The position numbers and the translations under genes are program-made. Below are positions 1 to 64,000 of a stretch of 64,000 nucleotides of DNA, in pieces. The notes beneath the pieces are model-generated. The model saw only the letters and a program-made list of their open reading frames with translations, had not been told where the DNA came from and did not search any database. Each line of letters opens with the position of its first letter. Positions within the stretch are counted from its first letter, which is position 1. This stretch comes from Demequina globuliformis (lineage in GTDB: Bacteria > Actinomycetota > Actinomycetes > Actinomycetales > Demequinaceae): contig NZ_BBRG01000002.1 of assembly GCF_000975155.1 (NCBI RefSeq), positions 186,001 through 250,000 of the forward strand, in the 5' to 3' direction.

Positions 1-2295
1 TGCTTCAGGCGTTCCCTCGAACACCACACGCCCGCCGTCATGTCCGGCTCCGGGCCCCAGGTCGATCACCCAATCAGCGTGGGCCATCACGGCTTGGTGA
101 TGCTCGATGACGATCACGGTCTTGCCGGAGTCGACGAGCCTGTCGAGCAGACCAAGGAGGTTGTCGACATCCGCGAGGTGGAGCCCGGTGGTGGGTTCAT
201 CGAGAACGTAGATGTCGCCCTTGTCCGTCATCCTGGATGCAAGTTTGAGCCGCTGGCGCTCGCCTCCAGACAACGTCGTCAGGGGCTGACCCAACTTGAG
301 GTAACCGAGGCCCACGTCCTTGAGCCGCACCAAGATCTTGTGTGCGGCAGGCGTCTTTGCCTCGCCTGAGCCCCAGAACTCTTCCGCTTGCGCCACGGAC
401 ATCTCGAGGACCTCCGCGATGTTGCGCCCGCCCAACGTGTGTTCGAGCACCTCCGCCTGGAAGCGGCGGCCCTCGCATTCCTCACAGGTGGTCTCGACCG
501 AGTCAAACGGACCCAGATCCGTCACGACCACTCCTGCGCCCTTGCACACCGGGCACGCACCCTCAGAGTTTGAGCTAAACAGTGCCGGCTTGACCCCGTT
601 TGCTTTCGCGAATGCCTTGCGAATGGGATCCAGCAGGCTCGTGTAGGTCGCTGGACTCGAGCGGCGCGAGCCACGAATGGGACTTTGATCCACGGCAATC
701 ACGCCCTCACGAGGCGTAATTGCGCCGTGGATCAGCGAAGACTTACCCGAGCCAGCGACGCCGGTGACAGCCACCAGCACTCCCGTGGGAATGTCAATGT
801 CAACGTCGCGCAGGTTGTGAGTCGACGCACCACGCACCTCGATCGTGCCCGCATGCGCGCGGACCTTGTCCTTCAGGCGTGCCCGGTCGTGGAGGTGGCG
901 ACCCGTCATCGTGTCGGCACCGGCCAGTTCCGCGGGCGTTCCCTCAAAGACCACCTCTCCCCCGTCTCGGCCGGCACCTGGGCCCATGTCGACCACGCGA
1001 TCCGCGATCGCGATGGTCTCTGGCTTGTGCTCGACCACCACGACCGTGTTGCCCTTGTCGCGCAACTGGATGAGCAGGTTGTTCATGCGCTCAATGTCAT
1101 GCGGATGGAGCCCAATGGTGGGCTCGTCGAAGACGTAGGTCACGTCGGTGAGCGCTGAACCGAGGTGGCGGATCATCTTGGTGCGCTGAGATTCTCCGCC
1201 TGACAGGGTCCCCGTGGGGCGCTCGAGCGACAGGTAGCCCAGGCCGATCTCGACGAACGCCGTGAGCACTGCCCGAATACCCTCGACCAGCGGGCCGGCC
1301 GCCGGCACGTCGAGATCGTCGAACCACGCCGCCAGATCGGTAATCTGCATGCGGCACAGATCCGCGATGGACTTGCCCTCGATCACCGATCCGCGTGCAT
1401 GCTCATTCAGACGGGTGCCGTCGCACTCAGGGCAGGTCTGGAAGGTCACGGCGCGCTCAACGAAGGCCCTGATGTGGGGCTGCATCGACTCTTTGTCCTT
1501 GCTGAGCATCGACTTCTGAATCCGTGGGATCAGTCCCTCGTACGTCATGTTCATGTTGGCGAACTTGACCTTCGTGGGCTCCTTGTACAGGAAATCCTCA
1601 CGTTCACGCTTGGAGTAGTCCTTGATCTTCTTATCTGCATCAAGGAAGCCTGACTCCGAGAAGATCCGGACGTACCAGCCGTCGGCCGTGTATCCAGGGA
1701 CCGTGATGGCACCCTCCGCTAGGGACTTGCTGTCGTCAAAGACTTGGCTGAGGTCGATGTCGGACACCGACCCCATGCCCTCGCACCGCGCGCACTGGCC
1801 ACCCTGGATCGCGAATGAGCGCACCTCCTTCTTCTTTTCCCCACGCGCGGTGTCGAGCGTCACGGCGCCTTGTCCGGAGATCGAGGCAACGTTGAAGGAG
1901 TATGCCTGGGGGGAACCGATGTGAGGCTGCGCTACGCGCGAGTACAACATGCGCAGCAGGGCGTTGGCGTCCGTGGCGGTGCCGACGGTGGACCGCGCGT
2001 TCGCCCCCATCCGCTCCTGGTCCACCATGATCGCCGTCGTCAGGCCCTCAAGGGAATCGACGTCAGGGCGGTTCAGCGAGGGCATGAAGCCTTGCACGAA
2101 CGCCGGGTAGGTCTCGTCAATGAGCCGCCGCGACTCTGCCGCAATGGTGCCAAATACCAGGGAGCTCTTTCCTGAACCCGAAACCCCGGTAAACACCGTG
2201 AGGCGACGCTTGGGGATGTCGACCGACACATCCTTCAGATTGTTTTCGCGCGCGCCGCGCACCCGGATTGCGTCGTGCTGGTCCGCTCGTGTCAC
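1..2295 (-). CDS. UvrA-like ABC ATPase (resistance class), 3' end outside window
   Basis: A double-ABC ATPase of the UvrA superfamily; 765 codons are visible and the frame is open at the left edge. I see Walker A GVSGSGKSS near residue 40, a zinc pair C167/C170 (CARCEGMG) with partner CPECDGTR, the signature LSGGESQR, then a second half with VAGSGKSS, CPVCKGAG/CEECEGRR and LSGGERQR, each half ending in a Walker B/H-loop region (FDEPTIGLHP and LDEPTTGLHL). At about 765 residues it is far shorter than repair UvrA (about 950) and lacks room for the full UvrB-binding and insertion domains, which fits the short class that includes DrrC-type drug-resistance proteins. The GTG start at 2295 has GGGAG upstream. 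It lies 63 nt behind the MarR gene on the same strand and is probably its main target. Substrate unknown. Confidence 0.85.
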   Translation of the reverse strand, partial: MTRADQHDAIRVRGARENNLKDVSVDIPKRRLTVFTGVSGSGKSSLVFGTIAAESRRLIDETYPAFVQGFMPSLNRPDVDSLEGLTTAIMVDQERMGANARSTVGTATDANALLRMLYSRVAQPHIGSPQAYSFNVASISGQGAVTLDTARGEKKKEVRSFAIQGGQCARCEGMGSVSDIDLSQVFDDSKSLAEGAITVPGYTADGWYVRIFSESGFLDADKKIKDYSKREREDFLYKEPTKVKFANMNMTYEGLIPRIQKSMLSKDKESMQPHIRAFVERAVTFQTCPECDGTRLNEHARGSVIEGKSIADLCRMQITDLAAWFDDLDVPAAGPLVEGIRAVLTAFVEIGLGYLSLERPTGTLSGGESQRTKMIRHLGSALTDVTYVFDEPTIGLHPHDIERMNNLLIQLRDKGNTVVVVEHKPETIAIADRVVDMGPGAGRDGGEVVFEGTPAELAGADTMTGRHLHDRARLKDKVRAHAGTIEVRGASTHNLRDVDIDIPTGVLVAVTGVAGSGKSSLIHGAITPREGVIAVDQSPIRGSRRSSPATYTSLLDPIRKAFAKANGVKPALFSSNSEGACPVCKGAGVVVTDLGPFDSVETTCEECEGRRFQAEVLEHTLGGRNIAEVLEMSVAQAEEFWGSGEAKTPAAHKILVRLKDVGLGYLKLGQPLTTLSGGERQRLKLASRMTDKGDIYVLDEPTTGLHLADVDNLLGLLDRLVDSGKTVIVIEHHQAVMAHADWVIDLGPGAGHDGGRVVFEGTPEA

Positions 2296-2349
2296 TGGTG
2301 ATCTCCCTCGGTCGTGGCCCGTCTTCGAGTATCGCGCATTCTCGCTCCG

Positions 2350-2369
2350 CGGACGCGCTTACGCGTCCG
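2350..2369 (-). terminator. Hairpin over the marR stop codon
   Basis: Perfect 8-bp arms CGGACGCG/CGCGTCCG (2350-2357 and 2362-2369) with a 4-nt loop that contains the TAA stop of marR. No T-run follows, so it may be a weak terminator or an mRNA-processing or attenuation element lowering expression of the downstream UvrA-like gene. Confidence 0.35.
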
Positions 2370-2889
2370 GGGACTGCTCTTCCATGGGCGCCCGGTCCCC
2401 CAGCGCCAACGCGAATGTCCGCATGAGCGAGATAAGGCTGTCGCGCTGGTCGGGCTCAAGCGCCTCGAGGATGGCGCGCTCGTTCGCCAGATGCTCCTCT
2501 TGGACCCGGTCGCATTGTGCGAGACCGCTGGGCGTCAAGCTCACGCGCACGGAGCGACGGTCCTTGTCGTCACGCTCTCGCTGGACCCAGCCGCGCTCCT
2601 CGAGGCGCGTGATCCGATGGGTGGTGGTCCCGGAGGTGATCATCATGGTGCGATCGAGTTGACCGGGCGTGAGCGTGTAGGGCTCGCCCGCGCGTCGCAG
2701 CGTCGCCAACACGTCGAACTCCCATGACTGCATTCCGTGCTCGGCGAAGACGGCATCGACCTTCGCTTGCACCAGCACTGCCACTCGCGAGACGCGGCCA
2801 ATGAGTGCCATGGGCGTCACGTCGAGCTCTGGCCTCACCTGCGCCCACTGCTGGACGAAGTAATCGACCGCATCTGCGCGCTCACTCAC
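2359..2889 (-). CDS. MarR-family transcriptional regulator
   Basis: Winged-helix MarR regulator of 176 aa. The recognition-helix region (LTPGQLDRTMMITSGTTTHR) and the wing (RLEERGWVQRERDDKDRRSV) match the family closely, with the typical DxRxxxVxLT motif. The frame is open further upstream, but GTG at 2889 is chosen because GGAGG sits 6 nt before it and the length then fits the family. It precedes the UvrA-like ATPase in a likely two-gene operon and is divergent from an EamA exporter. Two palindromes in the shared promoter region are likely its operators, so autorepression and control of both flanks is inferred. The inducer is probably a small toxic molecule that these two proteins handle. 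Confidence 0.9.
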   Translation of the reverse strand: MSERADAVDYFVQQWAQVRPELDVTPMALIGRVSRVAVLVQAKVDAVFAEHGMQSWEFDVLATLRRAGEPYTLTPGQLDRTMMITSGTTTHRITRLEERGWVQRERDDKDRRSVRVSLTPSGLAQCDRVQEEHLANERAILEALEPDQRDSLISLMRTFALALGDRAPMEEQSPDA

Positions 2890-2908
2890 AGCAACCTCCG
2901 GAATTAAT

Positions 2909-2918
2909 TTGACGTCAA
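2909..2918. promoter_or_regulatory. Putative MarR operator O1
   Basis: Perfect 10-bp palindrome TTGACGTCAA. Its right half continues as TCAAGATA, identical to the right half of the second site. It overlaps the -35 of the EamA promoter and abuts the marR -10. Confidence 0.55.
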
Positions 2919-2946
2919 GATAGTTCCGTGAATATCTTGACATCAA
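2909..2946. promoter_or_regulatory. Nested divergent promoters for marR and the EamA gene
   Basis: Plus strand: TTGACG (2909-2914), 18-bp spacer, TATCTT (2933-2938), driving the EamA gene. Minus strand: TTGATG (2946-2941), 18-bp spacer, TATCTT (2922-2917), driving marR. Each -35 of one promoter lies just outside the -10 of the other, so the two polymerases would compete for the same 38 bp. Confidence 0.6.
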
Positions 2947-2950
2947 GATA
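2933..2950. promoter_or_regulatory. Putative MarR operator O2
   Basis: TATCTTGACATCAAGATA: two perfect 8-bp arms around CA, a size and symmetry usual for MarR dimers. It covers the EamA-gene -10 and the marR -35. Its centre is 28 bp from the centre of O1. Confidence 0.65.
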
Positions 2951-2962
2951 CAGGAGGATTCC

Positions 2963-3979
2963 ATGTCCCGCATGTCCCTGCTCGCCGCCACCGCCATTGC
3001 CCCCGTCCTATGGGGGACGACATACCTCACCACGACCGAGCTGTTGCCCGAGGGCAGGCCGTTCACCGCGGCCGTGATCCGCGCATTACCGGTGGGTCTG
3101 GTCCTCATTGCATGGACGCGGCAACTGCCCCGTGGGGCGTGGTGGTGGAAGTCCGCAGTCCTCGGGGCCCTGAACATCGGCGCATTCTTTGCACTGCTGT
3201 TCATTGCGGCCTACCGCCTACCCGGGGGCGTCGCCGCCACGCTGAGCGCCGTCAGCCCGCTCGTGGTGGCGGTCCTCGCCGTGAGCTTCCTTCACGAAGG
3301 GCACCGCATCCGCACCTTTGCCGCGTCCGGCATTGGCCTCGCGGGCGTCGCGATGCTCGTGCTCACCCCTGGCGCGAGGCTGGACGCCTGGGGCGCCCTC
3401 GCTGCCGTCGCCGCAGGTACGGCTACCGCGGTCGGGGTGGTGCTGACCAAGCGGTGGGGCACACCCACGGGCCTCGTGACATTCACGGGCTGGCAATTGA
3501 CGTGGGGTGGCATCATGCTCGTTCCTGTCGCGCTCGCCACGGAGGGCATTCCCGGCACCCTCTCCCCCGCCAACATTGCGGGATTTGGGTGGCTTGCCGT
3601 CGCCGGCGGCCTGGTCGCCTACCTACTGTGGTTTCGAGGCGTGTTAGCGCTCCCGGCTACGCAAGTCAGTTTGCTTACTTTCTTGGCGCCGCTCACGGCG
3701 ACCTTTCTGGGTTTTCTGGTCGCCGGACAGAGCCTCACGCCCCTGCAGTTGATCGGTGGCGCCGTGATTGTCGCGGCAGTCATCGTGGGGCAGGGACTCT
3801 TCACGCGACCCCGTCAGCACAACGCCGTAGGCTCGGCAGATGAGCACAACACTGGATCTGGCCGACGGGCGGAGGCTGCGGGTCTACGGACGCCCAGCGT
3901 CGCGCGGGCTCACCGTGGTGTGGCACCACGGCACTCCCGGATCAGGTCAGCCCCCGCCTGTGACACTGCCCCGCGATGA
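2963..3979 (+). CDS. EamA/DMT-family transporter
   Basis: Ten-helix drug/metabolite transporter with two EamA repeats: roughly residues 5-135 (opening APVLWGTTYLTT, ending GVAMLVLTPGA) and 140-280 (ending GGAVIVAAVIVGQGLF). It probably exports a metabolite or drug across the cytoplasmic membrane. ATG at 2963 has AGGAGG at 2952-2957. The core stops near residue 285, but the frame runs on for about 50 low-quality residues rich in R, A and H, overlapping the next gene by 140 nt. A TAG in another frame at 3829 would end the protein cleanly just before the hydrolase start, so a frameshift in the tail is possible. Regulation by the divergent MarR is likely. Substrate cannot be read from sequence. 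Confidence 0.85.
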   Translation: MSRMSLLAATAIAPVLWGTTYLTTTELLPEGRPFTAAVIRALPVGLVLIAWTRQLPRGAWWWKSAVLGALNIGAFFALLFIAAYRLPGGVAATLSAVSPLVVAVLAVSFLHEGHRIRTFAASGIGLAGVAMLVLTPGARLDAWGALAAVAAGTATAVGVVLTKRWGTPTGLVTFTGWQLTWGGIMLVPVALATEGIPGTLSPANIAGFGWLAVAGGLVAYLLWFRGVLALPATQVSLLTFLAPLTATFLGFLVAGQSLTPLQLIGGAVIVAAVIVGQGLFTRPRQHNAVGSADEHNTGSGRRAEAAGLRTPSVARAHRGVAPRHSRIRSAPACDTAPR

Positions 3980-4643
3980 CATGACGTGGGTGGGGATCGA
4001 CCGCCCAGGCTACGGCGACTCCACCCGTCTGCGCGGCCGCAACCCGGCCGACGTCGCGAACGACTGCACGGCGGTCGCCGACGCCTGGGGCGTGGAGCGC
4101 TATGCGGTCGTGGGCTACTCGGGCGGCGGTCCGCATGCGCTTGCGTGCGCTGCGGCCGATGCCAGGGTCACCTGGGCGATCACCGTAGCGTCGCTGGCAC
4201 CTCGCGAGGGCGCGGGAAGCGAGTGGTACACCGGCATGATCGACTCGGGGGTTGCTGCGCTCACGGCTGCAGAAGCGGGCGAAGACGCGCGGCGCGATCA
4301 GGGAGGCGAGCCCTACGACCCCGAGTTTCTCGACGTCGATCTTGCTGCCCTAGGCGGTGAGCTGGGATGGCTCGGTGGAGGGGATGACGGCGCAGACGGC
4401 GCAATCGACGACGACCTCGCTTACGTGCGGCCGTGGGGTGTGGATCTCGCGCGCATCAAGTGCCCCGTCACTGTGGTGCATGGCACGGCCGACCGCATTG
4501 TGCCGGTGAGCCATGGCCGGCGGCTTGCGGCACTTATCGACACTGCGAGACTGATCGAGATGCCTGATCACGGGCACGTGTCGGTTTTGAGTACGTTGCC
4601 TTCGATGCTGGCTGCCGCCGCTGACCGCCGATCAAGCCGGTAG
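3840..4643 (+). CDS. Alpha/beta hydrolase
   Basis: Alpha/beta-hydrolase-fold protein of 267 aa. The oxyanion-hole strand is HHGTPGSG (around residues 29-36), the nucleophile elbow is GYSGGG (around residue 93), the acid is in HGTADRIVP and the catalytic His in DHGHVS near the C terminus, so the Ser-Asp-His triad is complete. The start at 3840 lies inside the 3' part of the EamA-gene frame; the first residues (MSTTLDLADGRRLRVYG) form a normal N-terminal beta strand, which supports it. Substrate unknown; co-transcription with the exporter suggests a role in the same response. Confidence 0.85.
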   Translation: MSTTLDLADGRRLRVYGRPASRGLTVVWHHGTPGSGQPPPVTLPRDDMTWVGIDRPGYGDSTRLRGRNPADVANDCTAVADAWGVERYAVVGYSGGGPHALACAAADARVTWAITVASLAPREGAGSEWYTGMIDSGVAALTAAEAGEDARRDQGGEPYDPEFLDVDLAALGGELGWLGGGDDGADGAIDDDLAYVRPWGVDLARIKCPVTVVHGTADRIVPVSHGRRLAALIDTARLIEMPDHGHVSVLSTLPSMLAAAADRRSSR

Positions 4644-4681
4644 CGGCGCTCGCGCGCACCGTGCTAGCCAACGTGTGCGGC

Positions 4682-4701
4682 CGTGGCTCGCTCGAGCCAC
4701 G
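4682..4701. terminator. Hairpin between converging hydrolase and arsR genes
   Basis: CGTGGCTCG, CT, CGAGCCACG: perfect 9-bp arms between two convergent genes. No T-run on either side; a bidirectional terminator of the U-less actinobacterial kind is the likely reading. Confidence 0.45.
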
Positions 4702-4711
4702 TCGACAACCA

Positions 4712-5068
4712 CTACGAGCGCACTGGGCTTGCAAACATCGCAAGTGGCGAGGTGATCCGCGTGAGGCCGTCGAGGTCAAGCGCGTAATACGCCCAGGTAC
4801 CTCGCTTGTCACGCGTCACTGCCCCAGCGGAGACAAGCTGCCTCAGGTGATGCGACACCGTCGGCTGACTGAGCCCCAAGGGACCCTCGAGGTCACACGC
4901 GCACACCTCACCATTAGCGGCCAGAATGCGCAGGATCTTGAGGCGGGTGGGGTCGGCCAGGGCCTTGAGGAGCGCAGCGTCTCCGGCGTCGTCCCCGTCG
5001 GGCACCGTCAGAGCCGTCCCGGGTGGACAGGACTGGTCCGCAGCCAGAAGGTTCTCACGCATCGTCAT
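4712..5068 (-). CDS. arsR: ArsR-family arsenic-responsive repressor
   Basis: ArsR/SmtB repressor of 118 aa. It has LADPTRLKILRIL (helix 2), the metalloid-binding pair in EVCACDL (two Cys one residue apart, the classic ArsR arrangement) and the recognition helix LSQPTVSHHLRQL. It should dissociate from DNA on binding As(III)/Sb(III). It is divergent from arsC-acr3. The start ATG at 5068 has no Shine-Dalgarno but lies 6 nt after a good -10 box (TACGAT) with a -35 (TTGATA) at 17 bp, so its mRNA is probably leaderless. ATG at 5062 is an alternative. Confidence 0.95.
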   Translation of the reverse strand: MTMRENLLAADQSCPPGTALTVPDGDDAGDAALLKALADPTRLKILRILAANGEVCACDLEGPLGLSQPTVSHHLRQLVSAGAVTRDKRGTWAYYALDLDGLTRITSPLAMFASPVRS

Positions 5069-5074
5069 ACACGA

Positions 5075-5134
5075 ATCGTACCCGCCCCATCGACATCTAT
5101 CAATATTGACATCTATCTATTTAGCCGCCATGCT
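5075..5134. promoter_or_regulatory. Back-to-back arsR/arsC promoters and ArsR operator
   Basis: arsR promoter (minus): TTGATA (5103-5098), 17 bp, TACGAT (5080-5075). arsC promoter (plus): TTGACA (5106-5111), 17 bp, CATGCT (5129-5134). Both start codons follow their -10 box by 6 nt. The palindrome TCAATATTGA (5100-5109) lies between and overlaps both -35 boxes, so one bound ArsR dimer could silence both directions. Confidence 0.7.
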
Positions 5135-5140
5135 GGCCGC

Positions 5141-5545
5141 ATGACTACCACCAAGCCATCTGTGATCTTTGTCTGTGTCCACAATGCCGGTCGCTCCCAA
5201 ATGGCGGCGGGCTACATGCGCCACTTGTCCGAGGGCGCGGTTGAAGTGCGTTCCGCCGGCTCCATGCCCAAGGACCAGATCAACCCTGTCGCTGTGGAAG
5301 CCATGCTGGAAGAGGGCATCGACATCCGCGAAGAGCAGCCCAAGGTGCTGACTCCAGAGGCAGTCGAGGCGTCCGACGCGGTCATCACCATGGGCTGTGG
5401 CGACGCCTGCCCCTACTACCCCGGCAAGCGTTACGAGGACTGGGTTCTTGAGGACCCCGCCGGCCAGGGCATTGACGCCGTCCGGCCCATTCGCGACGAG
5501 ATCAAGGTGCGCGTCGAGGCGCTCCTGGCGGACCTGATCAAGTGA
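5141..5545 (+). CDS. arsC: Arsenate reductase (low-molecular-weight phosphatase fold)
   Basis: Reduces As(V) to As(III). The 134-aa protein has the phosphatase-type P-loop with C12 and R18 (CVHNAGRS), followed by two further Cys at 86 and 90 (MGCGDACP) and the DP motif in LEDPAGQG. Actinobacterial relatives use mycothiol or thioredoxin as reductant; the sequence alone does not settle which. ATG at 5141 follows the arsC -10 box by 6 nt and has no Shine-Dalgarno, so translation is probably leaderless. It overlaps acr3 by 4 nt, giving an arsC-acr3 operon whose product is exported by the second protein. Confidence 0.93.
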   Translation: MTTTKPSVIFVCVHNAGRSQMAAGYMRHLSEGAVEVRSAGSMPKDQINPVAVEAMLEEGIDIREEQPKVLTPEAVEASDAVITMGCGDACPYYPGKRYEDWVLEDPAGQGIDAVRPIRDEIKVRVEALLADLIK

Positions 5546-6654
5546 CCGCGGCCATCCCCGCAGTCGAGGGCGTCCACCCGGGCAAGCTCTCGACCCTTGA
5601 TCGCTGGCTTCCCTTGTGGATCGGCCTCGCGATGGTCGGCGGAATCGCGCTCGGCCACTTTATCCCTGGCGTGTCTCGCCTGCTGGAGTCAATGGAGATC
5701 GGCGGAATCTCGATCCCCATCGCGCTGGGCCTGCTGGTCATGATGTATCCCGTGCTGGCCAAGGTGCGCTACGACAAGGTCGCGGCTGTCACCGGCGACA
5801 AGCGGCTCCTGGCCTCTTCCCTGGTCCTCAACTGGGTCGTGGGCCCCGCTGTCATGTTCGGACTCGCGTGGACCTTCCTGCCCGACCTTCCGGAGTACCG
5901 CACCGGGCTCATCATCGTGGGCCTCGCACGTTGCATCGCCATGGTCGTCATCTGGAACGATCTCGCGTGTGGAGACAGGGAGGCGGCTGCCGTCCTGGTC
6001 GCCATCAACTCGGTGTTCCAGGTCTTCGCCTTCTCCTTGCTGGGCTACTTCTACCTCACCGTGCTACCGGGATGGTTGGGGTGGGACACCCAAGGCCTTG
6101 ATGCGTCCATCGGCACCATTGCACTCAACGTGCTGATCTTCCTCGGTATACCGCTCGCGGCAGGATTCGCGTCGCGCGCGATTGGCGAACGCGTAAAGGG
6201 CCGTGAGTGGTACGAGGAGCGCTTCATCCCCCGGATCAGCCCGTGGGCCCTGTACGGACTTCTCTTCACCATCGTGTTGCTGTTTGCCCTGCAAGGTGAG
6301 CAGGTGGTCGCGAACCCGTGGGACGTGGCACGGATCGCCCTGCCACTGCTGTGTTACTTCGCGGTCATGTGGGGCGTGGGCATGCTGACGGGCCGGGCCT
6401 TGGGCCTGGGCTACGCCCGCACCACCACGCTCGCTTTTACTGCAGCCGGCAATAACTTCGAGCTCGCGATTGCCGTTGCCATCGGTACCTTTGGCGCCAC
6501 GAGCGGCGAGGCGCTGGCGGGAGTAGTGGGGCCCCTCATCGAGGTGCCCGTGCTTGTGGGACTGGTATACGTCACGCTGTGGCTCAGGCCGCGACTGTTC
6601 CCCAAGGAGGCCGCCCGGCAGCCTGACCCTGCGGCGCCGGCACAATCCCGCTAA
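5542..6654 (+). CDS. acr3: Arsenite efflux permease, ACR3 family
   Basis: Ten-helix arsenite exporter of 370 aa, of the Acr3 rather than the ArsB family. Diagnostic is the block GLARCIAMVVIWNDLACGD (residues 127 onward) with the conserved C131, and the late TAAGNNFELAIAVAIGTFG segment typical of the bile-acid/arsenite transporter superfamily. It starts with GTG overlapping the arsC stop (GTGA), so the two are translationally coupled. The cytoplasmic As(III) made by ArsC is its substrate. Annotated as arsB in some genomes. Confidence 0.95.
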   Translation: MTAAIPAVEGVHPGKLSTLDRWLPLWIGLAMVGGIALGHFIPGVSRLLESMEIGGISIPIALGLLVMMYPVLAKVRYDKVAAVTGDKRLLASSLVLNWVVGPAVMFGLAWTFLPDLPEYRTGLIIVGLARCIAMVVIWNDLACGDREAAAVLVAINSVFQVFAFSLLGYFYLTVLPGWLGWDTQGLDASIGTIALNVLIFLGIPLAAGFASRAIGERVKGREWYEERFIPRISPWALYGLLFTIVLLFALQGEQVVANPWDVARIALPLLCYFAVMWGVGMLTGRALGLGYARTTTLAFTAAGNNFELAIAVAIGTFGATSGEALAGVVGPLIEVPVLVGLVYVTLWLRPRLFPKEAARQPDPAAPAQSR

Positions 6655-6670
6655 CGTCGGTCCTAGCAGG

Positions 6671-6707
6671 CCCGTTGTCCGTGGCAGATCCCGCTGCGGA
6701 CAACGGG
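6671..6707 (+). terminator. Hairpin after acr3
   Basis: Perfect 11-bp arms CCCGTTGTCCG (6671-6681) and CGGACAACGGG (6697-6707) with a 15-nt loop, starting 16 nt after the acr3 stop. No T-run. Likely terminator of the ars operon. Confidence 0.5.
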
Positions 6708-6712
6708 GATGC

Positions 6713-6739
6713 GGGAACAATTCGTCGATCCGGCTCGTT
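6713..6739 (+). promoter_or_regulatory. SigR/SigH-type promoter of rbpA
   Basis: GGGAAC (6713-6718), 18-bp spacer, then GTT (6737-6739), matching the GGGAAY-N18-GTT pattern of disulfide-stress sigma factors of the SigR/SigH group. rbpA is a known SigR target in Streptomyces. The two elements also form an inverted repeat (GGGAAC/GTTCCC). Confidence 0.55.
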
Positions 6740-6790
6740 CCCTAAAGCAGCAGGCACCACCCCCGCCTGACCACTTCTAGGGAGGCTGAC

Positions 6791-7126
6791 ATGGCTGATC
6801 GAGCATTGCGCGGTATGCGTCTGGGAACCCAAAGCATGGAAACCCCCGCACACGCCGAACTCGCGGAGCGCCGCGACGTCCACTACGACTGCCCCAACGG
6901 GCACATCGTCACCTTGCCGTTCTCGGTTGAGGCTGACGTGCCGTTGTCGTGGGAATGCCACTGCGGAGCACTCGCGCTCCTGCGCGATGGAGACCGTCCT
7001 GCGGACTCCGACGAGAAGACGCAGCGCACACACTGGGACATGCTGCTCGAGCGCCGCACCATTCCCGAGCTCGAGGAGTTGCTTGACGAGCGACTGAGCT
7101 TGCTGCGGGCTGGGCGCTTGGGCTAA
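6791..7126 (+). CDS. rbpA: RNA polymerase-binding protein RbpA
   Basis: Actinobacteria-specific RNA polymerase activator, 111 aa. It binds the housekeeping sigma factor and stabilises the open complex. The N-terminal part carries the RGMRLGTQSME basic segment, the core domain the zinc-like CPNGH and CHCG pairs, and the C-terminal helix TIPELEELLDERLSLLR is the sigma-interaction domain. Full family length. ATG at 6791 follows GGGAGG closely. It converges on ppm with only 6 nt between stops. Confidence 0.96.
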   Translation: MADRALRGMRLGTQSMETPAHAELAERRDVHYDCPNGHIVTLPFSVEADVPLSWECHCGALALLRDGDRPADSDEKTQRTHWDMLLERRTIPELEELLDERLSLLRAGRLG

Positions 7127-7132
7127 CGAACC

Positions 7133-7873
7133 CTACTGTCGATGGAACGCGCGGCGCACTTGCGTCGCGCGTTCTTTCATTCCCCAGACCGTGGTCTTGA
7201 CCAGGGCCTCACGGATAATCGCCCCGCTCATCTTGGAGACGCCCTGCTCGCGTTCCACAAAAGTGATGGGAACCTCCACGATGCGTCCGCCCGCCTTCGC
7301 GACGCGCCACGCCATATCGATCTGGAAACAGTAGCCCTGCGACTCCACAGAACTGAGCTCGAGACTGCGCAGCGCTGACGCCTGATACGCCCTGAATCCC
7401 GCCGTCGCGTCTTTCACATGCAGGCCGAGCATCACGCGCACGTACCGGTTCGCGTTTGTTGACAGGAACAGCCGATGCTTGGGCCAATTGACGACCGAGC
7501 CGCCGGGCACCCACCGGGACCCGATTGCCAGATCCCACTGCCCGGGCGCGTTGAGTACCGCAGGCAAATCTCGCGCCCGGTGCGAGCCGTCTGCGTCCAT
7601 CTCTACGAGCACGTCATACCCGCGCTCAAGCCCCCACGCGAACCCGGCGAGGTACGCCGCTCCTAGGCCCTGCTTACCCGGCCGGTGAAGGACGTGCACG
7701 TGCGAGTCTTGCTCTGCCCTGGCATCGGCCCATTCCCCCGTGCCGTCCGGTGAGTTGTCGTCCGCCACGAGAATGTCAACGTCGGGACACGCAGTGCGCA
7801 CGCCGTCCACCTGGACGGGCAACGAGTCACGCTCGTTGTATGTGGGGATGATGATGAGAGTACGCGTCACCAC
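7133..7873 (-). CDS. ppm1: Polyprenol monophosphomannose synthase
   Basis: GT2-family transferase (246 aa) that moves mannose from GDP-mannose to polyprenyl phosphate, the donor for extracytoplasmic mannosylation (lipoglycans and glycoproteins). Seen: IIIPTYNERDSLP at the N terminus, DDNSPDG near 38-44, the metal-binding DxD at 93-95 (EMDADGSH) and the late KDATAGFRAY motif of dolichol-phosphate-mannose synthases. In M. tuberculosis this domain is fused behind Lnt; here it is a separate gene overlapping lnt by 7 nt, starting at GTG 7873 (or GTG 7870). Its last codons overlap the probable rbpA terminator. Confidence 0.93.
   Translation of the reverse strand: MVTRTLIIIPTYNERDSLPVQVDGVRTACPDVDILVADDNSPDGTGEWADARAEQDSHVHVLHRPGKQGLGAAYLAGFAWGLERGYDVLVEMDADGSHRARDLPAVLNAPGQWDLAIGSRWVPGGSVVNWPKHRLFLSTNANRYVRVMLGLHVKDATAGFRAYQASALRSLELSSVESQGYCFQIDMAWRVAKAGGRIVEVPITFVEREQGVSKMSGAIIREALVKTTVWGMKERATQVRRAFHRQ
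7145..7177 (+). terminator. rbpA terminator embedded in the ppm 3' coding end
   Basis: Arms 7145-7158 and 7161-7174 form a 14-bp stem with one mismatch and a tiny loop, followed on the plus strand by TTTCATT. This is the best rho-independent-like terminator in the window. It starts 19 nt after the rbpA stop and lies wholly inside the last codons of ppm. Confidence 0.6.
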
Positions 7874-9405
7874 TCATACCTTTCTCTTAGCGTTCGCGCC
7901 CAAGCGAAGGCGACGAGGACCACCGGAGCCAGCAGGAATCCGTAGTGCCACAGCCCGCGCCACTGAACGGCCGGCGTCATGTCGCTACGTAGCGGAAGTT
8001 CGGCATACATCTGCTCCGCTGTGAACAGACCCGTGTCCTCCACAACCCGACCGTTGGGAGTCACCACTCCTGAGACGCCCACCGTGGAGATTTGGACGGT
8101 GGCACGGCCGGTCTCGATGGCCCGCATGCGCGTCATCTGTAGTTGCTGAGTGGACTCCGCTGTGAGCCCAAAATTGGCATTGTTGGTCTGCACAAAGAGC
8201 ACTTGGGCGCCCGCCGCAACAGACTCCGCCACGATCGGGTCGTAGGCCACCTCAAAACAGATGATGGTGCCCACGGTCACGTCGCGGTCAAGCGCGGCGA
8301 CCGGGAGATCAACGGTCGCGGGCCCCTCGCCCGGAATCACCTCGGTCTGGACCAGGTCCACGGCGTCCGAGAAGTTCCCCACAAAGTCGCGCATGGGGAT
8401 GTACTCGGCGAACGGCGCCGGGCGCTGCTTGGAGTAGGTGTCCAGGACCTCGCCCCCAGGCGCCCACAGGAGCGAGGTGTTGTAGCGCCCTTCCTCTGGA
8501 GAGAAGTCGTTGGTACCCAGCAAGATGGGCACCCCGGCGGCCTGGGCGGCAGCGTCCACCATTGCGGCGGATTCAGCATCGGTACGCGGATCGTAGTCCG
8601 CAGCGTTTTCTGGCCACACCACAACGTCGAGCGGCCCCGGGTCGGACTCAACCAAAGCAAGCGTCCCGTCGCGGTGGTTCTGAGTCACCTGCCGCGCCTG
8701 GGCGAACGCGTCCAAACCAGCGTTGGGAACATTGCCCTGCACCATGCCAGCGCGCAGTTCGCCGTCGGTGGCCTGCGTGTCCAAGGGGATTGCATACCCG
8801 ACGACAAGGAGCGCGGCGCCGGCGATGGGTAGTGCCGTGGCGGCAAGAAAGCGGCGGCGCAACGCGAACTCGATCGCGAGCCCTAGTGCCGCGCCGACAG
8901 TCGCGACCACGAGGCTCACTAGCGGGACGCCGCCCAGCCACGCGAGCCTTGCGACAGGCGCATCGACTTGCGAGAAACCTACGCGCCCCCAGGGGAAGCC
9001 GCCGAAGGGAAACACGGAGCGTACCTGCTCCATCCCGACCCACAGCAGTCCGAACGCCGCCGGTGACCACCACGGCGGTTCGGTGTGCCGCGATGGCGCG
9101 CGCCTGACGACGGCCCATGCGGCCCCAAGGAGGCCAATGAAGGCGCCTTCCGCAATCGCCAACGCGACCCACGGCACCGCTCCGACTGAGGTGTATGCCC
9201 AATAGACGTGAGGCAAGAGGAACGCGATGCCGAACGCCCACGTCAACAGGAAGCCGCGCCATACCGTCGCCTCACGCAGGGCCAGCCACAGGAATGCAAT
9301 GCCGACGAACGCGCATGGCCACCATCCGGTGTCCGGGAACGCCAGGTTGACCAGGAGACCTCCGGCGATCGCCAGGAGCAGGTTCTTGGTGGCGACGATG
9401 AGCAC
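7867..9405 (-). CDS. lnt: Apolipoprotein N-acyltransferase
   Basis: Membrane enzyme that adds the third acyl chain to the N-terminal Cys of lipoproteins. The N-terminal 200 residues hold about six membrane helices; the C-terminal nitrilase-type domain has the full triad E266 (WPENAAD), K326 (YSKQRPAPFAEY) and C383 (ICFEVAY). At 512 aa it is the normal length. The GTG start at 9405 lies 6 nt after a TAGGCT box and has no convincing Shine-Dalgarno, so the transcript may be leaderless. It overlaps ppm downstream, an arrangement equivalent to the fused Lnt-Ppm1 of mycobacteria. Confidence 0.95.
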   Translation of the reverse strand: MLIVATKNLLLAIAGGLLVNLAFPDTGWWPCAFVGIAFLWLALREATVWRGFLLTWAFGIAFLLPHVYWAYTSVGAVPWVALAIAEGAFIGLLGAAWAVVRRAPSRHTEPPWWSPAAFGLLWVGMEQVRSVFPFGGFPWGRVGFSQVDAPVARLAWLGGVPLVSLVVATVGAALGLAIEFALRRRFLAATALPIAGAALLVVGYAIPLDTQATDGELRAGMVQGNVPNAGLDAFAQARQVTQNHRDGTLALVESDPGPLDVVVWPENAADYDPRTDAESAAMVDAAAQAAGVPILLGTNDFSPEEGRYNTSLLWAPGGEVLDTYSKQRPAPFAEYIPMRDFVGNFSDAVDLVQTEVIPGEGPATVDLPVAALDRDVTVGTIICFEVAYDPIVAESVAAGAQVLFVQTNNANFGLTAESTQQLQMTRMRAIETGRATVQISTVGVSGVVTPNGRVVEDTGLFTAEQMYAELPLRSDMTPAVQWRGLWHYGFLLAPVVLVAFAWARTLRERYEW

Positions 9406-9411
9406 CCGCCT

Positions 9412-9417
9412 AGCCTA
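9412..9417 (-). promoter_or_regulatory. -10 box of lnt
   Basis: TAGGCT on the minus strand, ending 6 nt before the GTG start of lnt; no clear -35. Predicts a leaderless lnt-ppm transcript. Confidence 0.45.
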
Positions 9418-9469
9418 CGGCGCGCGCCGGAGAACTCGGGACCACCCGCGCCGCGCTCGCAACGCTTGT

Positions 9470-12217
9470 CTAGTACGCCACCACTCCCCTGCGCATGGCG
9501 TCGATGGCCGTGCGGGCGCGTGTACGCGTGACCTCGTTGGGAGCCACCTGGGCAATCTGATCCAACACGTCAATGACTTGCTTGCACCACCGCACCATGT
9601 CACCTGGGGCAATCTGCGCGTCCTTCAAGGCGGCGTCCAAGCTGCGGCCCTGCGCCCAGGCGTGAATCGCGCTCACGATCCCCCAGTGGGGCGCAGGCGC
9701 TTCGGGGAGCCGGTGCGCGTGCTGGAGGTCGTCAATGCGCGACCACACTCGTACGGTGTCCCGCAACGCGCGGCCAAGGACGCCAGTGGGACCGCCAGGG
9801 ATATGAGGCGGCTTGCTGTCGTCCTCTCTGCGTCCGCTGTACAGCAGTGTCGACACGGCCGCGGCGAGCGCAGGTGGGTGCAGTTCATCCCACACGTGAG
9901 TGCGCAGGCATTCCGCGATCACGAGGTCGTTTTCCGAGTACAGACGCTTCATCAGCGCGCCCGATGACGTGACCTCGGTGTCGTCCGCAAAGCCGTCGAG
10001 GTAGTCAAGGTCCCGGAGCACGGCGCAGCGACGGTCGAAGATGGCGGCGATGGAGCCCGTGGTCCGGGCGATCTCGCCGGCGAGCTTGTCCCGATCGCGG
10101 CGCGTGCGGTGATAGCGCTCAGCCCAGCGCGCGTGCTGCTCGCGGTCGGGGCAGGCATGGCAGGGGTGATTGCGCAGCTCGCGCCTGAGCGACTCAATGT
10201 GCGCGTCGGTGTCGGGCGCGCTCGTGCGGCGGGAGGCGCGCGAGGGAACATCGAAAGTGTGGCGTGCGGCGTCAAGGTGCTGTGCCAGTTCGCGCCGCTG
10301 GCGAGCATTGCGCGAGTCAACTTTCTTGGCGACCTTGATAGCACCAATGTGTTCCACGCCAGCCTGAAGATCCGCGATTGAGAGCCTCACGGTACGCGCA
10401 TTGTCCGTGACGACCGTGGGCCGCGGCGCGGCATCGTGATGGTCTGGCAACACCACGACGGCAAGTCCCGCTCGTTTACCCGAGGCGATGCGGACCACGT
10501 CCCCACGGCGCAGGCTGGACAGGGTGTCGACGCCGGCCTCGCGTCGTTGGCGCTTGACCGCTCGCGAGGCGTCCTTCTGCGCGCGGTTGATCTTCTCCCG
10601 CAGCGCCGCGTACTCCATGAAGTCCCCGCGATCGCATTCGACGGATTCGCCGTACCCCGCGAGCGTTGACTCCAGCTCCCGAACGCGGCGTGCTTTGCCG
10701 ACGACTGTCTGATCCGCTTGGTACTGCGCGAACGACAGTTCGAGAAGTTCACGTGCCTGGTTGACGCCGGACTGCGCCACCAGGTTGATCGCCATGTTGT
10801 AGGACGGCGAGAAGCTGGACACCAGCGGGTACGTGCGCCGGGAAGCCAGGCGACCCAATTGCGCCGCGTCAAAACCCGGGTGCTCGACCACCACCGCGTG
10901 GCCCTCAATGTCGATGCCCCTGCGGCCCGCGCGACCGGTGAGTTGGGTGTACTCCCCCGCAGTGAGGTCCTTGTGCCCTTGGCCGTCCCACTTCACGAGC
11001 TTCTCGAGAACCACGGAGCGTGCCGGCATGTTGATGCCCAGAGCAAGGGTCTCGGTCGCGTACACGACCTTGAGCAGTCCCATGGAGAACAGCTCCTCGA
11101 CAACCTCCTTGAAGAGCGGGATCATTCCCGCGTGGTGCGCAGCGATGCCCGCCTCCAGGTGGTCGCGCCAGCGCGTGAAGCCCAGGGCCGCGAGGTCCGC
11201 CGTGGGAATGCCAGCGCACCGGTCCTCCACCAGCCGGGAAATCTGCGCCTGCTCCTCGGCGCTCGTCAGGGTCAGGCCGGAGGCCCGTACCTGGTCAACG
11301 GCGTCCTCACACCCGGCACGTGAGAAGACGAAGACAATCGCGGGCAAAAGGCCCTGGGCGTCGAGGACATCGACCACGGCGAAACGAGGCGGGCTACGCC
11401 TGCCTGTGGGGCGATTCGGATTGCGGCCTGGGCGGTACCCCGTGCGACGCGGGTGCGAGCGGTTGTCGTAGCGGGTGCGCTTCGAGATCTCAGCCAGTTC
11501 AGGATTGATCGCTGGGTTTGGCCCGGGATCTTGGGGATCGACGCCGTGGGCGTACAGGTCAAAGATGCCCTCGCGCATGAGTACGTGTGGCCATAGCGGG
11601 ACTGGCCGATGTTCCGAGACGACCACGGCGGTGTCGCCGCGCACTTCCGTCAGCCATGCGCCGAACTCCTCAGCATTTGACACCGTTGCAGACAGCGCGA
11701 TCAGCGCGGTGCGGGGCCCCAGGTGGATGATGACCTCTTCCCACACTGAACCGCGGAACCGGTCCGCCAGGTAGTGCACCTCATCGAGCACCACGGCGCC
11801 CAAGGTGTCGAGGGTTCGCGAGCCGGCATAGATCATGTTGCGCAGCACCTCGGTCGTCATGACCACGATGGCGGCATCAGCATTGATCGAGGTATCGCCG
11901 GTCAGGAGTCCCACGTTGGCGGAGCCGTAAGTGCGCTGGAGGTCATGAAACTTCTGGTTGCTCAGTGCCTTGATCGGCGTCGTGTAGAACGCCTTCTCGC
12001 CGCGCGCAAACGCATGGTGCACGGCGTATTCGCCCACAATCGTCTTCCCCGCGCCGGTAGGCGCTGCCACCAGGACGGAGTGCCCATCCGCGACCGCTTC
12101 ACAGGCTTCGCGCTGGAAGTCGTCGAGCGGGAAGCTGAGCGATTCTTCGAACTCACGCAGGTCCGGGCGGCGGGCGCGTGCGCGGGCGGCGGCGTACTGC
12201 TCGGCGGGGGAAGTCAT
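9470..12217 (-). CDS. helY: DEAD/DEAH-box RNA helicase, Ski2/Mtr4-like (HelY)
   Basis: Superfamily 2 helicase of 915 aa. Motifs: Walker A APTGAGKT (52-59), DEVH (145-148), SAT (176-178) and the motif VI region QLTGRAGRRGID. The long C-terminal part resembles the DSHCT domain of Ski2-like proteins. Actinobacterial HelY is thought to act on RNA; its role is poorly known. The frame is open 17 codons further upstream, but ATG at 12217 is chosen because it follows a TAGCCT box by 7 nt and clears the upstream gene's stop. It ends the his-paf-tat-dgk gene string. Confidence 0.92.
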   Translation of the reverse strand: MTSPAEQYAAARARARRPDLREFEESLSFPLDDFQREACEAVADGHSVLVAAPTGAGKTIVGEYAVHHAFARGEKAFYTTPIKALSNQKFHDLQRTYGSANVGLLTGDTSINADAAIVVMTTEVLRNMIYAGSRTLDTLGAVVLDEVHYLADRFRGSVWEEVIIHLGPRTALIALSATVSNAEEFGAWLTEVRGDTAVVVSEHRPVPLWPHVLMREGIFDLYAHGVDPQDPGPNPAINPELAEISKRTRYDNRSHPRRTGYRPGRNPNRPTGRRSPPRFAVVDVLDAQGLLPAIVFVFSRAGCEDAVDQVRASGLTLTSAEEQAQISRLVEDRCAGIPTADLAALGFTRWRDHLEAGIAAHHAGMIPLFKEVVEELFSMGLLKVVYATETLALGINMPARSVVLEKLVKWDGQGHKDLTAGEYTQLTGRAGRRGIDIEGHAVVVEHPGFDAAQLGRLASRRTYPLVSSFSPSYNMAINLVAQSGVNQARELLELSFAQYQADQTVVGKARRVRELESTLAGYGESVECDRGDFMEYAALREKINRAQKDASRAVKRQRREAGVDTLSSLRRGDVVRIASGKRAGLAVVVLPDHHDAAPRPTVVTDNARTVRLSIADLQAGVEHIGAIKVAKKVDSRNARQRRELAQHLDAARHTFDVPSRASRRTSAPDTDAHIESLRRELRNHPCHACPDREQHARWAERYHRTRRDRDKLAGEIARTTGSIAAIFDRRCAVLRDLDYLDGFADDTEVTSSGALMKRLYSENDLVIAECLRTHVWDELHPPALAAAVSTLLYSGRREDDSKPPHIPGGPTGVLGRALRDTVRVWSRIDDLQHAHRLPEAPAPHWGIVSAIHAWAQGRSLDAALKDAQIAPGDMVRWCKQVIDVLDQIAQVAPNEVTRTRARTAIDAMRRGVVAY

Positions 12218-12224
12218 ATGTGCC

Positions 12225-12230
12225 AGGCTA
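12225..12230 (-). promoter_or_regulatory. -10 box of helY, containing the dgk stop codon
   Basis: TAGCCT on the minus strand; its TAG is the stop codon of the kinase gene. It ends 7 nt before the helY ATG. No clear -35. Confidence 0.4.
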
Positions 12231-13181
12231 ATGCCGGACGGCGCCCGCCGCGGGCACCGCGCCCGCAAGGCGCAGCGCTCCGGGCACGCACGTCACCGTC
12301 AGCGGAAGGGACCCCAGCGGTTCACCATCGGCCGATGCCGTGGGCGCCATCGCGCCGGCGTCGCTGTGAGCGAGGCTCACCCGGTCCACCTGGGTGATGT
12401 GCACGCGGGGGTCCGCGATATGCGTACCCCTCATCAGACGCGGGAAGATGCGGACGACGCCCGCGCGGGAAATGGGCTCGGCACGCACGAGCTCGAGGGC
12501 GCCGTCGCTGATGTCGGAGTGGGGACTCATGGGAATGCCACCACCCAGGAGGCCCGAGTTCGAGACCGCGATGAGCGTCCACGCGCCGTCGTACTGAGCG
12601 TCCCCACCCGACGTGACCCTGGCGTGCACCCGCACGCCGTACGGCTTGTGCCCCGGCAGTTCACGTGCCACGGCAACCTTGTACTTTGACTCTCCGCGGG
12701 GAAATTGCATGCGGCGGCCGCGCTCCGCGATGGCAGCGTCGATCCCCGCAGACAATACGCCCGCGAACCACCTGACGGACCCGTCGGACAGGTCCACTCG
12801 CCCCAGGTCTATGGTGCGTGGCCTTCCGAGTCCACGCAGGATCGTGTGGACAGATCGCTCCGGCTCCCGGACCGGCAATCCTGCGATCGACGCGAAGTCA
12901 TTGCCAGAACCGGCTGCGACGATGCCCAACGGAAGCGACTGCTGCGCGCACACCTGGGCGCCCAGGTGCACCATGCCATCGCCGCCGACGACCACCAATG
13001 CGTCGAGGTCATCCCGCGCGCGCATGGCTGCGTCCAGGGTCTCGGACCACGACACGCCTGACAGGTGCGTCACCACGCAACCTGCCGCTTCCAGTGCCTT
13101 CAGTGCTCGTTGCGCCGCGGTGACAGCCAGGCCGGCATCGGCCGTCGGATTCGCGGCCAGCCCCACCCGCAGAGGTGCCAC
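12228..13181 (-). CDS. Diacylglycerol/lipid kinase family protein
   Basis: DAGK-catalytic-domain protein of 317 aa. It has the nucleotide loop GGDG (66-69), the family motif GSGNDFA (91-97) and the C-terminal sphingosine-kinase-like sandwich. It probably phosphorylates diacylglycerol or a related lipid at the membrane, returning it to phosphatidate. GTG at 13181 follows the tatC stop directly, so it is tightly coupled to the tat genes. Exact lipid substrate (DAG, or another polar lipid as in mycobacterial homologues) not readable. Confidence 0.88.
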   Translation of the reverse strand: MAPLRVGLAANPTADAGLAVTAAQRALKALEAAGCVVTHLSGVSWSETLDAAMRARDDLDALVVVGGDGMVHLGAQVCAQQSLPLGIVAAGSGNDFASIAGLPVREPERSVHTILRGLGRPRTIDLGRVDLSDGSVRWFAGVLSAGIDAAIAERGRRMQFPRGESKYKVAVARELPGHKPYGVRVHARVTSGGDAQYDGAWTLIAVSNSGLLGGGIPMSPHSDISDGALELVRAEPISRAGVVRIFPRLMRGTHIADPRVHITQVDRVSLAHSDAGAMAPTASADGEPLGSLPLTVTCVPGALRLAGAVPAAGAVRH

Positions 13182-13979
13182 CTACGTGTGCGTCTCTGCC
13201 GCGAGCTCGGCTGCGCGGCGGCGTTCCCGCCTGCGCTGGCCCAGCATCGATATGCCTATTGCCGCGAAGTACAGCCCCACCATAGGCACCGCCATCCACA
13301 TCATCGTGACGACGTCAGGCGTAGGGGTCAAAATTGCGGCCGCGATCGCGATGATCATGACCGCCCAGCGCCATCCCTTGAGCCACGTACGCGACTGCAC
13401 AATGCCTGCCCACGACATGAACACCATCACCACGGGGAATACGAACGCGACGCCGAACGCGAGAAAGAGACGCATGGTGAAGGTCATCAGGAGTTGGGCG
13501 TCGAGGAAGTTCGAGCCGCCCTCCGGTGTGAATCCCGTCAAAATCGTGACGGCCTTGGGGTACACGATCCACGCGAGCGCGAGGCCGGCGACAAACAGCG
13601 GGATGGCCGTGCCGAGGAACCCCAGTGTGTAGCGCTTTTCCTTCACCCGTAGTCCCGGCGCCACAAAGGCCCACAGTTGATACAGCCACCACGGCGCAGA
13701 CAGGATCACTCCGAGGAAGAGCGACACTTTGATCTTCATGTCGAGTGCCGTGGCGAGGCCAGCAAAGTTCACGGTCACGAGAGCGTCCGTGCCGTCTGCG
13801 GCTTCAAGGATGGGACGCTGCAACGCCTCAAAGACGGGTTCGTAGAGGAACCACCCGGCAACCGCGCCTACGGCGATTCCGATCGCCACCAGGAGAATGC
13901 GGTTGCGAAACTCGCGCAGATGGTCCTTCAGCGGCATCTGCCGCTCGGGGTCCCGCCGGCGCGGGGCGCTACTTGCCAC
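13182..13979 (-). CDS. tatC: Twin-arginine translocase subunit TatC
   Basis: Core Tat receptor with six membrane helices. MPLKDHLREFRNRI is the conserved cytoplasmic N terminus, and the first periplasmic loop FLYEPVFEALQRPI, the loop LRVKEKRYTLGF and the C-terminal helix pair follow family pattern. The GTG at 13979 overlaps the tatA stop by 11 nt and gives 265 aa with a basic RRRDPERQ leader as in many actinobacteria; the internal ATG at 13937 is an alternative. The TatA partner lies directly upstream. Confidence 0.94.
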   Translation of the reverse strand: MASSAPRRRDPERQMPLKDHLREFRNRILLVAIGIAVGAVAGWFLYEPVFEALQRPILEAADGTDALVTVNFAGLATALDMKIKVSLFLGVILSAPWWLYQLWAFVAPGLRVKEKRYTLGFLGTAIPLFVAGLALAWIVYPKAVTILTGFTPEGGSNFLDAQLLMTFTMRLFLAFGVAFVFPVVMVFMSWAGIVQSRTWLKGWRWAVMIIAIAAAILTPTPDVVTMMWMAVPMVGLYFAAIGISMLGQRRRERRRAAELAAETHT

Positions 13980-14220
13980 GCCCCTCGTCGTCAGAGGCCT
14001 CCGTCGACGTGGAGGGCTCTGACGTGGTCGACCCCGGCGCATTGCCTGGAGCGGGCGCGCCGTCAGCCTTGGTCTTCTTGTCGTCGTCCGTCAGGCTCTT
14101 GGTCTCCTCTTTGAGGATGTTGAGTGACTTCCCGATGGACCTGGCGAGCTCGGGTAGCTTGGGCGCCCCGAACAGCAGCAGGACAATCACCAAAATGATG
14201 ATGAGCTCTCTGGGCCCCAT
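13969..14220 (-). CDS. tatA: Twin-arginine translocase subunit TatA
   Basis: 83 aa: one N-terminal membrane helix (ELIIILVIVLLLF), the hinge FGAPKLPELARSIGKSL that forms the amphipathic helix, and a charged, Ser/Thr/Pro-rich tail. It oligomerises to form the translocation pore with TatC for folded proteins. The position between pafC and tatC is the usual actinobacterial one. ATG at 14220 has GGGAG upstream and a TAGACT box 34 nt before the start. Confidence 0.95.
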   Translation of the reverse strand: MGPRELIIILVIVLLLFGAPKLPELARSIGKSLNILKEETKSLTDDDKKTKADGAPAPGNAPGSTTSEPSTSTEASDDEGRGK

Positions 14221-14253
14221 GACTACTCCCTGATCAGACGGACTAACCGGGCC

Positions 14254-14259
14254 AGTCTA
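14254..14259 (-). promoter_or_regulatory. -10 box of tatA, containing the pafC stop codon
   Basis: TAGACT on the minus strand; TAG is the pafC stop. It would start tatAC transcription about 27 nt before the tatA ATG, independent of the WYL genes. Confidence 0.4.
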
Positions 14260-15177
14260 GACGGCGTGCGCGGCCAGCACGTCCTCGGCACGCGCCTCGA
14301 CGGCGGCACGGAGTGATTCTGGCGTGACAGAACGCAGGTGCGGTGCGATCGCGAGTAGGCGTCCGGCGATCCACTCTTGATCTGCCACGGGGAAATGCGC
14401 CACGACCTCGTCGCCATCGATCTCGAGCTGCGCGTTGGGCAAGTCCTCGACCGCCCAGCGGCCAGCGCGCGTGATCCTGACTGTCGCCGTGAAGCTGGAG
14501 TGGAGTGAGAATCCTAGGGTCGAGGCCGGAGGGTGTGTCACCATGACGTCCGCCGCCCGCGCTGACTCGATCCGGTCGAGCCGCAACGTGCGATAGTCGT
14601 CCGCCCGCAGGCAGTAACACTCCAGGTAGCCCGCGCCGTCGATGGCCACCAGCCGGTGCGGCTCCACGACGCGCACGGTACGCCGCTGTTGAGCGTCCAC
14701 GTAGGTGATCTCCACCGCGTTGCGCGCGGAGATGGAGGTGTCGAGCGCGTCCTTGATCACGGCGTTGACCTCGGGCACGTCCACGACTTCGACGCCGACG
14801 CTTCCCACCGCTGCGGTGAGTTTCGCCAGCGCGCTCTGCGCTGCATCCGGAGCTGCACCCGTCGCGACGAGCGCCGCCAGCGCGCCCATCAACGCAGCCG
14901 CTTCCCGAGGCGAGTAGCTCACCTGGCGCAGCCCCTGCGCATTCGTCACGTCGGCAATCTGTTGCTCGAAGGCGCTCCCGTCGAAGTCGACGAGGTCGCC
15001 GTGGGAGTATCCAGGCTGTCCCGACACCCATAGCAAGAAAAGGTCGGCCTCAATCTGCGTGACCGTCACGCCAAAGTGCGCCGCAAGTTCCGAAAACGGC
15101 GTCGCGCCATGGGTCTCGAGGTACTCGACAATCCCCAGGAGCCGGGTCACACGGCTCACCGCTCGATCAGCTGCCAC
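14257..15177 (-). CDS. pafC: WYL-domain regulator PafC
   Basis: 306 aa. An N-terminal winged helix (LLGIVEYLETHGATPFSELAAHFGVT) is followed by a WYL domain with the LVAIDGAGYLECYC and YRTLRLDRIES segments and a C-terminal extension (WCX). PafC pairs with PafB as a DNA-damage-responsive activator. GTG at 15177 overlaps the pafB stop by 11 nt. No proteasome genes lie in the window, so the historical link to the Pup system cannot be checked here. Confidence 0.9.
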   Translation of the reverse strand: MAADRAVSRVTRLLGIVEYLETHGATPFSELAAHFGVTVTQIEADLFLLWVSGQPGYSHGDLVDFDGSAFEQQIADVTNAQGLRQVSYSPREAAALMGALAALVATGAAPDAAQSALAKLTAAVGSVGVEVVDVPEVNAVIKDALDTSISARNAVEITYVDAQQRRTVRVVEPHRLVAIDGAGYLECYCLRADDYRTLRLDRIESARAADVMVTHPPASTLGFSLHSSFTATVRITRAGRWAVEDLPNAQLEIDGDEVVAHFPVADQEWIAGRLLAIAPHLRSVTPESLRAAVEARAEDVLAAHAV

Positions 15178-16147
15178 GGCACACCTCCACTGCGGCTCGC
15201 GCAAAGCCCAGTACCTCGTCCTTCAGCCCCTCAGGCTCAATCACGCGTGCGGCACCGCCGAGCGCGAGTACCTGGTCCCTGAGGTCATCGCGGTGCGCGT
15301 ACGGCACCCGCACCAGGTCCCAGTCGCCATCCGTGCCGGCATCGGTCCCCGCTGCGCGTAGCGCGTGAGCAGTCTCGGGCCGCACCGCGATGAGCGCCTC
15401 CCCCGCCACGTCGGAACTGTGAGTAAGCCCCGAGGGCAACGTTCCTGGCACCTCATACGCACCAGGCTCGCCCGTGACACGCACGTCGCTAGCAACGCGG
15501 CTCAGGCGGAACGTGCGGGGCGCCACCCGGTCGAGGTCCAAGCCGACCAAGTAGTCGGCGCCTCGGCTCAGCAAGATTTTCCACGGCTGCACCCGGCGTC
15601 GTGCATCCCCAGAGGAAGCCGAGGCGTAGTCGAACGCCACCTCCTGACGCAGTTGGATCGCCTCCACCAGCGCGGCCGCCGCGTCGCTCAATCGCGAAGA
15701 CGTGGTCGCGAACGGCAACTCATCGACCTGTCCGTGCGCGATTTGCGACGATGCCTTGACCCACGCCTGCGAGGCGTCGGCGCCAAGCGCAGCTCCGCGC
15801 CAATAGTCTGCCGCCAACGCGACGACCGCGGACTCGGCCGGAGTGAAGTCCAACGGGGGCAGTGCGGCCTGGGAGGGGTCAATCCGGTAGCCAATGTCAT
15901 CGCCATGGGCCTGCGAACGCACGGTCACCACGGGAATCCCGAGCTTGCGCAATGCATCCTTGTCGCGCTCGAACATGCGCTCAAACGTCGCCTTGCGGCG
16001 CTTCGCCGTCTCCTCATCCCACGACGAGTCTTCGCGCTCATAGCCGGCGACGCGAGCACGGATCTCGTCCTTGGTCATGCGAACGCGGGCGTGCATCAGC
16101 GCGATGATGAGGTTGAGGAGGCGCTCCTCGGCCGAGCCTGCCGCCAC
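15167..16147 (-). CDS. pafB: WYL-domain regulator PafB
   Basis: 326 aa. The N terminus AEERLLNLIIALMHARVRMTKDEI is the PafB-type helix-turn-helix, followed by RMFERDKDALRKLGIPV and a WYL domain (SRGADYLVGLDLDR, FRLSRV). It is the first gene of the pafB-pafC pair. GTG at 16147 lies one nt after the hisG stop, so it is translated as part of the his cluster; upstream in-frame codons are inside hisG and are rejected. Confidence 0.9.
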   Translation of the reverse strand: MAAGSAEERLLNLIIALMHARVRMTKDEIRARVAGYEREDSSWDEETAKRRKATFERMFERDKDALRKLGIPVVTVRSQAHGDDIGYRIDPSQAALPPLDFTPAESAVVALAADYWRGAALGADASQAWVKASSQIAHGQVDELPFATTSSRLSDAAAALVEAIQLRQEVAFDYASASSGDARRRVQPWKILLSRGADYLVGLDLDRVAPRTFRLSRVASDVRVTGEPGAYEVPGTLPSGLTHSSDVAGEALIAVRPETAHALRAAGTDAGTDGDWDLVRVPYAHRDDLRDQVLALGGAARVIEPEGLKDEVLGFARAAVEVCRGS

Positions 16148-16148
16148 G

Positions 16149-16991
16149 TCAGATCCTGACGGCCAGCAGCTCGGTGCTGAGAATTGCACGCGCGCCAGCG
16201 CCGTACAGGCGGTCCATGATCTGGTTCATCTCCGCGCGGGGAATCATCACGCGCACCGCGTGCCAATCCTTGCCGTGGAGCGGAGTCACCGTGGGGGCCT
16301 CGAAGCCGGGGGTGACGGAGATGGATTCGTCGAGTTTTTCTGACGGCACGTCGTAGTCGACGAGCACGTACTGGCGAGCCATGAGCACGCCCCGCAGACG
16401 ACCGGTGAGCACCGCAATGTCGTCGACCGAGGTTTCCTTGCCGCGGATCAAGATGGCTTCTGACTTGAGGATGGGGTCGCCGAAGATCTCTAGCCCGGCC
16501 GCACGCAGCGTGGTCCCGGTCGAGACCACGTCAGCCACGGCATCGGCCACCCCCAACTGCACGGAGGACTCGACCGCGCCGTCCAGGCGCACCACGTCCG
16601 CTTCGACGCCAAAGGTCTTCAGGTGGTGCTTGACCAGGCGCGGGTAACTGGTCGCAACGCGCTGGCCCTGGAGGCCCTCAACCGAGGACACCGATCCACG
16701 GGGAGCGGCGTAGCGGAACGTGGAGCCGCCGAAGCCCAACTCGAGGTGCTCGACGGCGTGCGCGCCCGAGTCGAGCAGCAGGTCGCGCCCGGTAATACCG
16801 GCATCCACGGTGCCGGACCCCACATACACCGCGACGTCTCGCGGGCGCAGGAAGAAGAACTCAACGTCGTTGCGGGGGTCGGCGAGGACAAGCTCGCGAG
16901 AGTCACGACGCTGTTTGTACCCCGCCTCCTTCAGCAATTGAGCGGCGGGCTCGGACAGGGACCCCTTGTTGGGGACGGCAATGCGCAGCAC
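16149..16991 (-). CDS. hisG: ATP phosphoribosyltransferase (long form)
   Basis: First step of histidine synthesis, joining ATP and PRPP. 280 aa, the long form with a C-terminal regulatory domain for histidine feedback, so HisZ is not needed. Seen: MLRIAVPNKGSLSEPA, RPRDVAVYVGSGTVDAGITG, the PRPP loop ADAVADVVSTGTTLRAAGL. GTG at 16991 follows AAGGAAG; the hisE stop is 9 nt upstream. Confidence 0.95.
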   Translation of the reverse strand: MLRIAVPNKGSLSEPAAQLLKEAGYKQRRDSRELVLADPRNDVEFFFLRPRDVAVYVGSGTVDAGITGRDLLLDSGAHAVEHLELGFGGSTFRYAAPRGSVSSVEGLQGQRVATSYPRLVKHHLKTFGVEADVVRLDGAVESSVQLGVADAVADVVSTGTTLRAAGLEIFGDPILKSEAILIRGKETSVDDIAVLTGRLRGVLMARQYVLVDYDVPSEKLDESISVTPGFEAPTVTPLHGKDWHAVRVMIPRAEMNQIMDRLYGAGARAILSTELLAVRI

Positions 16992-17000
16992 GTGTCTTCC

Positions 17001-17264
17001 TTAAAGGTTGCGGTAGACGTCGTCGAGGGTAAGACCCTTCGCGACCATCATGACCTGGGCCCAGTACAGGAGCTGGGAGAGTTCCTCGGCGGCCTCTTCT
17101 TTGGACTGGAACTCCGCCGCCATCCACGACTCGGCAGCCTCCTCGACCAGCTTCTTGCCGATCGCATGGACGCCCTTGTCGAGCATCTCGACGGTGCCGG
17201 AGCCCTCGGGGCGCTCCGCTGCACGGGCGGTCAGTTCGGCAAAAAGGTCGTCAAAGTTCTTCAC
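17001..17264 (-). CDS. hisE: Phosphoribosyl-ATP pyrophosphatase
   Basis: Second step of histidine synthesis. 87 aa, all-alpha MazG-like fold with the metal motif KKLVEEAAE and downstream [13 protein letters not shown]. Stand-alone, as usual in actinobacteria (not fused to HisI). The GTG at 17264 has no Shine-Dalgarno and lies 6 nt after a TAGGCT box, so the hisE-hisG transcript is probably leaderless. Confidence 0.95.
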
Positions 17265-17270
17265 GCGCCC

Positions 17271-17276
17271 AGCCTA
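17271..17276 (-). promoter_or_regulatory. -10 box of hisE
   Basis: TAGGCT on the minus strand, ending 6 nt before the GTG of hisE. It heads the his-paf-tat cluster. The remaining gap to the ribH stop (17277-17377) shows no strong hairpin. Confidence 0.5.
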
Positions 17277-17377
17277 GTAGGACGAACGCTTTGCCGGGGC
17301 ACGCGCATCGCGGCAGCCCGCACCCCACCGGGATACGGGGGACCTGGGGCGCGAGTGTGAGCGGGCCGATGCTTCGG

Positions 17378-17845
17378 TTACGCCAGCGTGCGCAGCGTCA
17401 GCGCGGTGGACAGGGCCGCCTCGACGGACTCGGCACCCTTGTCCTCAACCGAACCTTCAAGGCCCGCACGGGCGAGTGCCTGCTCGACGGTGTCGACGGT
17501 GAGCACGCCGAATCCGACGGGCACCAGATGCTGGCGCGCCACCTCCGTCAGGCCGTCGGTGACGGAGCGGCAGACGTACTCAAAGTGAGGGGTCTCCCCC
17601 TGCACCACAACGCCCAGGGCAACGACGGCGTCGGCGCCTTGACGCGCGAGCTTTTCCGCGACCACCGTGAGCTCGAATGCACCCGCGACGCGCGTCACGC
17701 GGTAGCCCGCATGCGCCTTCTTCGCGGCTTCGACTGCACCGCTCACCAATCCGTCCATCACGTCGGTGTGCCACTGGCTGGCGACAATCTCCACGGTCAT
17801 GCCGCGGCCGTCGACCTCGATGGCTGGTGCGCCGTCTCCACTCAT
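17378..17845 (-). CDS. ribH: 6,7-dimethyl-8-ribityllumazine synthase
   Basis: Penultimate riboflavin step: joins the pyrimidine amine with dihydroxybutanone phosphate. 155 aa, icosahedral-type subunit. The catalytic-His region is GVVVQGETPHFEYVC. The substrate loop usually reads RVPGAFEIP/ELP; here it is RVAGAFELT, so two normally conserved prolines are changed. The rest of the fold is intact, so I expect it to be active. It overlaps ribBA by 4 nt and ends the rib gene string. Confidence 0.94.
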   Translation of the reverse strand: MSGDGAPAIEVDGRGMTVEIVASQWHTDVMDGLVSGAVEAAKKAHAGYRVTRVAGAFELTVVAEKLARQGADAVVALGVVVQGETPHFEYVCRSVTDGLTEVARQHLVPVGFGVLTVDTVEQALARAGLEGSVEDKGAESVEAALSTALTLRTLA

Positions 17846-19113
17846 GCGTCTTCTCCTGTCAGGTGGCCCATGCGCTCAATCTTGGTGCGCAGGTAGTCAA
17901 CGTTCTCCGGGTGTTCACCGTAGCGGTGGGGGACGCGCTCCGTCACGGCGATGCCAGATGCGCGCATCGCGGCCACTTTCGCAGGGTTGTTAGTCATCAA
18001 CGCGACCTCGGTCAGTCCCAGGTCGGTGAGGATCGCCGCTGCGGCACCGTACTCGCGCCGGTCGATGGGGAGCCCGAGGTCAGTATTGGCGTCCACCGTG
18101 TCGCGTCCACTGTCCTGGAGCGCATACGCCTGGATCTTGGCGACGATCCCGATGCCGCGCCCCTCGTGGCCCTGGAGGTACACGACGGCGCCGCCCTCGG
18201 CCGCGACGCGCGCGATCGCGGCGTCCAATTGGGGTCCGCAGTCGCATCGGAGCGAGCCGAACGAGTCTCCGGTGAGGCACTCGGAGTGGACGCGCACCAC
18301 GGGGGTCTTTCCCTCAGGGGTCGGAGCCGTGAGCGCAACGTGCTCGTCACCCGTGCGTGCGTCGCGGTAACCGTGAATGGTCAGTTCGCCGTGCCGCGTA
18401 GGGAGCCGGGCCTCGCCTAGCGCGACCACGCGGGCCGGAGCGGGCTCGACAGGCGGAGCCTCGTCGCCCTTGTCGAGGCGGTACGCGATCAGTTCCTCGA
18501 TCGTCATGAAGACCAGGCCCTCGCGCGCAGCCAACGCCGTGGCGTCGCCCGCACGCATCATGGTGCCGTCGTCGTTGACCATCTCCGCGATCACACCGAC
18601 TGGCTCGAGCCCTGCCAGACGGCACAAGTCCACCGCAGCTTCGGTGTGGCCCGGGCGGTGCAGCACTCCCCCGGCGACGGCGCGCAACGGCAGCACGTGT
18701 CCCGGACGGATCACGTCATCGGGATTGCGCTCGGGTCGCGCCAGCACCTGCAAGGTGCGGTGGCGGTCGGCGGCGGAGATGCCCGTCGTGATTCCCTCCG
18801 CGGCGTCCACTGACACGGTGTAAGCGGTGCGCCGGGGATCCTGACTATTGGGCACCATCAACGGCAGGTGGAGCGCGTCTGCGGTGGGTCCTGGCATGGG
18901 GGCACACAGGTACCCGCTGGAGTGCCGAATCCCCCACGCGACCCAGTCGACCGTGGTGGTCTGGGCGGACATAATGAAGTCCGCCTCGTTTTCGCGGTGA
19001 TGCGAGTCCGCCACGAGGACGGGCTTGCCATCGCGCAGGTCGGCAAGCGCCTGCTCAATCCTGGCGGTGTCCGCGTCGGTCAGCGGTTGGTGCGGGGTGA
19101 GGTCGGCACTCAT
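17842..19113 (-). CDS. ribBA: Bifunctional DHBP synthase / GTP cyclohydrolase II
   Basis: Makes both riboflavin precursors from ribulose 5-phosphate and GTP. The N-terminal RibB half (residues 1-205) has SHHRENEADFI in place of the more common DDEDRENEGDL, keeping the Arg-Glu-Asn-Glu core, plus SSGYLCAPM and HTEAAVDLCRLAG. The RibA half (210-423) has RVHSECLTGDSFGSLRCDCG with the zinc cysteines, GGAVVYLQGHEGRGIG and the TNNPAK motif. 423 aa is normal. Overlaps on both sides show tight coupling with ribE and ribH. Confidence 0.95.
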   Translation of the reverse strand: MSADLTPHQPLTDADTARIEQALADLRDGKPVLVADSHHRENEADFIMSAQTTTVDWVAWGIRHSSGYLCAPMPGPTADALHLPLMVPNSQDPRRTAYTVSVDAAEGITTGISAADRHRTLQVLARPERNPDDVIRPGHVLPLRAVAGGVLHRPGHTEAAVDLCRLAGLEPVGVIAEMVNDDGTMMRAGDATALAAREGLVFMTIEELIAYRLDKGDEAPPVEPAPARVVALGEARLPTRHGELTIHGYRDARTGDEHVALTAPTPEGKTPVVRVHSECLTGDSFGSLRCDCGPQLDAAIARVAAEGGAVVYLQGHEGRGIGIVAKIQAYALQDSGRDTVDANTDLGLPIDRREYGAAAAILTDLGLTEVALMTNNPAKVAAMRASGIAVTERVPHRYGEHPENVDYLRTKIERMGHLTGEDA

Positions 19114-19703
19114 GCGCGCTCCCCCAGCATCTTCTCGACGTACTTACCGAGGACGTCCACCTCAACGTTCGCCCTGTCGCCTACCTTGGCCTCGCCAAAG
19201 ATTGTCTCGGTCAGCGTGGTGGGGATCAGCGACACCGTGGCCTCGTTGCCCTCAAGCTCGGCGACCGTGAGTGACACGCCGTTCAGTGCAATGGAACCCT
19301 TGCGCACGACGTAGCGCAGCAGGTCATCGGGCAATGCGAACGTCAGGTTGTCCCAGTCTGGCTGGGAGTCGCGTGCGATGAGCACGGCCGTCCCGTCGAC
19401 GTGGCCTTGCATGATGTGCCCACCCAAGCGACCGTCGGCACGCATGGCGCGCTCGATGTTGACGCGATCGCCGGCCTTCAAGTCGCCCAGTGACGTGGTG
19501 TCGAGGGTGATCTTCATGACGTCAGCCAGCCACGTGTCGCCCGTGTGCTTGGCGACGGTCAGGCACACGCCGTTCACGGCGATCGACTCTCCGTGGACCA
19601 GTTCTTCCCCGAACCCGTCGGTGTGAATAGTGAATTGCGCTTGCGCGCCAGCGTCGGAGACGGATTCAACCGTGCCCACCGCCTCGACGATGCCCGTGAA
19701 CAT
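19110..19703 (-). CDS. ribE: Riboflavin synthase alpha chain
   Basis: Final riboflavin step, dismutating two lumazines. 197 aa built of two similar beta-barrel halves: MFTGIVEAVGTV...ESIAVNGVCLTV and GGHIMQGHVDGT...GSIALNGVSLTV, ending in an oligomerising helix. The repeat motif VNGVCLTV/LNGVSLTV is diagnostic. Overlaps ribD by 1 nt (TGATG) and ribBA by 4 nt. Some databases call it ribC. Confidence 0.96.
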   Translation of the reverse strand: MFTGIVEAVGTVESVSDAGAQAQFTIHTDGFGEELVHGESIAVNGVCLTVAKHTGDTWLADVMKITLDTTSLGDLKAGDRVNIERAMRADGRLGGHIMQGHVDGTAVLIARDSQPDWDNLTFALPDDLLRYVVRKGSIALNGVSLTVAELEGNEATVSLIPTTLTETIFGEAKVGDRANVEVDVLGKYVEKMLGERA

Positions 19704-20737
19704 CAGGTTCCTTCCGTGACAAGACCAGTGACAAGAATATCTGCCCCCATGGAGGCATGAGTCACCTCTGTGAGCCTCAACGCGTCCGTCATGGTGGAGA
19801 TTCCCATGCCACTGATCGCTGCGGGTCCGTCACCCAGCACCGCCGGCGCAATATACGCGTTGACCTCGTCGACCAATCCGGCCGCTAAGAACGCGCTGAG
19901 CACGGTGGGACCGCCTTCCACAATGAGCGTGCGCACCTCCCGAGCATGGAGCTCAGCAAGCACCGTGGCGGGGTCGTGCGAGCGGATCGCCAGCGCGTTG
20001 CCGTCGCGCCACACCGCGGCGCCCGCAGTGTCCCGCGAGCCAATCACGACGCGCAGCGGCTGGGGCCCCTGTTCCGTGCCGCCTGGGCGCGCGGACAGGC
20101 TGGGGTTGTCGGTCTCCACAGTCACGGTGCCCACGGCGATCGCGTCCACACGTGCGCGCATGTGGTGCGCATGCTCGCGAGCCTCGGGCCCGGTTATCCA
20201 AAACGCAGTCCCGTCCTGGGCCGCCATTCGTCCGTCGAGGGTGGCAGCCCACTTGGCGATCACGTAGGGGCGTCCCTGGGTCACTGCCCTGTGCCACCGG
20301 CGGGTCAGTTCCCGCGCGCCGTCGTGTGGCGCGAGGCGCGCGTCGATGCCGTGAGCATTCAGCGTGGCCGCGCCGCCGCTGGAGGCGTCGCCGGGGTCGG
20401 GTACCGCGTAGCGCACGTTGCCGATGCCGGCGTGGAGCAGTGCCTCGGCGCACGGTCCCGTACGTCCCGTGTGGTTACACGGCTCGAGCGTCACGTAGGC
20501 AGTGGCCCCCGTCACGTCGACGCCGCGCTCGCGGGCATCAGCGAGGGCGGCCACCTCGGCGTGAGGTGTGCCAGCACCCCGATGCCATCCTTGGGCGATG
20601 ACCGCGCCGTCAGCGTCCGTGATCACGCAGCCCACTCGGGGGTTGGGTCCTTGCTCGGGTCCCTGACCTGCGAGTGTCACGGCGAGGTCCATCGCCCCGT
20701 CGGAGGTGACCGATGTCCCGTGGGGTGAGTCAGGCAT
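19703..20737 (-). CDS. ribD: Bifunctional pyrimidine deaminase/reductase RibD
   Basis: Deaminates then reduces the GTP-derived pyrimidine. The deaminase domain has the zinc motif HAEVAAL and PCNHTGRTGPC; the reductase domain follows (KWAATLDGRMAAQDG, IVEGGPTVLSAFL). ATG at 20737 gives 344 aa and lies 5 nt after the rpe stop; longer in-frame upstream sequence lies inside rpe and is rejected. The tight spacing leaves no room for an FMN riboswitch directly upstream. Confidence 0.94.
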   Translation of the reverse strand: MPDSPHGTSVTSDGAMDLAVTLAGQGPEQGPNPRVGCVITDADGAVIAQGWHRGAGTPHAEVAALADARERGVDVTGATAYVTLEPCNHTGRTGPCAEALLHAGIGNVRYAVPDPGDASSGGAATLNAHGIDARLAPHDGARELTRRWHRAVTQGRPYVIAKWAATLDGRMAAQDGTAFWITGPEAREHAHHMRARVDAIAVGTVTVETDNPSLSARPGGTEQGPQPLRVVIGSRDTAGAAVWRDGNALAIRSHDPATVLAELHAREVRTLIVEGGPTVLSAFLAAGLVDEVNAYIAPAVLGDGPAAISGMGISTMTDALRLTEVTHASMGADILVTGLVTEGT

Positions 20738-20742
20738 CGGCC

Positions 20743-21405
20743 CTATTTCGCTGCCGCAGCAGCGAGGTCGCGCAGCGCGTCGACCTCTGCCGCCGGGTCC
20801 GCGGCGCCGTACACGGCGGAGCCAGCGACAAAGACATCGCACCCGGCCCGCGCGGTTTGCTCGATCGTGTCGCGGGCGATCCCGCCGTCGGTCTGAATCC
20901 ACAAGTCGTGAGCGGCGTCGCGAGCTGCGGCGCGCAACGCCTCCACTTTGGGAAGCATGTCCGGCATAAAGGACTGGCCACCGAACCCTGGCTCGACCGT
21001 CATGACGAGGACCATGTCAAAGTACTTGATGTCATCCAGCACCGCGTCCACCGGCGTGCCTGGCTTGAGCGCCACGGACGCGCGTACTCCGAGCGCGCGC
21101 AGGTCGCGAGCAATCGCCTTGGGATCCTTAGCTGCCTCGTAATGGAAGGTCACCGACGCTGCGCCGGCCTCCGCGTATCGCGGTGCCCAGCGGTCCGGGT
21201 TCTCGATCATCAGGTGCGCATCGACGGGCATGGGAGACACCTGGGCGATCCGCTCCAGCACCGGCAGACCGACCGTCAGGTTCGGCACAAAGTGACCATC
21301 CATGACGTCGAAATGGAGCCAGTCAGCGGTGGAGACGCGCGCGATCTCCGTTTCGAGGTTCGCGAAGTCGGCGGACAGGATGGACGGGGCGATCTGCATT
21401 CCCAT
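20743..21405 (-). CDS. rpe: Ribulose-phosphate 3-epimerase
   Basis: Pentose-phosphate enzyme (220 aa) interconverting ribulose 5-P and xylulose 5-P, supplying the RibB substrate. TIM barrel with [27 protein letters not shown] (metal His/Asp), [12 protein letters not shown] and QTDGGI. ATG at 21405 is preferred over GTG 21411 and ATG 21399 because it lies exactly 7 nt after a TAGCCT box that contains the rsmB stop codon, the leaderless pattern seen elsewhere here. Confidence 0.95.
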
Positions 21406-21412
21406 GAGCACC

Positions 21413-21418
21413 AGGCTA
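21413..21418 (-). promoter_or_regulatory. -10 box of rpe, containing the rsmB stop codon
   Basis: TAGCCT on the minus strand, ending 7 nt before the rpe ATG at 21405. TAG is the rsmB stop. Confidence 0.4.
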
Positions 21419-22816
21419 GTCGCTGGTGCCCACGGTCACATCCGCGGAGCGCTCCGTCTGCAGCAACTGGATGAACATGGCATCGGTTCCGTGCACGTGC
21501 GGCCACAGCTGCACGTGTGGGCCAGAGCCCCACGATTCGACGGTGGTGTCGGTGGCTGCTGCCAGCGCCAAGCGGGTGTCGAGCCGCCGCAGGCCGGAGG
21601 CAGCGACGATCGCGTGCGTCTCCGCAATCACCGGCGAGCAGGTCACATACGCCACGACACCTCCCGGCGAGACCAGGCGGGCAGCCTGATTGATCAGTGC
21701 CACCTGCAGATCGACAAGGTCCTCGAGATCGCTCGGGGTCCGGCGCCACCGTGACTCCGGTCGGCGGCGCAACGCGCCCAATCCCGTGCAGGGGGCATCG
21801 AGCAGCACTCTGTCAAAGGCGCCGGCTTCGCCGCGTGCGCGCGCGTCACCGGTGCTCACCTCCCAGGCCTCGGGGTCAACCGCCTGCAGCGCGCGCGTCA
21901 CCAAGTCGGCGCGGTGGGGATGCAACTCCCACGCGTCGAGGTGCTCTCCACGCGAGGCAGCGTGGGCGGCCAGCAGGGCCGCCTTTCCGCCTGGCCCCGC
22001 ACACATGTCGAGCCATCGCAGGCCAGCCGTGTGGGCATCGGCCCCCAGCGCTGCCTCTGCGAAGATCAGCGCTGCTGCCGCCAGCTGGCTGCCCTCGTCC
22101 TGGACGGCGGCGCGTCCGGAACTCACGGCCGCAACGTCGCCGGGATCGCCGGCCGGCAGCGAGACGCCCCAGGGCGACAGGACGGTCGGGGTGCTGCCGT
22201 CCACCTGGGAGGTCAGATCATCGCGTTCGATCAGCCCAGGGCGCGCGACCAGTGTGACGCTGGGCGGCGCGTTGTCCGCCACCAACAGATCTTCCACTTG
22301 ACCCGGCCGGCCATCACGGACGAGCGCCTGCTCGAGCTCGCCCACGACCCATGCCGGGTGAGAATGACGCGTCGCCAGCGACTCGCGGCTCGTGCCCGGC
22401 GCGATCCGCGTGAGCCACACGTCAAGATCCGCCTCAACAACGCGCCGCATGACGGCGTTGGCAAAGCCCGCTGCTCCCTTGCCACGCGCGGAACGCACCA
22501 GTTCGACCGTGGTGGACACGGCCGCATGGGGAGGGACGCGCATACCGAGCGCCTGGTGCACCCCAAGGCGCAGCGCCACGACGACTTCACCGTCGAGCTC
22601 GTCGACCGGGCGCTTGGCTGCTTTGGCGATGATCGCGTCGTAGCGCCCACGCATCCGCAGGGCGCCGTAGGTCAGTTCGGTGGCAAAGGCGGCATCGCGT
22701 CCCTTGAGACCCCGCTCGCGCATCTTCGCTGGAAGCAACAGGTTCGCGTACGTGTCTTGCGTCTGTACCGCGAGGCAGACCTCGAACGCAGTCAGCCGTG
22801 CCTTGTCCGCCTTCAT
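21416..22816 (-). CDS. rsmB: 16S rRNA m5C967 methyltransferase-type protein RsmB
   Basis: SAM-dependent RNA cytosine methyltransferase, 466 aa. Residues 1-140 form a NusB-like RNA-binding domain ([20 protein letters not shown]); the C-terminal half is the NOL1/NOP2/Sun domain with SAM loop [15 protein letters not shown] carrying one catalytic Cys and the second in VTCSP. Its start overlaps the fmt stop by 4 nt, the widespread fmt-rsmB pair. Confidence 0.93.
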
Positions 22817-23748
22817 GCCTCGCCCAACTGCGCGCTGTCACCCAGGCGGGCGCCACGCCACCAGTCGGTCGCGTCCATCGCCTTCTTGCCCGCAGGCGCG
22901 ATCCAACTGAGTGCGACCGGGTCGGTACCGGTGCCGACGAGCACCCGGTCGCCCTCGGCGCGGACCTGACCCGGGACGGTGCTTGGCTGATCTTTAGCGG
23001 GCGTGACGGGGCCCAGCTTGGCGACGGAACCGTCGGGCATGGTCGTCCATGCTCCAGGTGCGGGCGTACACCCACGAATCTGCCGGTCCACCACGTGGCT
23101 CGGGCGGTCCCACACCACGTAGGCGTCGTCGCGGGTGAGCTTCGCGGCGTAGGAGACCCCATCCGTGCTCTGAGCCACGGGGGCCGCCTCCCCGGAGACG
23201 AGCGCCTCCAGGGACTGCACCATGAGCGGCGCACCCACGTGTGCGAGCCGCTCCAGCAGGTCGCCTGAGGTGTCCTTCGCTCGCACGCGCTCGGTCACTG
23301 TTCCGATCACGGGCCCAGTGTCCAGGCCCTTTTCGATGATGAACGTACTCGCGCCGCTTAGTTCGTCGCCAGCCATGATGGCGCGCTGCACAGGTGCCGC
23401 GCCACGCCAAGTCGGCAAGAGTGAAAAGTGGAGGTTCACCCAGCCGGTGGCGACCGTGTCGAGCAGCGCCGGCGTCAGGATTTGCCCGTAGGCGACGACG
23501 GCGGCGGCGTCCGCTTTGAGGCTGGCGATCTGCGCGATGAACTCGGGGTCTTTGGCGCTAGCCGGCGTCAGCACGTCGAGGCCGTGAGCCTCAGCAGCGA
23601 CTTTGACGGGGCTGGCGTGGAGCGTCTTGCCGCGTTTGCCGCGGGCGTCGGGCTGCGTGACCACCGCGACCACATCGTGTGGCGACGCCACGAGCGCCTC
23701 CAGCGTTGGCACGGCCACGTCAGGAGTTCCGGCGAAGATCACACGCAT
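22813..23748 (-). CDS. fmt: Methionyl-tRNA formyltransferase
   Basis: Formylates initiator Met-tRNA using 10-formyltetrahydrofolate. 311 aa with catalytic N105, H107 (NLHFSLLPTWRGAAP) and D143 (KGLDTGPV), then the C-terminal OB-fold. ATG at 23748 is chosen over ATG 23757: it starts at the conserved MRVIFAGTP and lies 7 nt after a TACGAT box, so a leaderless message is predicted for fmt-rsmB. Confidence 0.96.
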   Translation of the reverse strand: MRVIFAGTPDVAVPTLEALVASPHDVVAVVTQPDARGKRGKTLHASPVKVAAEAHGLDVLTPASAKDPEFIAQIASLKADAAAVVAYGQILTPALLDTVATGWVNLHFSLLPTWRGAAPVQRAIMAGDELSGASTFIIEKGLDTGPVIGTVTERVRAKDTSGDLLERLAHVGAPLMVQSLEALVSGEAAPVAQSTDGVSYAAKLTRDDAYVVWDRPSHVVDRQIRGCTPAPGAWTTMPDGSVAKLGPVTPAKDQPSTVPGQVRAEGDRVLVGTGTDPVALSWIAPAGKKAMDATDWWRGARLGDSAQLGEA

Positions 23749-23755
23749 GGGCACC

Positions 23756-23761
23756 ATCGTA
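23756..23761 (-). promoter_or_regulatory. -10 box of fmt
   Basis: TACGAT on the minus strand, ending 7 nt before the fmt ATG and within the short gap after priA (stop at 23779). No clear -35. Confidence 0.45.
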
Positions 23762-23778
23762 GTGACCGTAAGTGGGCG

Positions 23779-25698
23779 CTACGTCAGGTCCAGCGGGCCA
23801 TCGACTCGCACACGGAGATCGCCACGTTCCTTTGACGCTTCGCGTTGGACGGCGCGGATCGCGTCCACCGCGCCTTGCGCGGCGCCACGCGTCATGAGGG
23901 CCGATGCCCCATCGCCTCTCGGGATGACAGTCACCTTGGCGCGGCCATCAGCGATGCCGGCCCGGTCCAGCGCTGTGGTCACCCAAGAGCTGGCCCCCGT
24001 CACCTGAATGTGCCGACGGTGAGGCGGAAACCCCAATTCCGCGCGCTCCTCGTATGCGTCGCGCGCCGCGTCAGCGGGCGACCACGTGGCCAAGGCGCGC
24101 CGCACCGCCTCTGGGACCTCCCCCACGACCGTGACGGCACCTCCGTCGGCACGCGATCGCACCAACGCCGCAGCGGACAACCACCACCGAATGGCCGTGA
24201 GCTCGCCCCCCAAACCCAGACCTGCCGGGACACCCGCGTCCACAATGACCAGGTGGGCGTAGCCGCCGGCAACGGCCGGCAGCGCGGACGGCGTGGCGAG
24301 CACGATTCCGTCGGAGACGGTGAAGTCGTCCACCACTCCCGTGCCTGCGCTCGAGACCGTCAAGGTGGTGCCGGGAGCCATGCGCGCGAGCTGCTCGGCG
24401 ATGCGCTCCACGCCTTGGCGCAAGTGCTTGAGTCGGTTGCTCGCACACTCAGGGCAGTGCCAATGCGGTTGCACGTGACCGTGGGCGATGCACACGGGGT
24501 CCGCGCCGGCGCCAGAGATCGCCAGTGGCGAGTCGCAGTCTCGACACACCGCCCACTCGTCGCACCGCGCGCATGCAGCGGCGTTCACATAGCCGGCGCG
24601 GGGAACGATGACGCCCACCGGACCGCGATCGATCGCAGCGCTCAGCGCCCGCCACGCAGAGCCGGGCATCCAGTGGCGGCCAGCACCGCCCTCCTGCTCG
24701 CGGCGGTCCTCAGTGAGGACATCGATGGCGGGAACGGCCGCACGCACCGCGTCCCGGGCCGGTTCGCACCACCGTGCCCAGCCGTGTTCCGCCAGCGCGG
24801 CGGCGTCGACGCTCAGGGCGTACCCGCCCACGAGCGCAGCAACGTCACCCGTCGCGCGCATCGCCGCCACTGTGCGTGCGTGCAGATACGGTGCGTGGAG
24901 TTCCTCGTACACGCCGTTCGCCTCATCCCACAGGATCAGCGCGCCCAGCCGCGGCACGGGCTGCAGCACCGTAGGGCGCGTGCCCACCACGATCCGGGCA
25001 TGGCCCGTCATTGCGGCGACGTACGACCCGAACCGGGCCGTCTGACCATCGTCGTGGGCCAGGACCGCCACCTGACCACCCGAGCGAGCCGTCCACCGCT
25101 TGAGGCCAAGCCGCTCGCATTCGGCGAGGACCGCGCGCTGGGCGCGGGCGTCGGGCACCACCACGATCGCGGACGCGTCCTCTCCAAGGTTCGCTACCGC
25201 AGTGGCGACCACAGCGCGGACCGGGACCGAGCATCGGCCCTCACCCTCAGGCAAACCGGGCCAGATCGCGCGCTGCCCCGTGCCCACGAGCGGCTCGGTG
25301 TCCAACCGCATACGGGCCTGCGCGTAAGAGATGTCTGGCTGGGGCTCGCCCCAGGGGCGCTTCTCGACAGAGGCGACGCGCGGGGGCGCCATCAAACGAC
25401 ACACGTCCCACACCGATCCCGCGTAGCGCCGGGCGACGTCCTTGGCGAGCTCGAGCGCCTCCGGCGTGAATGACGGGATAGCCGAGCTGCTCTTCACGTC
25501 GAGGAGCTTCCCGTCAAAGTCGGTGGTCTCCGCGCATTCCATGACGACGGCACCCACAAGCCGGCCCGCGAAGGGCACGCGCACCCGTGAGCCCACTGCG
25601 ACCGTGCCGTGCAGCTTCTCCGGGATCGCGTAGTCGAAGTCGCGGTCCAGATGCGGCAGCGGGGAGTCGAGCCGCACCCTCGCGATGGGTGCGGGCAT
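23779..25698 (-). CDS. priA: PriA-like primosomal protein N' lacking helicase motifs
   Basis: 639 aa. The N-terminal 3'-DNA-binding domain (ARVRLDSPLPHLDRDFDYAIP) and the zinc-binding cysteines (CARCDEWAVCRDCDSP, WHCPECAS) match PriA, as does GFPPHRRHIQV near the C terminus. There is no Walker A, and the DEEH box reads LWDEANGVYEE. This loss is known for actinobacterial PriA, so it is not a pseudogene; it probably serves as a structural fork-restart protein. ATG at 25698 lies 2 nt after the metK stop, so metK-priA is an operon. Confidence 0.9.
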   Translation of the reverse strand: MPAPIARVRLDSPLPHLDRDFDYAIPEKLHGTVAVGSRVRVPFAGRLVGAVVMECAETTDFDGKLLDVKSSSAIPSFTPEALELAKDVARRYAGSVWDVCRLMAPPRVASVEKRPWGEPQPDISYAQARMRLDTEPLVGTGQRAIWPGLPEGEGRCSVPVRAVVATAVANLGEDASAIVVVPDARAQRAVLAECERLGLKRWTARSGGQVAVLAHDDGQTARFGSYVAAMTGHARIVVGTRPTVLQPVPRLGALILWDEANGVYEELHAPYLHARTVAAMRATGDVAALVGGYALSVDAAALAEHGWARWCEPARDAVRAAVPAIDVLTEDRREQEGGAGRHWMPGSAWRALSAAIDRGPVGVIVPRAGYVNAAACARCDEWAVCRDCDSPLAISGAGADPVCIAHGHVQPHWHCPECASNRLKHLRQGVERIAEQLARMAPGTTLTVSSAGTGVVDDFTVSDGIVLATPSALPAVAGGYAHLVIVDAGVPAGLGLGGELTAIRWWLSAAALVRSRADGGAVTVVGEVPEAVRRALATWSPADAARDAYEERAELGFPPHRRHIQVTGASSWVTTALDRAGIADGRAKVTVIPRGDGASALMTRGAAQGAVDAIRAVQREASKERGDLRVRVDGPLDLT

Positions 25699-25700
25699 CG

Positions 25701-26870
25701 CTACTGTGCGGCGCTCGCGAGAGCCTCGGCGCGGTCGGTGCGCTCCCACGTGAAGTCGTCGAGTTCGCGCCCAAAGTGACCGTAGGCCGCCGTGGAGCGG
25801 TAGATGGGCCGGCGCAAATCCAATGCGTCAATGATCGCCTGGGGGCGCAGGTCGAACACCTCGCGAATGGCCGCCTCAATCGAGCGGGGGGCCACGGTGT
25901 GGGTGCCGAAGGTCTCGACGTACAAGCCCACTGGGTGTGCGGTGCCGATCGCGAAGGCGACCTGTACCTCACACCGGTCGGCCAGTCCGGCGGCCACCAC
26001 GTTCTTGGCGACCCAGCGCATGGCGTAGGCCGCGGACCGGTCTACCTTCGAGGGGTCCTTGCCCGAGAATGCACCGCCGCCGTGGCGCGCCATGCCTCCG
26101 TAGGTATCGACAATGATCTTGCGGCCCGTCAGACCGGCGTCGCCCTTGGGTCCGCCAATCTCAAAGCGGCCGGTGGGGTTGATGAGGTTGCGGTGCCCGG
26201 TCGCGTCGAGATCGAAGGATGCCAGGACGGGGTCAATGACCGACTCCGCCAGCGCCGCGCGCAGGTCAGCGGTCTCCCAACTCTCGGCGTGCTGGCTGGA
26301 CAAGACGACGGTGTCGACAGTCCGGGGTGTGTCGCCGTCGTACCCGATGGTCACCTGTGCCTTACCGTCGGGGCGCAATCCCTCCACATCGTTGGCCTTG
26401 CGTACCTGGGCCAATCGCTGAGTGAGTGCGTGCGCAACGGCGATGGGCAAAGGCATGAGCGACTCGGTGTCCCGGCATGCGTACCCGAACATGAGGCCCT
26501 GGTCGCCGGCTCCTAGTTCGGAACCATCGGTGTCCGTCGCGGATCCCACTCCCGCCCAGATGTCCGGGCTTTGCTCGCCGATGGAAACGGACACCCCACA
26601 CGAGTCGCCGTCGAAGCCGACCTTCGAGGATGTGTAGCCAATGGAGTTCACCACCTCGCGAATGGTGCCGGGGATGTCGACGTACGCCTCCGTCGTCACC
26701 TCCCCTGACACATGCACCAAGCCCGTCGTCACCATGGTCTCCACTGCCACGCGAGCGGCGGGGTCTTGGCGGAGCATCTCGTCGAGAATCGCGTCGGATA
26801 CCTGGTCGCATACCTTGTCGGGGTGGCCCTCGGTGACGGACTCGGACGTGAAAAGTCGCAGATCGCTCAT
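25701..26870 (-). CDS. metK: S-adenosylmethionine synthetase
   Basis: Makes SAM from methionine and ATP. 389 aa with the opening [37 protein letters not shown] and [22 protein letters not shown] at 26870 is chosen over an upstream in-frame codon at 26900 because the conserved protein starts here and a TAGGCT box ends exactly 7 nt upstream, with no Shine-Dalgarno. I see no SAM riboswitch in the 125-nt divergent gap. Confidence 0.97.
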
Positions 26871-26877
26871 GCCGGAC

Positions 26878-26883
26878 AGCCTA
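26878..26883 (-). promoter_or_regulatory. -10 box of metK
   Basis: TAGGCT on the minus strand, ending 7 nt before the metK ATG. No convincing -35. Predicts a leaderless metK-priA message. Confidence 0.5.
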
Positions 26884-26995
26884 GTGGTGCCCACCGACAC
26901 TAGCCGCAGCCGGGACCTGAGTCCCTGCCGCTGGTCAGCGCCGTCTTGCTACGGTCATCTTGGGTGGGCGCGGACGCGTCCACGAGGGGAAGGTC

Positions 26996-27475
26996 ATGGA
27001 CACACAGTTGGCGGTGGTCTCGCGGGTGTACGCCGGCGGTCAAACGGGCGTTGACCGGGCCGCGTTGGACGCCGCCATTCGCGCAAGTGTGGTCCATGGC
27101 GGCTGGTGCCCCGCCGGGGGCTGGGCTGAGGACAAGCCGTATGCGCCCGGGGTTCTCGTGACGTATCCGGGACTCAAGCCCACGATCGAGGCGGACCCGG
27201 CGGTCCGGACTCGACTGAACATCCGCGATTCGCACGCGACCATCGCGCTAGGTGTCACGGTCGAGTCCCCCGGCTGCTCACTCGCCCTTGACTACGCCCA
27301 CGCCACCGGTCGCCCCGTCCTGGTGAATCCCTCAACGCCCGAGGACGCACACGCGTGGCTCGCCGGCATCGGCCGCGAACTCATCCTCAATGTGGTAGGG
27401 CCCCGCGCGTCGGAGTCGCCGGGGGTCTACGACGGGGCACGGAAGTTCATGGACGCCCTCCTCACCCTGGTGTAA
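26996..27475 (+). CDS. Putative molybdenum-carrier-like protein (MoCo_carrier / YpsA-type Rossmann)
   Basis: 159-aa protein of the family named putative molybdenum carrier, a SMF/DprA/LOG-like Rossmann fold. The diagnostic phrase is SGGQTGVDRAALDAA, here AGGQTGVDRAALDAA, followed by GGWCPAGGWAEDKP and a late NVVGPRASESPGVYD motif. The biochemical role of this family is not settled; it may bind a nucleotide or the molybdenum cofactor. ATG at 26996 has GGGGAAGG upstream; a TACGGT box at 26950-26955 could be its -10. It is divergent from metK. Isolated gene, possibly horizontally acquired. Confidence 0.8.
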   Translation: MDTQLAVVSRVYAGGQTGVDRAALDAAIRASVVHGGWCPAGGWAEDKPYAPGVLVTYPGLKPTIEADPAVRTRLNIRDSHATIALGVTVESPGCSLALDYAHATGRPVLVNPSTPEDAHAWLAGIGRELILNVVGPRASESPGVYDGARKFMDALLTLV

Positions 27476-27520
27476 CCCACCGTCGCGCCTTTCCCTTCGC
27501 TGCACCTGACCACCACCCGT

Positions 27521-27572
27521 TCGTGCACCTGAGTGCCGGAATCCGTCGCAAAACCGGCACTGAGATGCACGA
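27521..27572. repeat. 52-bp REP-like palindrome, copy 1
   Basis: Arms 27521-27539 and 27554-27572 pair at 17 of 19 positions (outer TCGTGCA, inner AGTGCCGG) around a 14-nt loop containing GTCGCA. A second related copy with the same arm core, loop length and loop motif lies at 28625-28676, on the other side of the DUF559 gene and in the same orientation. Confidence 0.7.
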
Positions 27573-27589
27573 TGGAGGTGGATGGGCTG

Positions 27590-28519
27590 CTAGCGCAGGC
27601 GCTGGGCCACCACGCGCGTCACCATCTCTCGGCACCACTGCGGCCGCCGCGTGAGGTCCTCCCACGTCAGCCGCAAGGTTTGGAAGCCCACAGAGGCGGT
27701 GATCACGTCACGCTCACGGTCCCGAGCCCACGCAAGACCGGCGCCGTGAAATGCGCGTCCGTCAAGTTCCACGATCAGTTTGGCTCGCTCGTGGCACATG
27801 TCCGCGACGACCGTGCGCCCACGCGCGTAGATGACACGCTGCCACTGGAATGCCGCGAACTCTGGGCCGCAGAAGACATCTCGCTTCGCGATCACCTCCA
27901 TTGGTGAGTGAGCGCCTTCCCAGAAGTGCCTCAGAAGGTCGAGCAACGCCCGGCGCCCCCTCACCCGAACGCGGCGGGCGAGCTCGGCGGCGAGGGCATC
28001 GGCCGACGTGACCTGGCTCCACAGCGGCCGGTAGATCACGTCCTCCCGGGACTCGGGGCTCGCCTGGATCCACGCATCGATCACCGCCGCCGCTGCGTTG
28101 ACGGCGAAGGCGCCTTGCGCTTCCCGAGCCTTGGGCCACACGGTCGTGTACCGGACGTGAAGGCGGTCGTGATCGGCGACGCGATAGCCGTGGGGCACCA
28201 CGACCGCGTCCGCAGCAGGCGCCGGCCACTCGGGGACCATGATCGCAAGAGCTAGTTCACCAGAAACGAGTCCGCGAGGAAGCCACACGTTCAGCGCGAG
28301 AGCCCTCGCGAGCGGATCCTCACGGTGTGCGTGGCCTACGTACACCCCCGGCCGAACGCGGCAGATCTCCCCGGTTGTCACACCAGCATCGAGGCTATGG
28401 CGCGAAAACCACGACGTGAGGGTAGCCCGCCGGGCTGGTCGCGCCACACGGTGCAGATATGCAGCGATCTTTTCCCCGACAAGGGGCTGCGGGAGGTACG
28501 GTTCGGGCGTCGATGGCAC
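27590..28519 (-). CDS. DUF559 (Vsr-like nuclease fold) protein with AbiEi-like N terminus
   Basis: 309 aa. The C-terminal third is a DUF559 domain of the Vsr/restriction-endonuclease-like fold: LIVELDGRAFHG gives the Glu and Asp expected of a PD-(D/E)xK-type site, then RDRERDVITASVGFQTLRLTWEDL. The N-terminal part (VTTGEICRVRPGVYVG) resembles the winged-helix of AbiEi-type proteins. Such two-part proteins are frequent, often multicopy, in actinobacteria; their function is unknown. The GTG start at 28519 has no clear Shine-Dalgarno. It stands alone, flanked on both sides by copies of a palindromic repeat. Confidence 0.8.
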   Translation of the reverse strand: MPSTPEPYLPQPLVGEKIAAYLHRVARPARRATLTSWFSRHSLDAGVTTGEICRVRPGVYVGHAHREDPLARALALNVWLPRGLVSGELALAIMVPEWPAPAADAVVVPHGYRVADHDRLHVRYTTVWPKAREAQGAFAVNAAAAVIDAWIQASPESREDVIYRPLWSQVTSADALAAELARRVRVRGRRALLDLLRHFWEGAHSPMEVIAKRDVFCGPEFAAFQWQRVIYARGRTVVADMCHERAKLIVELDGRAFHGAGLAWARDRERDVITASVGFQTLRLTWEDLTRRPQWCREMVTRVVAQRLR

Positions 28520-28624
28520 CTACCCATCCCAGCGACTCTGTAGCGCACCCGGGGCTAACCTCCATCAATCTGTGGACGAAGCCGTACTCATGCGGCGCCG
28601 TGGACAGGACCGCGCTCCACGCTC

Positions 28625-28676
28625 GCGTGCATCTAGGTGCCGGTTTAGTCGCACTTTCCGGCACTCAGATGCACGA
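28625..28676. repeat. 52-bp REP-like palindrome, copy 2
   Basis: Arms 28626-28643 and 28658-28675 pair at 16 of 18 positions (outer CGTGCATCT, inner GTGCCGG) around a 14-nt loop TTTAGTCGCACTTT. Shares arm sequence, loop length and the GTCGCA loop motif with copy 1. Confidence 0.7.
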
Positions 28677-28703
28677 ACGAGGAGAGGCCCGCGCGAGGAG
28701 GGG

Positions 28704-29948
28704 CTAGCGGGAGGAGGGGCGCAGCGGGAGGGCGTCGAGGATCGCGTGGGCGACCGCGAGCTTGGTGCCTTGCGCCTGGGCTACGGGGTCGCCGTGCTCG
28801 TCGAGCATCGTGACCGCATTATCCGCGGTGCCGAATCCCTTTCCATCTCCCACGGCGTTCACCACCAGGAGATCTGCGCCCTTGCGGCGAGCCTTCGCGG
28901 CGCCATAGTCGAGGACGGATCCGCCGCTATCCCCCGTCTCCGCAGCGAAACCGACAACGACTTGTCCGTCGCGACGCGCGGCCGCAAGCCCAGCGAGAAT
29001 GTCCGGAGTCTGCTCCAACTCCAGCACCATGCCTTCGCCGCCCGACTTCTTCAGCTTGGACGGCGACACCTGAACAGGACGGTAGTCCGCTACCGCCGCG
29101 GCCATAATGACGACGTCCGCGTCGGGCGCCCGCGACTCCATGGCCTTCTGGAGCTGGGCGCTCGACTCGACGTCGATGCGCTCCACGCCTTCGCCAAGTG
29201 GGAGCGTCACATTCGCGGCGACAACGGTCACGGTCGCACCGCGCTCGCGGGCGGCCTCTGCCAGGGCGAATCCCTGCATTCCAGACGACCGGTTGCCGAG
29301 GTAGCGCACCGCGTCGATCGGCTCGCGGGTGCCGCCGGCCGAGATCAGCACGCGCACGCCGTCGAGGTCTCCCCAACTCCCGTGGTCGCCCTGGAGGGCC
29401 GATGCCGGGGTTGCTGGATTTGGCCCACTCACCAGGGCGTAGAGCGCCGCGACAACATCCTCTGGATCGGGAAGACGCCCGGGCCCAGAATCGGGGCCGG
29501 TCAGGCGCCCGACGGCCGGCTCAAGGACGGTCACGCCACGCTCGCGCAGCGTCGCCACGTTGGCGACCACGGAGGGGTCGCGCCACATTTCGGTGTGCAT
29601 CGCGGGGCACACCAGGATGGGTGCCTCGGTAGCCAGAAGCGCGTTGCCAAGGAGGTCCTGCGCGCGCCCCGCAGCCATCTGCGCCAGGAAGTCAGCGGTG
29701 GCGGGTGCCACCGCTACAGCCTGGGCCCGCTGGCCTAGCCGTACATGCTGGACGGAAGGGACGTCGTCAAAGACCTCGGTGGGTGCCGGGTGTCCTGACA
29801 AAGCCTCCCAGGTGGCCCGGCCCACAAATTTCAGGGATGCCGCGGTGGGCACCACTCGCACATCATGCCCGTCCTCCTTGAGCAGCCTGAGCACCAGCGC
29901 CGCCTTGTACGCGGCGATGCCGCCGGTGACGCCCAGGAGGACGCGCAT
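28704..29948 (-). CDS. coaBC: Bifunctional phosphopantothenoylcysteine synthetase/decarboxylase
   Basis: Two consecutive steps of coenzyme A synthesis. The N-terminal flavin decarboxylase half (1-180) has MRVLLGVTGGIAAYKA, active His68 (QHVRLG) and C114 in CPAMHTEMW. The synthetase half (195-414) has ISAGGTREPIDAVRYLGNRSSG, AAVADYRP and the KLKKSGG lysines. 414 aa is normal. ATG at 29948 follows rpoZ by 9 nt in a gmk-rpoZ-coaBC string. Confidence 0.96.
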   Translation of the reverse strand: MRVLLGVTGGIAAYKAALVLRLLKEDGHDVRVVPTAASLKFVGRATWEALSGHPAPTEVFDDVPSVQHVRLGQRAQAVAVAPATADFLAQMAAGRAQDLLGNALLATEAPILVCPAMHTEMWRDPSVVANVATLRERGVTVLEPAVGRLTGPDSGPGRLPDPEDVVAALYALVSGPNPATPASALQGDHGSWGDLDGVRVLISAGGTREPIDAVRYLGNRSSGMQGFALAEAARERGATVTVVAANVTLPLGEGVERIDVESSAQLQKAMESRAPDADVVIMAAAVADYRPVQVSPSKLKKSGGEGMVLELEQTPDILAGLAAARRDGQVVVGFAAETGDSGGSVLDYGAAKARRKGADLLVVNAVGDGKGFGTADNAVTMLDEHGDPVAQAQGTKLAVAHAILDALPLRPSSR

Positions 29949-29957
29949 GGATGGCGC

Positions 29958-30227
29958 CTACTTCTCGGCGGAGTCGCCCAGGTCCAGCAGGCTGCCCTCG
30001 TTGATCTCACGCAAGGCGACGGAGAGCGGCTTGTCGGTGGAGTCGGCCTCCACGAGCGGGCCCACGTTCTCGAAGTGGCCCTCACCGAGCGCCTCGTAGT
30101 ACGAGTTGATCTGGCGAGCGCGCTTGGAGCCGTAGATCACCAGGGCGTACTTGGAGTCCACCTTCTCCAGCAGCTCGTCAATGGGAGGGTTGGTAATGCC
30201 CTCAGGCTGTGCGACGGTTCCGGCCAC
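29958..30227 (-). CDS. rpoZ: RNA polymerase omega subunit
   Basis: 89-aa omega subunit that helps fold and assemble beta' into RNA polymerase. Seen: [28 protein letters not shown], the family core, and the actinobacterial C-terminal [18 protein letters not shown] at 30227 follows GAGGAG. A TAGACT box overlapping the gmk stop may give it its own promoter. Confidence 0.95.
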
Positions 30228-30273
30228 GATTACTCCTCAGGATTGGCGGGATTGACAGAACAAAACTCGCACA

Positions 30274-30279
30274 AGTCTA
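30274..30279 (-). promoter_or_regulatory. -10 box of rpoZ, containing the gmk stop codon
   Basis: TAGACT on the minus strand whose TAG is the gmk stop; identical in form to the tatA case. Predicted leader about 40 nt. Confidence 0.4.
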
Positions 30280-30831
30280 GCGCGCTTCGAGGACGATGCC
30301 CTCGAGGCGCTCAAGTGCGGCGTCGAGATCGTCATTGACGACGACCTCATCAAACTCATTGATGGCGGCCATCTCCTGGCGCGCGGTCGTGAGCCGGCGT
30401 TCGCGCTCGGCCTCGGACTCGGTTCCACGGCCTTCGAGGCGGCGGACCAGTTCCTCCCATGATGGGGGTGCCACAAAGACAAAGTGTGCCTCTGGCATGG
30501 TGGTGCGGACCTGACGGACTCCGTCGAGATCGATTTCCAGGACCGCCGGACGACCGGCAGCGACGGCGTCAAGCACGGGCTGTCGGGGCGTGCCGTAGCG
30601 GTGCTTGCCGTGCACCGTGGCCCACTCGAGTAAGCCGTCGTCGCTCACGAGAGCATCGAAGCGCTCGTCGGACACAAAGTGATAATCCTCACCGTCCCGC
30701 TCGCCGGGTCGAGCAGGACGGGTCGTTGCAGACACGGACACCCATACCTCGGGGTGGCGCTCCAGGAGAGCCTTGAGGAGAGTGCCCTTTCCCACCGCGG
30801 TGGGTCCCGCTAGGACGACGAGTCGTCCCAT
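30277..30831 (-). CDS. gmk: Guanylate kinase
   Basis: Phosphorylates GMP to GDP. 184 aa with P-loop GPTAVGKGTL (9-18), the GMP-binding segment SATTRPARPGERDGEDYHFVS and the lid RGTESEAERERRL. Overlaps the mihF stop by 1 nt (TGATG), the conserved actinobacterial mihF-gmk pair. Confidence 0.96.
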   Translation of the reverse strand: MGRLVVLAGPTAVGKGTLLKALLERHPEVWVSVSATTRPARPGERDGEDYHFVSDERFDALVSDDGLLEWATVHGKHRYGTPRQPVLDAVAAGRPAVLEIDLDGVRQVRTTMPEAHFVFVAPPSWEELVRRLEGRGTESEAERERRLTTARQEMAAINEFDEVVVNDDLDAALERLEGIVLEAR

Positions 30832-31142
30832 CAGCCCTCGCGCGCGATGAGCGCCTCGACCTGGTGGGCACCGAGTCCGCGGATGCGGCGTGCGGGCGAG
30901 ATGCCGATGTCCTCCATGGCGGTCTCGGCGCGCTTAGGACCAATGCCGGGCAGGCACTGGAGCAGGTCTCGCACGCGGATACCGGCCAGAGCCTCATCGG
31001 CCTTCGCTGTCGAGATGGCCTTCTCCAGGCTCATCTCCCCGTTCGTCAACTTCTCCTTGAAGACACGGCGCGCGGATCGCACGGCGGTGGCCTTCACGAG
31101 AGCCGCAGCACGCTGCTCGTCGGTTAGTTCAGGTGTCGCCAC
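30831..31142 (-). CDS. mihF: Integration host factor, actinobacterial type (mIHF)
   Basis: Nucleoid-associated DNA-binding protein of 103 aa, unrelated to the IHF alpha/beta fold. It carries the helix-two-turn-helix region LLQCLPGIGPKRAETAMEDIGI and the preceding long helix KLTNGEMSLEKAI. GTG at 31142 is chosen over longer in-frame sequence because GGAAGG precedes it and the protein then matches the family N terminus (VATPELTDEQRAAAL). It lies just after pyrF, as in mycobacteria. Confidence 0.95.
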   Translation of the reverse strand: MATPELTDEQRAAALVKATAVRSARRVFKEKLTNGEMSLEKAISTAKADEALAGIRVRDLLQCLPGIGPKRAETAMEDIGISPARRIRGLGAHQVEALIAREG

Positions 31143-31182
31143 GGTCCCTTCCTTTCTCTTGTGGGAGGTGACGCTGACGGGG

Positions 31183-32025
31183 TTATCCCGCCAGCGCGGT
31201 CTGCGCTGCATGCGACGCGTCGATCACGGCCGCCCGCAACTGAGAGGCATGGGGACCTGCACGCAGGACCCCCCTCGATTGATTGACGAGTACGAGGCCG
31301 CGAGAGTTCCCGAATACCTGGGACAACTCTGCCGCACCCGCGCCCTGTGCGCCCACTCCTGGCGCGAGGATGGGCCCGTTAAGGCCGTCGAGGCCGATGC
31401 CGAGATCCAGCACCGCCGTTCCCACGGTCGCTCCCACGACCAGTCCGACGGAGCCCATGGGCTCCGCCCCCACATTGAGTTGCGCCGCCTGACGCACAAC
31501 CGAGGCGGCGACCGCCTCGCCCGTCGCGCTGCGGGCATGCTGCACTTCGTGACCCTCTGGGTTTGAGGTGAGCGCCAGCACAAACAGTCCTTTGCCGTGT
31601 TCGCGTGCCAAATCGACCGCGGGCGTCAGCGACCCGAACCCGAGGTACGGGGACACGGTGAGCGCATCGCACTCCAGCGGCGCACCTGGCACCAGGAACG
31701 CCTGGGCGTATCCGGCCATGGTGGAGCCGATGTCTCCCCGCTTGGCGTCAAGAATGCTCAGCAGGTTCGCCTCGCGCGCCTTGCGCAGCACTGCCTCGAG
31801 GGCGGCCACTCCCCTGGCGCCGTGGCGCTCAAAGAAGGCGGCATTGGGCTTGACGGCCGCAGCGTGCCCGGCCGATGCTTCAATAACGGTTTCGCCAAAG
31901 CTCTCCAGAGCTTCTGCGGTGTCGGGCAAACCCCACTGCTCGAGCAGTTCCGGGTGGGGGTCGATGCCGACGCATAGCGGGCCAAACTCCGCCATCGCGG
32001 TCGACAACCGTGCGCCGAATGTCAT
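31183..32025 (-). CDS. pyrF: Orotidine 5'-phosphate decarboxylase
   Basis: Last step of UMP synthesis. 280 aa of the actinobacterial long class, with the catalytic block ILDAKRGDIGST (K95), GIDPHPELL at the N terminus and TVSPYLGFGSLTP. ATG at 32025 follows GAGGAG. It is separated from carB by 126 nt holding a long hairpin and a TAGCAT box (32076-32071) that may give pyrF its own promoter. Confidence 0.95.
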   Translation of the reverse strand: MTFGARLSTAMAEFGPLCVGIDPHPELLEQWGLPDTAEALESFGETVIEASAGHAAAVKPNAAFFERHGARGVAALEAVLRKAREANLLSILDAKRGDIGSTMAGYAQAFLVPGAPLECDALTVSPYLGFGSLTPAVDLAREHGKGLFVLALTSNPEGHEVQHARSATGEAVAASVVRQAAQLNVGAEPMGSVGLVVGATVGTAVLDLGIGLDGLNGPILAPGVGAQGAGAAELSQVFGNSRGLVLVNQSRGVLRAGPHASQLRAAVIDASHAAQTALAG

Positions 32026-32074
32026 ACGTGGTCTCCTCTTCCAGCGTTCCCACGCCGGTCGTTACAGCCATGCT

Positions 32075-32127
32075 ACCTGCGGATACGCTCTGGCGTGCGG
32101 CGAGCGCACGAGAGCGTATCCGCAGGT
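32075..32127. repeat. Long perfect inverted repeat between carB and pyrF
   Basis: Arms 32075-32091 and 32111-32127 are 17 bp and perfectly complementary. Inside, CGTGCG (32094-32099) pairs with CGCACG (32105-32110) around a 5-nt loop, so the whole 53 nt can fold into one nested hairpin with only a 2-nt bulge. No U-run follows. It starts 24 nt after the carB stop; it may be a U-less terminator, an mRNA stabiliser or a small mobile palindrome. Confidence 0.75.
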
Positions 32128-32151
32128 CTACACGGGGTTCAGGGACGGGCG

Positions 32152-35100
32152 TCAGGCAGTCGCGTCCTGCAGGCTGAGCACCTCGAAGGGACCCGCCTGC
32201 AGCGCTTCGATGGCCTGGACGGCCGCCGACAACTGCTGCGTGGTGGTGACGATGGCTGAGTCCGCTGCGGTGGCCGCGGCGCGGATCTCATAGCCGTCGG
32301 CACGCGCGCCCTGCCCGGACGGCGTGTTGATCACGAGCGGCACCTGGCCCTCGTTGATGAGGTCCACGATGGTGGGCTCACCCTCGGGTCCGGTGCCTTC
32401 GGAGTACTTGCGCACGACCGTGGCGGGGATGCCGTAGCGACCCAGCACCTGCGCGGTGCCCGCGGTGGCGAGGATCTCGAAGCCCAACTGCGCGAGACGG
32501 GCGACGGGGAACGAGATCGCACCCTTGTCGCGGTCGGCGACGGACACGAACGCCTTGCCGCCTGTGGGCAGCCCGCCGAAGGCGGCGGCCTGTGACTTGG
32601 CGAATGCGAGCGGGAAGGTCGCGTCGAAGCCCATGACCTCTCCCGTGGAGCGCATTTCCGGTCCCAGCACCGTGTCGACAACCAGGCCCTCGTGGGTGCG
32701 GAAGCGCTTGAATGGGAGCACTGCCTCCTTGACGGCGATGCGCTGCGACATGTCGATGCGCGCCGCGTCCTGTTCGGGCAGCACGCCATCTGCCTTCAGC
32801 TGCGCGATCGACGTGCCCGTCATGACCAGCGATGCGGCGGTGGCCAACGGCACACCCGTCGCCTTCGCCACGAACGGGACCGTGCGGCTGGCGCGCGGGT
32901 TCGCCTCAAGGACGTAGAGCACGCCAGACTGCAGCGCGTACTGCACGTTCATGAGCCCGCGCACGCCGATTCCCTTGGCAAGGGCCTCGGTGGAGGTACG
33001 GATCCGCTGGAGCTCTGACTCGGACAGGGTGACCGGGGGCAGCACACACGCCGAGTCACCGGAGTGAATGCCGGCCTCCTCGATGTGCTCCATCACGCCA
33101 CCCAGGTACAGTTCCTCGCCGTCGTACAGGGCGTCGACGTCGATCTCGATCGCGTCGTCGAGGAACCGGTCGATCAACAGCGGCGCGTCGGTGGCGTGGT
33201 CGCCAATGTCCGCCATGCGAGTGCCGTAGTCCTCAAGCTGAGCGCGCGAGTAGACAATCTCCATGCCGCGTCCGCCCAGGACATAGGACGGGCGCACCAG
33301 CACCGGGTAGCCAATACGCTCGGCAATCTCGATGGCCTCATCGATACCGTGCGCGGTGCCGAAGGCCGGGGCGGGAAGTGCTGCACCCTCGAGCACGCGG
33401 CCAAAGGCCGCGCGGTCCTCGGCGTTGTCGATCGCCTCAGGCGAGGTACCAAGAATTGGCACCCCGGCATCGGCCAGACGCTGCGCGAGCGACAGCGGAG
33501 TCTGCCCGCCCAACTGCACGAACATTCCCTTGACCGGACCGGCAGCCTTTTCTGCCTCGTAGACCGCCATGACGTCCTCGAACGTGAGCGGCTCAAAGTA
33601 CAGTCGGTTCGCGGTGTCGTAGTCCGTCGAGACGGTCTCGGGGTTGCAGTTGACCATGATGGTCTCGTACTGGTCCTTGAGGCTCAGGGCTGCGTGCACG
33701 CACGAGTAGTCGAACTCGATGCCCTGGCCAATGCGGTTGGGGCCGGAGCCCAGGATCAGGACGGCCTCGCGCTCGCGGGGAGCGACCTCGGACTCGGCCT
33801 CGTAGGTGCTGTAGTGATACGGCGTGCGGGCCTCAAACTCGGCTGCGCAGGTGTCCACGGTCTTGTAGACCGGCTGCACGCCCAGGTCGGCACGGGCCGC
33901 GAAGACCTCCTCGACCGTAATGCCACGCAGCTGCGCGATCTGCGCGTCCGCGAGGCCGTGGCGCTTGGCCGTGCGCAGCAGGTCGGCGTCCAGGCTGTCC
34001 GCAGCCGCGACGTCTGCAGCGATCTCGTTCATGAGCAGCATCTGGTCAAGGAACCAGGGGTCAATCTTGCATGCGTCGAAAATCTGCTCCACGGTGCACG
34101 TTCCCGCGAGCACCGCGCGCAGCAGCTGCTGCACCTGGATAAAGCGCTTCTCGGTGGGAACCACAATGGCCTCGAGCAGCTCGGGAACCTGGGCCTCGTT
34201 GGGCGCGTCGCCTTCCCAGTGGAAGTTCATGCCCTTCTTGTCGATCGAGCGCAGCGCCTTGCCCAGCGCCTCGGTGAAGTTGCGGCCAATCGACATGGCC
34301 TCGCCCACCGACTTCATGGTCGTGGTGAGAACGGGGTCCGCCGCGGGGAACTTCTCGAACGCGAAGCGGGGCACCTTCACGACCACGTAGTCGAGCGTGG
34401 GCTCGAACGATGCCGGGGTGGAGCCGGTAATGTCGTTGGGGATCTCGTCCAGCGTGTAGCCCAGCGCGAGCTTGGCGGCAATCTTCGCGATCGGGAAGCC
34501 AGTGGCCTTCGACGCGAGTGCGGACGAACGCGACACGCGCGGGTTCATTTCGATGACGATGAGGCGGCCGGTCTCAGGGTCCACGGCGAACTGCACGTTG
34601 CAGCCACCAGTGTCGACGCCCACCTCGCGGATGATCGCGATGCCCACGTCACGCATGCGCTGGTATTCGCGGTCGGTGAGGGTCATGGCGGGCGCCACGG
34701 TCACGGAGTCACCGGTGTGCACGCCCACGGGGTCGACGTTCTCGATCGAGCACACGACCACGACGTTGTCGTTGCGGTCGCGCATGAGCTCGAGCTCGTA
34801 CTCCTTCCACCCCAGGATCGACTCCTCCAGGAGCACCTCGGTGGTGGGCGAATAGTGCAGGCCGGCGCCGGCGATGCGGCGCAGGTCCTGCTCGTTGTAC
34901 GCGAAGCCGGACCCCAGGCCTCCCATGGTGAACGATGGGCGCACCACGACCGGGTAATTGAGCTCCTCGGCGGCAGCCAGGCACTCGTCCATGGTGTGGC
35001 AAATGCGCGAGGCGGCGGAGTCGGCGCCGCAGCGCTCCACGACGCCCTTGAACAGTTCGCGGTTCTCACCCAGGTTGATGGCCTCAAGGTTCGCGCCAAT

Positions 35101-35445
35101 GAGTTCGACGTCGTACTTGTCGAGGATGCCGGCCTCAGCCGCAGAGATCGCGGCGTTGAGCGCGGTCTGGCCACCCAGGGTCGGCAGCAGCGCGTCGGGG
35201 CGCTCCTTGGCGATGATCGCCTCGATCACGTCGGTGGTGATGGGCTCCACGTACGTGGCGTCGGCGAACTCCGGGTCCGTCATGATCGTGGCGGGGTTGG
35301 AGTTGAGCAGGATCACTCGCACGCCCTCGGCGCGCAGAATGCGGCACGCCTGGGTGCCGGAGTAGTCGAACTCGCAGGCCTGGCCAATGACGATGGGGCC
35401 GGAACCGATGACGAGGACTGAGGAAATGTCGTCGCGCTTGGGCAT
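32152..35445 (-). CDS. carB: Carbamoyl-phosphate synthase large subunit
   Basis: Makes carbamoyl phosphate for pyrimidines and arginine. 1097 aa built of two homologous ATP-grasp halves: [21 protein letters not shown] near residue 10 and [19 protein letters not shown] near 565, then an MGS-like allosteric domain at the C terminus where UMP feedback usually acts. Full length. ATG overlaps the carA stop by 1 nt (TAATG). Confidence 0.98.
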
Positions 35446-36593
35446 TAGGCGCGCTCCCCCTTCATGACGGAGATGAAACGATCGAACAGGTAGGAGGCGT
35501 CGTGCGGTCCAGCCGCGGCCTCGGGGTGGTACTGCACGCTGAAGGCAGGCAGGTCAAGGCACTCCAGGCCCTCAACGACGTCGTCGTTCAGGCACACGTG
35601 GCTCACCTTGACGCGGCCGTAGCCGGCAGGCGACTCGCTTTCGCCGTCCAGGGGTGCGTCGACGGCGAAGCCGTGGTTATGGGCCGTGACTTCAACCTTG
35701 CCTGTGGTGCGGTCCATGACGGGCTGGTTGATCCCACGGTGGCCAAACTGCAGCTTGTAGGTGCCGTAGCCGAGCGCGCGGCCCAGCATCTGGTTGCCAA
35801 AGCAGATGCCAAAGAAGGGCACCTTGGCGTCGAGCACCTTGCGCAGCTGGTCCACCGCGTGTGTCGCGGCGGCGGGGTCACCGGGGCCATTAGAAAAGAA
35901 CACGCCGTCGGGGTTCTCGGCGAGGATCTGCTCTGCGGTCCACGAGGACGGCACCACGGTGACGCGGATGCCGCGCTCGGACATCATGCGTGGGGTGTTG
36001 GCCTTGATGCCAAGGTCAACCGCGACCACATCGGCAACGTGCTCGACACCCTCGGCGGGCTCGACCACGTAGGCCTCGGTGACGGAGACCTCGTCGGCCA
36101 GGTGGGCGCCCGACATTTCGGCGCCGGCCGTGACGCGCTCCACGAGTTCCTCGGTGGGGACACGTGCACCGTCCCGCACCAGCGCGTCGCCGCTGAAAAT
36201 GCCTGCGCGCATCACGCCCTCGCGCAGGATCCGCGTGAGCTGCCTGGTGTCGATGCCGGAGATCCCGACAATGCCCTGGGCGACCAGGTCATCGTCTAGC
36301 GTGCGCTGGGATCGCCAGTTGGAGGGGCGGCGTGCGGGGTCGCGCACGACGTAGCCGGCGACCCAGATCTGGCGGGACTCGTCGTCCTCATCGTTGACGC
36401 CGGTGTTGCCGATGTGTGGTGCCGTCATGACCACGATCTGACGGTGGTAACTGGGGTCGGTCAGCGTCTCCTGGTAGCCGGTCATGCCGGTGTTGAAGAC
36501 GATCTCTCCCAGAGTCTGGCCGGTCGCGCCATAGGCGGCGCCGTCAAACGTCCGGCCGTCCTCGAGGACGAGGACCGCGGGGGTGTCACTCAC
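35445..36593 (-). CDS. carA: Carbamoyl-phosphate synthase small subunit
   Basis: Class I glutamine amidotransferase feeding ammonia to CarB. 382 aa: N-terminal CPSase domain ([18 protein letters not shown]) and the GATase domain with nucleophile C264 (GICFGNQ) and the catalytic His/Glu in YHPE. GTG at 36593 overlaps the pyrC stop by 4 nt. Confidence 0.97.
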
Positions 36594-37889
36594 GCGAATG
36601 CTCCTTCAAACGAAACGTCAAGATACGTGGGGCGGCCGCGCAGGAAGGTGGCGACGGCGCGTCCCGGAAGTTCAATCCCGCCAAAGGGCGAGTTGTTGGA
36701 CCGTGAGGCAGTGGCAGACGGTTCGACCGTCCACGCCGCTGCGGGGTCCACGAGGGTGATGTTGGCTGGCTCGCCGACTTCCAGCGGGCGACCGTGCTCG
36801 GCATCACGGCCGATGCTCGCTGGGGTGGTCGACATGACTCGCGCCACGTCGCGCCACGACAGGGCGCCCGTGTCCACCATGGTCTTTTGCACAATGCCTA
36901 GGGCGGTCTCGAGCCCGATCATCCCCATCGCGGCGGCGCCCCACTCGCAGTCCTTGTCCTCATCGGGGTGCGGGGCGTGGTCGGTGGCGACCACGTCGAT
37001 GGTGCCGTCGGCCAAGCCGGCGCGTACAGCATCCACATCCTCCTGAGTACGTAGCGGCGGGTTCACCTTGAAGCGGGGGTCGTAACCGCGCACCGACTCG
37101 TCCGTGAGGAGCAGGTGGTGCGGCATGACTTCCGCCGTGACGTCGATGCCCTTGGCCTTGGCCCAGCGGATGATGTCGACTGAGCCCGCCGTGGACAGGT
37201 GGCACACGTGCAGGCGCGACCCGACGTGGCCGGCCAGCAGCACGTCGCGGGCGATGATCGATTCCTCGGCGACCGCGGGCCAGCCGGCCAGTCCCAGCTC
37301 TGCGGAGACGAGGCCCTCGTGCATCTGCGCGCCCTCGGTCAGGCGGGGGTCCTGTGCGTGCTGCGCGATCACGCCGTCAAAGGTCTTCACGTATTCGAGC
37401 GCCCGGCGCATCAGGACGGGGTCGTGGACACACTTGCCGTCGTCGCTGAACATCCGCACCTGGGCGCGCGAGTTCGCCATGGCGCCCATCTCGGACAATT
37501 GCGTGCCTTCGAGGCCGACCGTGACCGCACCCACAGGAAACACGTCGACGAGGCCCACCTCGCGGCCGCGGGAGGCCACGAGCTCCACCACACCTGCGGT
37601 GTCCGCGGTGGGCGTGGTGTTGGCCATGGCGTGGATGGCGACAAAGCCGCCCTGGGCTGCGGAACGCGAGCCGGTCTCGATGGTCTCCGCGTCCTCCCGC
37701 CCAGGCTCGCGCAGGTGAGTATGGATGTCCACCAAACCGGGAAGGGCAACCAGTCCGGAGGCGTCGAGCGTACGGGCGCCAGCCGGGGCATCGGCCCTAT
37801 CCAAGGACGCGATGCGTCCGTCGACAATCACGAGGTCGGCGGTGGTGTCGCCATACAGCGACGCATTCTCAATGACGATGGCGGCCGTG

Positions 37890-37897
<8 letters not shown>
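36590..37897 (-). CDS. pyrC: Dihydroorotase
   Basis: Third UMP step, zinc-dependent ring closure. 435 aa with [10 protein letters not shown] (metal His pair), [16 protein letters not shown], and ATDHAPH carrying the catalytic Asp. GTG at 37897 (start [13 protein letters not shown]) overlaps the pyrB stop by 8 nt; the longer frame upstream is out-of-frame pyrB. Class I, active without needing PyrB, judging from the intact metal ligands. Confidence 0.96.
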
Positions 37898-39903
<2,006 letters not shown>

Positions 39904-39942
39904 CTTGTCCTCCGCGCCCGGGCGCTATCGCGGCGGGTGCAC

Positions 39943-40368
39943 TTATGCCGGCTCAGAACCCATCGCGGGGGCCTCGCGGGCAATGCGGCCCAATACTCCG
40001 TTGATGAAGCGGGGGGAGTCATCCGTCGAGAGGTCGCTGGCAAGCGAGACGGCCTCGTCGATGGCCACAGCCGGGGCGACTTCATCGTTGAACAGCAGTT
40101 CCCAAGCGCCAATGCGCAGGAGGTTGCGGTCCACCGCGGGCATCCGGTCAATGTCCCAGTCAGGTGCGGCGTCGATGATCAGCGCGTCGATTTCGCGGCG
40201 GCGTGCGAGGACGCCCCGCACGATCTCCTGCGAGTACGGCGGCAGTGGGGTCTCGCGCCCCGAGTTCACCAGGCGCTCTTCCAGCGCCTGAGCGAGGGGC
40301 ATCTTGCGCTGCTCGGCCTCGAAGAGGAGGTCGAGGGCGCGCTTGCGGGCTTTGGTGCGGGCGCTCAC
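39943..40368 (-). CDS. nusB: Transcription antitermination factor NusB
   Basis: All-alpha RNA-binding protein for rRNA antitermination with NusE/S10 at boxA. 141 aa; starts ARTKARKRALDLLFEAEQR and ends VSLASDLSTDDSPRFINGVLGRIA, both diagnostic. Overlaps efp by 1 nt. Confidence 0.96.
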   Translation of the reverse strand: MSARTKARKRALDLLFEAEQRKMPLAQALEERLVNSGRETPLPPYSQEIVRGVLARRREIDALIIDAAPDWDIDRMPAVDRNLLRIGAWELLFNDEVAPAVAIDEAVSLASDLSTDDSPRFINGVLGRIAREAPAMGSEPA

Positions 40369-40931
40369 TAGTCGTTCACGCGGCCGAGGTAGTCACCCGA
40401 CTCGGTGTTGACCTTGACGCGGGTTCCCTGCTCGAGGAACAGCGGCACCTGGATCTCCTTGCCGGTCTCCAGGGTGGCGGGCTTGGTGCCACCGGAGGAA
40501 CGGTCGCCCTGCAGGCCGGGCTCGGTGTAGGTCACCTCGAGCACCACGGACGCGGGCAGCTCAAGGAAGATGGGGTTGCCGTTGTGCGAGCCGACCGTGG
40601 CCTTCTCGTTCTCCAGCAGGTAGTCGGTGGCGTTGCCCATGACCTCGGGGCTGATGGTGACCTGGTCAAACGTGTTCGGGTCCATGAAGACGAAGCCCGT
40701 GCCGTCGTTGTACAGGTACTGCATGTCGCGGCGGTCAACGGTCTCGGTCTCGACCTTGGCGCCGGCGTTGAAGGTCTTGTCGACAACCTTGCCGCTCAGG
40801 ACGTTCTTCATCTTGGTGCGGACGAACGCGCCGCCCTTGCCCGGCTTCACGTGCTGGAACTCGATGACGGTCCAGAGGTTGCCGTCAATGTTGAGCACGG
40901 TGCCGTTCTTGATGTCGTTCGAAGTCGCCAC
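40368..40931 (-). CDS. efp: Translation elongation factor P
   Basis: Relieves ribosome stalling at polyproline. 187 aa with the tip loop [10 protein letters not shown] carrying K32; no modification enzymes are in the window. The three beta-barrel domains are full length, ending [14 protein letters not shown] at 40931; a TAGAAT box at 40980-40975 lies in the gap after aroQ, so efp-nusB probably has its own promoter. Confidence 0.97.
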
Positions 40932-40974
40932 GGGTGTTGTCCTGTCGTTGAAGTCTGTTGTTGAACCGCAGACA

Positions 40975-40980
40975 ATTCTA
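40975..40980 (-). promoter_or_regulatory. -10 box of efp
   Basis: TAGAAT on the minus strand, 43 nt before the efp start, in the 60-nt gap after aroQ. No clear -35. Confidence 0.4.
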
Positions 40981-40991
40981 GCGGAACGCCC

Positions 40992-41429
40992 TCACGCGCC
41001 CGCGACTGCCGCAAGCGCGAGCCGGTAAGAGTCCGTGCCGAATCCCGCGATAGTGCCCGTCGCCACCCCGGAGACCACCGACGTGTGACGAAACTCCTCT
41101 CGCGCGTGCGGATTAGTGAGGTGCACCTCGACCAGCGGCAAGCCAGCGCCGGTGACCATCGCACAGGCATCACGCAGCGCGTAGCTGTAGTGCGTGAACG
41201 CCGCAGGATTGAGGATCACGGCCCACTCGGAGTCCACCGCCTCGTGCATCCATCCGACCAACTCTGACTCATCGTTGGTCTGGCGCATCACTACCTCGAG
41301 ACCGCGCTCCGCGCCCCACTGCATCGCAAGCGCCGCGAGCTCCTCGTACGGGGTACTGCCGTACTTGTCGGGTTCGCGGGTGCCCAGGCGGTTGAGGTTG
41401 GGGCCGTTGGCGATGAGGACGGTCGTCAT
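40992..41429 (-). CDS. aroQ: Type II 3-dehydroquinate dehydratase
   Basis: Third shikimate step. 145 aa, dodecamer-type enzyme with GPNLNRLGTREPDKYG (catalytic Arg and Tyr 23), ILNPAAFTHYS and VEVHLTNPHAREEFRHTS (catalytic His). ATG at 41429 lies 7 nt after a TAGGCT box that includes the aroB stop; no Shine-Dalgarno. Confidence 0.96.
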   Translation of the reverse strand: MTTVLIANGPNLNRLGTREPDKYGSTPYEELAALAMQWGAERGLEVVMRQTNDESELVGWMHEAVDSEWAVILNPAAFTHYSYALRDACAMVTGAGLPLVEVHLTNPHAREEFRHTSVVSGVATGTIAGFGTDSYRLALAAVAGA

Positions 41430-41436
41430 GGGTGCC

Positions 41437-41442
41437 AGCCTA
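41437..41442 (-). promoter_or_regulatory. -10 box of aroQ, containing the aroB stop codon
   Basis: TAGGCT on the minus strand; TAG is the aroB stop. It ends 7 nt before the aroQ ATG. Predicts a leaderless aroQ message. Confidence 0.45.
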
Positions 41443-42558
41443 GAGTGCGATGGCTCCCCCGCGCACGGGTGCGCTGGAGACCGCGTCGTAAGCGCCGAGC
41501 AGCAGCACGGGGTCAGGGCCTTCGAGGCGTACGGGGTTGCCGATCCCCTGCAGCACTACGAAGCGCAGCAGGTCACCGCGAGTCTTCTTGTCGCGCTTCA
41601 TGGCGGTGTGCAGGGCGTCCCAGCGCTCAGCGGGATACGTGATTGGCAGGCCCAGCGAGGTCAGGATGCTGCGGTGGCGCTCCACGGAGTCCTCGTCCAA
41701 CCTGCCGGCTAGGTGTCCGAGTTCAGCGGCGAACACCATGCCAACGGAGACCGCGGCGCCGTGACGCCACTGGTAGCGCTCGGTGTACTCGATCGCATGC
41801 CCAAAGGTGTGGCCGTAGTTGAGGATCTCCCGTAGGTGCGATTCCTTGAGGTCGGCAGCGACCACGGTCGCCTTGACCTGGATCTTGCGCGCGATGAGTT
41901 CCTCAAGCACGGTCAGGGCTTCTTCGGTGAGGTCGGCGGCCTTCAGCTGCTCGGCGTGCGCCTCGACCAGGTCCAAAATGCCGGTGTCGGCGATGAAGCC
42001 ACCCTTGACCACTTCCGCGAGTCCGGCCACACGGTCGTTCGCTGGCAGTGTCTGCAACGTGTCCAGGTCACACCACACGCTCAACGGTTCATGAAACGCG
42101 CCCACGAGGTTCTTACCCTCGTTGGTGTTGATGCCCGTCTTGCCGCCCACGGCGGCGTCGACCATCCCGAGCACGGTAGTCGGCATTTGGATGACGCCCA
42201 CGCCCCGCAACCAACTTGCTGCCACGAACCCTGCGAGGTCGGTGACTGCTCCCCCGCCCATGCCAATCACGACATCGGACCTCGTAAAGTCCGATTTCCC
42301 CAACACCTGCCAGCAGAACGCGGCGACCTCGGCAGTCTTGCCTGCCTCGGCATCGGGCACCTCGGCGACCACGGGCGTGCGGCCCGTGGCCTCGATGCGG
42401 GCCCGGAGGACGTCAGCGCGCTCGCGCAGCGGCGCAGAATGAACAATGAGCACGCGCTTGGCCGCATCCGGAATGGACTGCACGGCGGGCTCGATCAGTT
42501 GAGAGCCGACCGTGACGGTGTAGGGAGCGGCGCCGTTGACTTCGATGCTGCGCGTCAT
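41440..42558 (-). CDS. aroB: 3-dehydroquinate synthase
   Basis: Second shikimate step, NAD- and zinc-dependent. 372 aa with GGGAVTDLAGFVAASWLRG, PTTVLGMVDAAVGGKTGIN, and the zinc ligands in NYGHTFGHAIEY. ATG at 42558 overlaps the aroK stop by 4 nt and starts at the conserved MTRSIEVNG; upstream in-frame sequence is antisense-like aroK and rejected. Confidence 0.96.
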   Translation of the reverse strand: MTRSIEVNGAAPYTVTVGSQLIEPAVQSIPDAAKRVLIVHSAPLRERADVLRARIEATGRTPVVAEVPDAEAGKTAEVAAFCWQVLGKSDFTRSDVVIGMGGGAVTDLAGFVAASWLRGVGVIQMPTTVLGMVDAAVGGKTGINTNEGKNLVGAFHEPLSVWCDLDTLQTLPANDRVAGLAEVVKGGFIADTGILDLVEAHAEQLKAADLTEEALTVLEELIARKIQVKATVVAADLKESHLREILNYGHTFGHAIEYTERYQWRHGAAVSVGMVFAAELGHLAGRLDEDSVERHRSILTSLGLPITYPAERWDALHTAMKRDKKTRGDLLRFVVLQGIGNPVRLEGPDPVLLLGAYDAVSSAPVRGGAIAL

Positions 42559-43079
42559 GCGGGTGCCTCCGTTTGCTCGATCATCTCCGCCACTTGTTCT
42601 GGCGTGAGGTTGTCTGTGGTGACGCTCTCTGTGGCGAGCGCCTCGTAGATGGGCCGGCGGGCATCCATCAACGCGAGCCACTGCTGGCGCGGGTTGCCGA
42701 GCAGGAGCGGGCGGGACTTGTTGAGGCCCACGCGCGGGCTGGCGGCTTTGAGGGACACGTCGAGGAAGACGATGCGGGTGCCGGCCGCGGCGGCAGCCTT
42801 GAGCCGGTCCTGGGTTGCGTCACGCAGGATCGCTCCCCCACCCAGCGACAGAATGCCGTCGTGCTCGCCGAGTGCGGCAGCGACAGCCTGCTCCTCGAGG
42901 TCGCGGAAGGCGTCCTCGCCGTCCTCGAGGAAGATGTCGGGGATCGTCTTGCCCGCACGCTCTGCGATGTCCTCATCGGTGTCGCGCCACGGCAACCCCG
43001 TCGAGCGAGCAAGCACCTTTCCCACGGAGGTCTTTCCGGACCCGGGTGGGCCCATGAGAACAATCCTGGGGGCGGCCAT
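42555..43079 (-). CDS. aroK: Shikimate kinase
   Basis: Fifth shikimate step. 174 aa with P-loop GPPGSGKTSVG, the shikimate-binding DTDEDIAERAGKTI, and GGGAI. Overlaps aroC by 1 nt and aroB by 4 nt. Confidence 0.96.
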   Translation of the reverse strand: MAAPRIVLMGPPGSGKTSVGKVLARSTGLPWRDTDEDIAERAGKTIPDIFLEDGEDAFRDLEEQAVAAALGEHDGILSLGGGAILRDATQDRLKAAAAAGTRIVFLDVSLKAASPRVGLNKSRPLLLGNPRQQWLALMDARRPIYEALATESVTTDNLTPEQVAEMIEQTEAPA

Positions 43080-44263
43080 TAGCGCAGGTGCTCGGGGATC
43101 GCCGCGACGTAGGTCTCAATATTGCGGCGCACCTCCGCGACGGAGTCGCCGCCGAACTTCTCGATCAGTGAGTCGGCGAGCGTAAGCGCGACCATGGCCT
43201 GCGCCACGACTGCGGCGGGCGCAACGGCGCACACGTCCGAGCGCTGGTGAATGGCCTTGGCGGCCTCCCCCGTCTCGGTGTCAATGGTGTCCAGTGCCTT
43301 GGGCACGGTGCTGATGGGCTTCATCGCAGCCGAGACACGCAGCGGTTCGCCGTTGGTCATGCCGCCCTCAACGCCCCCGGCGCGGTTGGTGCGACGAGCG
43401 ACGCCGTCCTCGCGGTACTCGATCTCGTCGTGAGCCTCGGAACCACGACGCCCCGCGGTGCGGAAGCCGTCGCCGACCTCGACGCCCTTGATGGCCTGGA
43501 TGCCCATGAGCGCTGCCGCGAGGCGCGCATCGAGACGGCGGTCCCAGTGCACGTGGCTGCCCAGTCCAACGGGAAGGCCGTAGGCCACGACCTCAACCAC
43601 GCCACCCATGGTGTCGCCTTCTGACTGGCAGGCGTCGATCTCCTTGACCATGCGGGCCGAGGTCTCCTGGTGGTAGCACCGGATGGGGTCGTCGTCGAGT
43701 TGCTGAGTTGCGTCCGCTGGCGGAAGCGGGGCGTCCTCCGGAACGCGGATGGGGCCGACCTGCGTGGTGTGGGCGACGAGGCGCACTCCTGCAGCCTGCT
43801 CGAGGAAGGCTTCCGCGACGGTACCGAGAGCGACGCGGGCGGCAGTTTCGCGGGCCGATGCGCGCTCGAGCACGGGACGGGCGTCGTCAAAGCCGTACTT
43901 GGTCATGCCGACCAGGTCTGCGTGGCCGGGGCGCGGGCGCGTCAGCGCTGCCGCACGTGCACCTGTGAGCTCCGCAGGGTCGACGGGGTCCGCGCTCATC
44001 ACGGTCTCCCACTTGGGCCACTCGGTGTTGCCCACCATGATCGCGACGGGACCACCCTGGCTCACGCCGTGGCGGACACCGCCCAGCAGCGTGACTTGGT
44101 CCTGCTCGAACTTCATACGCGCGCCGCGGCCATAGCCGAGGCGCCTGCGAGCCAGCGCTGCTTGGATGTCAGCCGACGTGAACTCAACCCCTGCGGGGAG
44201 TCCTTCTAGGGTGCCGACGAGTGCGGGTCCGTGAGATTCACCTGCGGTGAGCCATCTGAGCAT
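43079..44263 (-). CDS. aroC: Chorismate synthase
   Basis: Last common aromatic step, needing reduced FMN. 394 aa with [31 protein letters not shown] and [14 protein letters not shown] at 44263 has no Shine-Dalgarno but lies 7 nt after a CACAAT box, suggesting a leaderless aroC-aroK-aroB transcript. It follows the pilus locus directly, with only a hairpin between. Confidence 0.97.
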
Positions 44264-44270
44264 GGCTCAC

Positions 44271-44276
44271 ATTGTG
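44271..44276 (-). promoter_or_regulatory. -10 box of aroC
   Basis: CACAAT on the minus strand, ending 7 nt before the aroC ATG and starting 3 nt after the strong hairpin. No clear -35. Confidence 0.4.
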
Positions 44277-44279
44277 CCA

Positions 44280-44324
44280 GAGGCCTTGCCTCGGGTGACA
44301 CAAGGTCACCCGAGGCAAGGCCTC
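44280..44324 (-). terminator. 20-bp perfect hairpin ending the pilus locus
   Basis: Arms 44280-44299 and 44305-44324 are perfectly complementary over 20 bp with a 5-nt loop. It lies 23 nt after the pilO stop and just before the aroC promoter. No U-run follows, but stem length and position argue for a terminator insulating aro genes from pil transcription. Confidence 0.65.
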
Positions 44325-44347
44325 GCGTTCGGCTCAGTCCTGGGGGA

Positions 44348-45223
44348 CTATGCGGCCTCGCTCTCTTCGAGGCCATCGAGCGGCTCAAACGCGTTGTCTA
44401 CACCACCACCGGTGTACACCGGCAACCCACCGTCTTCGTCCGCAGGGAAGGAGCGCTCGGGATCGATCAGCGAGAACACTAGGCCGGAGACCTGAACCGA
44501 CCAATCTTGTTCCGTGAGTTCAGGTCGGCCAGGCGTCTCCTCCGACACCGTCGCCATACCGACCGTCAAGTTGGTGACAGTGAAGAACCTCTCGAGCTGC
44601 GTGTTCATCGCTTCGATGAGATCCAACACCGCTTCCGGGTCACCTTCAGTCGTGAAGGTCACCGGAATCCCGTAGAGACCCTCGAATGGCGGCTCCTCCG
44701 GCAACGGCTCGGACGGCGTCGTAGGCTCAGTGCCCTCGCCCTCGCCCGTCGGAGCAGTTGACGGCTCGGGGCTAGGGGATGGAGACGGCTCCGCGTCCGA
44801 GCCCTCTTCCGCGCCCTCGCCTTCCTCGTCGAGCGGACTTGGCGGCTCGAACTCACCCAAAGCAAGCGGGTCCACCACGGTCGCACGGCCGTATGTCACG
44901 TCGATGAGCGGAAGTTCGGCATCCGCGAGTTGGTTGTGCAGTAGTCGTTCGAAGTCGGCTTGCTCAATGCGCGGCGGGAGGTCCAGCGAGATCTTGGCGA
45001 TTTCCTCACGCCAGCCCGGAACTTCCTGTTCTAGCGCCTGCATCTGCTGGATCTTCAGTTCGAGAAGGTCATTCTCCTCGCGTGCGAACTCGGCATCCTC
45101 TCGCGCCGTGGATGCCTGGTCCAGTTGTGGTGAGATCAGAAAGAAGTACGCGAGTGCTGCGAGAACCACTGCCCCAAGGATGGTCATCGTGAGGAGGACA
45201 CCGTTGCTACCTTGCTTGCCCAT
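44348..45223 (-). CDS. pilO: Type IV pilus assembly protein PilO-like
   Basis: 291 aa: one N-terminal membrane helix (VLLTMTILGAVVLAALAYFFLI), a coiled coil (residues 35-70), then the two-part ferredoxin-like fold of PilO, split by a 50-residue acidic, Ser/Pro/Glu-rich low-complexity linker (about 125-180). It would form the inner-membrane alignment complex with PilM and PilN. The linker is unusual. Last gene of the locus; its ATG overlaps the pilN stop by 1 nt. Assignment rests on context and topology more than on motifs. Confidence 0.7.
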   Translation of the reverse strand: MGKQGSNGVLLTMTILGAVVLAALAYFFLISPQLDQASTAREDAEFAREENDLLELKIQQMQALEQEVPGWREEIAKISLDLPPRIEQADFERLLHNQLADAELPLIDVTYGRATVVDPLALGEFEPPSPLDEEGEGAEEGSDAEPSPSPSPEPSTAPTGEGEGTEPTTPSEPLPEEPPFEGLYGIPVTFTTEGDPEAVLDLIEAMNTQLERFFTVTNLTVGMATVSEETPGRPELTEQDWSVQVSGLVFSLIDPERSFPADEDGGLPVYTGGGVDNAFEPLDGLEESEAA

Positions 45224-45951
45224 CAGTTCTGCTCCTCATTCGCTTCGCCGGCGTTGTCTTCCAAGAGTTCCGGCGGCACCTCTGTTTGCGCTGTTTCCAC
45301 GCGACCGGATAGCGCGTTGAAAGTAATCCGGGTGGCTCCCGCGTACTCCCAATAGAAGACATCGCTATCTGCACTGCTTTGTATCTGGCTGCTGTCAATC
45401 CAGGTGTCCTGATAGCCAGACAGCGCATCGATCGAGTCGACGAGGTCAGCGGGTGCCAGTGGCTCGAGCGATCGTCCCACAAACGCGACGGTGCCCATGT
45501 CGAGGGAGCCGAAGACAGTTCCGTCGTCACCGGCGGCACTGTACGGAGTCGCCTGTGTCACCTGCATCGATGTCCACTGAATATCGTCCGGCATCGCAGC
45601 ATTCAGGCCTGCCAACTGCGTTGCCCAGTCAATGTCGGTGAGGCCCGCCCAGGCGCGGGCGTTGTAGGAGTTTTCCCGCTGTGCTTGCACATCGTTGATG
45701 TAGTCATAGGACGCGAGTTCTGTCACCAGTTGCGGACGACGCGCCTGCTCCTGGGCAAGTTCATCCTCGGCGGCGACACGGGTCGTAAAGGAGTACACGT
45801 AAGCCCCGGCGAGTAGCAGGAGGAACACGACGAAACCAGCAAAGATTCCGATGCGTGCCCTGCCCTGGCTTCGCCGCTGCGCAATCTCCGGTGGGAGCAG
45901 GTTGACCTGTGCCGTTGACGCAGCACCCACACTCTGAGAGACGGGGTTCAT
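45223..45951 (-). CDS. pilN: Type IV pilus assembly protein PilN-like
   Basis: 242 aa. The N terminus holds VNLLPPEIAQRRSQ, the conserved INLLP motif that docks into PilM, followed by one membrane helix (IGIFAGFVVFLLLLAGAYVY), a coiled coil and a periplasm-side domain. Overlaps pilM by 4 nt, the normal pilM-pilN-pilO order. Confidence 0.82.
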   Translation of the reverse strand: MNPVSQSVGAASTAQVNLLPPEIAQRRSQGRARIGIFAGFVVFLLLLAGAYVYSFTTRVAAEDELAQEQARRPQLVTELASYDYINDVQAQRENSYNARAWAGLTDIDWATQLAGLNAAMPDDIQWTSMQVTQATPYSAAGDDGTVFGSLDMGTVAFVGRSLEPLAPADLVDSIDALSGYQDTWIDSSQIQSSADSDVFYWEYAGATRITFNALSGRVETAQTEVPPELLEDNAGEANEEQN

Positions 45952-47012
45952 GAGATTTCTCCAAACGCGAGGCCGACAGCGATAGCCATCTGAGCCTCTC
46001 GGCCCTGAATAGCGGCGGCATTCATCTTCTTGCCGACGGAGAGCCTGGTCATCGGGCCTCCAAAACTCACCGGCAGTCGAGTCGCACTTGCAAGGTACTG
46101 CCCCAAGCCGTTCAGAAGGGCTCCTCCACCCGTGATCACGATGCCGTCAATTGCGGTGCCGGGGTTGTTGGAGGAGAAGAACACGAAGGTGTTGCGGACA
46201 GAGTCGACGAGGGAGCGAACCGACTGACCCAGAGCTTCCTGTGCCGCGACATACTCGGGGGCGACCGCAGGGGCGCCAAACCCTAGACTCCGCTTAATCT
46301 CGTCAGCTTGTTGCGCGCCCACCTGCGTCGCAGCCGCCACCGCATCCGTGACGTCTTGGCCGCCAGCTGGGAGAATTCTCGCCATCCGCGGCTGCCCCTG
46401 CTGGGCAATGATGACGGTCGTGATCTTTGCACCGATGTCGACAAACGCAACATTGCGCTGGGCGACCTCCGGGGTGAGCTGACACCTCAGTAGCGCGAAC
46501 GCACTGAGGTCGACCATCGTTGGCCGTAATCCGGCGTTTTCGACAGCAAGCAGATTCTGGGAAACCGTCGACTTTGGCGCCGCGACGAGCATGCCACGCA
46601 GCAGTTTGACTGATTCTCCGTCGCGCTCAGCCGTGGGATAGAAGTCAAGCATTGCCTCGTCGGGAGACATCGGCAACAGTTCCTGTACCTGGTACGGGAG
46701 TGAGCCCTTGAGCTGAGCCATCGGGAGCGAGGGAACGTCGACCTCACGCACGACTACGTTCGCGGACCCAAGACCGACGGTGACGTCCTTCGTGGCGATC
46801 TTTGCTGCGCTGACGGCCGATTTGATCGCGGCGCCCACAGCTGAAACATCCACAACCTCACCGCCTTGGACCAGTCCAGTCGGGAGTGCTTGTTCCCCAT
46901 AGGCGGTCAGCGTTCCCGCGGTTCCCACTGCCGTGCTCTTGCCTGAGAACTCAACCTCACAGACACGCACGTGCGTGGCTCCGATGTCGAGCCCTACCCT
47001 CTTGATTGCCAC
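45948..47012 (-). CDS. pilM: Type IV pilus assembly protein PilM
   Basis: Actin-like cytoplasmic ATPase, 354 aa, that binds PilN and links the motor to the membrane complex. GLDIGATHVRVCEVE is phosphate loop 1, FVDIGAKITTVII phosphate loop 2 and ITGGGALLNGLGQYL the adenosine motif. GTG at 47012 has GAGGGAG upstream; a 75-nt gap separates it from pilD. Confidence 0.92.
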   Translation of the reverse strand: MAIKRVGLDIGATHVRVCEVEFSGKSTAVGTAGTLTAYGEQALPTGLVQGGEVVDVSAVGAAIKSAVSAAKIATKDVTVGLGSANVVVREVDVPSLPMAQLKGSLPYQVQELLPMSPDEAMLDFYPTAERDGESVKLLRGMLVAAPKSTVSQNLLAVENAGLRPTMVDLSAFALLRCQLTPEVAQRNVAFVDIGAKITTVIIAQQGQPRMARILPAGGQDVTDAVAAATQVGAQQADEIKRSLGFGAPAVAPEYVAAQEALGQSVRSLVDSVRNTFVFFSSNNPGTAIDGIVITGGGALLNGLGQYLASATRLPVSFGGPMTRLSVGKKMNAAAIQGREAQMAIAVGLAFGEIS

Positions 47013-47087
47013 GTTTCTCCCTCGTTCATCACAGCAACTTCCGTTCTATCGGCGCATTGGCGCGCTCGCTGAACTCCCTCTGCGTCG

Positions 47088-47882
47088 TTAAGAACCCCAA
47101 CCGGCTGACCACCTGAGGTACGCGTCCCACCAGTGGTTTCCCCAAAACACGGCCAGCCAGAATCCTGCGATCATCCACGGCCCGAATGGCACCTTCACGC
47201 CTTTGACCGTGCCTGCGCGCACCATCGAGGTGATCGATCCGAGCATCCCGAGCACTGGAGCCGCAACTGCTCCGATCAGCAGGGCACCCCACCCCAGGTA
47301 GCCGAGCACGAGGCCCAGCGGAACCGCCAGGCGGACATCGCCGAAACCCAGCCCTTGGGGGTAGGCAAACCACAGCAGAAAATAGGAACCGCCTAGAATC
47401 AAGGCGCCCAGCAATGCCCGGACCAGTGGCCAAGGCTCGCCCGCGACGAAGGCCGCGACGACCACACCGGTCAGGCCCACGACCAACGTCGGATAGATGA
47501 GGGCTGAGGGCAATCGCATCAGCTGAAAGTCGATCACCGTTAATGCGACAGTCGTCACTGCGAAAAAACTGAGCACCACCCCAAGAACGGTGAGACCAAA
47601 CGCAAGGTACACGCCTACAAACAGTGCACTGACTGACAACTCGACCGCGGGGTAACTCCATGAGATACGCGCCCCGCATTTCCGACACTTCCCCCGGAGG
47701 ACGAGCCACGAGAGCACCGGAATATTGTCGTACCAAGCGATGTCCTGGTTGCACTGAAGGCAGCGGCTCGAATCGCTGACCCAGTTGCGGTGATGCGGAA
47801 CGCGAGCGATCAGAACATTGGTAAAGGACCCCAATAGGAGACCCACCAGCCCGACAGCCGCGATGCCCCACCATGGCGTCAC
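47088..47882 (-). CDS. pilD: Type IV prepilin peptidase / N-methyltransferase
   Basis: Cuts prepilin leaders after Gly and methylates the new N terminus. 264 aa. The N-terminal cytoplasmic domain has the four zinc cysteines C41, C44, C66, C69; the aspartyl protease residues are D118 (TVIDFQ) and D182 (GFGDVRL). About eight membrane helices. GTG at 47882 directly abuts the preceding stop. A prepilin peptidase next to aroC is common in actinobacteria; here the full pilus set joins it. Confidence 0.95.
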   Translation of the reverse strand: MTPWWGIAAVGLVGLLLGSFTNVLIARVPHHRNWVSDSSRCLQCNQDIAWYDNIPVLSWLVLRGKCRKCGARISWSYPAVELSVSALFVGVYLAFGLTVLGVVLSFFAVTTVALTVIDFQLMRLPSALIYPTLVVGLTGVVVAAFVAGEPWPLVRALLGALILGGSYFLLWFAYPQGLGFGDVRLAVPLGLVLGYLGWGALLIGAVAAPVLGMLGSITSMVRAGTVKGVKVPFGPWMIAGFWLAVFWGNHWWDAYLRWSAGWGS

Positions 47883-49421
47883 CTACGAAACCTCACGCTT
47901 GTAGAGCAGCTCGACCACGAACCCAGACGACGACTGAGCGGCAGAGACAAGATCAACTCCGGGGACACCTACGTCTGAGTAAACAAAGGTCGCGGGGGTA
48001 TGAACGTCGACATCGCCACCGTAAACCTGACCGATAAACTGACTACTGTTCTGAATGTGGACGTCGCCTGGGGCGTACCAGAACGACTCGATCGGGGGCA
48101 TGACGGTCATCGGGGTACTGATATTGATTGAGCCGGAGCCAGTGGAGTTCGGCACGATGACCCAGAGCGTGTGTGGGCGCCCGTCACCCGAACTAAATGT
48201 CAGTGGGTTCACAGACTTGAAATTGTTTGCGAATATCACAGTATCCGCGTACAACTCGAAGCCGAACCCACTCGCGGAATAGAATCCGTTGCCGTGGCCG
48301 TTCCTGCAGCCTTGCAGGTCGTACATGGTCGGGGTGCTCGGCAACTTGACGGGTCCCTTGATCTCACCAATCCAACCCAGATACTCGCACTTCTCAGGGT
48401 AAGGCTTGTTCCAGTCCTTTAGGGGGTACTGGTCATTGATCCTTCGCGCCAAGTCCATGTGATCTCGCCGGACGAAGCCCGTCCAGTCAGATGGAACATA
48501 ATTGATCACTGGTAACCCGACTGGGGTGATGTTCTGAATCGAATCGGCTCCCACATTAAAGCGCACAGTACCGTTGGCCGTCAGCGGTTGCGCAGTAACC
48601 TTGGACCCGCCGACCGTTACATCTCCACCGAGTGAGATTGGATTGTTGTTCTCCAAATTTCCACTGCGAACGGTCGTGTTCCCGTCTACAGAATATTTCG
48701 CGCTGGCCGTAGAAGGGAACGTGGCCCCGTCTTGGGTCCACAAGTCACCGCCAACGTGACAAGCACTGTTAGAGAAGTTGACACTCCCGTCGGGAACAAT
48801 GAGAGACCCGTTCATCTTTGCGCCGCCCGAGCAGTTAAAATTTCCCCCGTCGATCCACACATCTGCCTTCTGATCGAGGAGCTGGGGAGACAGAGTAAAG
48901 CCCGCGCCGACGAAGACGTCGGTGGCGGAGAATATCGCGGCGTCTTCGGACAACTGAGTCCGGGGTTCGAGCGCGAGGCTGGATTGCATGACGCGTACGG
49001 GATTGAGTCCAACACTATCGGTAAGGCCCTCAGCAGTCGCCGTCACCGTGGCACGGTTGGGAAGAGCGGTGAGGTTGCCACCACTGCAACTGATTGGGGA
49101 CGCCGAGTCGTCATTGTAATACTCGATCTGGACAGTGACCTCAGTCGCCTGGGTGTCCGCGTTGAGTGTCAGTGGACTGAACGAGGGCGCTCCACAGGGC
49201 GACTCGTACTCGAGTTCTGCCATCGTGGCATCAATAGCCGCTTCCGCCGCATGGATCTCCGTGGTCCGAAGACGGTCCCGGCCCGAGTCGTTGACAGCGA
49301 CGATGGTCTGGGTGATAACGACCGCCGCGACAGCAATGCCTACGAGGGCGACTCCCATCGCGGCTACGAGCGCGACGCCGTCGTCGCCTCGCGCGAATCG
49401 AGCGCGTTCGAAAAAAGACAT
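47883..49421 (-). CDS. PilX-like pilus protein with large beta-rich C-terminal domain
   Basis: 512 aa. DDGVALVAAMGVALVGIAVAA is a PilX-type N-terminal membrane helix followed by the amphipathic helix TTEIHAAEAAIDATMAELEY. Residues 160-300 are Gly/Asn/Ser-rich with repeating short beta turns (GGNFNCSGGAKMNGSLIV, GGDLWTQDG, GGDVTVGGS), resembling a bactofilin- or beta-helix-like passenger. Five or more cysteines suggest disulfides outside the cell. ATG at 49421 is chosen because AGGAGG lies 5 nt before it; in-frame codons further upstream overlap the previous gene. The bases are visibly less GC-rich than in the flanking aro genes. Function inferred: minor pilus or surface component. Confidence 0.6.
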   Translation of the reverse strand: MSFFERARFARGDDGVALVAAMGVALVGIAVAAVVITQTIVAVNDSGRDRLRTTEIHAAEAAIDATMAELEYESPCGAPSFSPLTLNADTQATEVTVQIEYYNDDSASPISCSGGNLTALPNRATVTATAEGLTDSVGLNPVRVMQSSLALEPRTQLSEDAAIFSATDVFVGAGFTLSPQLLDQKADVWIDGGNFNCSGGAKMNGSLIVPDGSVNFSNSACHVGGDLWTQDGATFPSTASAKYSVDGNTTVRSGNLENNNPISLGGDVTVGGSKVTAQPLTANGTVRFNVGADSIQNITPVGLPVINYVPSDWTGFVRRDHMDLARRINDQYPLKDWNKPYPEKCEYLGWIGEIKGPVKLPSTPTMYDLQGCRNGHGNGFYSASGFGFELYADTVIFANNFKSVNPLTFSSGDGRPHTLWVIVPNSTGSGSINISTPMTVMPPIESFWYAPGDVHIQNSSQFIGQVYGGDVDVHTPATFVYSDVGVPGVDLVSAAQSSSGFVVELLYKREVS

Positions 49422-49432
49422 TGCGTTCCTCC

Positions 49433-50113
49433 TCATAGCCCCGGGATCGATGAGCAATAATCCGGGGAGTAGCCAAACACCGTGTTTCTTCCGGTTACAA
49501 CGGACGAGACAACTGCCGGCTTTGCCCCGGCCTCTGCTCCCGGATCACTCATCCTCAGCGTGACGCGAATATTCTGTGCCTTGGAACCGGTGGGGAGCGT
49601 AGTATCAAGCCAGAATGGCGGCCAGGACTCAGGATCGTCGGGGTCGATCACGTCGTTTGTTGGCGCGACGACATTGTTAGCCACGTTGTACCACGTCGTC
49701 GACGACGACGGGTTGCCCGCATCCCACTCCCGGTACTCGAGGTCGCCAAACTGAGACGCACCGTTATGGAAAATCACCCGCCACTGGACGCACTTATCTT
49801 CGCCGTTCTCCTGCGTGTATACGCGCAGTGAGTAATTGGAGCCGACGCCGGACTGCGCATGACTGTCGAGTGCAGGGTCAAGAATTACATTCCCGGAACG
49901 AATCTGTCGATCGATTTGGGATAGCCCCAAACGTGCCTGCTCAACCGATCGCGTGCGTGCAAGATTGTCCTCGGACTGATTGATCATCGTGATAAACAGA
50001 GAAAAAATGAGTGCCATCAGGGTGGAAAAGATAGTCATCGCGATGAGCAACTCGGTCAGGCTGTAGCCCTCACTGGAGCGCATGCGCACGCGCGCCTCGA
50101 TGCAGTCACGCAT
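49433..50113 (-). CDS. PilW-like minor prepilin
   Basis: 226 aa. Prepilin signature SEGYSLTELLIAMTIFSTLMALIF: Gly before the cleavage site, then Tyr instead of Phe and Glu at mature position 5. A basic leader of about 15 residues precedes it. The C-terminal globular domain has Cys in DKCVQWR and YCSS, able to form a disulfide loop. It probably helps prime or decorate the pilus. Overlaps the upstream gene by 8 nt. Confidence 0.8.
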   Translation of the reverse strand: MRDCIEARVRMRSSEGYSLTELLIAMTIFSTLMALIFSLFITMINQSEDNLARTRSVEQARLGLSQIDRQIRSGNVILDPALDSHAQSGVGSNYSLRVYTQENGEDKCVQWRVIFHNGASQFGDLEYREWDAGNPSSSTTWYNVANNVVAPTNDVIDPDDPESWPPFWLDTTLPTGSKAQNIRVTLRMSDPGAEAGAKPAVVSSVVTGRNTVFGYSPDYCSSIPGL

Positions 50114-51959
50114 TCTCGGGCTCCTTGTAGGAGGCTGAGGCGGATGAGCCGTTTAGAGTCATGGTGACAGTCAAGATGAAGGGATCCCCTGCCACTGGCT
50201 CAATCGCGTAATCAATGGCCGCTGTCACGGTGCCAGTCGCTGCGGTGGTCGCGCATGCCTCTTGCTCGCACAGCGGGTCCAGGCCAGAAGGGGACTCCCC
50301 GGCTTGAGAGACAGACACGCGGCCACTCGCGGTAACAGCAACAAGGGGGTTTGACCAGGTTACCTCTGCGATGTCGGCGCCTTCGTTCGAACCAGGCGCG
50401 AGGCTCAGCGTGGAGTATCCAGACCCGTTCCAGTACTGGAGCGAACCACTTCGCGCTATGGACGCAGGCGTCGTAGTTTGGGAAGTGCCCCTCTGAGCGA
50501 GTACCGAATCGTTGTACCCGGTGATCATGACAAGTCCGCTACCAGCGTCGCCATCGTCCCAGCTTGAACTGACAATTGCTCCCACAGATATAGTGCCGAG
50601 CTGCCGGTTGACGCCTGCAGAGGCACAGCCAGATCCTGACAATACTTCACAACCGGTGTTCCCGTTACCTGCGAGACCTTCGATGAAACGCCCCGCCCAC
50701 GCTGTCTCGACGCTCGAACCGCTCTCGTTCTGCACTCGCCCGAGACGAACGATGTCGGGTCCGGCGTGGAGCAAAAGGTAGCCCGAGTAGGTCGTGGCGG
50801 GATTCAACCTCGCAGCGGCACACGGTTGCGTAGCGGGTACCGTGGCCGCACCCGCTCCCACCGAACAGCTTTGAGTCGTCGAAGCATCCAGCCAGCCATC
50901 ACGCGGGTCGTCTGACCGACCTTCCAGTCGCAAGCCGGTAAGTCCCCCACCAATGGTGTGGCTGGAGTTGTTGGCAGACATCACGACATCGGTTGGATTC
51001 GCCGGCGGGGCTTCAGGGCTGACGTCATCGTTTGACGCCGCGACAGAGAACGCTTCATAGCCCTCGAGCCAACCAAACGTCTCCGGCTGGTTGTTAGTAT
51101 CGTCGTCATTCCAGCGGACGCCCCCGTACTGGCCCAAGGCCGTGGCGGACGTTGTTTGCTGGCTGGACGACTGCGCGCTCGTCGAGGCAGTGCCAACCTG
51201 GATCTGATGGAATGGTGACGACCCAAACAACGGACGTGGCAAAGCGGGGTCTGTCTCGTTCTCCGGAAGCGTGGTCGCGGAAGCGGAGAACACTACGTTC
51301 CCCGAGGCTGCGTGCGAATAGTAAAGCGCCTGGCATGACGCGAGGAACGGAGCGTTGTTTAGATCGCCGCAACCCCCAGACGGGGCGTATGCCGTCGAGA
51401 AGAGCGTCGTAACTTCTTGCGCACCGGACTTGAGGGAGTCCCATGAAACGACGACCGCCAAGCCGTACGCGTCGTCTTGCCCAGCTTGGTCTACGGTGAC
51501 GTAAGAGCGAACCGTGAACTCGGTACCCCTACCGGCAGCGTCTACTTTGAGCTGCGAGTGGGAGCCCGTGGAGTCAAAAAGTGGGGGCCAAGCACTGGTG
51601 AGGTCCTGATCGTTCGGGCCAGCGGGTGCTACATGCAGCGCAACCGCGGTTCCCTCTACATCCAACACGTTTCCAGGTGCGAATGAGTCACCACCCGAAG
51701 CGGCTTGGTAGTTGCTGGCCATGCCCTTCTTGAGCACGTTCCAGGGAATTGCCCTCAACTGCTCCATAGCCTCGTTGGCATACGACGTTGCCTGCTGGCG
51801 GGCGTTTGAATCTGCGTTGGTGGTCAGCGCTGAAGCTTGGATACCAATGATGGCAATAATCACAATTGCCATGACAAACATCGCCACAATCAACTCGACA
51901 AGGGTGAACCCCAGTTCATAACGATTCAGGCGCGAATTCTGCAAGCTCGTCATCGTCAC
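50106..51959 (-). CDS. Very large PilV-like minor prepilin
   Basis: 617 aa, several times the usual minor-pilin size. The leader is followed by GFTLVELIVAMFVMAIVII, a class III prepilin site with Glu5. The remaining 550 residues are Ser/Thr/Gly/Asn-rich with paired cysteines (GGCGDLNN, ASCQALYY, TQSCSVG, TQPCAAA, GCEVLSGSGC, PLCEQEAC), suggesting a disulfide-stabilised extracellular tip or adhesin module. GTG at 51959 lies 7 nt after a TAGGCT box (leaderless); ATG at 51953 is the alternative. It follows a hairpin after the major pilin, so it may be made at a separate level. Confidence 0.75.
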   Translation of the reverse strand: MTMTSLQNSRLNRYELGFTLVELIVAMFVMAIVIIAIIGIQASALTTNADSNARQQATSYANEAMEQLRAIPWNVLKKGMASNYQAASGGDSFAPGNVLDVEGTAVALHVAPAGPNDQDLTSAWPPLFDSTGSHSQLKVDAAGRGTEFTVRSYVTVDQAGQDDAYGLAVVVSWDSLKSGAQEVTTLFSTAYAPSGGCGDLNNAPFLASCQALYYSHAASGNVVFSASATTLPENETDPALPRPLFGSSPFHQIQVGTASTSAQSSSQQTTSATALGQYGGVRWNDDDTNNQPETFGWLEGYEAFSVAASNDDVSPEAPPANPTDVVMSANNSSHTIGGGLTGLRLEGRSDDPRDGWLDASTTQSCSVGAGAATVPATQPCAAARLNPATTYSGYLLLHAGPDIVRLGRVQNESGSSVETAWAGRFIEGLAGNGNTGCEVLSGSGCASAGVNRQLGTISVGAIVSSSWDDGDAGSGLVMITGYNDSVLAQRGTSQTTTPASIARSGSLQYWNGSGYSTLSLAPGSNEGADIAEVTWSNPLVAVTASGRVSVSQAGESPSGLDPLCEQEACATTAATGTVTAAIDYAIEPVAGDPFILTVTMTLNGSSASASYKEPENA

Positions 51960-51966
51960 CTCTCTC

Positions 51967-51972
51967 AGCCTA
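51967..51972 (-). promoter_or_regulatory. -10 box of the PilV-like gene
   Basis: TAGGCT on the minus strand, ending 7 nt before GTG 51959. Lies just after the hairpin that follows the pilin gene. No clear -35. Confidence 0.45.
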
Positions 51973-51983
51973 GCCAATTGCCC

Positions 51984-52029
51984 TGCTGGGGTGCGGCGCC
52001 GTCCATTTGAGACGAGCCACACCCCAACA
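51984..52029 (-). terminator. Hairpin after the major pilin gene
   Basis: Arms 52029-52016 and 51997-51984 pair over 14 positions in RNA, two of them G-U, with an 18-nt loop. It starts 24 nt after the pilin stop. No U-run. Likely a partial terminator or 3' stabiliser that keeps pilin mRNA above the minor-pilin mRNA. Confidence 0.5.
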
Positions 52030-52052
52030 GAAATTCGGAACGCGCGTTGGTA

Positions 52053-52505
52053 CTACGGCGTCGGGATTGTGGTGCCGCAGTTGCCCTCTTCGAGCCCGCC
52101 CTGCGCTGAGTACTGGTATCCCTTAGCCTTCGAGACGTCGCCCTTGTCGTTCGTGACAGAGACACACCAGGTCGTCGAATCCTTACCGGTGTTGTCACCG
52201 TTGGCAAGCGTGACGTTGTCCGAGGCCTTGCTCACGACCTCACTACCGATCGTGTAGTCGGCGCCTGTACTTGCCTGCTCAATCTTCGGACCTGCGGTGT
52301 TGTCAACGAACCAGGTGGCAACTTCCTTGCCGAGGGTCGAGACGTCCGCCTTGGCGGCCGAGTCCTCAGCCTTCTCGCGCTGCGAGAGGAAGATCGGGAT
52401 AGCGATTGCGGCGAGGATGCCGATGATGATCATGACAACGAGGAGCTCGATCAGAGTAAAACCCTGGTCCTTGTTGTCAAGCTGCTTGCGAATGCGAGCC
52501 ATCAT
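52053..52505 (-). CDS. Type IV major pilin
   Basis: 150 aa. Short basic leader (MARIRKQLDNKDQG) cut before FTLIELLVVMIIIGILAAIA, with Glu5 and the long hydrophobic helix; then a compact globular domain rich in Thr, Asp and Lys with two Cys (TTWCVSV and GNCGTT) closing a C-terminal disulfide loop. ATG at 52505 (or 52502) follows AAAGGAA. This small single-domain form and its place directly after pilC argue for the major subunit. A CATAAT box about 25 nt upstream may be its own promoter. Confidence 0.93.
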   Translation of the reverse strand: MMARIRKQLDNKDQGFTLIELLVVMIIIGILAAIAIPIFLSQREKAEDSAAKADVSTLGKEVATWFVDNTAGPKIEQASTGADYTIGSEVVSKASDNVTLANGDNTGKDSTTWCVSVTNDKGDVSKAKGYQYSAQGGLEEGNCGTTIPTP

Positions 52506-52597
52506 AATAATGATTCCTTTGCTTTCAATTATGTAGGTTAAGGGAACGGGTGCTCCCCTTCGCCGCTTGTGCCGCAGGGCATTCGCGGAGAAGTCTC

Positions 52598-53824
52598 TTA
52601 AGCAATCAGCTCGAAGACGCCAAAAATTGGCATATACAAAGCGATCACCATAAATCCAACAATGCCACCAAGAACCGCAATCATCAGCGGCTCAATCAAA
52701 GAAGTAAGCTGCTCGGTCGTGGCTTCCACCTCTTGGTCGTAGAAGTCCGCGATCTTGTCGAGCATCGTGTCCAGCGCGCCGGTGTCTTCACCCACGGCCA
52801 TCATCTGCACCACCATGGGCGGAAACACCGCGTGCTCCGCCAACGGTTTGGCGAGTGAGTTTCCAGTGCGGACAGACTCACGCACGTCCTTCGACGCCCG
52901 CTCGATCACGATGTTGCCGCTAGCCTCGCCCACAATGTCCAGGGCCTGCAGCACGGGCACGCCAGAACTGAGCATCGCACTCAGGTTGCGAGTGAAACGG
53001 GCGATAGAAATCTTCTGCACCAGAGCACCGAACACGGGGGCCTTGAGGTACAGCGGCTCGACTTTGCTGCGGAACTCCTTCTTATTCTTGTTCTTGTTCC
53101 ACAGGAACGCGCCAACGCCAATACCAATGATGACCGGGACGATGAGGATCTTGAGCAGGTCGGACATCGTCACGAGAATCTGCGTCAAGAACGGCAGTTC
53201 ACCACCGAGTGAATCAAACATTCCCGCGAAGACAGGAACGATGAACAACAGCATGCCGATCACAGCGAGGATCGCGATGATGAAGACGACTACGGGGTAC
53301 GTCATCGCGGACTTGACCTTGCCGCGAAGCTTTACCTCGGACTCGAAGTTGGTCGCAACGGACTCGAGTACGGTGTCGAGGAAACCGCCCACCTCACCGG
53401 CGCGCACCATGTTGACCATGAGCGGCGGGAAGACCTCGTGCTTTCCGAGCGAGGTCGATAGCGCAACGCCAGCTTCCACATCGCCGCGCACGTCCTGAAC
53501 AATGCGTGCGAGTGCCGGGTTCTCGGTCTGATCCCCAAGGATTGTGAGCGCGCGTAGAAGCGACAGGCCAGAACCGATCATGGTGGCCAACTGCCGCGAG
53601 GCAATAGCAATGTCTTTGAGCTTGACGCGATCGGAGATACCTGGGATCGAGATCTCGGTCTTGAGCCCGCCAGTCCTGACCTCGGTAATGCTGACGGCAG
53701 CCAGACCCATGTCGCGCAGGCGTGCAGCGACAGCTGCCTCCGAAGGCGCCTCGATGGAGCCCTTCTGGATTTTCCCGTGACTGTCACGGACCGCGTAGTC
53801 AAACTTCTTTGTCGACGTCGCCAT
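52598..53824 (-). CDS. pilC: Type IV pilus platform protein PilC
   Basis: Inner-membrane platform turned by PilB/PilT. 408 aa with two T2SSF domains (residues about 70-195 and 270-395; LATMIGSGLSLLRALTIL and LSAMLSSGVPVLQALDIV) and three membrane helices. ATG at 53824 lies 2 nt after the pilT stop; longer in-frame sequence overlaps pilT and is rejected. Confidence 0.95.
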   Translation of the reverse strand: MATSTKKFDYAVRDSHGKIQKGSIEAPSEAAVAARLRDMGLAAVSITEVRTGGLKTEISIPGISDRVKLKDIAIASRQLATMIGSGLSLLRALTILGDQTENPALARIVQDVRGDVEAGVALSTSLGKHEVFPPLMVNMVRAGEVGGFLDTVLESVATNFESEVKLRGKVKSAMTYPVVVFIIAILAVIGMLLFIVPVFAGMFDSLGGELPFLTQILVTMSDLLKILIVPVIIGIGVGAFLWNKNKNKKEFRSKVEPLYLKAPVFGALVQKISIARFTRNLSAMLSSGVPVLQALDIVGEASGNIVIERASKDVRESVRTGNSLAKPLAEHAVFPPMVVQMMAVGEDTGALDTMLDKIADFYDQEVEATTEQLTSLIEPLMIAVLGGIVGFMVIALYMPIFGVFELIA

Positions 53825-53826
53825 GG

Positions 53827-55263
53827 CTACTGCGCTCCCCCTGCATATGAGGTACGCCCGCACAATCGGTTGAAGTCCTCGAGGTGGTGGCACATCTCCA
53901 CACCGGTCTCGTAGGAGATTCTTCCGGTCTTCACCAACTGGGCCAGGTGTTGGTCCATCGTGTGCATGCCTTGGCGCGAGCCGGCCTGGAGCATGGAGTA
54001 GATCTGGTGGGTCTTACCCTCACGGATCAGGTTGCGGATCGCAGGTGTCGCAACCATCACCTCAGTCGCGACAGCTCGACCGGGACCGTCAGACCTGCGG
54101 CACAGGGCCTGACACACAACGCCCTGCAAAGCAGACCCCAGCTGAGTCTGCACCTGCGCCTGCTGCTCCGCTGGAAAGACGTCGATGATGCGGGAGATTG
54201 TTTGTGCTGCGTCCTGCGTGTGCAAAGTGCCAAACACCAGGTGTCCGGTCTCTGCCGCCGTCAAAGCGACCTGAATAGTCTCGAGGTCACGCAACTCACC
54301 GATCAGAATCACATCGGGGTCCTGACGCAACACGTGCTTCAGGGCCTTCTGGAATGAGTGGGTGTCGGTGCCGACTTCTCGTTGGTTCACCAGCGAGGAC
54401 TTGTGCCGGTGCAGGAACTCGATCGGGTCCTCCACCGTCATGATGTGCGAGGCGCGATTCCTGTTGACGAGGTCGATGAGCGACGCCAGCGTCGTGGACT
54501 TGCCGGATCCGGTGGGGCCCGTCACGAGTACGAGTCCACGCGGAAGGCCCGCGAAGTTCGACACGGTCGCTGGGACGCCCAGCGCCTCAAGCGGCTTGAT
54601 CTCGTAGGGGATCACTCGGAAGGCGGCGCCGATCGAGTTGCGCTGCTGGTAGATGTTGACGCGGTAGCGGGCCTCGCCCACGAGCGCGTACGAGAAGTCC
54701 AGTTCGAGGTGCTCTTCAAATGTCTCGCGCTGCTTCTGGGTGAGGATCCCGTAGATCGAACGCTGGATCGACTCTGGTACCAGTTTTTCTAGGCCTTCGA
54801 CTGGAATGAGGTTGCCATCCACGCGCATCATCGGCGGCGCGCCGGAAGTGATGTGCAGGTCGGACGCGCCAGCTCGCAACATGGAGCGCAGGGCCTCTTG
54901 AATGTCGAGGTCACCTGCCTGCTGCGGCCGGCTCATTCCTACGCGCTGCGGGGCCGTGGCCTGCTCCGCCGGCTGAGATTGGCTCATCGAAGATGCGTGC
55001 GGCGCACTGGTGGGCTGTGGCGCCGATTGGGCGGGCCTGACGCCAGCCATGACTCCGGTAGAAGTCCTCGTCGGCTGGGCGCCCGTCGTGGGCTGCGAGC
55101 CAGGAGCAGGATTTGAAGGAGCCGAGGGCTGCGTGGCGGGCGGCGTCTGCGCCGGCGCGGCAGGCATGAACTGCGGCGAGTACGCGCCGTTGCCCTGGCC
55201 TGTCCCAGCACCCTGCTGCGCTGCCTGAGGCATGAAGCCTCCAGACGCTGCACCTTCTGCCAT
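53827..55263 (-). CDS. pilT: Type IV pilus retraction ATPase PilT with long disordered N terminus
   Basis: 478 aa. Residues 1-115 are a low-complexity Ala/Pro/Gln/Ser/Thr segment absent from standard PilT (about 350 aa). The ATPase follows: SDLHITSGAPPMMRVDG, Walker A GPTGSGKS (249-256), Asp box, Walker B IGELRD, His box GTLHTQDAAQT. The conserved retraction-motif region lies near the C terminus. Its presence makes this a retractable type IVa-like pilus rather than a plain secretion system. The start is preceded by GAGGGG, itself part of two GCTGAGGGG copies in the leader. Confidence 0.93.
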   Translation of the reverse strand: MAEGAASGGFMPQAAQQGAGTGQGNGAYSPQFMPAAPAQTPPATQPSAPSNPAPGSQPTTGAQPTRTSTGVMAGVRPAQSAPQPTSAPHASSMSQSQPAEQATAPQRVGMSRPQQAGDLDIQEALRSMLRAGASDLHITSGAPPMMRVDGNLIPVEGLEKLVPESIQRSIYGILTQKQRETFEEHLELDFSYALVGEARYRVNIYQQRNSIGAAFRVIPYEIKPLEALGVPATVSNFAGLPRGLVLVTGPTGSGKSTTLASLIDLVNRNRASHIMTVEDPIEFLHRHKSSLVNQREVGTDTHSFQKALKHVLRQDPDVILIGELRDLETIQVALTAAETGHLVFGTLHTQDAAQTISRIIDVFPAEQQAQVQTQLGSALQGVVCQALCRRSDGPGRAVATEVMVATPAIRNLIREGKTHQIYSMLQAGSRQGMHTMDQHLAQLVKTGRISYETGVEMCHHLEDFNRLCGRTSYAGGAQ

Positions 55264-55428
55264 CGCTATTCCCCTCAGCTACCACGATGAGCAAGTGCCC
55301 CTCAGCACCCGCAACTCGTGGCGATCGTTGGTCAGTCTATGGCCCCTCCACCCGCGTGGTCCAGGCCCAACACCCCTATCGGCGAGTGGCATATATCACT
55401 TAAGTGAGAAAGGCTTACAAATTACGCA
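55264..55428 (-). other. pilB-pilT intergenic region
   Basis: 165 nt. Holds a perfect 12-bp palindrome TCACTTAAGTGA (55396-55407), a TAGACT-like -10 box (55339-55334) about 70 nt before pilT, and two copies of GCTGAGGGG just before the pilT start. This suggests separate control of the retraction ATPase. I do not recognise a riboswitch. Confidence 0.4.
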
Positions 55429-57090
55429 CTACTTCACGACGCGAAGAAGTTCCTCGACGGAAGTTAGCCCGAGCTGAGCCTTCACCCAGCCGTCGTACAG
55501 CAACGTCTCCATGCCAGCCTTTGCGGCCGAGCGCGCAATTTCAGCGCTCGACGCGCGCGACACCGCCAGGCGCTCGATCTCCTCCGTCACGGGCATAATC
55601 TCGTGCAAAGCCAACCGCCCGCGGTACCCGGTGTTTGAGCATCGGCTGCAACCCACCGGGCGGTAGAGCATCGGAGGCTCTTCATCCTCAGGATGCCCAA
55701 AGCGTTCAATCTCCTCGCGCCCTGCCCGGTACTCCTCCTTGCAGTTGGGACACAGCCGACGCGCCAGTCGCTGTGCGACAACGCAGTCAACTGCGGACCC
55801 CACGAGGAATGGCTCGATGTCCATCTCAATCAGGCGAGTGATTGCGGACGGCGCATCATTGGTGTGCAGCGTCGACAGCACAAGGTGACCGGTCAGCGCA
55901 GCTTCGATGGAGATCTGGGCAGTTTCACCGTCACGGATCTCACCGAGGAGGACGACGTCAGGGTCGGCACGAAGAATCGACCGCAGCGCCGCGGCAAAGG
56001 TCAAGCCGGCCTTGACATTGACCTGGACCTGATTGATCCCAGGGATGCGGTACTCGACGGGGTCCTCAACGGTGATGACGTTGATTTCTGGCCTCGCCAC
56101 CTGGTTGAGCGTGGCGTACAAGGTGGTGGACTTACCCGAACCCGTGGGCCCTGTCACAAGAATCATGCCGTACGGCTTGGTGTACGAGTTCCGGTACATC
56201 TTGAGGTTCTCGTCGCGGATGCCCAGATCCTCAAGATCCATCGCCGCAGTGGAGTTGTCGAGAATACGCATCACGACCTTCTCTCCCCACACCGTCGGAA
56301 GAGTCGCCACACGGAGGTCGACCTTGCGCCCGTTGTGAGTGACGGAGAGGCGCCCATCCTGCGGCTTGCGGCGCTCCGCAATGTCGATGTCAGCCATGAT
56401 CTTGATGCGGCTCGTCACCGCATTCTGTGTCGACTTGGGTGCCTGCTGCATCTCGTGGAGCACGCCATCAATGCGGTAGCGAACGCCAAGGGCTTTCTCA
56501 GAGGGTTCAATGTGAATATCTGACGCACGGTCCTGAATAGCCTGGGTGATCAACAGATTCACAAAGCGGACGATCGGCGCGTCGTCTTCAATGACCGATC
56601 CCACCTGGGAGAGGTCGAGTCCGTCTTCCTCCTCCGCAATGTCCTCACGCAGGTTCTGCAGTTCCGCGTCCGACCTGCAGTACCTGTCGATCGCCTGGAG
56701 CACATCGTCGTGTGCCGCCACGACTGGCAGAATCTGCATGCGCGTCATGGTGCGGAAGTCGTCGACAGCAACCACGTTGCCGGGATTGGACATAGCGATC
56801 TTGAGGATGTCGCCGTCGATCTGAATCGGGAGAGCACCGTGACGTCGGCACACTGAGTCCGGCACCAGCGCAACCGCCGTGCGGTCCACCGGGAAGTCCG
56901 CGAGCTCCACGAACTCCATGCCGACCTGGCTCGCCAGTGCCCGGACCAGTTGGCCCTCGGAGATGAGTCCCATCTCGACCAACGTGCGTCCCAGCGAAGC
57001 ACCGCGTTCGCGCTGCTCGTCAATGCCGTCCATCAACTGCTCTTCGGAGAGAATGCCCTCCTCAAGCAGGATTGTCCCTAGCTGCTTCAC
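55429..57090 (-). CDS. pilB: Type IV pilus extension ATPase PilB
   Basis: 553 aa. An N-terminal MshEN/GspE-N domain (LGTILLEEGILSEEQLMDGI) is followed by SDIHIEP, Walker A GPTGSGKS (314-321), Walker B LLGEIRDGETA, and the zinc cysteines LCPNC and CSRCSNTGY that mark PilB/GspE rather than PilT. GTG at 57090 is chosen over upstream in-frame ATG 57105 because GGAGGA, inside those extra codons, is spaced correctly for it. First gene of the pilus locus. Confidence 0.95.
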   Translation of the reverse strand: MKQLGTILLEEGILSEEQLMDGIDEQRERGASLGRTLVEMGLISEGQLVRALASQVGMEFVELADFPVDRTAVALVPDSVCRRHGALPIQIDGDILKIAMSNPGNVVAVDDFRTMTRMQILPVVAAHDDVLQAIDRYCRSDAELQNLREDIAEEEDGLDLSQVGSVIEDDAPIVRFVNLLITQAIQDRASDIHIEPSEKALGVRYRIDGVLHEMQQAPKSTQNAVTSRIKIMADIDIAERRKPQDGRLSVTHNGRKVDLRVATLPTVWGEKVVMRILDNSTAAMDLEDLGIRDENLKMYRNSYTKPYGMILVTGPTGSGKSTTLYATLNQVARPEINVITVEDPVEYRIPGINQVQVNVKAGLTFAAALRSILRADPDVVLLGEIRDGETAQISIEAALTGHLVLSTLHTNDAPSAITRLIEMDIEPFLVGSAVDCVVAQRLARRLCPNCKEEYRAGREEIERFGHPEDEEPPMLYRPVGCSRCSNTGYRGRLALHEIMPVTEEIERLAVSRASSAEIARSAAKAGMETLLYDGWVKAQLGLTSVEELLRVVK

Positions 57091-57377
57091 GAGACTCCTC
57101 CACATTCTGCGTGCACCCTCAGCGTGCACGGCAGGCCATCTAGATCTGCAACCTACATCGGCACGGGCTTGAGCAGGTAGTGGGGCGTGGCGAAGTGCAC
57201 ACTCGTAGGGGCGAGGGGCGAGGGCCGATGCCAGGGTCGCGCGACGCTCTGCGGTTCGCCCTCGCTGTATCCGCACCTCTCTCGCTGCCCTGTCCCCAGG
57301 CAGCCGAGATGGCGGGTCCTTTCCACAGAAATTGTCTATTTATCAGGCATGTCAGTGGTCGGTGATGGAATGACTAC
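57091..57377. other. Divergent promoter region, pilus locus / DUF222 gene
   Basis: 287 nt without a convincing gene. It must hold the promoter of the pilus locus (leftwards) and of the DUF222 gene (rightwards; AT-rich TTGTCTATTTATCA near 57333). Short frames here lack family features. No strong palindrome or terminator was found. Confidence 0.5.
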
Positions 57378-58769
57378 ATGCAGATTTCCACCGCAGAACT
57401 CGAGCGCAGCGTCGCTGCCGTGGCCGCATATGACGGCACGGACCTCGCGACGCGCGCGCCGGATGATGTGGTGGCGGTCCAGCGCGTTCTCGCGGATGTA
57501 CGCCGCCAGGCGGACGCCCTGCTCGTACAGGTAGCTGGCGAACTCGCGCGCCTGTCGGAGCCTTCGGAGGGGAACAAAGGAATCGCGCGCCAGAAGGGAT
57601 TTCACGGTCCCGGGGGCCTCATCGCGAACACGTTGGGCGGGTCAGATGGCGAGGCGAAGCGCCTGTTGGTAGCGGCGAGGGGCACGCAAGCTTCCCCCGG
57701 AGGGGACGCGCCCCGCTTCCCTACACTGGCGCGGGCCATCCGGTCGGGTGCGTTGTCGCCCGACAAGGCCGCGCTGCTGACGGAAGCGTTGGAGCGCGTG
57801 GCAGAGGACTCCCCCGGCGCCGTCGTCGAATTTGAGGAACGCATGGTGACCAAGGCCAGGCATCAGTCGCTACGCGAGGTGCGGCGCATGATTCAGTTGC
57901 ACGAGGCACACCGGCGGCCACAGGACATTGAGGCGCGTGACCGGCGCGCACACCGGGAGCGCAGTGTCACGCACCGCGAGCTGCCCGATGGCACGGTCGA
58001 GATCTTTGCGAAGCTGGACGTCGTCAGCGCCGCACCAGTTCTTGCCGTGATGGATGCGCACGTCAAACACGTGTTCCAGCAGCGTCGCGATCGCGAGAGT
58101 CTGCCGGTAGCCGAGCGCGTGGGGCCGGCCGATGACCGCCGCGCCCCTCAGATTCGCGCCGACTTCCTGGTCGCGCTGTGTCGGCATGCCGTCGACTGCG
58201 ACGAGACTCCCACGGGCGTCAAAACCACCGTCGTGGTGCGCATGGACGCAGGTGACCTTCGCACGGAACTGGAGCGCACCGCTGCGCCCGCTGAAGACGC
58301 TGCGTCAGAACGCAGTGGTGGCACGTTTGGCGGTGGCGGGATTGGAGAGGTGGACGGGATTGCCATGCCGGTCTCCGCCGCCGCGCTGCGCCAGATGGCC
58401 GTGGATGCGGAGGTGCTCCCTGTCTTGCTCGGCGGCGAGGCGCTTCCCCTGGACGTCGGACGCGCCAGGCGCCTGTTCTCGAGAGCCCAAAAGATCGCGT
58501 TGCTTGAACGGGACGGGGGCTGCGCGTGGTGTCATGCCCCGCCCAGCTATTGCGATGCCCATCACATTCGGTGGTGGGATCGCGACCGGGGTCCAACCGA
58601 CATCTCTAATGGCGTCATGCTGTGTGTGCGCTGTCACCACAGAGTTCACAGCGATGGGTGGGAGATTCGTGTCAGGGATGGCGAGGTGTGGTTCCGGCCG
58701 CCCGCCAGTGTGGATCGCGAACGACGGCCCCGCATCGGCGGCCGCGCCCATCTCGAGGTGCACACGTGA
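57378..58769 (+). CDS. DUF222 / HNH endonuclease-signature protein (13E12-type)
   Basis: 463 aa. The N-terminal two thirds form a DUF222 domain (RQADALLVQVAGELARL, ALSPDKAALLTEALE). The C-terminal HNH module has CAWC, YCDAHHIRWWDRDRGPTDISN and LCVRCHHRVH, so the His-Asn-His and zinc Cys pairs are intact. This family is multicopy in actinobacteria and related to the mycobacterial 13E12 repeat proteins; some may be mobile. Target unknown. It is the only plus-strand gene in the right third, sits between pilB and aroE and converges on aroE. Confidence 0.85.
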   Translation: MQISTAELERSVAAVAAYDGTDLATRAPDDVVAVQRVLADVRRQADALLVQVAGELARLSEPSEGNKGIARQKGFHGPGGLIANTLGGSDGEAKRLLVAARGTQASPGGDAPRFPTLARAIRSGALSPDKAALLTEALERVAEDSPGAVVEFEERMVTKARHQSLREVRRMIQLHEAHRRPQDIEARDRRAHRERSVTHRELPDGTVEIFAKLDVVSAAPVLAVMDAHVKHVFQQRRDRESLPVAERVGPADDRRAPQIRADFLVALCRHAVDCDETPTGVKTTVVVRMDAGDLRTELERTAAPAEDAASERSGGTFGGGGIGEVDGIAMPVSAAALRQMAVDAEVLPVLLGGEALPLDVGRARRLFSRAQKIALLERDGGCAWCHAPPSYCDAHHIRWWDRDRGPTDISNGVMLCVRCHHRVHSDGWEIRVRDGEVWFRPPASVDRERRPRIGGRAHLEVHT

Positions 58770-58841
58770 CCGGGGACTTTGCGCCTCTCACCGAAGCGGG
58801 AGCCTTTGCACCACGCACGCTCCTTGCCGTCCCAGACCCAC

Positions 58842-59693
58842 TCAGCGCGAAGCGAGCGCCCCCATGAGGGCATTCCCCATCGCCTCCAGCGGCGCCTCGC
58901 GCCCCGTCATGAGCCGCACCTGCTCCCCCGCCTGGTGCAAGAGCATGCGGGTTCCATCAACGAAGGTTCCGCCCATGCCGGCCCACGCCGAGCCCAAAGG
59001 GGTGACAACCGGGTCGTACACCGCGTCGAGGAGTACGATCTCCGGCCGCAGCTCCAGACCGGCCTCAGTTAAGCCGCGAGCAAGCGACTCCCCCACGGTC
59101 GCCGGGACCGTGGACACTACGGCATCGGCCCGCGCCACAAAATCGGGAGCCTCGTCGAAGCCGACAAACCGCGGCTCCACGCCCATCTTTGTCGCCGCAC
59201 GCAGCAGACCGCCTGCGCGCGCCCGGTTGCGGACCACGACCACCGGCCGCGTCACCCCGAGCCGGCCCAACGCGGCCATCGCAGACGTCGCAGTCGCCCC
59301 GCCGCCCACGATCACGCCCTCCGACGCTTGCTTGAGGCCGCCCTCGGCGAGCGCCTCCACCACGCCATGAACATCCGTATTCGCGCCCACCAAATGCCGC
59401 CCCGCCGCCTGCGGCTGCAGCAACACCGTGTTGACGGCCCCCACGAGCTTCGCCATTGACTCGACATAGTCGAGCATCGGCACCACCGCCACCTTGAGCG
59501 GCATCGTGAGGCTCAGCCCACCCCACGAGTCGTCGAGGCCATCGATGAAGCCGCCGAGCGTCTCCTCAGTCACCTCATGCGCCGAGTACTCCCAGTCAAT
59601 CCCGAGAGCCTCGTAGGCCGCGCCGTGGAGTACCGGCGACAGCGAGTGCTCAATCGGACTACCGAGCACCGCCGCACGACGCGTGCCTGCCAC
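58842..59693 (-). CDS. aroE: Shikimate dehydrogenase
   Basis: Fourth shikimate step, NADPH-dependent. 283 aa from GTG 59693: SPIEHSLSPVLH (shikimate site), LTMPLKVAVVP with the catalytic Lys, GANTDVHGV, and the NADP loop VGGGATATS, a variant of GAGGAxxA. GTG 59705 is a possible longer start. Follows mltG as usual; the other aro genes of the window are 14 kb away, beyond the pilus locus. Confidence 0.9.
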   Translation of the reverse strand: MAGTRRAAVLGSPIEHSLSPVLHGAAYEALGIDWEYSAHEVTEETLGGFIDGLDDSWGGLSLTMPLKVAVVPMLDYVESMAKLVGAVNTVLLQPQAAGRHLVGANTDVHGVVEALAEGGLKQASEGVIVGGGATATSAMAALGRLGVTRPVVVVRNRARAGGLLRAATKMGVEPRFVGFDEAPDFVARADAVVSTVPATVGESLARGLTEAGLELRPEIVLLDAVYDPVVTPLGSAWAGMGGTFVDGTRMLLHQAGEQVRLMTGREAPLEAMGNALMGALASR

Positions 59694-59781
59694 GTGCGCT
59701 ACCACCGTGGAACTCGCGTCACGGGCACAGCCTCCATCGCCCGATGCGCGTCTGCCGAGTGCGCCGCTGCCACCACGACCG

Positions 59782-60930
59782 CTACTCCTCGGGTTCCGCA
59801 GTCGGCGACGAGTCGCGGTTCTCCTCAATCCACTCGTCGAGCTCGCGGTCGTTCACGAGGTGCTCGTCGTAGGTCTCCGCGTACTTGGTCTCACCGGTGT
59901 CCAGGTTGACCGTCACGAAGTACAGGTAGTCCGTGTCCGCGGGGTTGGCGGCCGCCTCGATCGATGCCTCACCCGGAGCCGCGATGGGACCTGGCGGCAA
60001 GCCAGTGTTCTGGTACGTGTTGTACGGGCTGTCGACCTGCAACTCCTCCTGAGTCGCGAACGCGCCCTCGCCAGGAACCACGTACTTCACCGTGGAGTCC
60101 ATCTGCAGAAGCATGTCGATCTCGAGGCGGTTGTAGATCACCGACGCCACCAACGGGCGGTCCTCATCGAGGCGTGCCTCCATCTCGACGATGGACGCCA
60201 CCGTAAGGGTCTCCTCCCAGTCAGCGCGCGCCACGCCCTGACGCTCAAGCACCTTGGTGGTCTGCGACACCATGGTCGACAGCACCTCGACCGGCTCCAC
60301 GCCGGGGTTGAACGTGTAGGTCGACGGGAACAGCCATCCCTCGAGGTTGTCGCCTGCCTCCTCGGGCAGGCCAATGGCCTCGTGGTCAGCGGCGACCTCT
60401 TCGACCTCCTCTGGGGTGTACTCGATGACGTTCGCGATCGTCTGGTAGTAGTAATCGAGCGTCTTGCCCTCGGGGATCGTGATGCGCAGCTCGTCGCGGT
60501 TCGCGGGATCCAACAGCGCGTCGATCGCGAATTCGGCGCTCATCTCGCGCTGCAAGAAGTAGTACCCCGCCGCAATCGAACTCGCGTCTGGGTCGTTGCT
60601 GTAGGCGGTCACGAAGGCCTCGACCGATGCCACAACACCGGCCTCGTAGAGCACTTCGCCAATCTCTTGGCCGGACATACCCGGCTCGATGACGACCTGC
60701 ACCACTCCCTGGCCGGCGCCCTCGTAGTCAGCAGCCTCGGTCGATTCCTCGCCCTCGAAGCTCTTCACAAAGTTCCAGGCGACCGAGCCGCCAACCGCGA
60801 GCAAAACGATGGAGACCGCGACGACCACAAGCGTCCAGCGTCGCCGCACTTGGCGCCGCTTCTGCCGCTGGAGACGACGCATATCAAGCGTCGTCGTGGT
60901 CGTGGCCTCGTTCTCAAAGAAGTCAGTCAT
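59782..60930 (-). CDS. mltG: Endolytic murein transglycosylase MltG
   Basis: Cuts nascent glycan strands and so terminates peptidoglycan chains. 382 aa: cytoplasmic basic segment, one membrane helix (WTLVVVAVSIVLLAVGGSVAW), LysM-like and YceG domains with the catalytic Glu in VASIVEMEAR and the following PLVASVIYNRL, and the TYQNTGLPPGPI motif. The ATG at 60930 overlaps the ruvX stop; GTG 60936 is an alternative. The acidic C-terminal tail is typical of actinobacterial forms. Confidence 0.94.
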   Translation of the reverse strand: MTDFFENEATTTTTLDMRRLQRQKRRQVRRRWTLVVVAVSIVLLAVGGSVAWNFVKSFEGEESTEAADYEGAGQGVVQVVIEPGMSGQEIGEVLYEAGVVASVEAFVTAYSNDPDASSIAAGYYFLQREMSAEFAIDALLDPANRDELRITIPEGKTLDYYYQTIANVIEYTPEEVEEVAADHEAIGLPEEAGDNLEGWLFPSTYTFNPGVEPVEVLSTMVSQTTKVLERQGVARADWEETLTVASIVEMEARLDEDRPLVASVIYNRLEIDMLLQMDSTVKYVVPGEGAFATQEELQVDSPYNTYQNTGLPPGPIAAPGEASIEAAANPADTDYLYFVTVNLDTGETKYAETYDEHLVNDRELDEWIEENRDSSPTAEPEE

Positions 60931-61462
60931 TGTCACCCTTGCGTGCCATCACCTGGGATACCTTACCCAAGTTCCCCCGCTGCTCCGTTTCTAGTGCCGT
61001 CTCGAGGATCACCACGGCCGCCGCTTGGTCAATGACCTCGCGCTGCTGTTTGGCGTTGCGTCCCGCCTGCCGCATGGATGCGGAAGCTGACGCCGTCGAG
61101 AATCGTTCGTCCACCAAACGCACCACGGCGTCGGTTCGTTCCGCAATCTGCTGACCGATGTCCATCGCGTCCTCTGCAGAAGGCCCCAATTCCCCCGACA
61201 ACTTGCGTGGCAGCCCCACAAAGACCTGGCGCGCCTCGCGCTCGCTGATGATGTCGAGAATCTCCTCGACGGAGCGCGGCCCGCGCTTCACCGTCGTCAC
61301 CGGAAAGGCGAGCCGGCCTTCGGGGTCGGATGCGGCGATGCCAATGCGCACCTTGCCCACATCGACGCCTAGGCGCACACCCCTCTCGCGTGGCACGCTG
61401 TCGGCTCCGCCCGCCGGGTTTTCACCCAGCGGCGCGGCGCCGACGTTCGGCGAACTACCCAC
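60923..61462 (-). CDS. ruvX: Holliday-junction resolvase-like protein RuvX (YqgF)
   Basis: RNase H-fold nuclease, 179 aa, implicated in pre-16S rRNA 5' processing. LGVDVGKVRIGIAASDPEG carries the first catalytic Asp, FVGLPRKLSGELGPSA the Gly-rich loop, LVDERFSTASA the Glu. GTG at 61462 overlaps the alaS stop by 8 nt and adds a 20-residue leader; GTG 61399 would start nearer the domain. Confidence 0.92.
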   Translation of the reverse strand: MGSSPNVGAAPLGENPAGGADSVPRERGVRLGVDVGKVRIGIAASDPEGRLAFPVTTVKRGPRSVEEILDIISEREARQVFVGLPRKLSGELGPSAEDAMDIGQQIAERTDAVVRLVDERFSTASASASMRQAGRNAKQQREVIDQAAAVVILETALETEQRGNLGKVSQVMARKGDND

Positions 61463-64000
61463 GCGCTGCCAGGGTGTCGCGGATTGCAGTGAGGGCCTCG
61501 CCGATCTTCGACGGGTCCTGACCACCGCCCTGCGCGAGGTCGGGCTTGCCGCCGCCACCACCGCCCAGGGTCTGCGCAGCGACCTTGACCAGGTCGCCCG
61601 CACGGACTCCGAGGTCGCGGGCCGGACCGTTGGTGGCGATCACAATGACCGGGCGGTCATTGAAGGCGGCCGATGCCGCCACCACCGTGGGGTGCGCCTC
61701 ACCCAGGCGGGTGCGGACATCCGTCACGAGCGTGCGGAGGTCGTCGCCGTCGGCCGCATTCACACTCTGGTGCGCCACGAGCGTGACGCCGCCGACCTCG
61801 CTTGCGGTCTCGACCAGTTGGCCCGCCACCTGCTGCATGGCCTGCTGGCGGTACTGCGTGAGCTGCTTCTCGGCCTCCGACAGGCGGCTCAGCAAGGAAC
61901 CGATACGGTCAGACAGCTCGTCAGGACGCGCCTTCAACGTGGTGGTGAGCTCGCTCACGATGGCACGCTCCGCTGCCAACTGACTGAAGGCGTCGGCGCC
62001 AACGAGCGCCTCGATGCGGCGCGCGCCCGAACCGACCGAGCCCTCGCTCGTCACCGACAGCAAACCAATCTGGCCAGAGTTGGCGACGTGCGTGCCCGCG
62101 CACAACTCACGCGAGAAGGGCCCGCCGATCTCCACGACCCGCACCTTGTCGCCGTACTTCTCGCCAAACAGCGCCATCGCGCCCATGCCGCGCGCATCGT
62201 CGAGGCTCATCACGTTGGTCGCGACCGGCAATTCCTCACGGATCGCGCGGTTCGCGATCCCCTCGATCTCCTCGCGAGCCATCGCGGACACGCCCTGGCG
62301 CCATGCGAAGTCGAGTCGCATGTAGCCGGGCTTGTTGTACGAGCCGGCCTGAGTCGCGTCCTCACCCAACACTTCGTGAAGCGCCGCGTGAATGAGGTGC
62401 GTCGCCGAGTGCGCCTTCGACGCCTGGTGACGGTTGCCCAGGTCAACCTCAGCGGAGACGGCGTCACCAGCAGCGACCTCGCCCTCCTCGACAGTGACTG
62501 TGTGGACGATCACGTCCGCGACAGGCTTCTGCACGTCGATGACATTGAGCGTCGCGTTCGCGCCACGGATCACGCCCGAGTCAGCGTCCTGGCCACCGGA
62601 CTCCGCGTAGAACGGGGTCTCCGCCAAGATGACCTCGACGGTGTCGCCAGCCTGCGCGACCGGTACGGACACACCGTCTTTAATGACTGCGGCAACAGTG
62701 GTGGCAAGGCTGAGCTCGTCATACCCACGGAACACGGTCGGCTGCAGCGCCTGGTAGACGCCCACGTCCGCGTGGCCGCCCTTCTTCGCCTTCGCGTCGG
62801 CCCGCGCGCGCTCCTTCTGCTCCGTCATGAGCGAGCGGAAGCCAGCCTCGTCGACCGAGACGCCCTGCTCGGCCGCCATCTCGAGCGTGAGGTCGATCGG
62901 GAAGCCGTAGGTGTCGTGCAGCTTGAAGGCATCTTCACCACCCAGCGACTTCTTACCAGCGCTCTTGGCGTGACCCACAGCAGTATCAAAGATCGCCGTG
63001 CCCTGGGTCAGGGTGCGGCGGAACGCGTCTTCCTCGGTCGTGGCGACCGAGAGGATCTTCTCGATGCGCTCGCTCAACTCGGGGTAGGACGCCTTCATTG
63101 CCTCGTACGAGGTCCTGATGAGCGCCTCGATCGAGGGCACCTCGACGCCCAGCAGGCGCATCGACCGCACGGTCCGGCGCACCAGCCGGCGCAGCACGTA
63201 GCCACGCCCCTCGTTGCCAGGCACCACGCCGTCAAACATCAGCATCATCGCGCTGCGCACGTGGTCGGCGATCACGCGCATGCGGACGTCGTCCTCGGCG
63301 TCGGCCTTGTACTGCTTGCCCGACAGCTCCTGTGCCTTCTCGATGACCGGGAAGACCTCGTCGGTCTCATACATGTTCGCGACGCCCTGCTTGAGGTACG
63401 CGATGCGCTCAAGGCCGGCGCCTGTGTCAATCGCCTTCTGGTCGAGCTCACGGATCAAGGGGTAGTCCTTGCCATCGCCAGGACCACGCAGGTACTGGTC
63501 GAACACGAGGTTCCAGATCTCGAGGTAACGGTCACCGATCTCGTCGGTCCACCCCGCAGCGCCCGTCGCCGGGTCATACTCGGGACCAAACTCAGGGCCG
63601 CGGTCCACGTGCCACTCGGCACATGGGCCGGCGGGGCCGGGCTGGCCGGTGTCCCAGAAAATCTCCTCGCGCGGGAGCTTCACGATCCGCTCTGCGGGCA
63701 GCCCCACCTTGAGCAGCGCGGCCTCCGCCTCCTCGTCGCTCTCCCAGATCGTCACCCAGAGAGTCTCCGGGTCAAAGCCGTAGCGGCCGTCGTCCTCGGA
63801 ACCCGTCAGGAGCTCCCAAGCGAACTCGATCGCGCCTTCCTTGAAGTAGTCGCCGAAAGAGAAGTTGCCAAGCATCTGGAAAAAGGTGCCGTGACGCGTG
63901 GTCTTGCCGACCTCTTCGATGTCCTTGGTGCGGATGCACTTCTGGACCGAGGCGATGCGCGGGTGTTGCGACTGCTCGGTACCGATGATGTAAGGAATGA
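61455..64000 (-). CDS. alaS: Alanyl-tRNA synthetase, 5' end outside window
   Basis: Charges tRNA-Ala and edits mischarged Ser/Gly. 848 codons are visible; the first reads IPYIIGTEQSQHP, leading into SVQKCIRTKDIEEVGKTTRHGTFFQMLGNFSFGDYFKEG, the motif 2 part of the aminoacylation core, so only about 50 N-terminal residues are missing. The editing domain has HSATHLIHAAL and CAGTHV, and the C-terminal oligomerising domain ends in a GGGGGGKPDLAQGGG segment. Start lies beyond position 64000. Confidence 0.97.
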   Translation of the reverse strand, partial: IPYIIGTEQSQHPRIASVQKCIRTKDIEEVGKTTRHGTFFQMLGNFSFGDYFKEGAIEFAWELLTGSEDDGRYGFDPETLWVTIWESDEEAEAALLKVGLPAERIVKLPREEIFWDTGQPGPAGPCAEWHVDRGPEFGPEYDPATGAAGWTDEIGDRYLEIWNLVFDQYLRGPGDGKDYPLIRELDQKAIDTGAGLERIAYLKQGVANMYETDEVFPVIEKAQELSGKQYKADAEDDVRMRVIADHVRSAMMLMFDGVVPGNEGRGYVLRRLVRRTVRSMRLLGVEVPSIEALIRTSYEAMKASYPELSERIEKILSVATTEEDAFRRTLTQGTAIFDTAVGHAKSAGKKSLGGEDAFKLHDTYGFPIDLTLEMAAEQGVSVDEAGFRSLMTEQKERARADAKAKKGGHADVGVYQALQPTVFRGYDELSLATTVAAVIKDGVSVPVAQAGDTVEVILAETPFYAESGGQDADSGVIRGANATLNVIDVQKPVADVIVHTVTVEEGEVAAGDAVSAEVDLGNRHQASKAHSATHLIHAALHEVLGEDATQAGSYNKPGYMRLDFAWRQGVSAMAREEIEGIANRAIREELPVATNVMSLDDARGMGAMALFGEKYGDKVRVVEIGGPFSRELCAGTHVANSGQIGLLSVTSEGSVGSGARRIEALVGADAFSQLAAERAIVSELTTTLKARPDELSDRIGSLLSRLSEAEKQLTQYRQQAMQQVAGQLVETASEVGGVTLVAHQSVNAADGDDLRTLVTDVRTRLGEAHPTVVAASAAFNDRPVIVIATNGPARDLGVRAGDLVKVAAQTLGGGGGGKPDLAQGGGQDPSKIGEALTAIRDTLAARG

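Follow-up and report, generated by a model that had tools for sequence, protein, structure and literature searches.

The window analysed here, a stretch of 64,000 nucleotides from the 2.62-Mb genome of Demequina globuliformis (G000), contains a nuclease gene flanked by two related palindromes (Table 1). The neighbours of this gene in the window are cpYpsA and coaBC. Both palindromes had been described in an earlier, sequence-only reading and were confirmed at the coordinates given there; their arms are common to the two copies, and the presence of a 14-nt loop was confirmed as well. The spacings given there, 17 nt between copy 1 and the 3′ end of the gene and 105 nt between copy 2 and the start codon, were both correct. 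The loop motif GTCGCA occurs in the two window copies, but it is absent from eight copies dispersed in the genome and is thus not conserved.

Table 1. Positions of the nuclease gene, its predicted domains and the flanking palindromes in the window
Feature	Position	Strand	Basis or location
309-aa protein, predicted AbiEi-type DNA-binding module and DUF559/Vsr-fold nuclease	27590..28519	-	Profile and predicted-fold matches
AbiEi-like module, model residues 13-200	27920..28483	-	Fold match 6y8q; PADLOC AbiEi E 5e-4
Vsr/EDxHD-type nuclease domain, residues 203-309	27593..27913	-	Fold matches 3hrl, 3r3p and 1cw0
Palindrome copy 1	27521..27572	.	Just past the 3′ end of the nuclease gene
Palindrome copy 2	28626..28675	.	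5′ of the nuclease gene

Comparison of folding with shuffled sequences gave z values of -3.7 for copy 1 and -5.9 for copy 2, and none of 200 shuffles equalled either. Occurrence of the window-type palindrome in the genome is more than expected by chance. The exact pattern GTGCCGG-N(6-22)-CCGGCAC was found at nine places in G000 versus two for the reversed control, and a fuller window-type pattern yielded nine sites versus none for its control. An intrinsic terminator and a known RNA family were both rejected as candidates, since between positions 27400 and 28800 of the window no terminator-like site and no Rfam match above the gathering score were found. The one sub-threshold Rfam match was to a microRNA model and lay inside the nuclease gene (28.4 bits versus a gathering score of 70).

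The earlier assignment of a DUF559 domain to the gene was borne out by a match to PF04480 (E 4.5e-7). The AlphaFold2 model of the protein was of high confidence, with a mean pLDDT of 93.0. Foldseek matched residues 13-200 to the AbiEi antitoxin 6y8q (E 2.5e-5), and re-comparison of the Foldseek matches, from which all Z and rmsd values given here derive, yielded Z 10.7 and rmsd 6.2 over 182 residues; the large rmsd may indicate that the sub-domains are differently oriented. Residues 203-309 resembled 3hrl (Z 13.2, rmsd 1.9, 92 residues), the homing endonuclease I-Bth0305I, 3r3p (Z 12.7, rmsd 2.5, 96 residues), and Vsr, 1cw0 (Z 10.0, rmsd 2.6, 102 residues). The model predicts a fusion of an AbiEi-type DNA-binding module with a Vsr/EDxHD-type nuclease. 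Residues E208, D240, E251, D253 and H258 were invariant in all 119 family members and D267 in 118 of them; E208, D240, H258 and D267 presumably form the EDxHD motif. Seven nuclease pairs showed dN/dS values of about 0.14-0.26, which together with the invariant residues indicates purifying selection on the protein and a nuclease domain that is probably active.

Palindrome pairs in the nuclease family

A search of 59 genomes revealed relatives of the window protein in 49; each of the 37 Demequina genomes in that search had 2 to 8 family matches. The flanks of 119 distinct members, nine of them from outside Demequina, were investigated; duplicate finds of one gene had been removed before counting, and L085 was dropped as it contained no nuclease match. 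Palindromes with loops of 9-30 nt were mapped at 69 loci. Within 150 bp of the gene, 35 were found in 68 downstream bins and 20 in 69 upstream bins, and the next 150 bp held two downstream and seven upstream. The distal background, 300 to 1350 bp from the gene, amounted to 12 palindromes in 959 bins of equal size. Palindromes are thus concentrated at the ends of the gene.

A matching pair of upstream and downstream palindromes was present at 49 of the 119 loci, when the threshold was set at the 99th percentile of random between-locus pairings (about 1% expected), and 62 loci exceeded the 95th percentile. The paired palindromes are roughly 50-65 bp long. Among the 70 loci that failed the pair test, some showed weak palindromes and others none that were detectable. 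Outside Demequina, five of the nine loci passed, including one on a Propionibacteriaceae contig, and flanking palindromes could be observed by eye at further loci. The two members of a pair were in direct orientation in 24 cases, in inverted orientation in 20 and equal in two (n=46), and this mixture implies no simple element structure. Judged from these sequence comparisons, the nuclease-palindrome pairing is real and general in this DUF559 family. A relative of the nuclease in G179, from another genus of the family, showed two near-adjacent copies of one palindrome downstream (L347).

Palindrome similarity dropped as protein distance grew (Spearman -0.55 for the 49 paired loci), and none of 2000 permutations gave a value as low. 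The half-site GAGGTGCT[CG][AG]GTGC flanks five of the 119 nucleases, all of one clade, four having been placed there by the tree and the fifth, L129, by its 82% identity to L037. The GGGACATGAG half-site flanks four of the 119. As shown by this comparison of sequences, palindrome and protein change together, each paired lineage having its own palindrome. The sequence-only reading had suggested that the DUF559 protein recognises or spreads the palindrome; recognition is well supported by the comparison, while spreading is a step that we infer.

Dispersed palindromes and comparison of sites

The window-type palindrome was found at ten sites in G000, eight dispersed and two flanking the gene (nine by the strict pattern, plus window copy 2). 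A pattern search detected none in the 43 other Demequina genomes, yet other members of the family have palindromes of their own, so that the proposed pairing withstood this search of the genus. The eight dispersed copies are at least 33 kb away from nuclease paralogs, as measured for the four of five G000 paralogs with a location. They adjoin unrelated genes, e.g. for a Mrp-type ATPase, transporters and methionine synthase, and two of them (L089 and L098) lie between convergent frames. The window-type copies L097 and L100 fall outside the stricter T1 expression, and the T1 set used for checks of length and of the tetranucleotide GTAG comprised ten counted but eight distinct copies, the window copies having been entered twice.

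Palindromes of the GAGGTGCT type (T2) were found at 38 sites in nine of 44 genomes, those of the GGGACATGAG type at 13 sites in seven and those of the CTGACACATG type (T5) at 15 sites in four; 11 of the latter were in one genome, nine of these being dispersed. Reversed-pattern controls gave no sites in the searches for the window, GAGGTGCT, GGGACATGAG and CTGACACATG types. Copies of the GAGGTGCT type away from the nuclease occurred in all five genomes in which the cognate clade was found versus four of the 39 others (p 1.2e-4); these counts come from related genomes and hence do not represent independent events, and the nuclease types were assigned from 119 fetched loci and matches at E ≤ 1e-60, a subset of the DUF559 genes of the genus. 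Four genomes thus possess GAGGTGCT palindromes with no cognate nuclease found. When only dispersed copies of the CTGACACATG type were considered, the corresponding fractions were 2/5 and 0/39 (p about 0.01, calculated by hand). Fisher values that include flanking copies are circular for T2 and T5, because the patterns were drawn from the flanks of those very nucleases, and the GAGGTGCT type is the only one with a strong non-circular co-occurrence count.

Copy numbers were low, ranging from 1 to 11 per type and genome. Two species with 92% identical nucleases carried 2 and 11 copies of the CTGACACATG type, which suggests a recent difference between them. Length was constant in all 35 T2 copies compared (of 38 found) and in all 11 T5 copies. 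Sequence conservation ended at the ends of the palindrome, and the flanks of dispersed copies were unrelated. The constant spacing would fit a protein reading both halves on duplex DNA. Of 43 T2/T3 sites examined, nine overlapped a mechanically called frame of more than 150 aa; in this G+C-rich DNA such frames may or may not be real genes.

Several further observations were made on the dispersed palindromes. At G000:C3:32656-32682 (L007), a palindrome has the same GAGTGCCGG core with other outer arms (GCAGTC.. type); it resembles one beside a nuclease of G036 (L066) and is perhaps an orphan of another lineage. The largest contig, G000:C8, ends within a window-type palindrome (L015), as if the assembly had broken at the repeat. 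Of 52 palindromes, 18 had GCATCGTC/GACGATGC at a distance of no more than 120 bp (e.g. L362 and the sites L286-L325) versus a background of 0.15 per 240 bp, a comparison confounded by intergenic position; these sequences might be a second repeat family that receives palindromes.

The gene metK was present in all 44 genomes. Among 30 metK loci listed, a DUF559 gene lay beside it in three (G000, G010, taken as D. flava, and G008), and the stretches L195 and L202 comprised metK only. The metK-side nucleases of G010 and G008 have diverged from the window gene (56% and 39% identity), and their palindromes are weak and of a different type, in G008 as judged by eye. The metK-coaBC sites that lack the gene were compared, as had been proposed. 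Genomes with such sites contain no window palindrome anywhere, so that the refuting case named in the sequence-only reading, a palindrome conserved here in the absence of the DUF559 gene, did not arise. Among 13 gaps listed, those of G024 and G030 measure 25 bp and 22 bp, too short for a palindrome to fit. In G064, G015 and G060, about 770 bp at this site were interpreted, by reading alone, as a dehydrogenase gene. The gap at mrp that holds a dispersed window-type copy is 163 bp long in G000. Of the 30 genomes examined, 23 have a gap of at most 102 bp, and apart from G000 none has the window-type palindrome there. The mrp gap of G010 contains a different palindrome, by eye of the AGTAGGGG type seen beside the G008 nuclease L024 (L238). 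Taken by themselves, the comparisons at metK and mrp reveal that a gain or a loss took place but do not discriminate between the two.

The GAGGTGCT nuclease aligned together with its flanks at one chromosomal place in G002, G031, G023 and G027 (taken as D. sediminis). At the same place, G032 has a nuclease of 69% identity with another palindrome (L039). For G022 the gene alone aligned, indicating that its GAGGTGCT-clade nuclease is at another place. G017 and G027 are 90-92% identical on both sides of the shared place; in G017 the gene and the second palindrome are absent, and the first palindrome is kept together with 21 bp beyond it. These 21 bp stop 7 bp before the position of the G027 stop codon, so that no stub of the nuclease is retained. 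A single palindrome thus persists without the gene at this locus; as five other species have the gene there, the simpler assumption is that G017 lost it. About 1.2 kb lie between the nuclease and the right flank in G002, G031 and G032 (L138, L139, L143); this stretch is missing from G023 and G027 (L140, L141).

Two recent duplications were found. A 497-bp stretch of G027 is present in two places separated by 23 kb, the copies being 99.6% identical with differing outer flanks (L293:747-1243 and L294:725-1221), and GAGGTGCT-type palindromes are located at or near both of its ends. The stretch may contain a small membrane-protein frame, as judged by reading. In G063 (taken as D. salsinemoris), two copies of a 100-bp stretch that includes one palindrome lie 7 kb from each other and are 99% identical, again in differing flanks. 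Both duplications are in line with copying of palindrome-bearing segments; their breakpoints are near the palindrome ends, not exactly at both, and ordinary recombination could account for them. A check by eye for target-site duplications at two recent copies showed only a GCGCGC microhomology at one.

Relation to known systems and proposed mechanism

The enzymes known to mobilise REP-type palindromes are HUH transposases. The Y1 (HUH) transposase domain PF01797 was detected in none of the 44 Demequina genomes at E 0.001 and was positive in five of 14 control genomes. GTAG was not found within 14 nt outside either end of any of 56 palindrome copies counted (54 distinct, the window copies being counted twice). 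Because neither the Y1 transposase nor the GTAG tag, two features that define REPtrons, was found in these searches, membership of REP/RAYT was rejected despite the look-alike layout. The sequence-only reading had proposed that a DUF559 protein and its own palindrome form a pairing analogous to, but different from, that of RAYT and REP. The 49 matching pairs among 119 loci support this proposal, and further support comes from the co-diversification, the dispersed cognate copies and the lack of a Y1 domain in the 44 genomes. Plasmid or phage cargo was rejected as well, as tblastn gave no match at E 1e-5 in plasmid and phage collections.

The layout of the system resembles that of REPtrons (PMC8049555, PMC8266576): both have a chromosomal gene with adjacent palindromes and lineage-specific dispersed copies, in both, copies also occur in genomes where no such gene was found, and the nuclease gene, like that of REPtrons, is probably inherited with the chromosome. 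RAYT genes are reported not to be seen on plasmids (PMC8049555), and the nuclease here likewise gave no plasmid or phage match. Unlike those of REPtrons, the palindromes described here are longer, have a centre of constant length and occur in far fewer copies, and the enzyme is unrelated. With regard to the REPtron trait of single-copy vertical inheritance, one nuclease clade is at the same place in five species and elsewhere in G022, and there are 2-8 paralogs per genome. With I-Bth0305I and Vsr the protein shares the nuclease fold, a DNA-binding region joined to a small nuclease and probably a long target; it differs in being free-standing between genes, with full palindromes on both sides and two gene-less sites without room for a palindrome. 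The fold of the predicted DNA-binding module is shared with the AbiE type IV toxin-antitoxin system, and the paired inverted repeats of AbiEi have about the same total length (PMC7319586), whereas here a nuclease is fused, site copies are distant and no AbiEii toxin is adjacent to the window gene. The DUF559 or REase_MTES_1575 family of Pfam, to which the C-terminal domain belongs by sequence, is catalogued by domain alone. Titles and abstracts yielded no publication linking DUF559 with palindromic repeats, bioRxiv preprints and most subscription journals being outside this scope, and publications mentioning both dealt with other subjects by title and abstract.

We propose a two-part system, made up of a nuclease gene on the chromosome and a palindrome private to it, in which the nuclease promotes copying of the palindrome; the probability of this reading is about 0.6. 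By analogy, two AbiEi-like N-terminal modules would bind the two half-sites of the palindrome, and binding would position the C-terminal Vsr/EDxHD nuclease near its centre. The two 23-bp inverted repeats bound by AbiEi are separated by 3 bp and the repeat pairs of Rv2827c, a protein of similar fold, by 13 bp (PMC7319586); I-Bth0305I forms a dimer on a target of nearly 60 bp (PMC3943268). A dimer on the palindrome with nucleases near the centre is therefore a natural model. Nicking or cutting at the centre, perhaps on an extruded or replicating palindrome, would start repair, this step being the least certain. Such repair may occasionally place a copy of the palindrome, in some cases along with adjoining sequence, at a new site, so that cutting at the palindrome would lead to its copying. 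The gene would be inherited mainly with the chromosome and the palindromes would spread slowly. 

Spreading of the palindrome by the enzyme is the best reading, with a chance somewhere between even and six in ten. Its main competitor, considerably less probable but to be taken seriously, is autoregulation. In that case the nuclease would be a tail on an AbiEi-like repressor and might serve in phage defence. The upstream palindrome would act as the operator of the gene, and the remaining copies would be further operators of a small regulon, none of them moved by the enzyme. The predicted AbiEi fold of the module is consistent with this, as are the autoregulation of AbiEi-type antitoxins through promoter inverted repeats (PMC7319586) and the position of the upstream palindrome, whose median distance from the start codon is 85 bp across the 49 paired loci. 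An operator would, however, leave the matching copy at the 3′ end superfluous, and the dispersed window copies are species-specific among the genomes searched and lie beside unrelated genes, two of them between convergent frames. The range of one type from 2 to 11 copies between species with 92% identical nucleases also argues against a regulon.

Homing would require the nuclease to cut gene-less palindromes, repair from the occupied locus adding the gene together with a palindrome, so that both sides become flanked. We regard it as improbable. The nuclease domain does match I-Bth0305I (Z 12.7), from a family reported to form dimers on targets of nearly 60 bp (PMC3943268), G017 has a single palindrome where G027 has palindrome, gene and palindrome, and the nuclease of G022 is placed differently from its relatives. 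On the other hand, a palindrome would not fit into two of the metK-coaBC sites without the gene, dispersed palindromes stay unoccupied despite a nuclease in the genome, and the G017-type locus is occupied in five other species, to one of which G017 is nearest, making loss simpler. Scarcely more credible, and if anything slightly less so, are host elements, i.e. structural repeats or RNA hairpins spread by another factor, beside which nuclease genes merely settle. Other palindromes seen by eye in the intergenic DNA of the genus would agree with this, as would the GAGGTGCT copies in four genomes with no cognate nuclease found; the search for a mobiliser covered the Y1 domain alone. Its absence from the genomes searched counts against another factor of that kind. 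Host elements also fail to explain why palindrome type tracks nuclease lineage and why the GAGGTGCT half-site flanks five of 119 nucleases, all of one clade, and the region 27400-28800 gave neither an intrinsic-terminator-like site nor an Rfam match above the gathering score.

Copying promoted by the nuclease is the reading retained here. A broader claim, that the fusion of a Vsr/EDxHD nuclease with an AbiEi module is a dedicated mobiliser of its own palindrome, giving a REP-like system with a hydrolytic nuclease in place of an HUH transposase, and that it has diversified into many such private pairs in Actinomycetota, stands at even odds. The nuclease-palindrome pairs point to an undescribed route by which short repeats spread. 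If this is true, they would represent a second enzyme-palindrome pairing, unrelated to the first, and REP-like repeats would have arisen more than once. A role would also be suggested for DUF559, a domain of unknown function, and dozens of natural protein-site pairs would be at hand for working out the code by which AbiEi-type modules recognise DNA.
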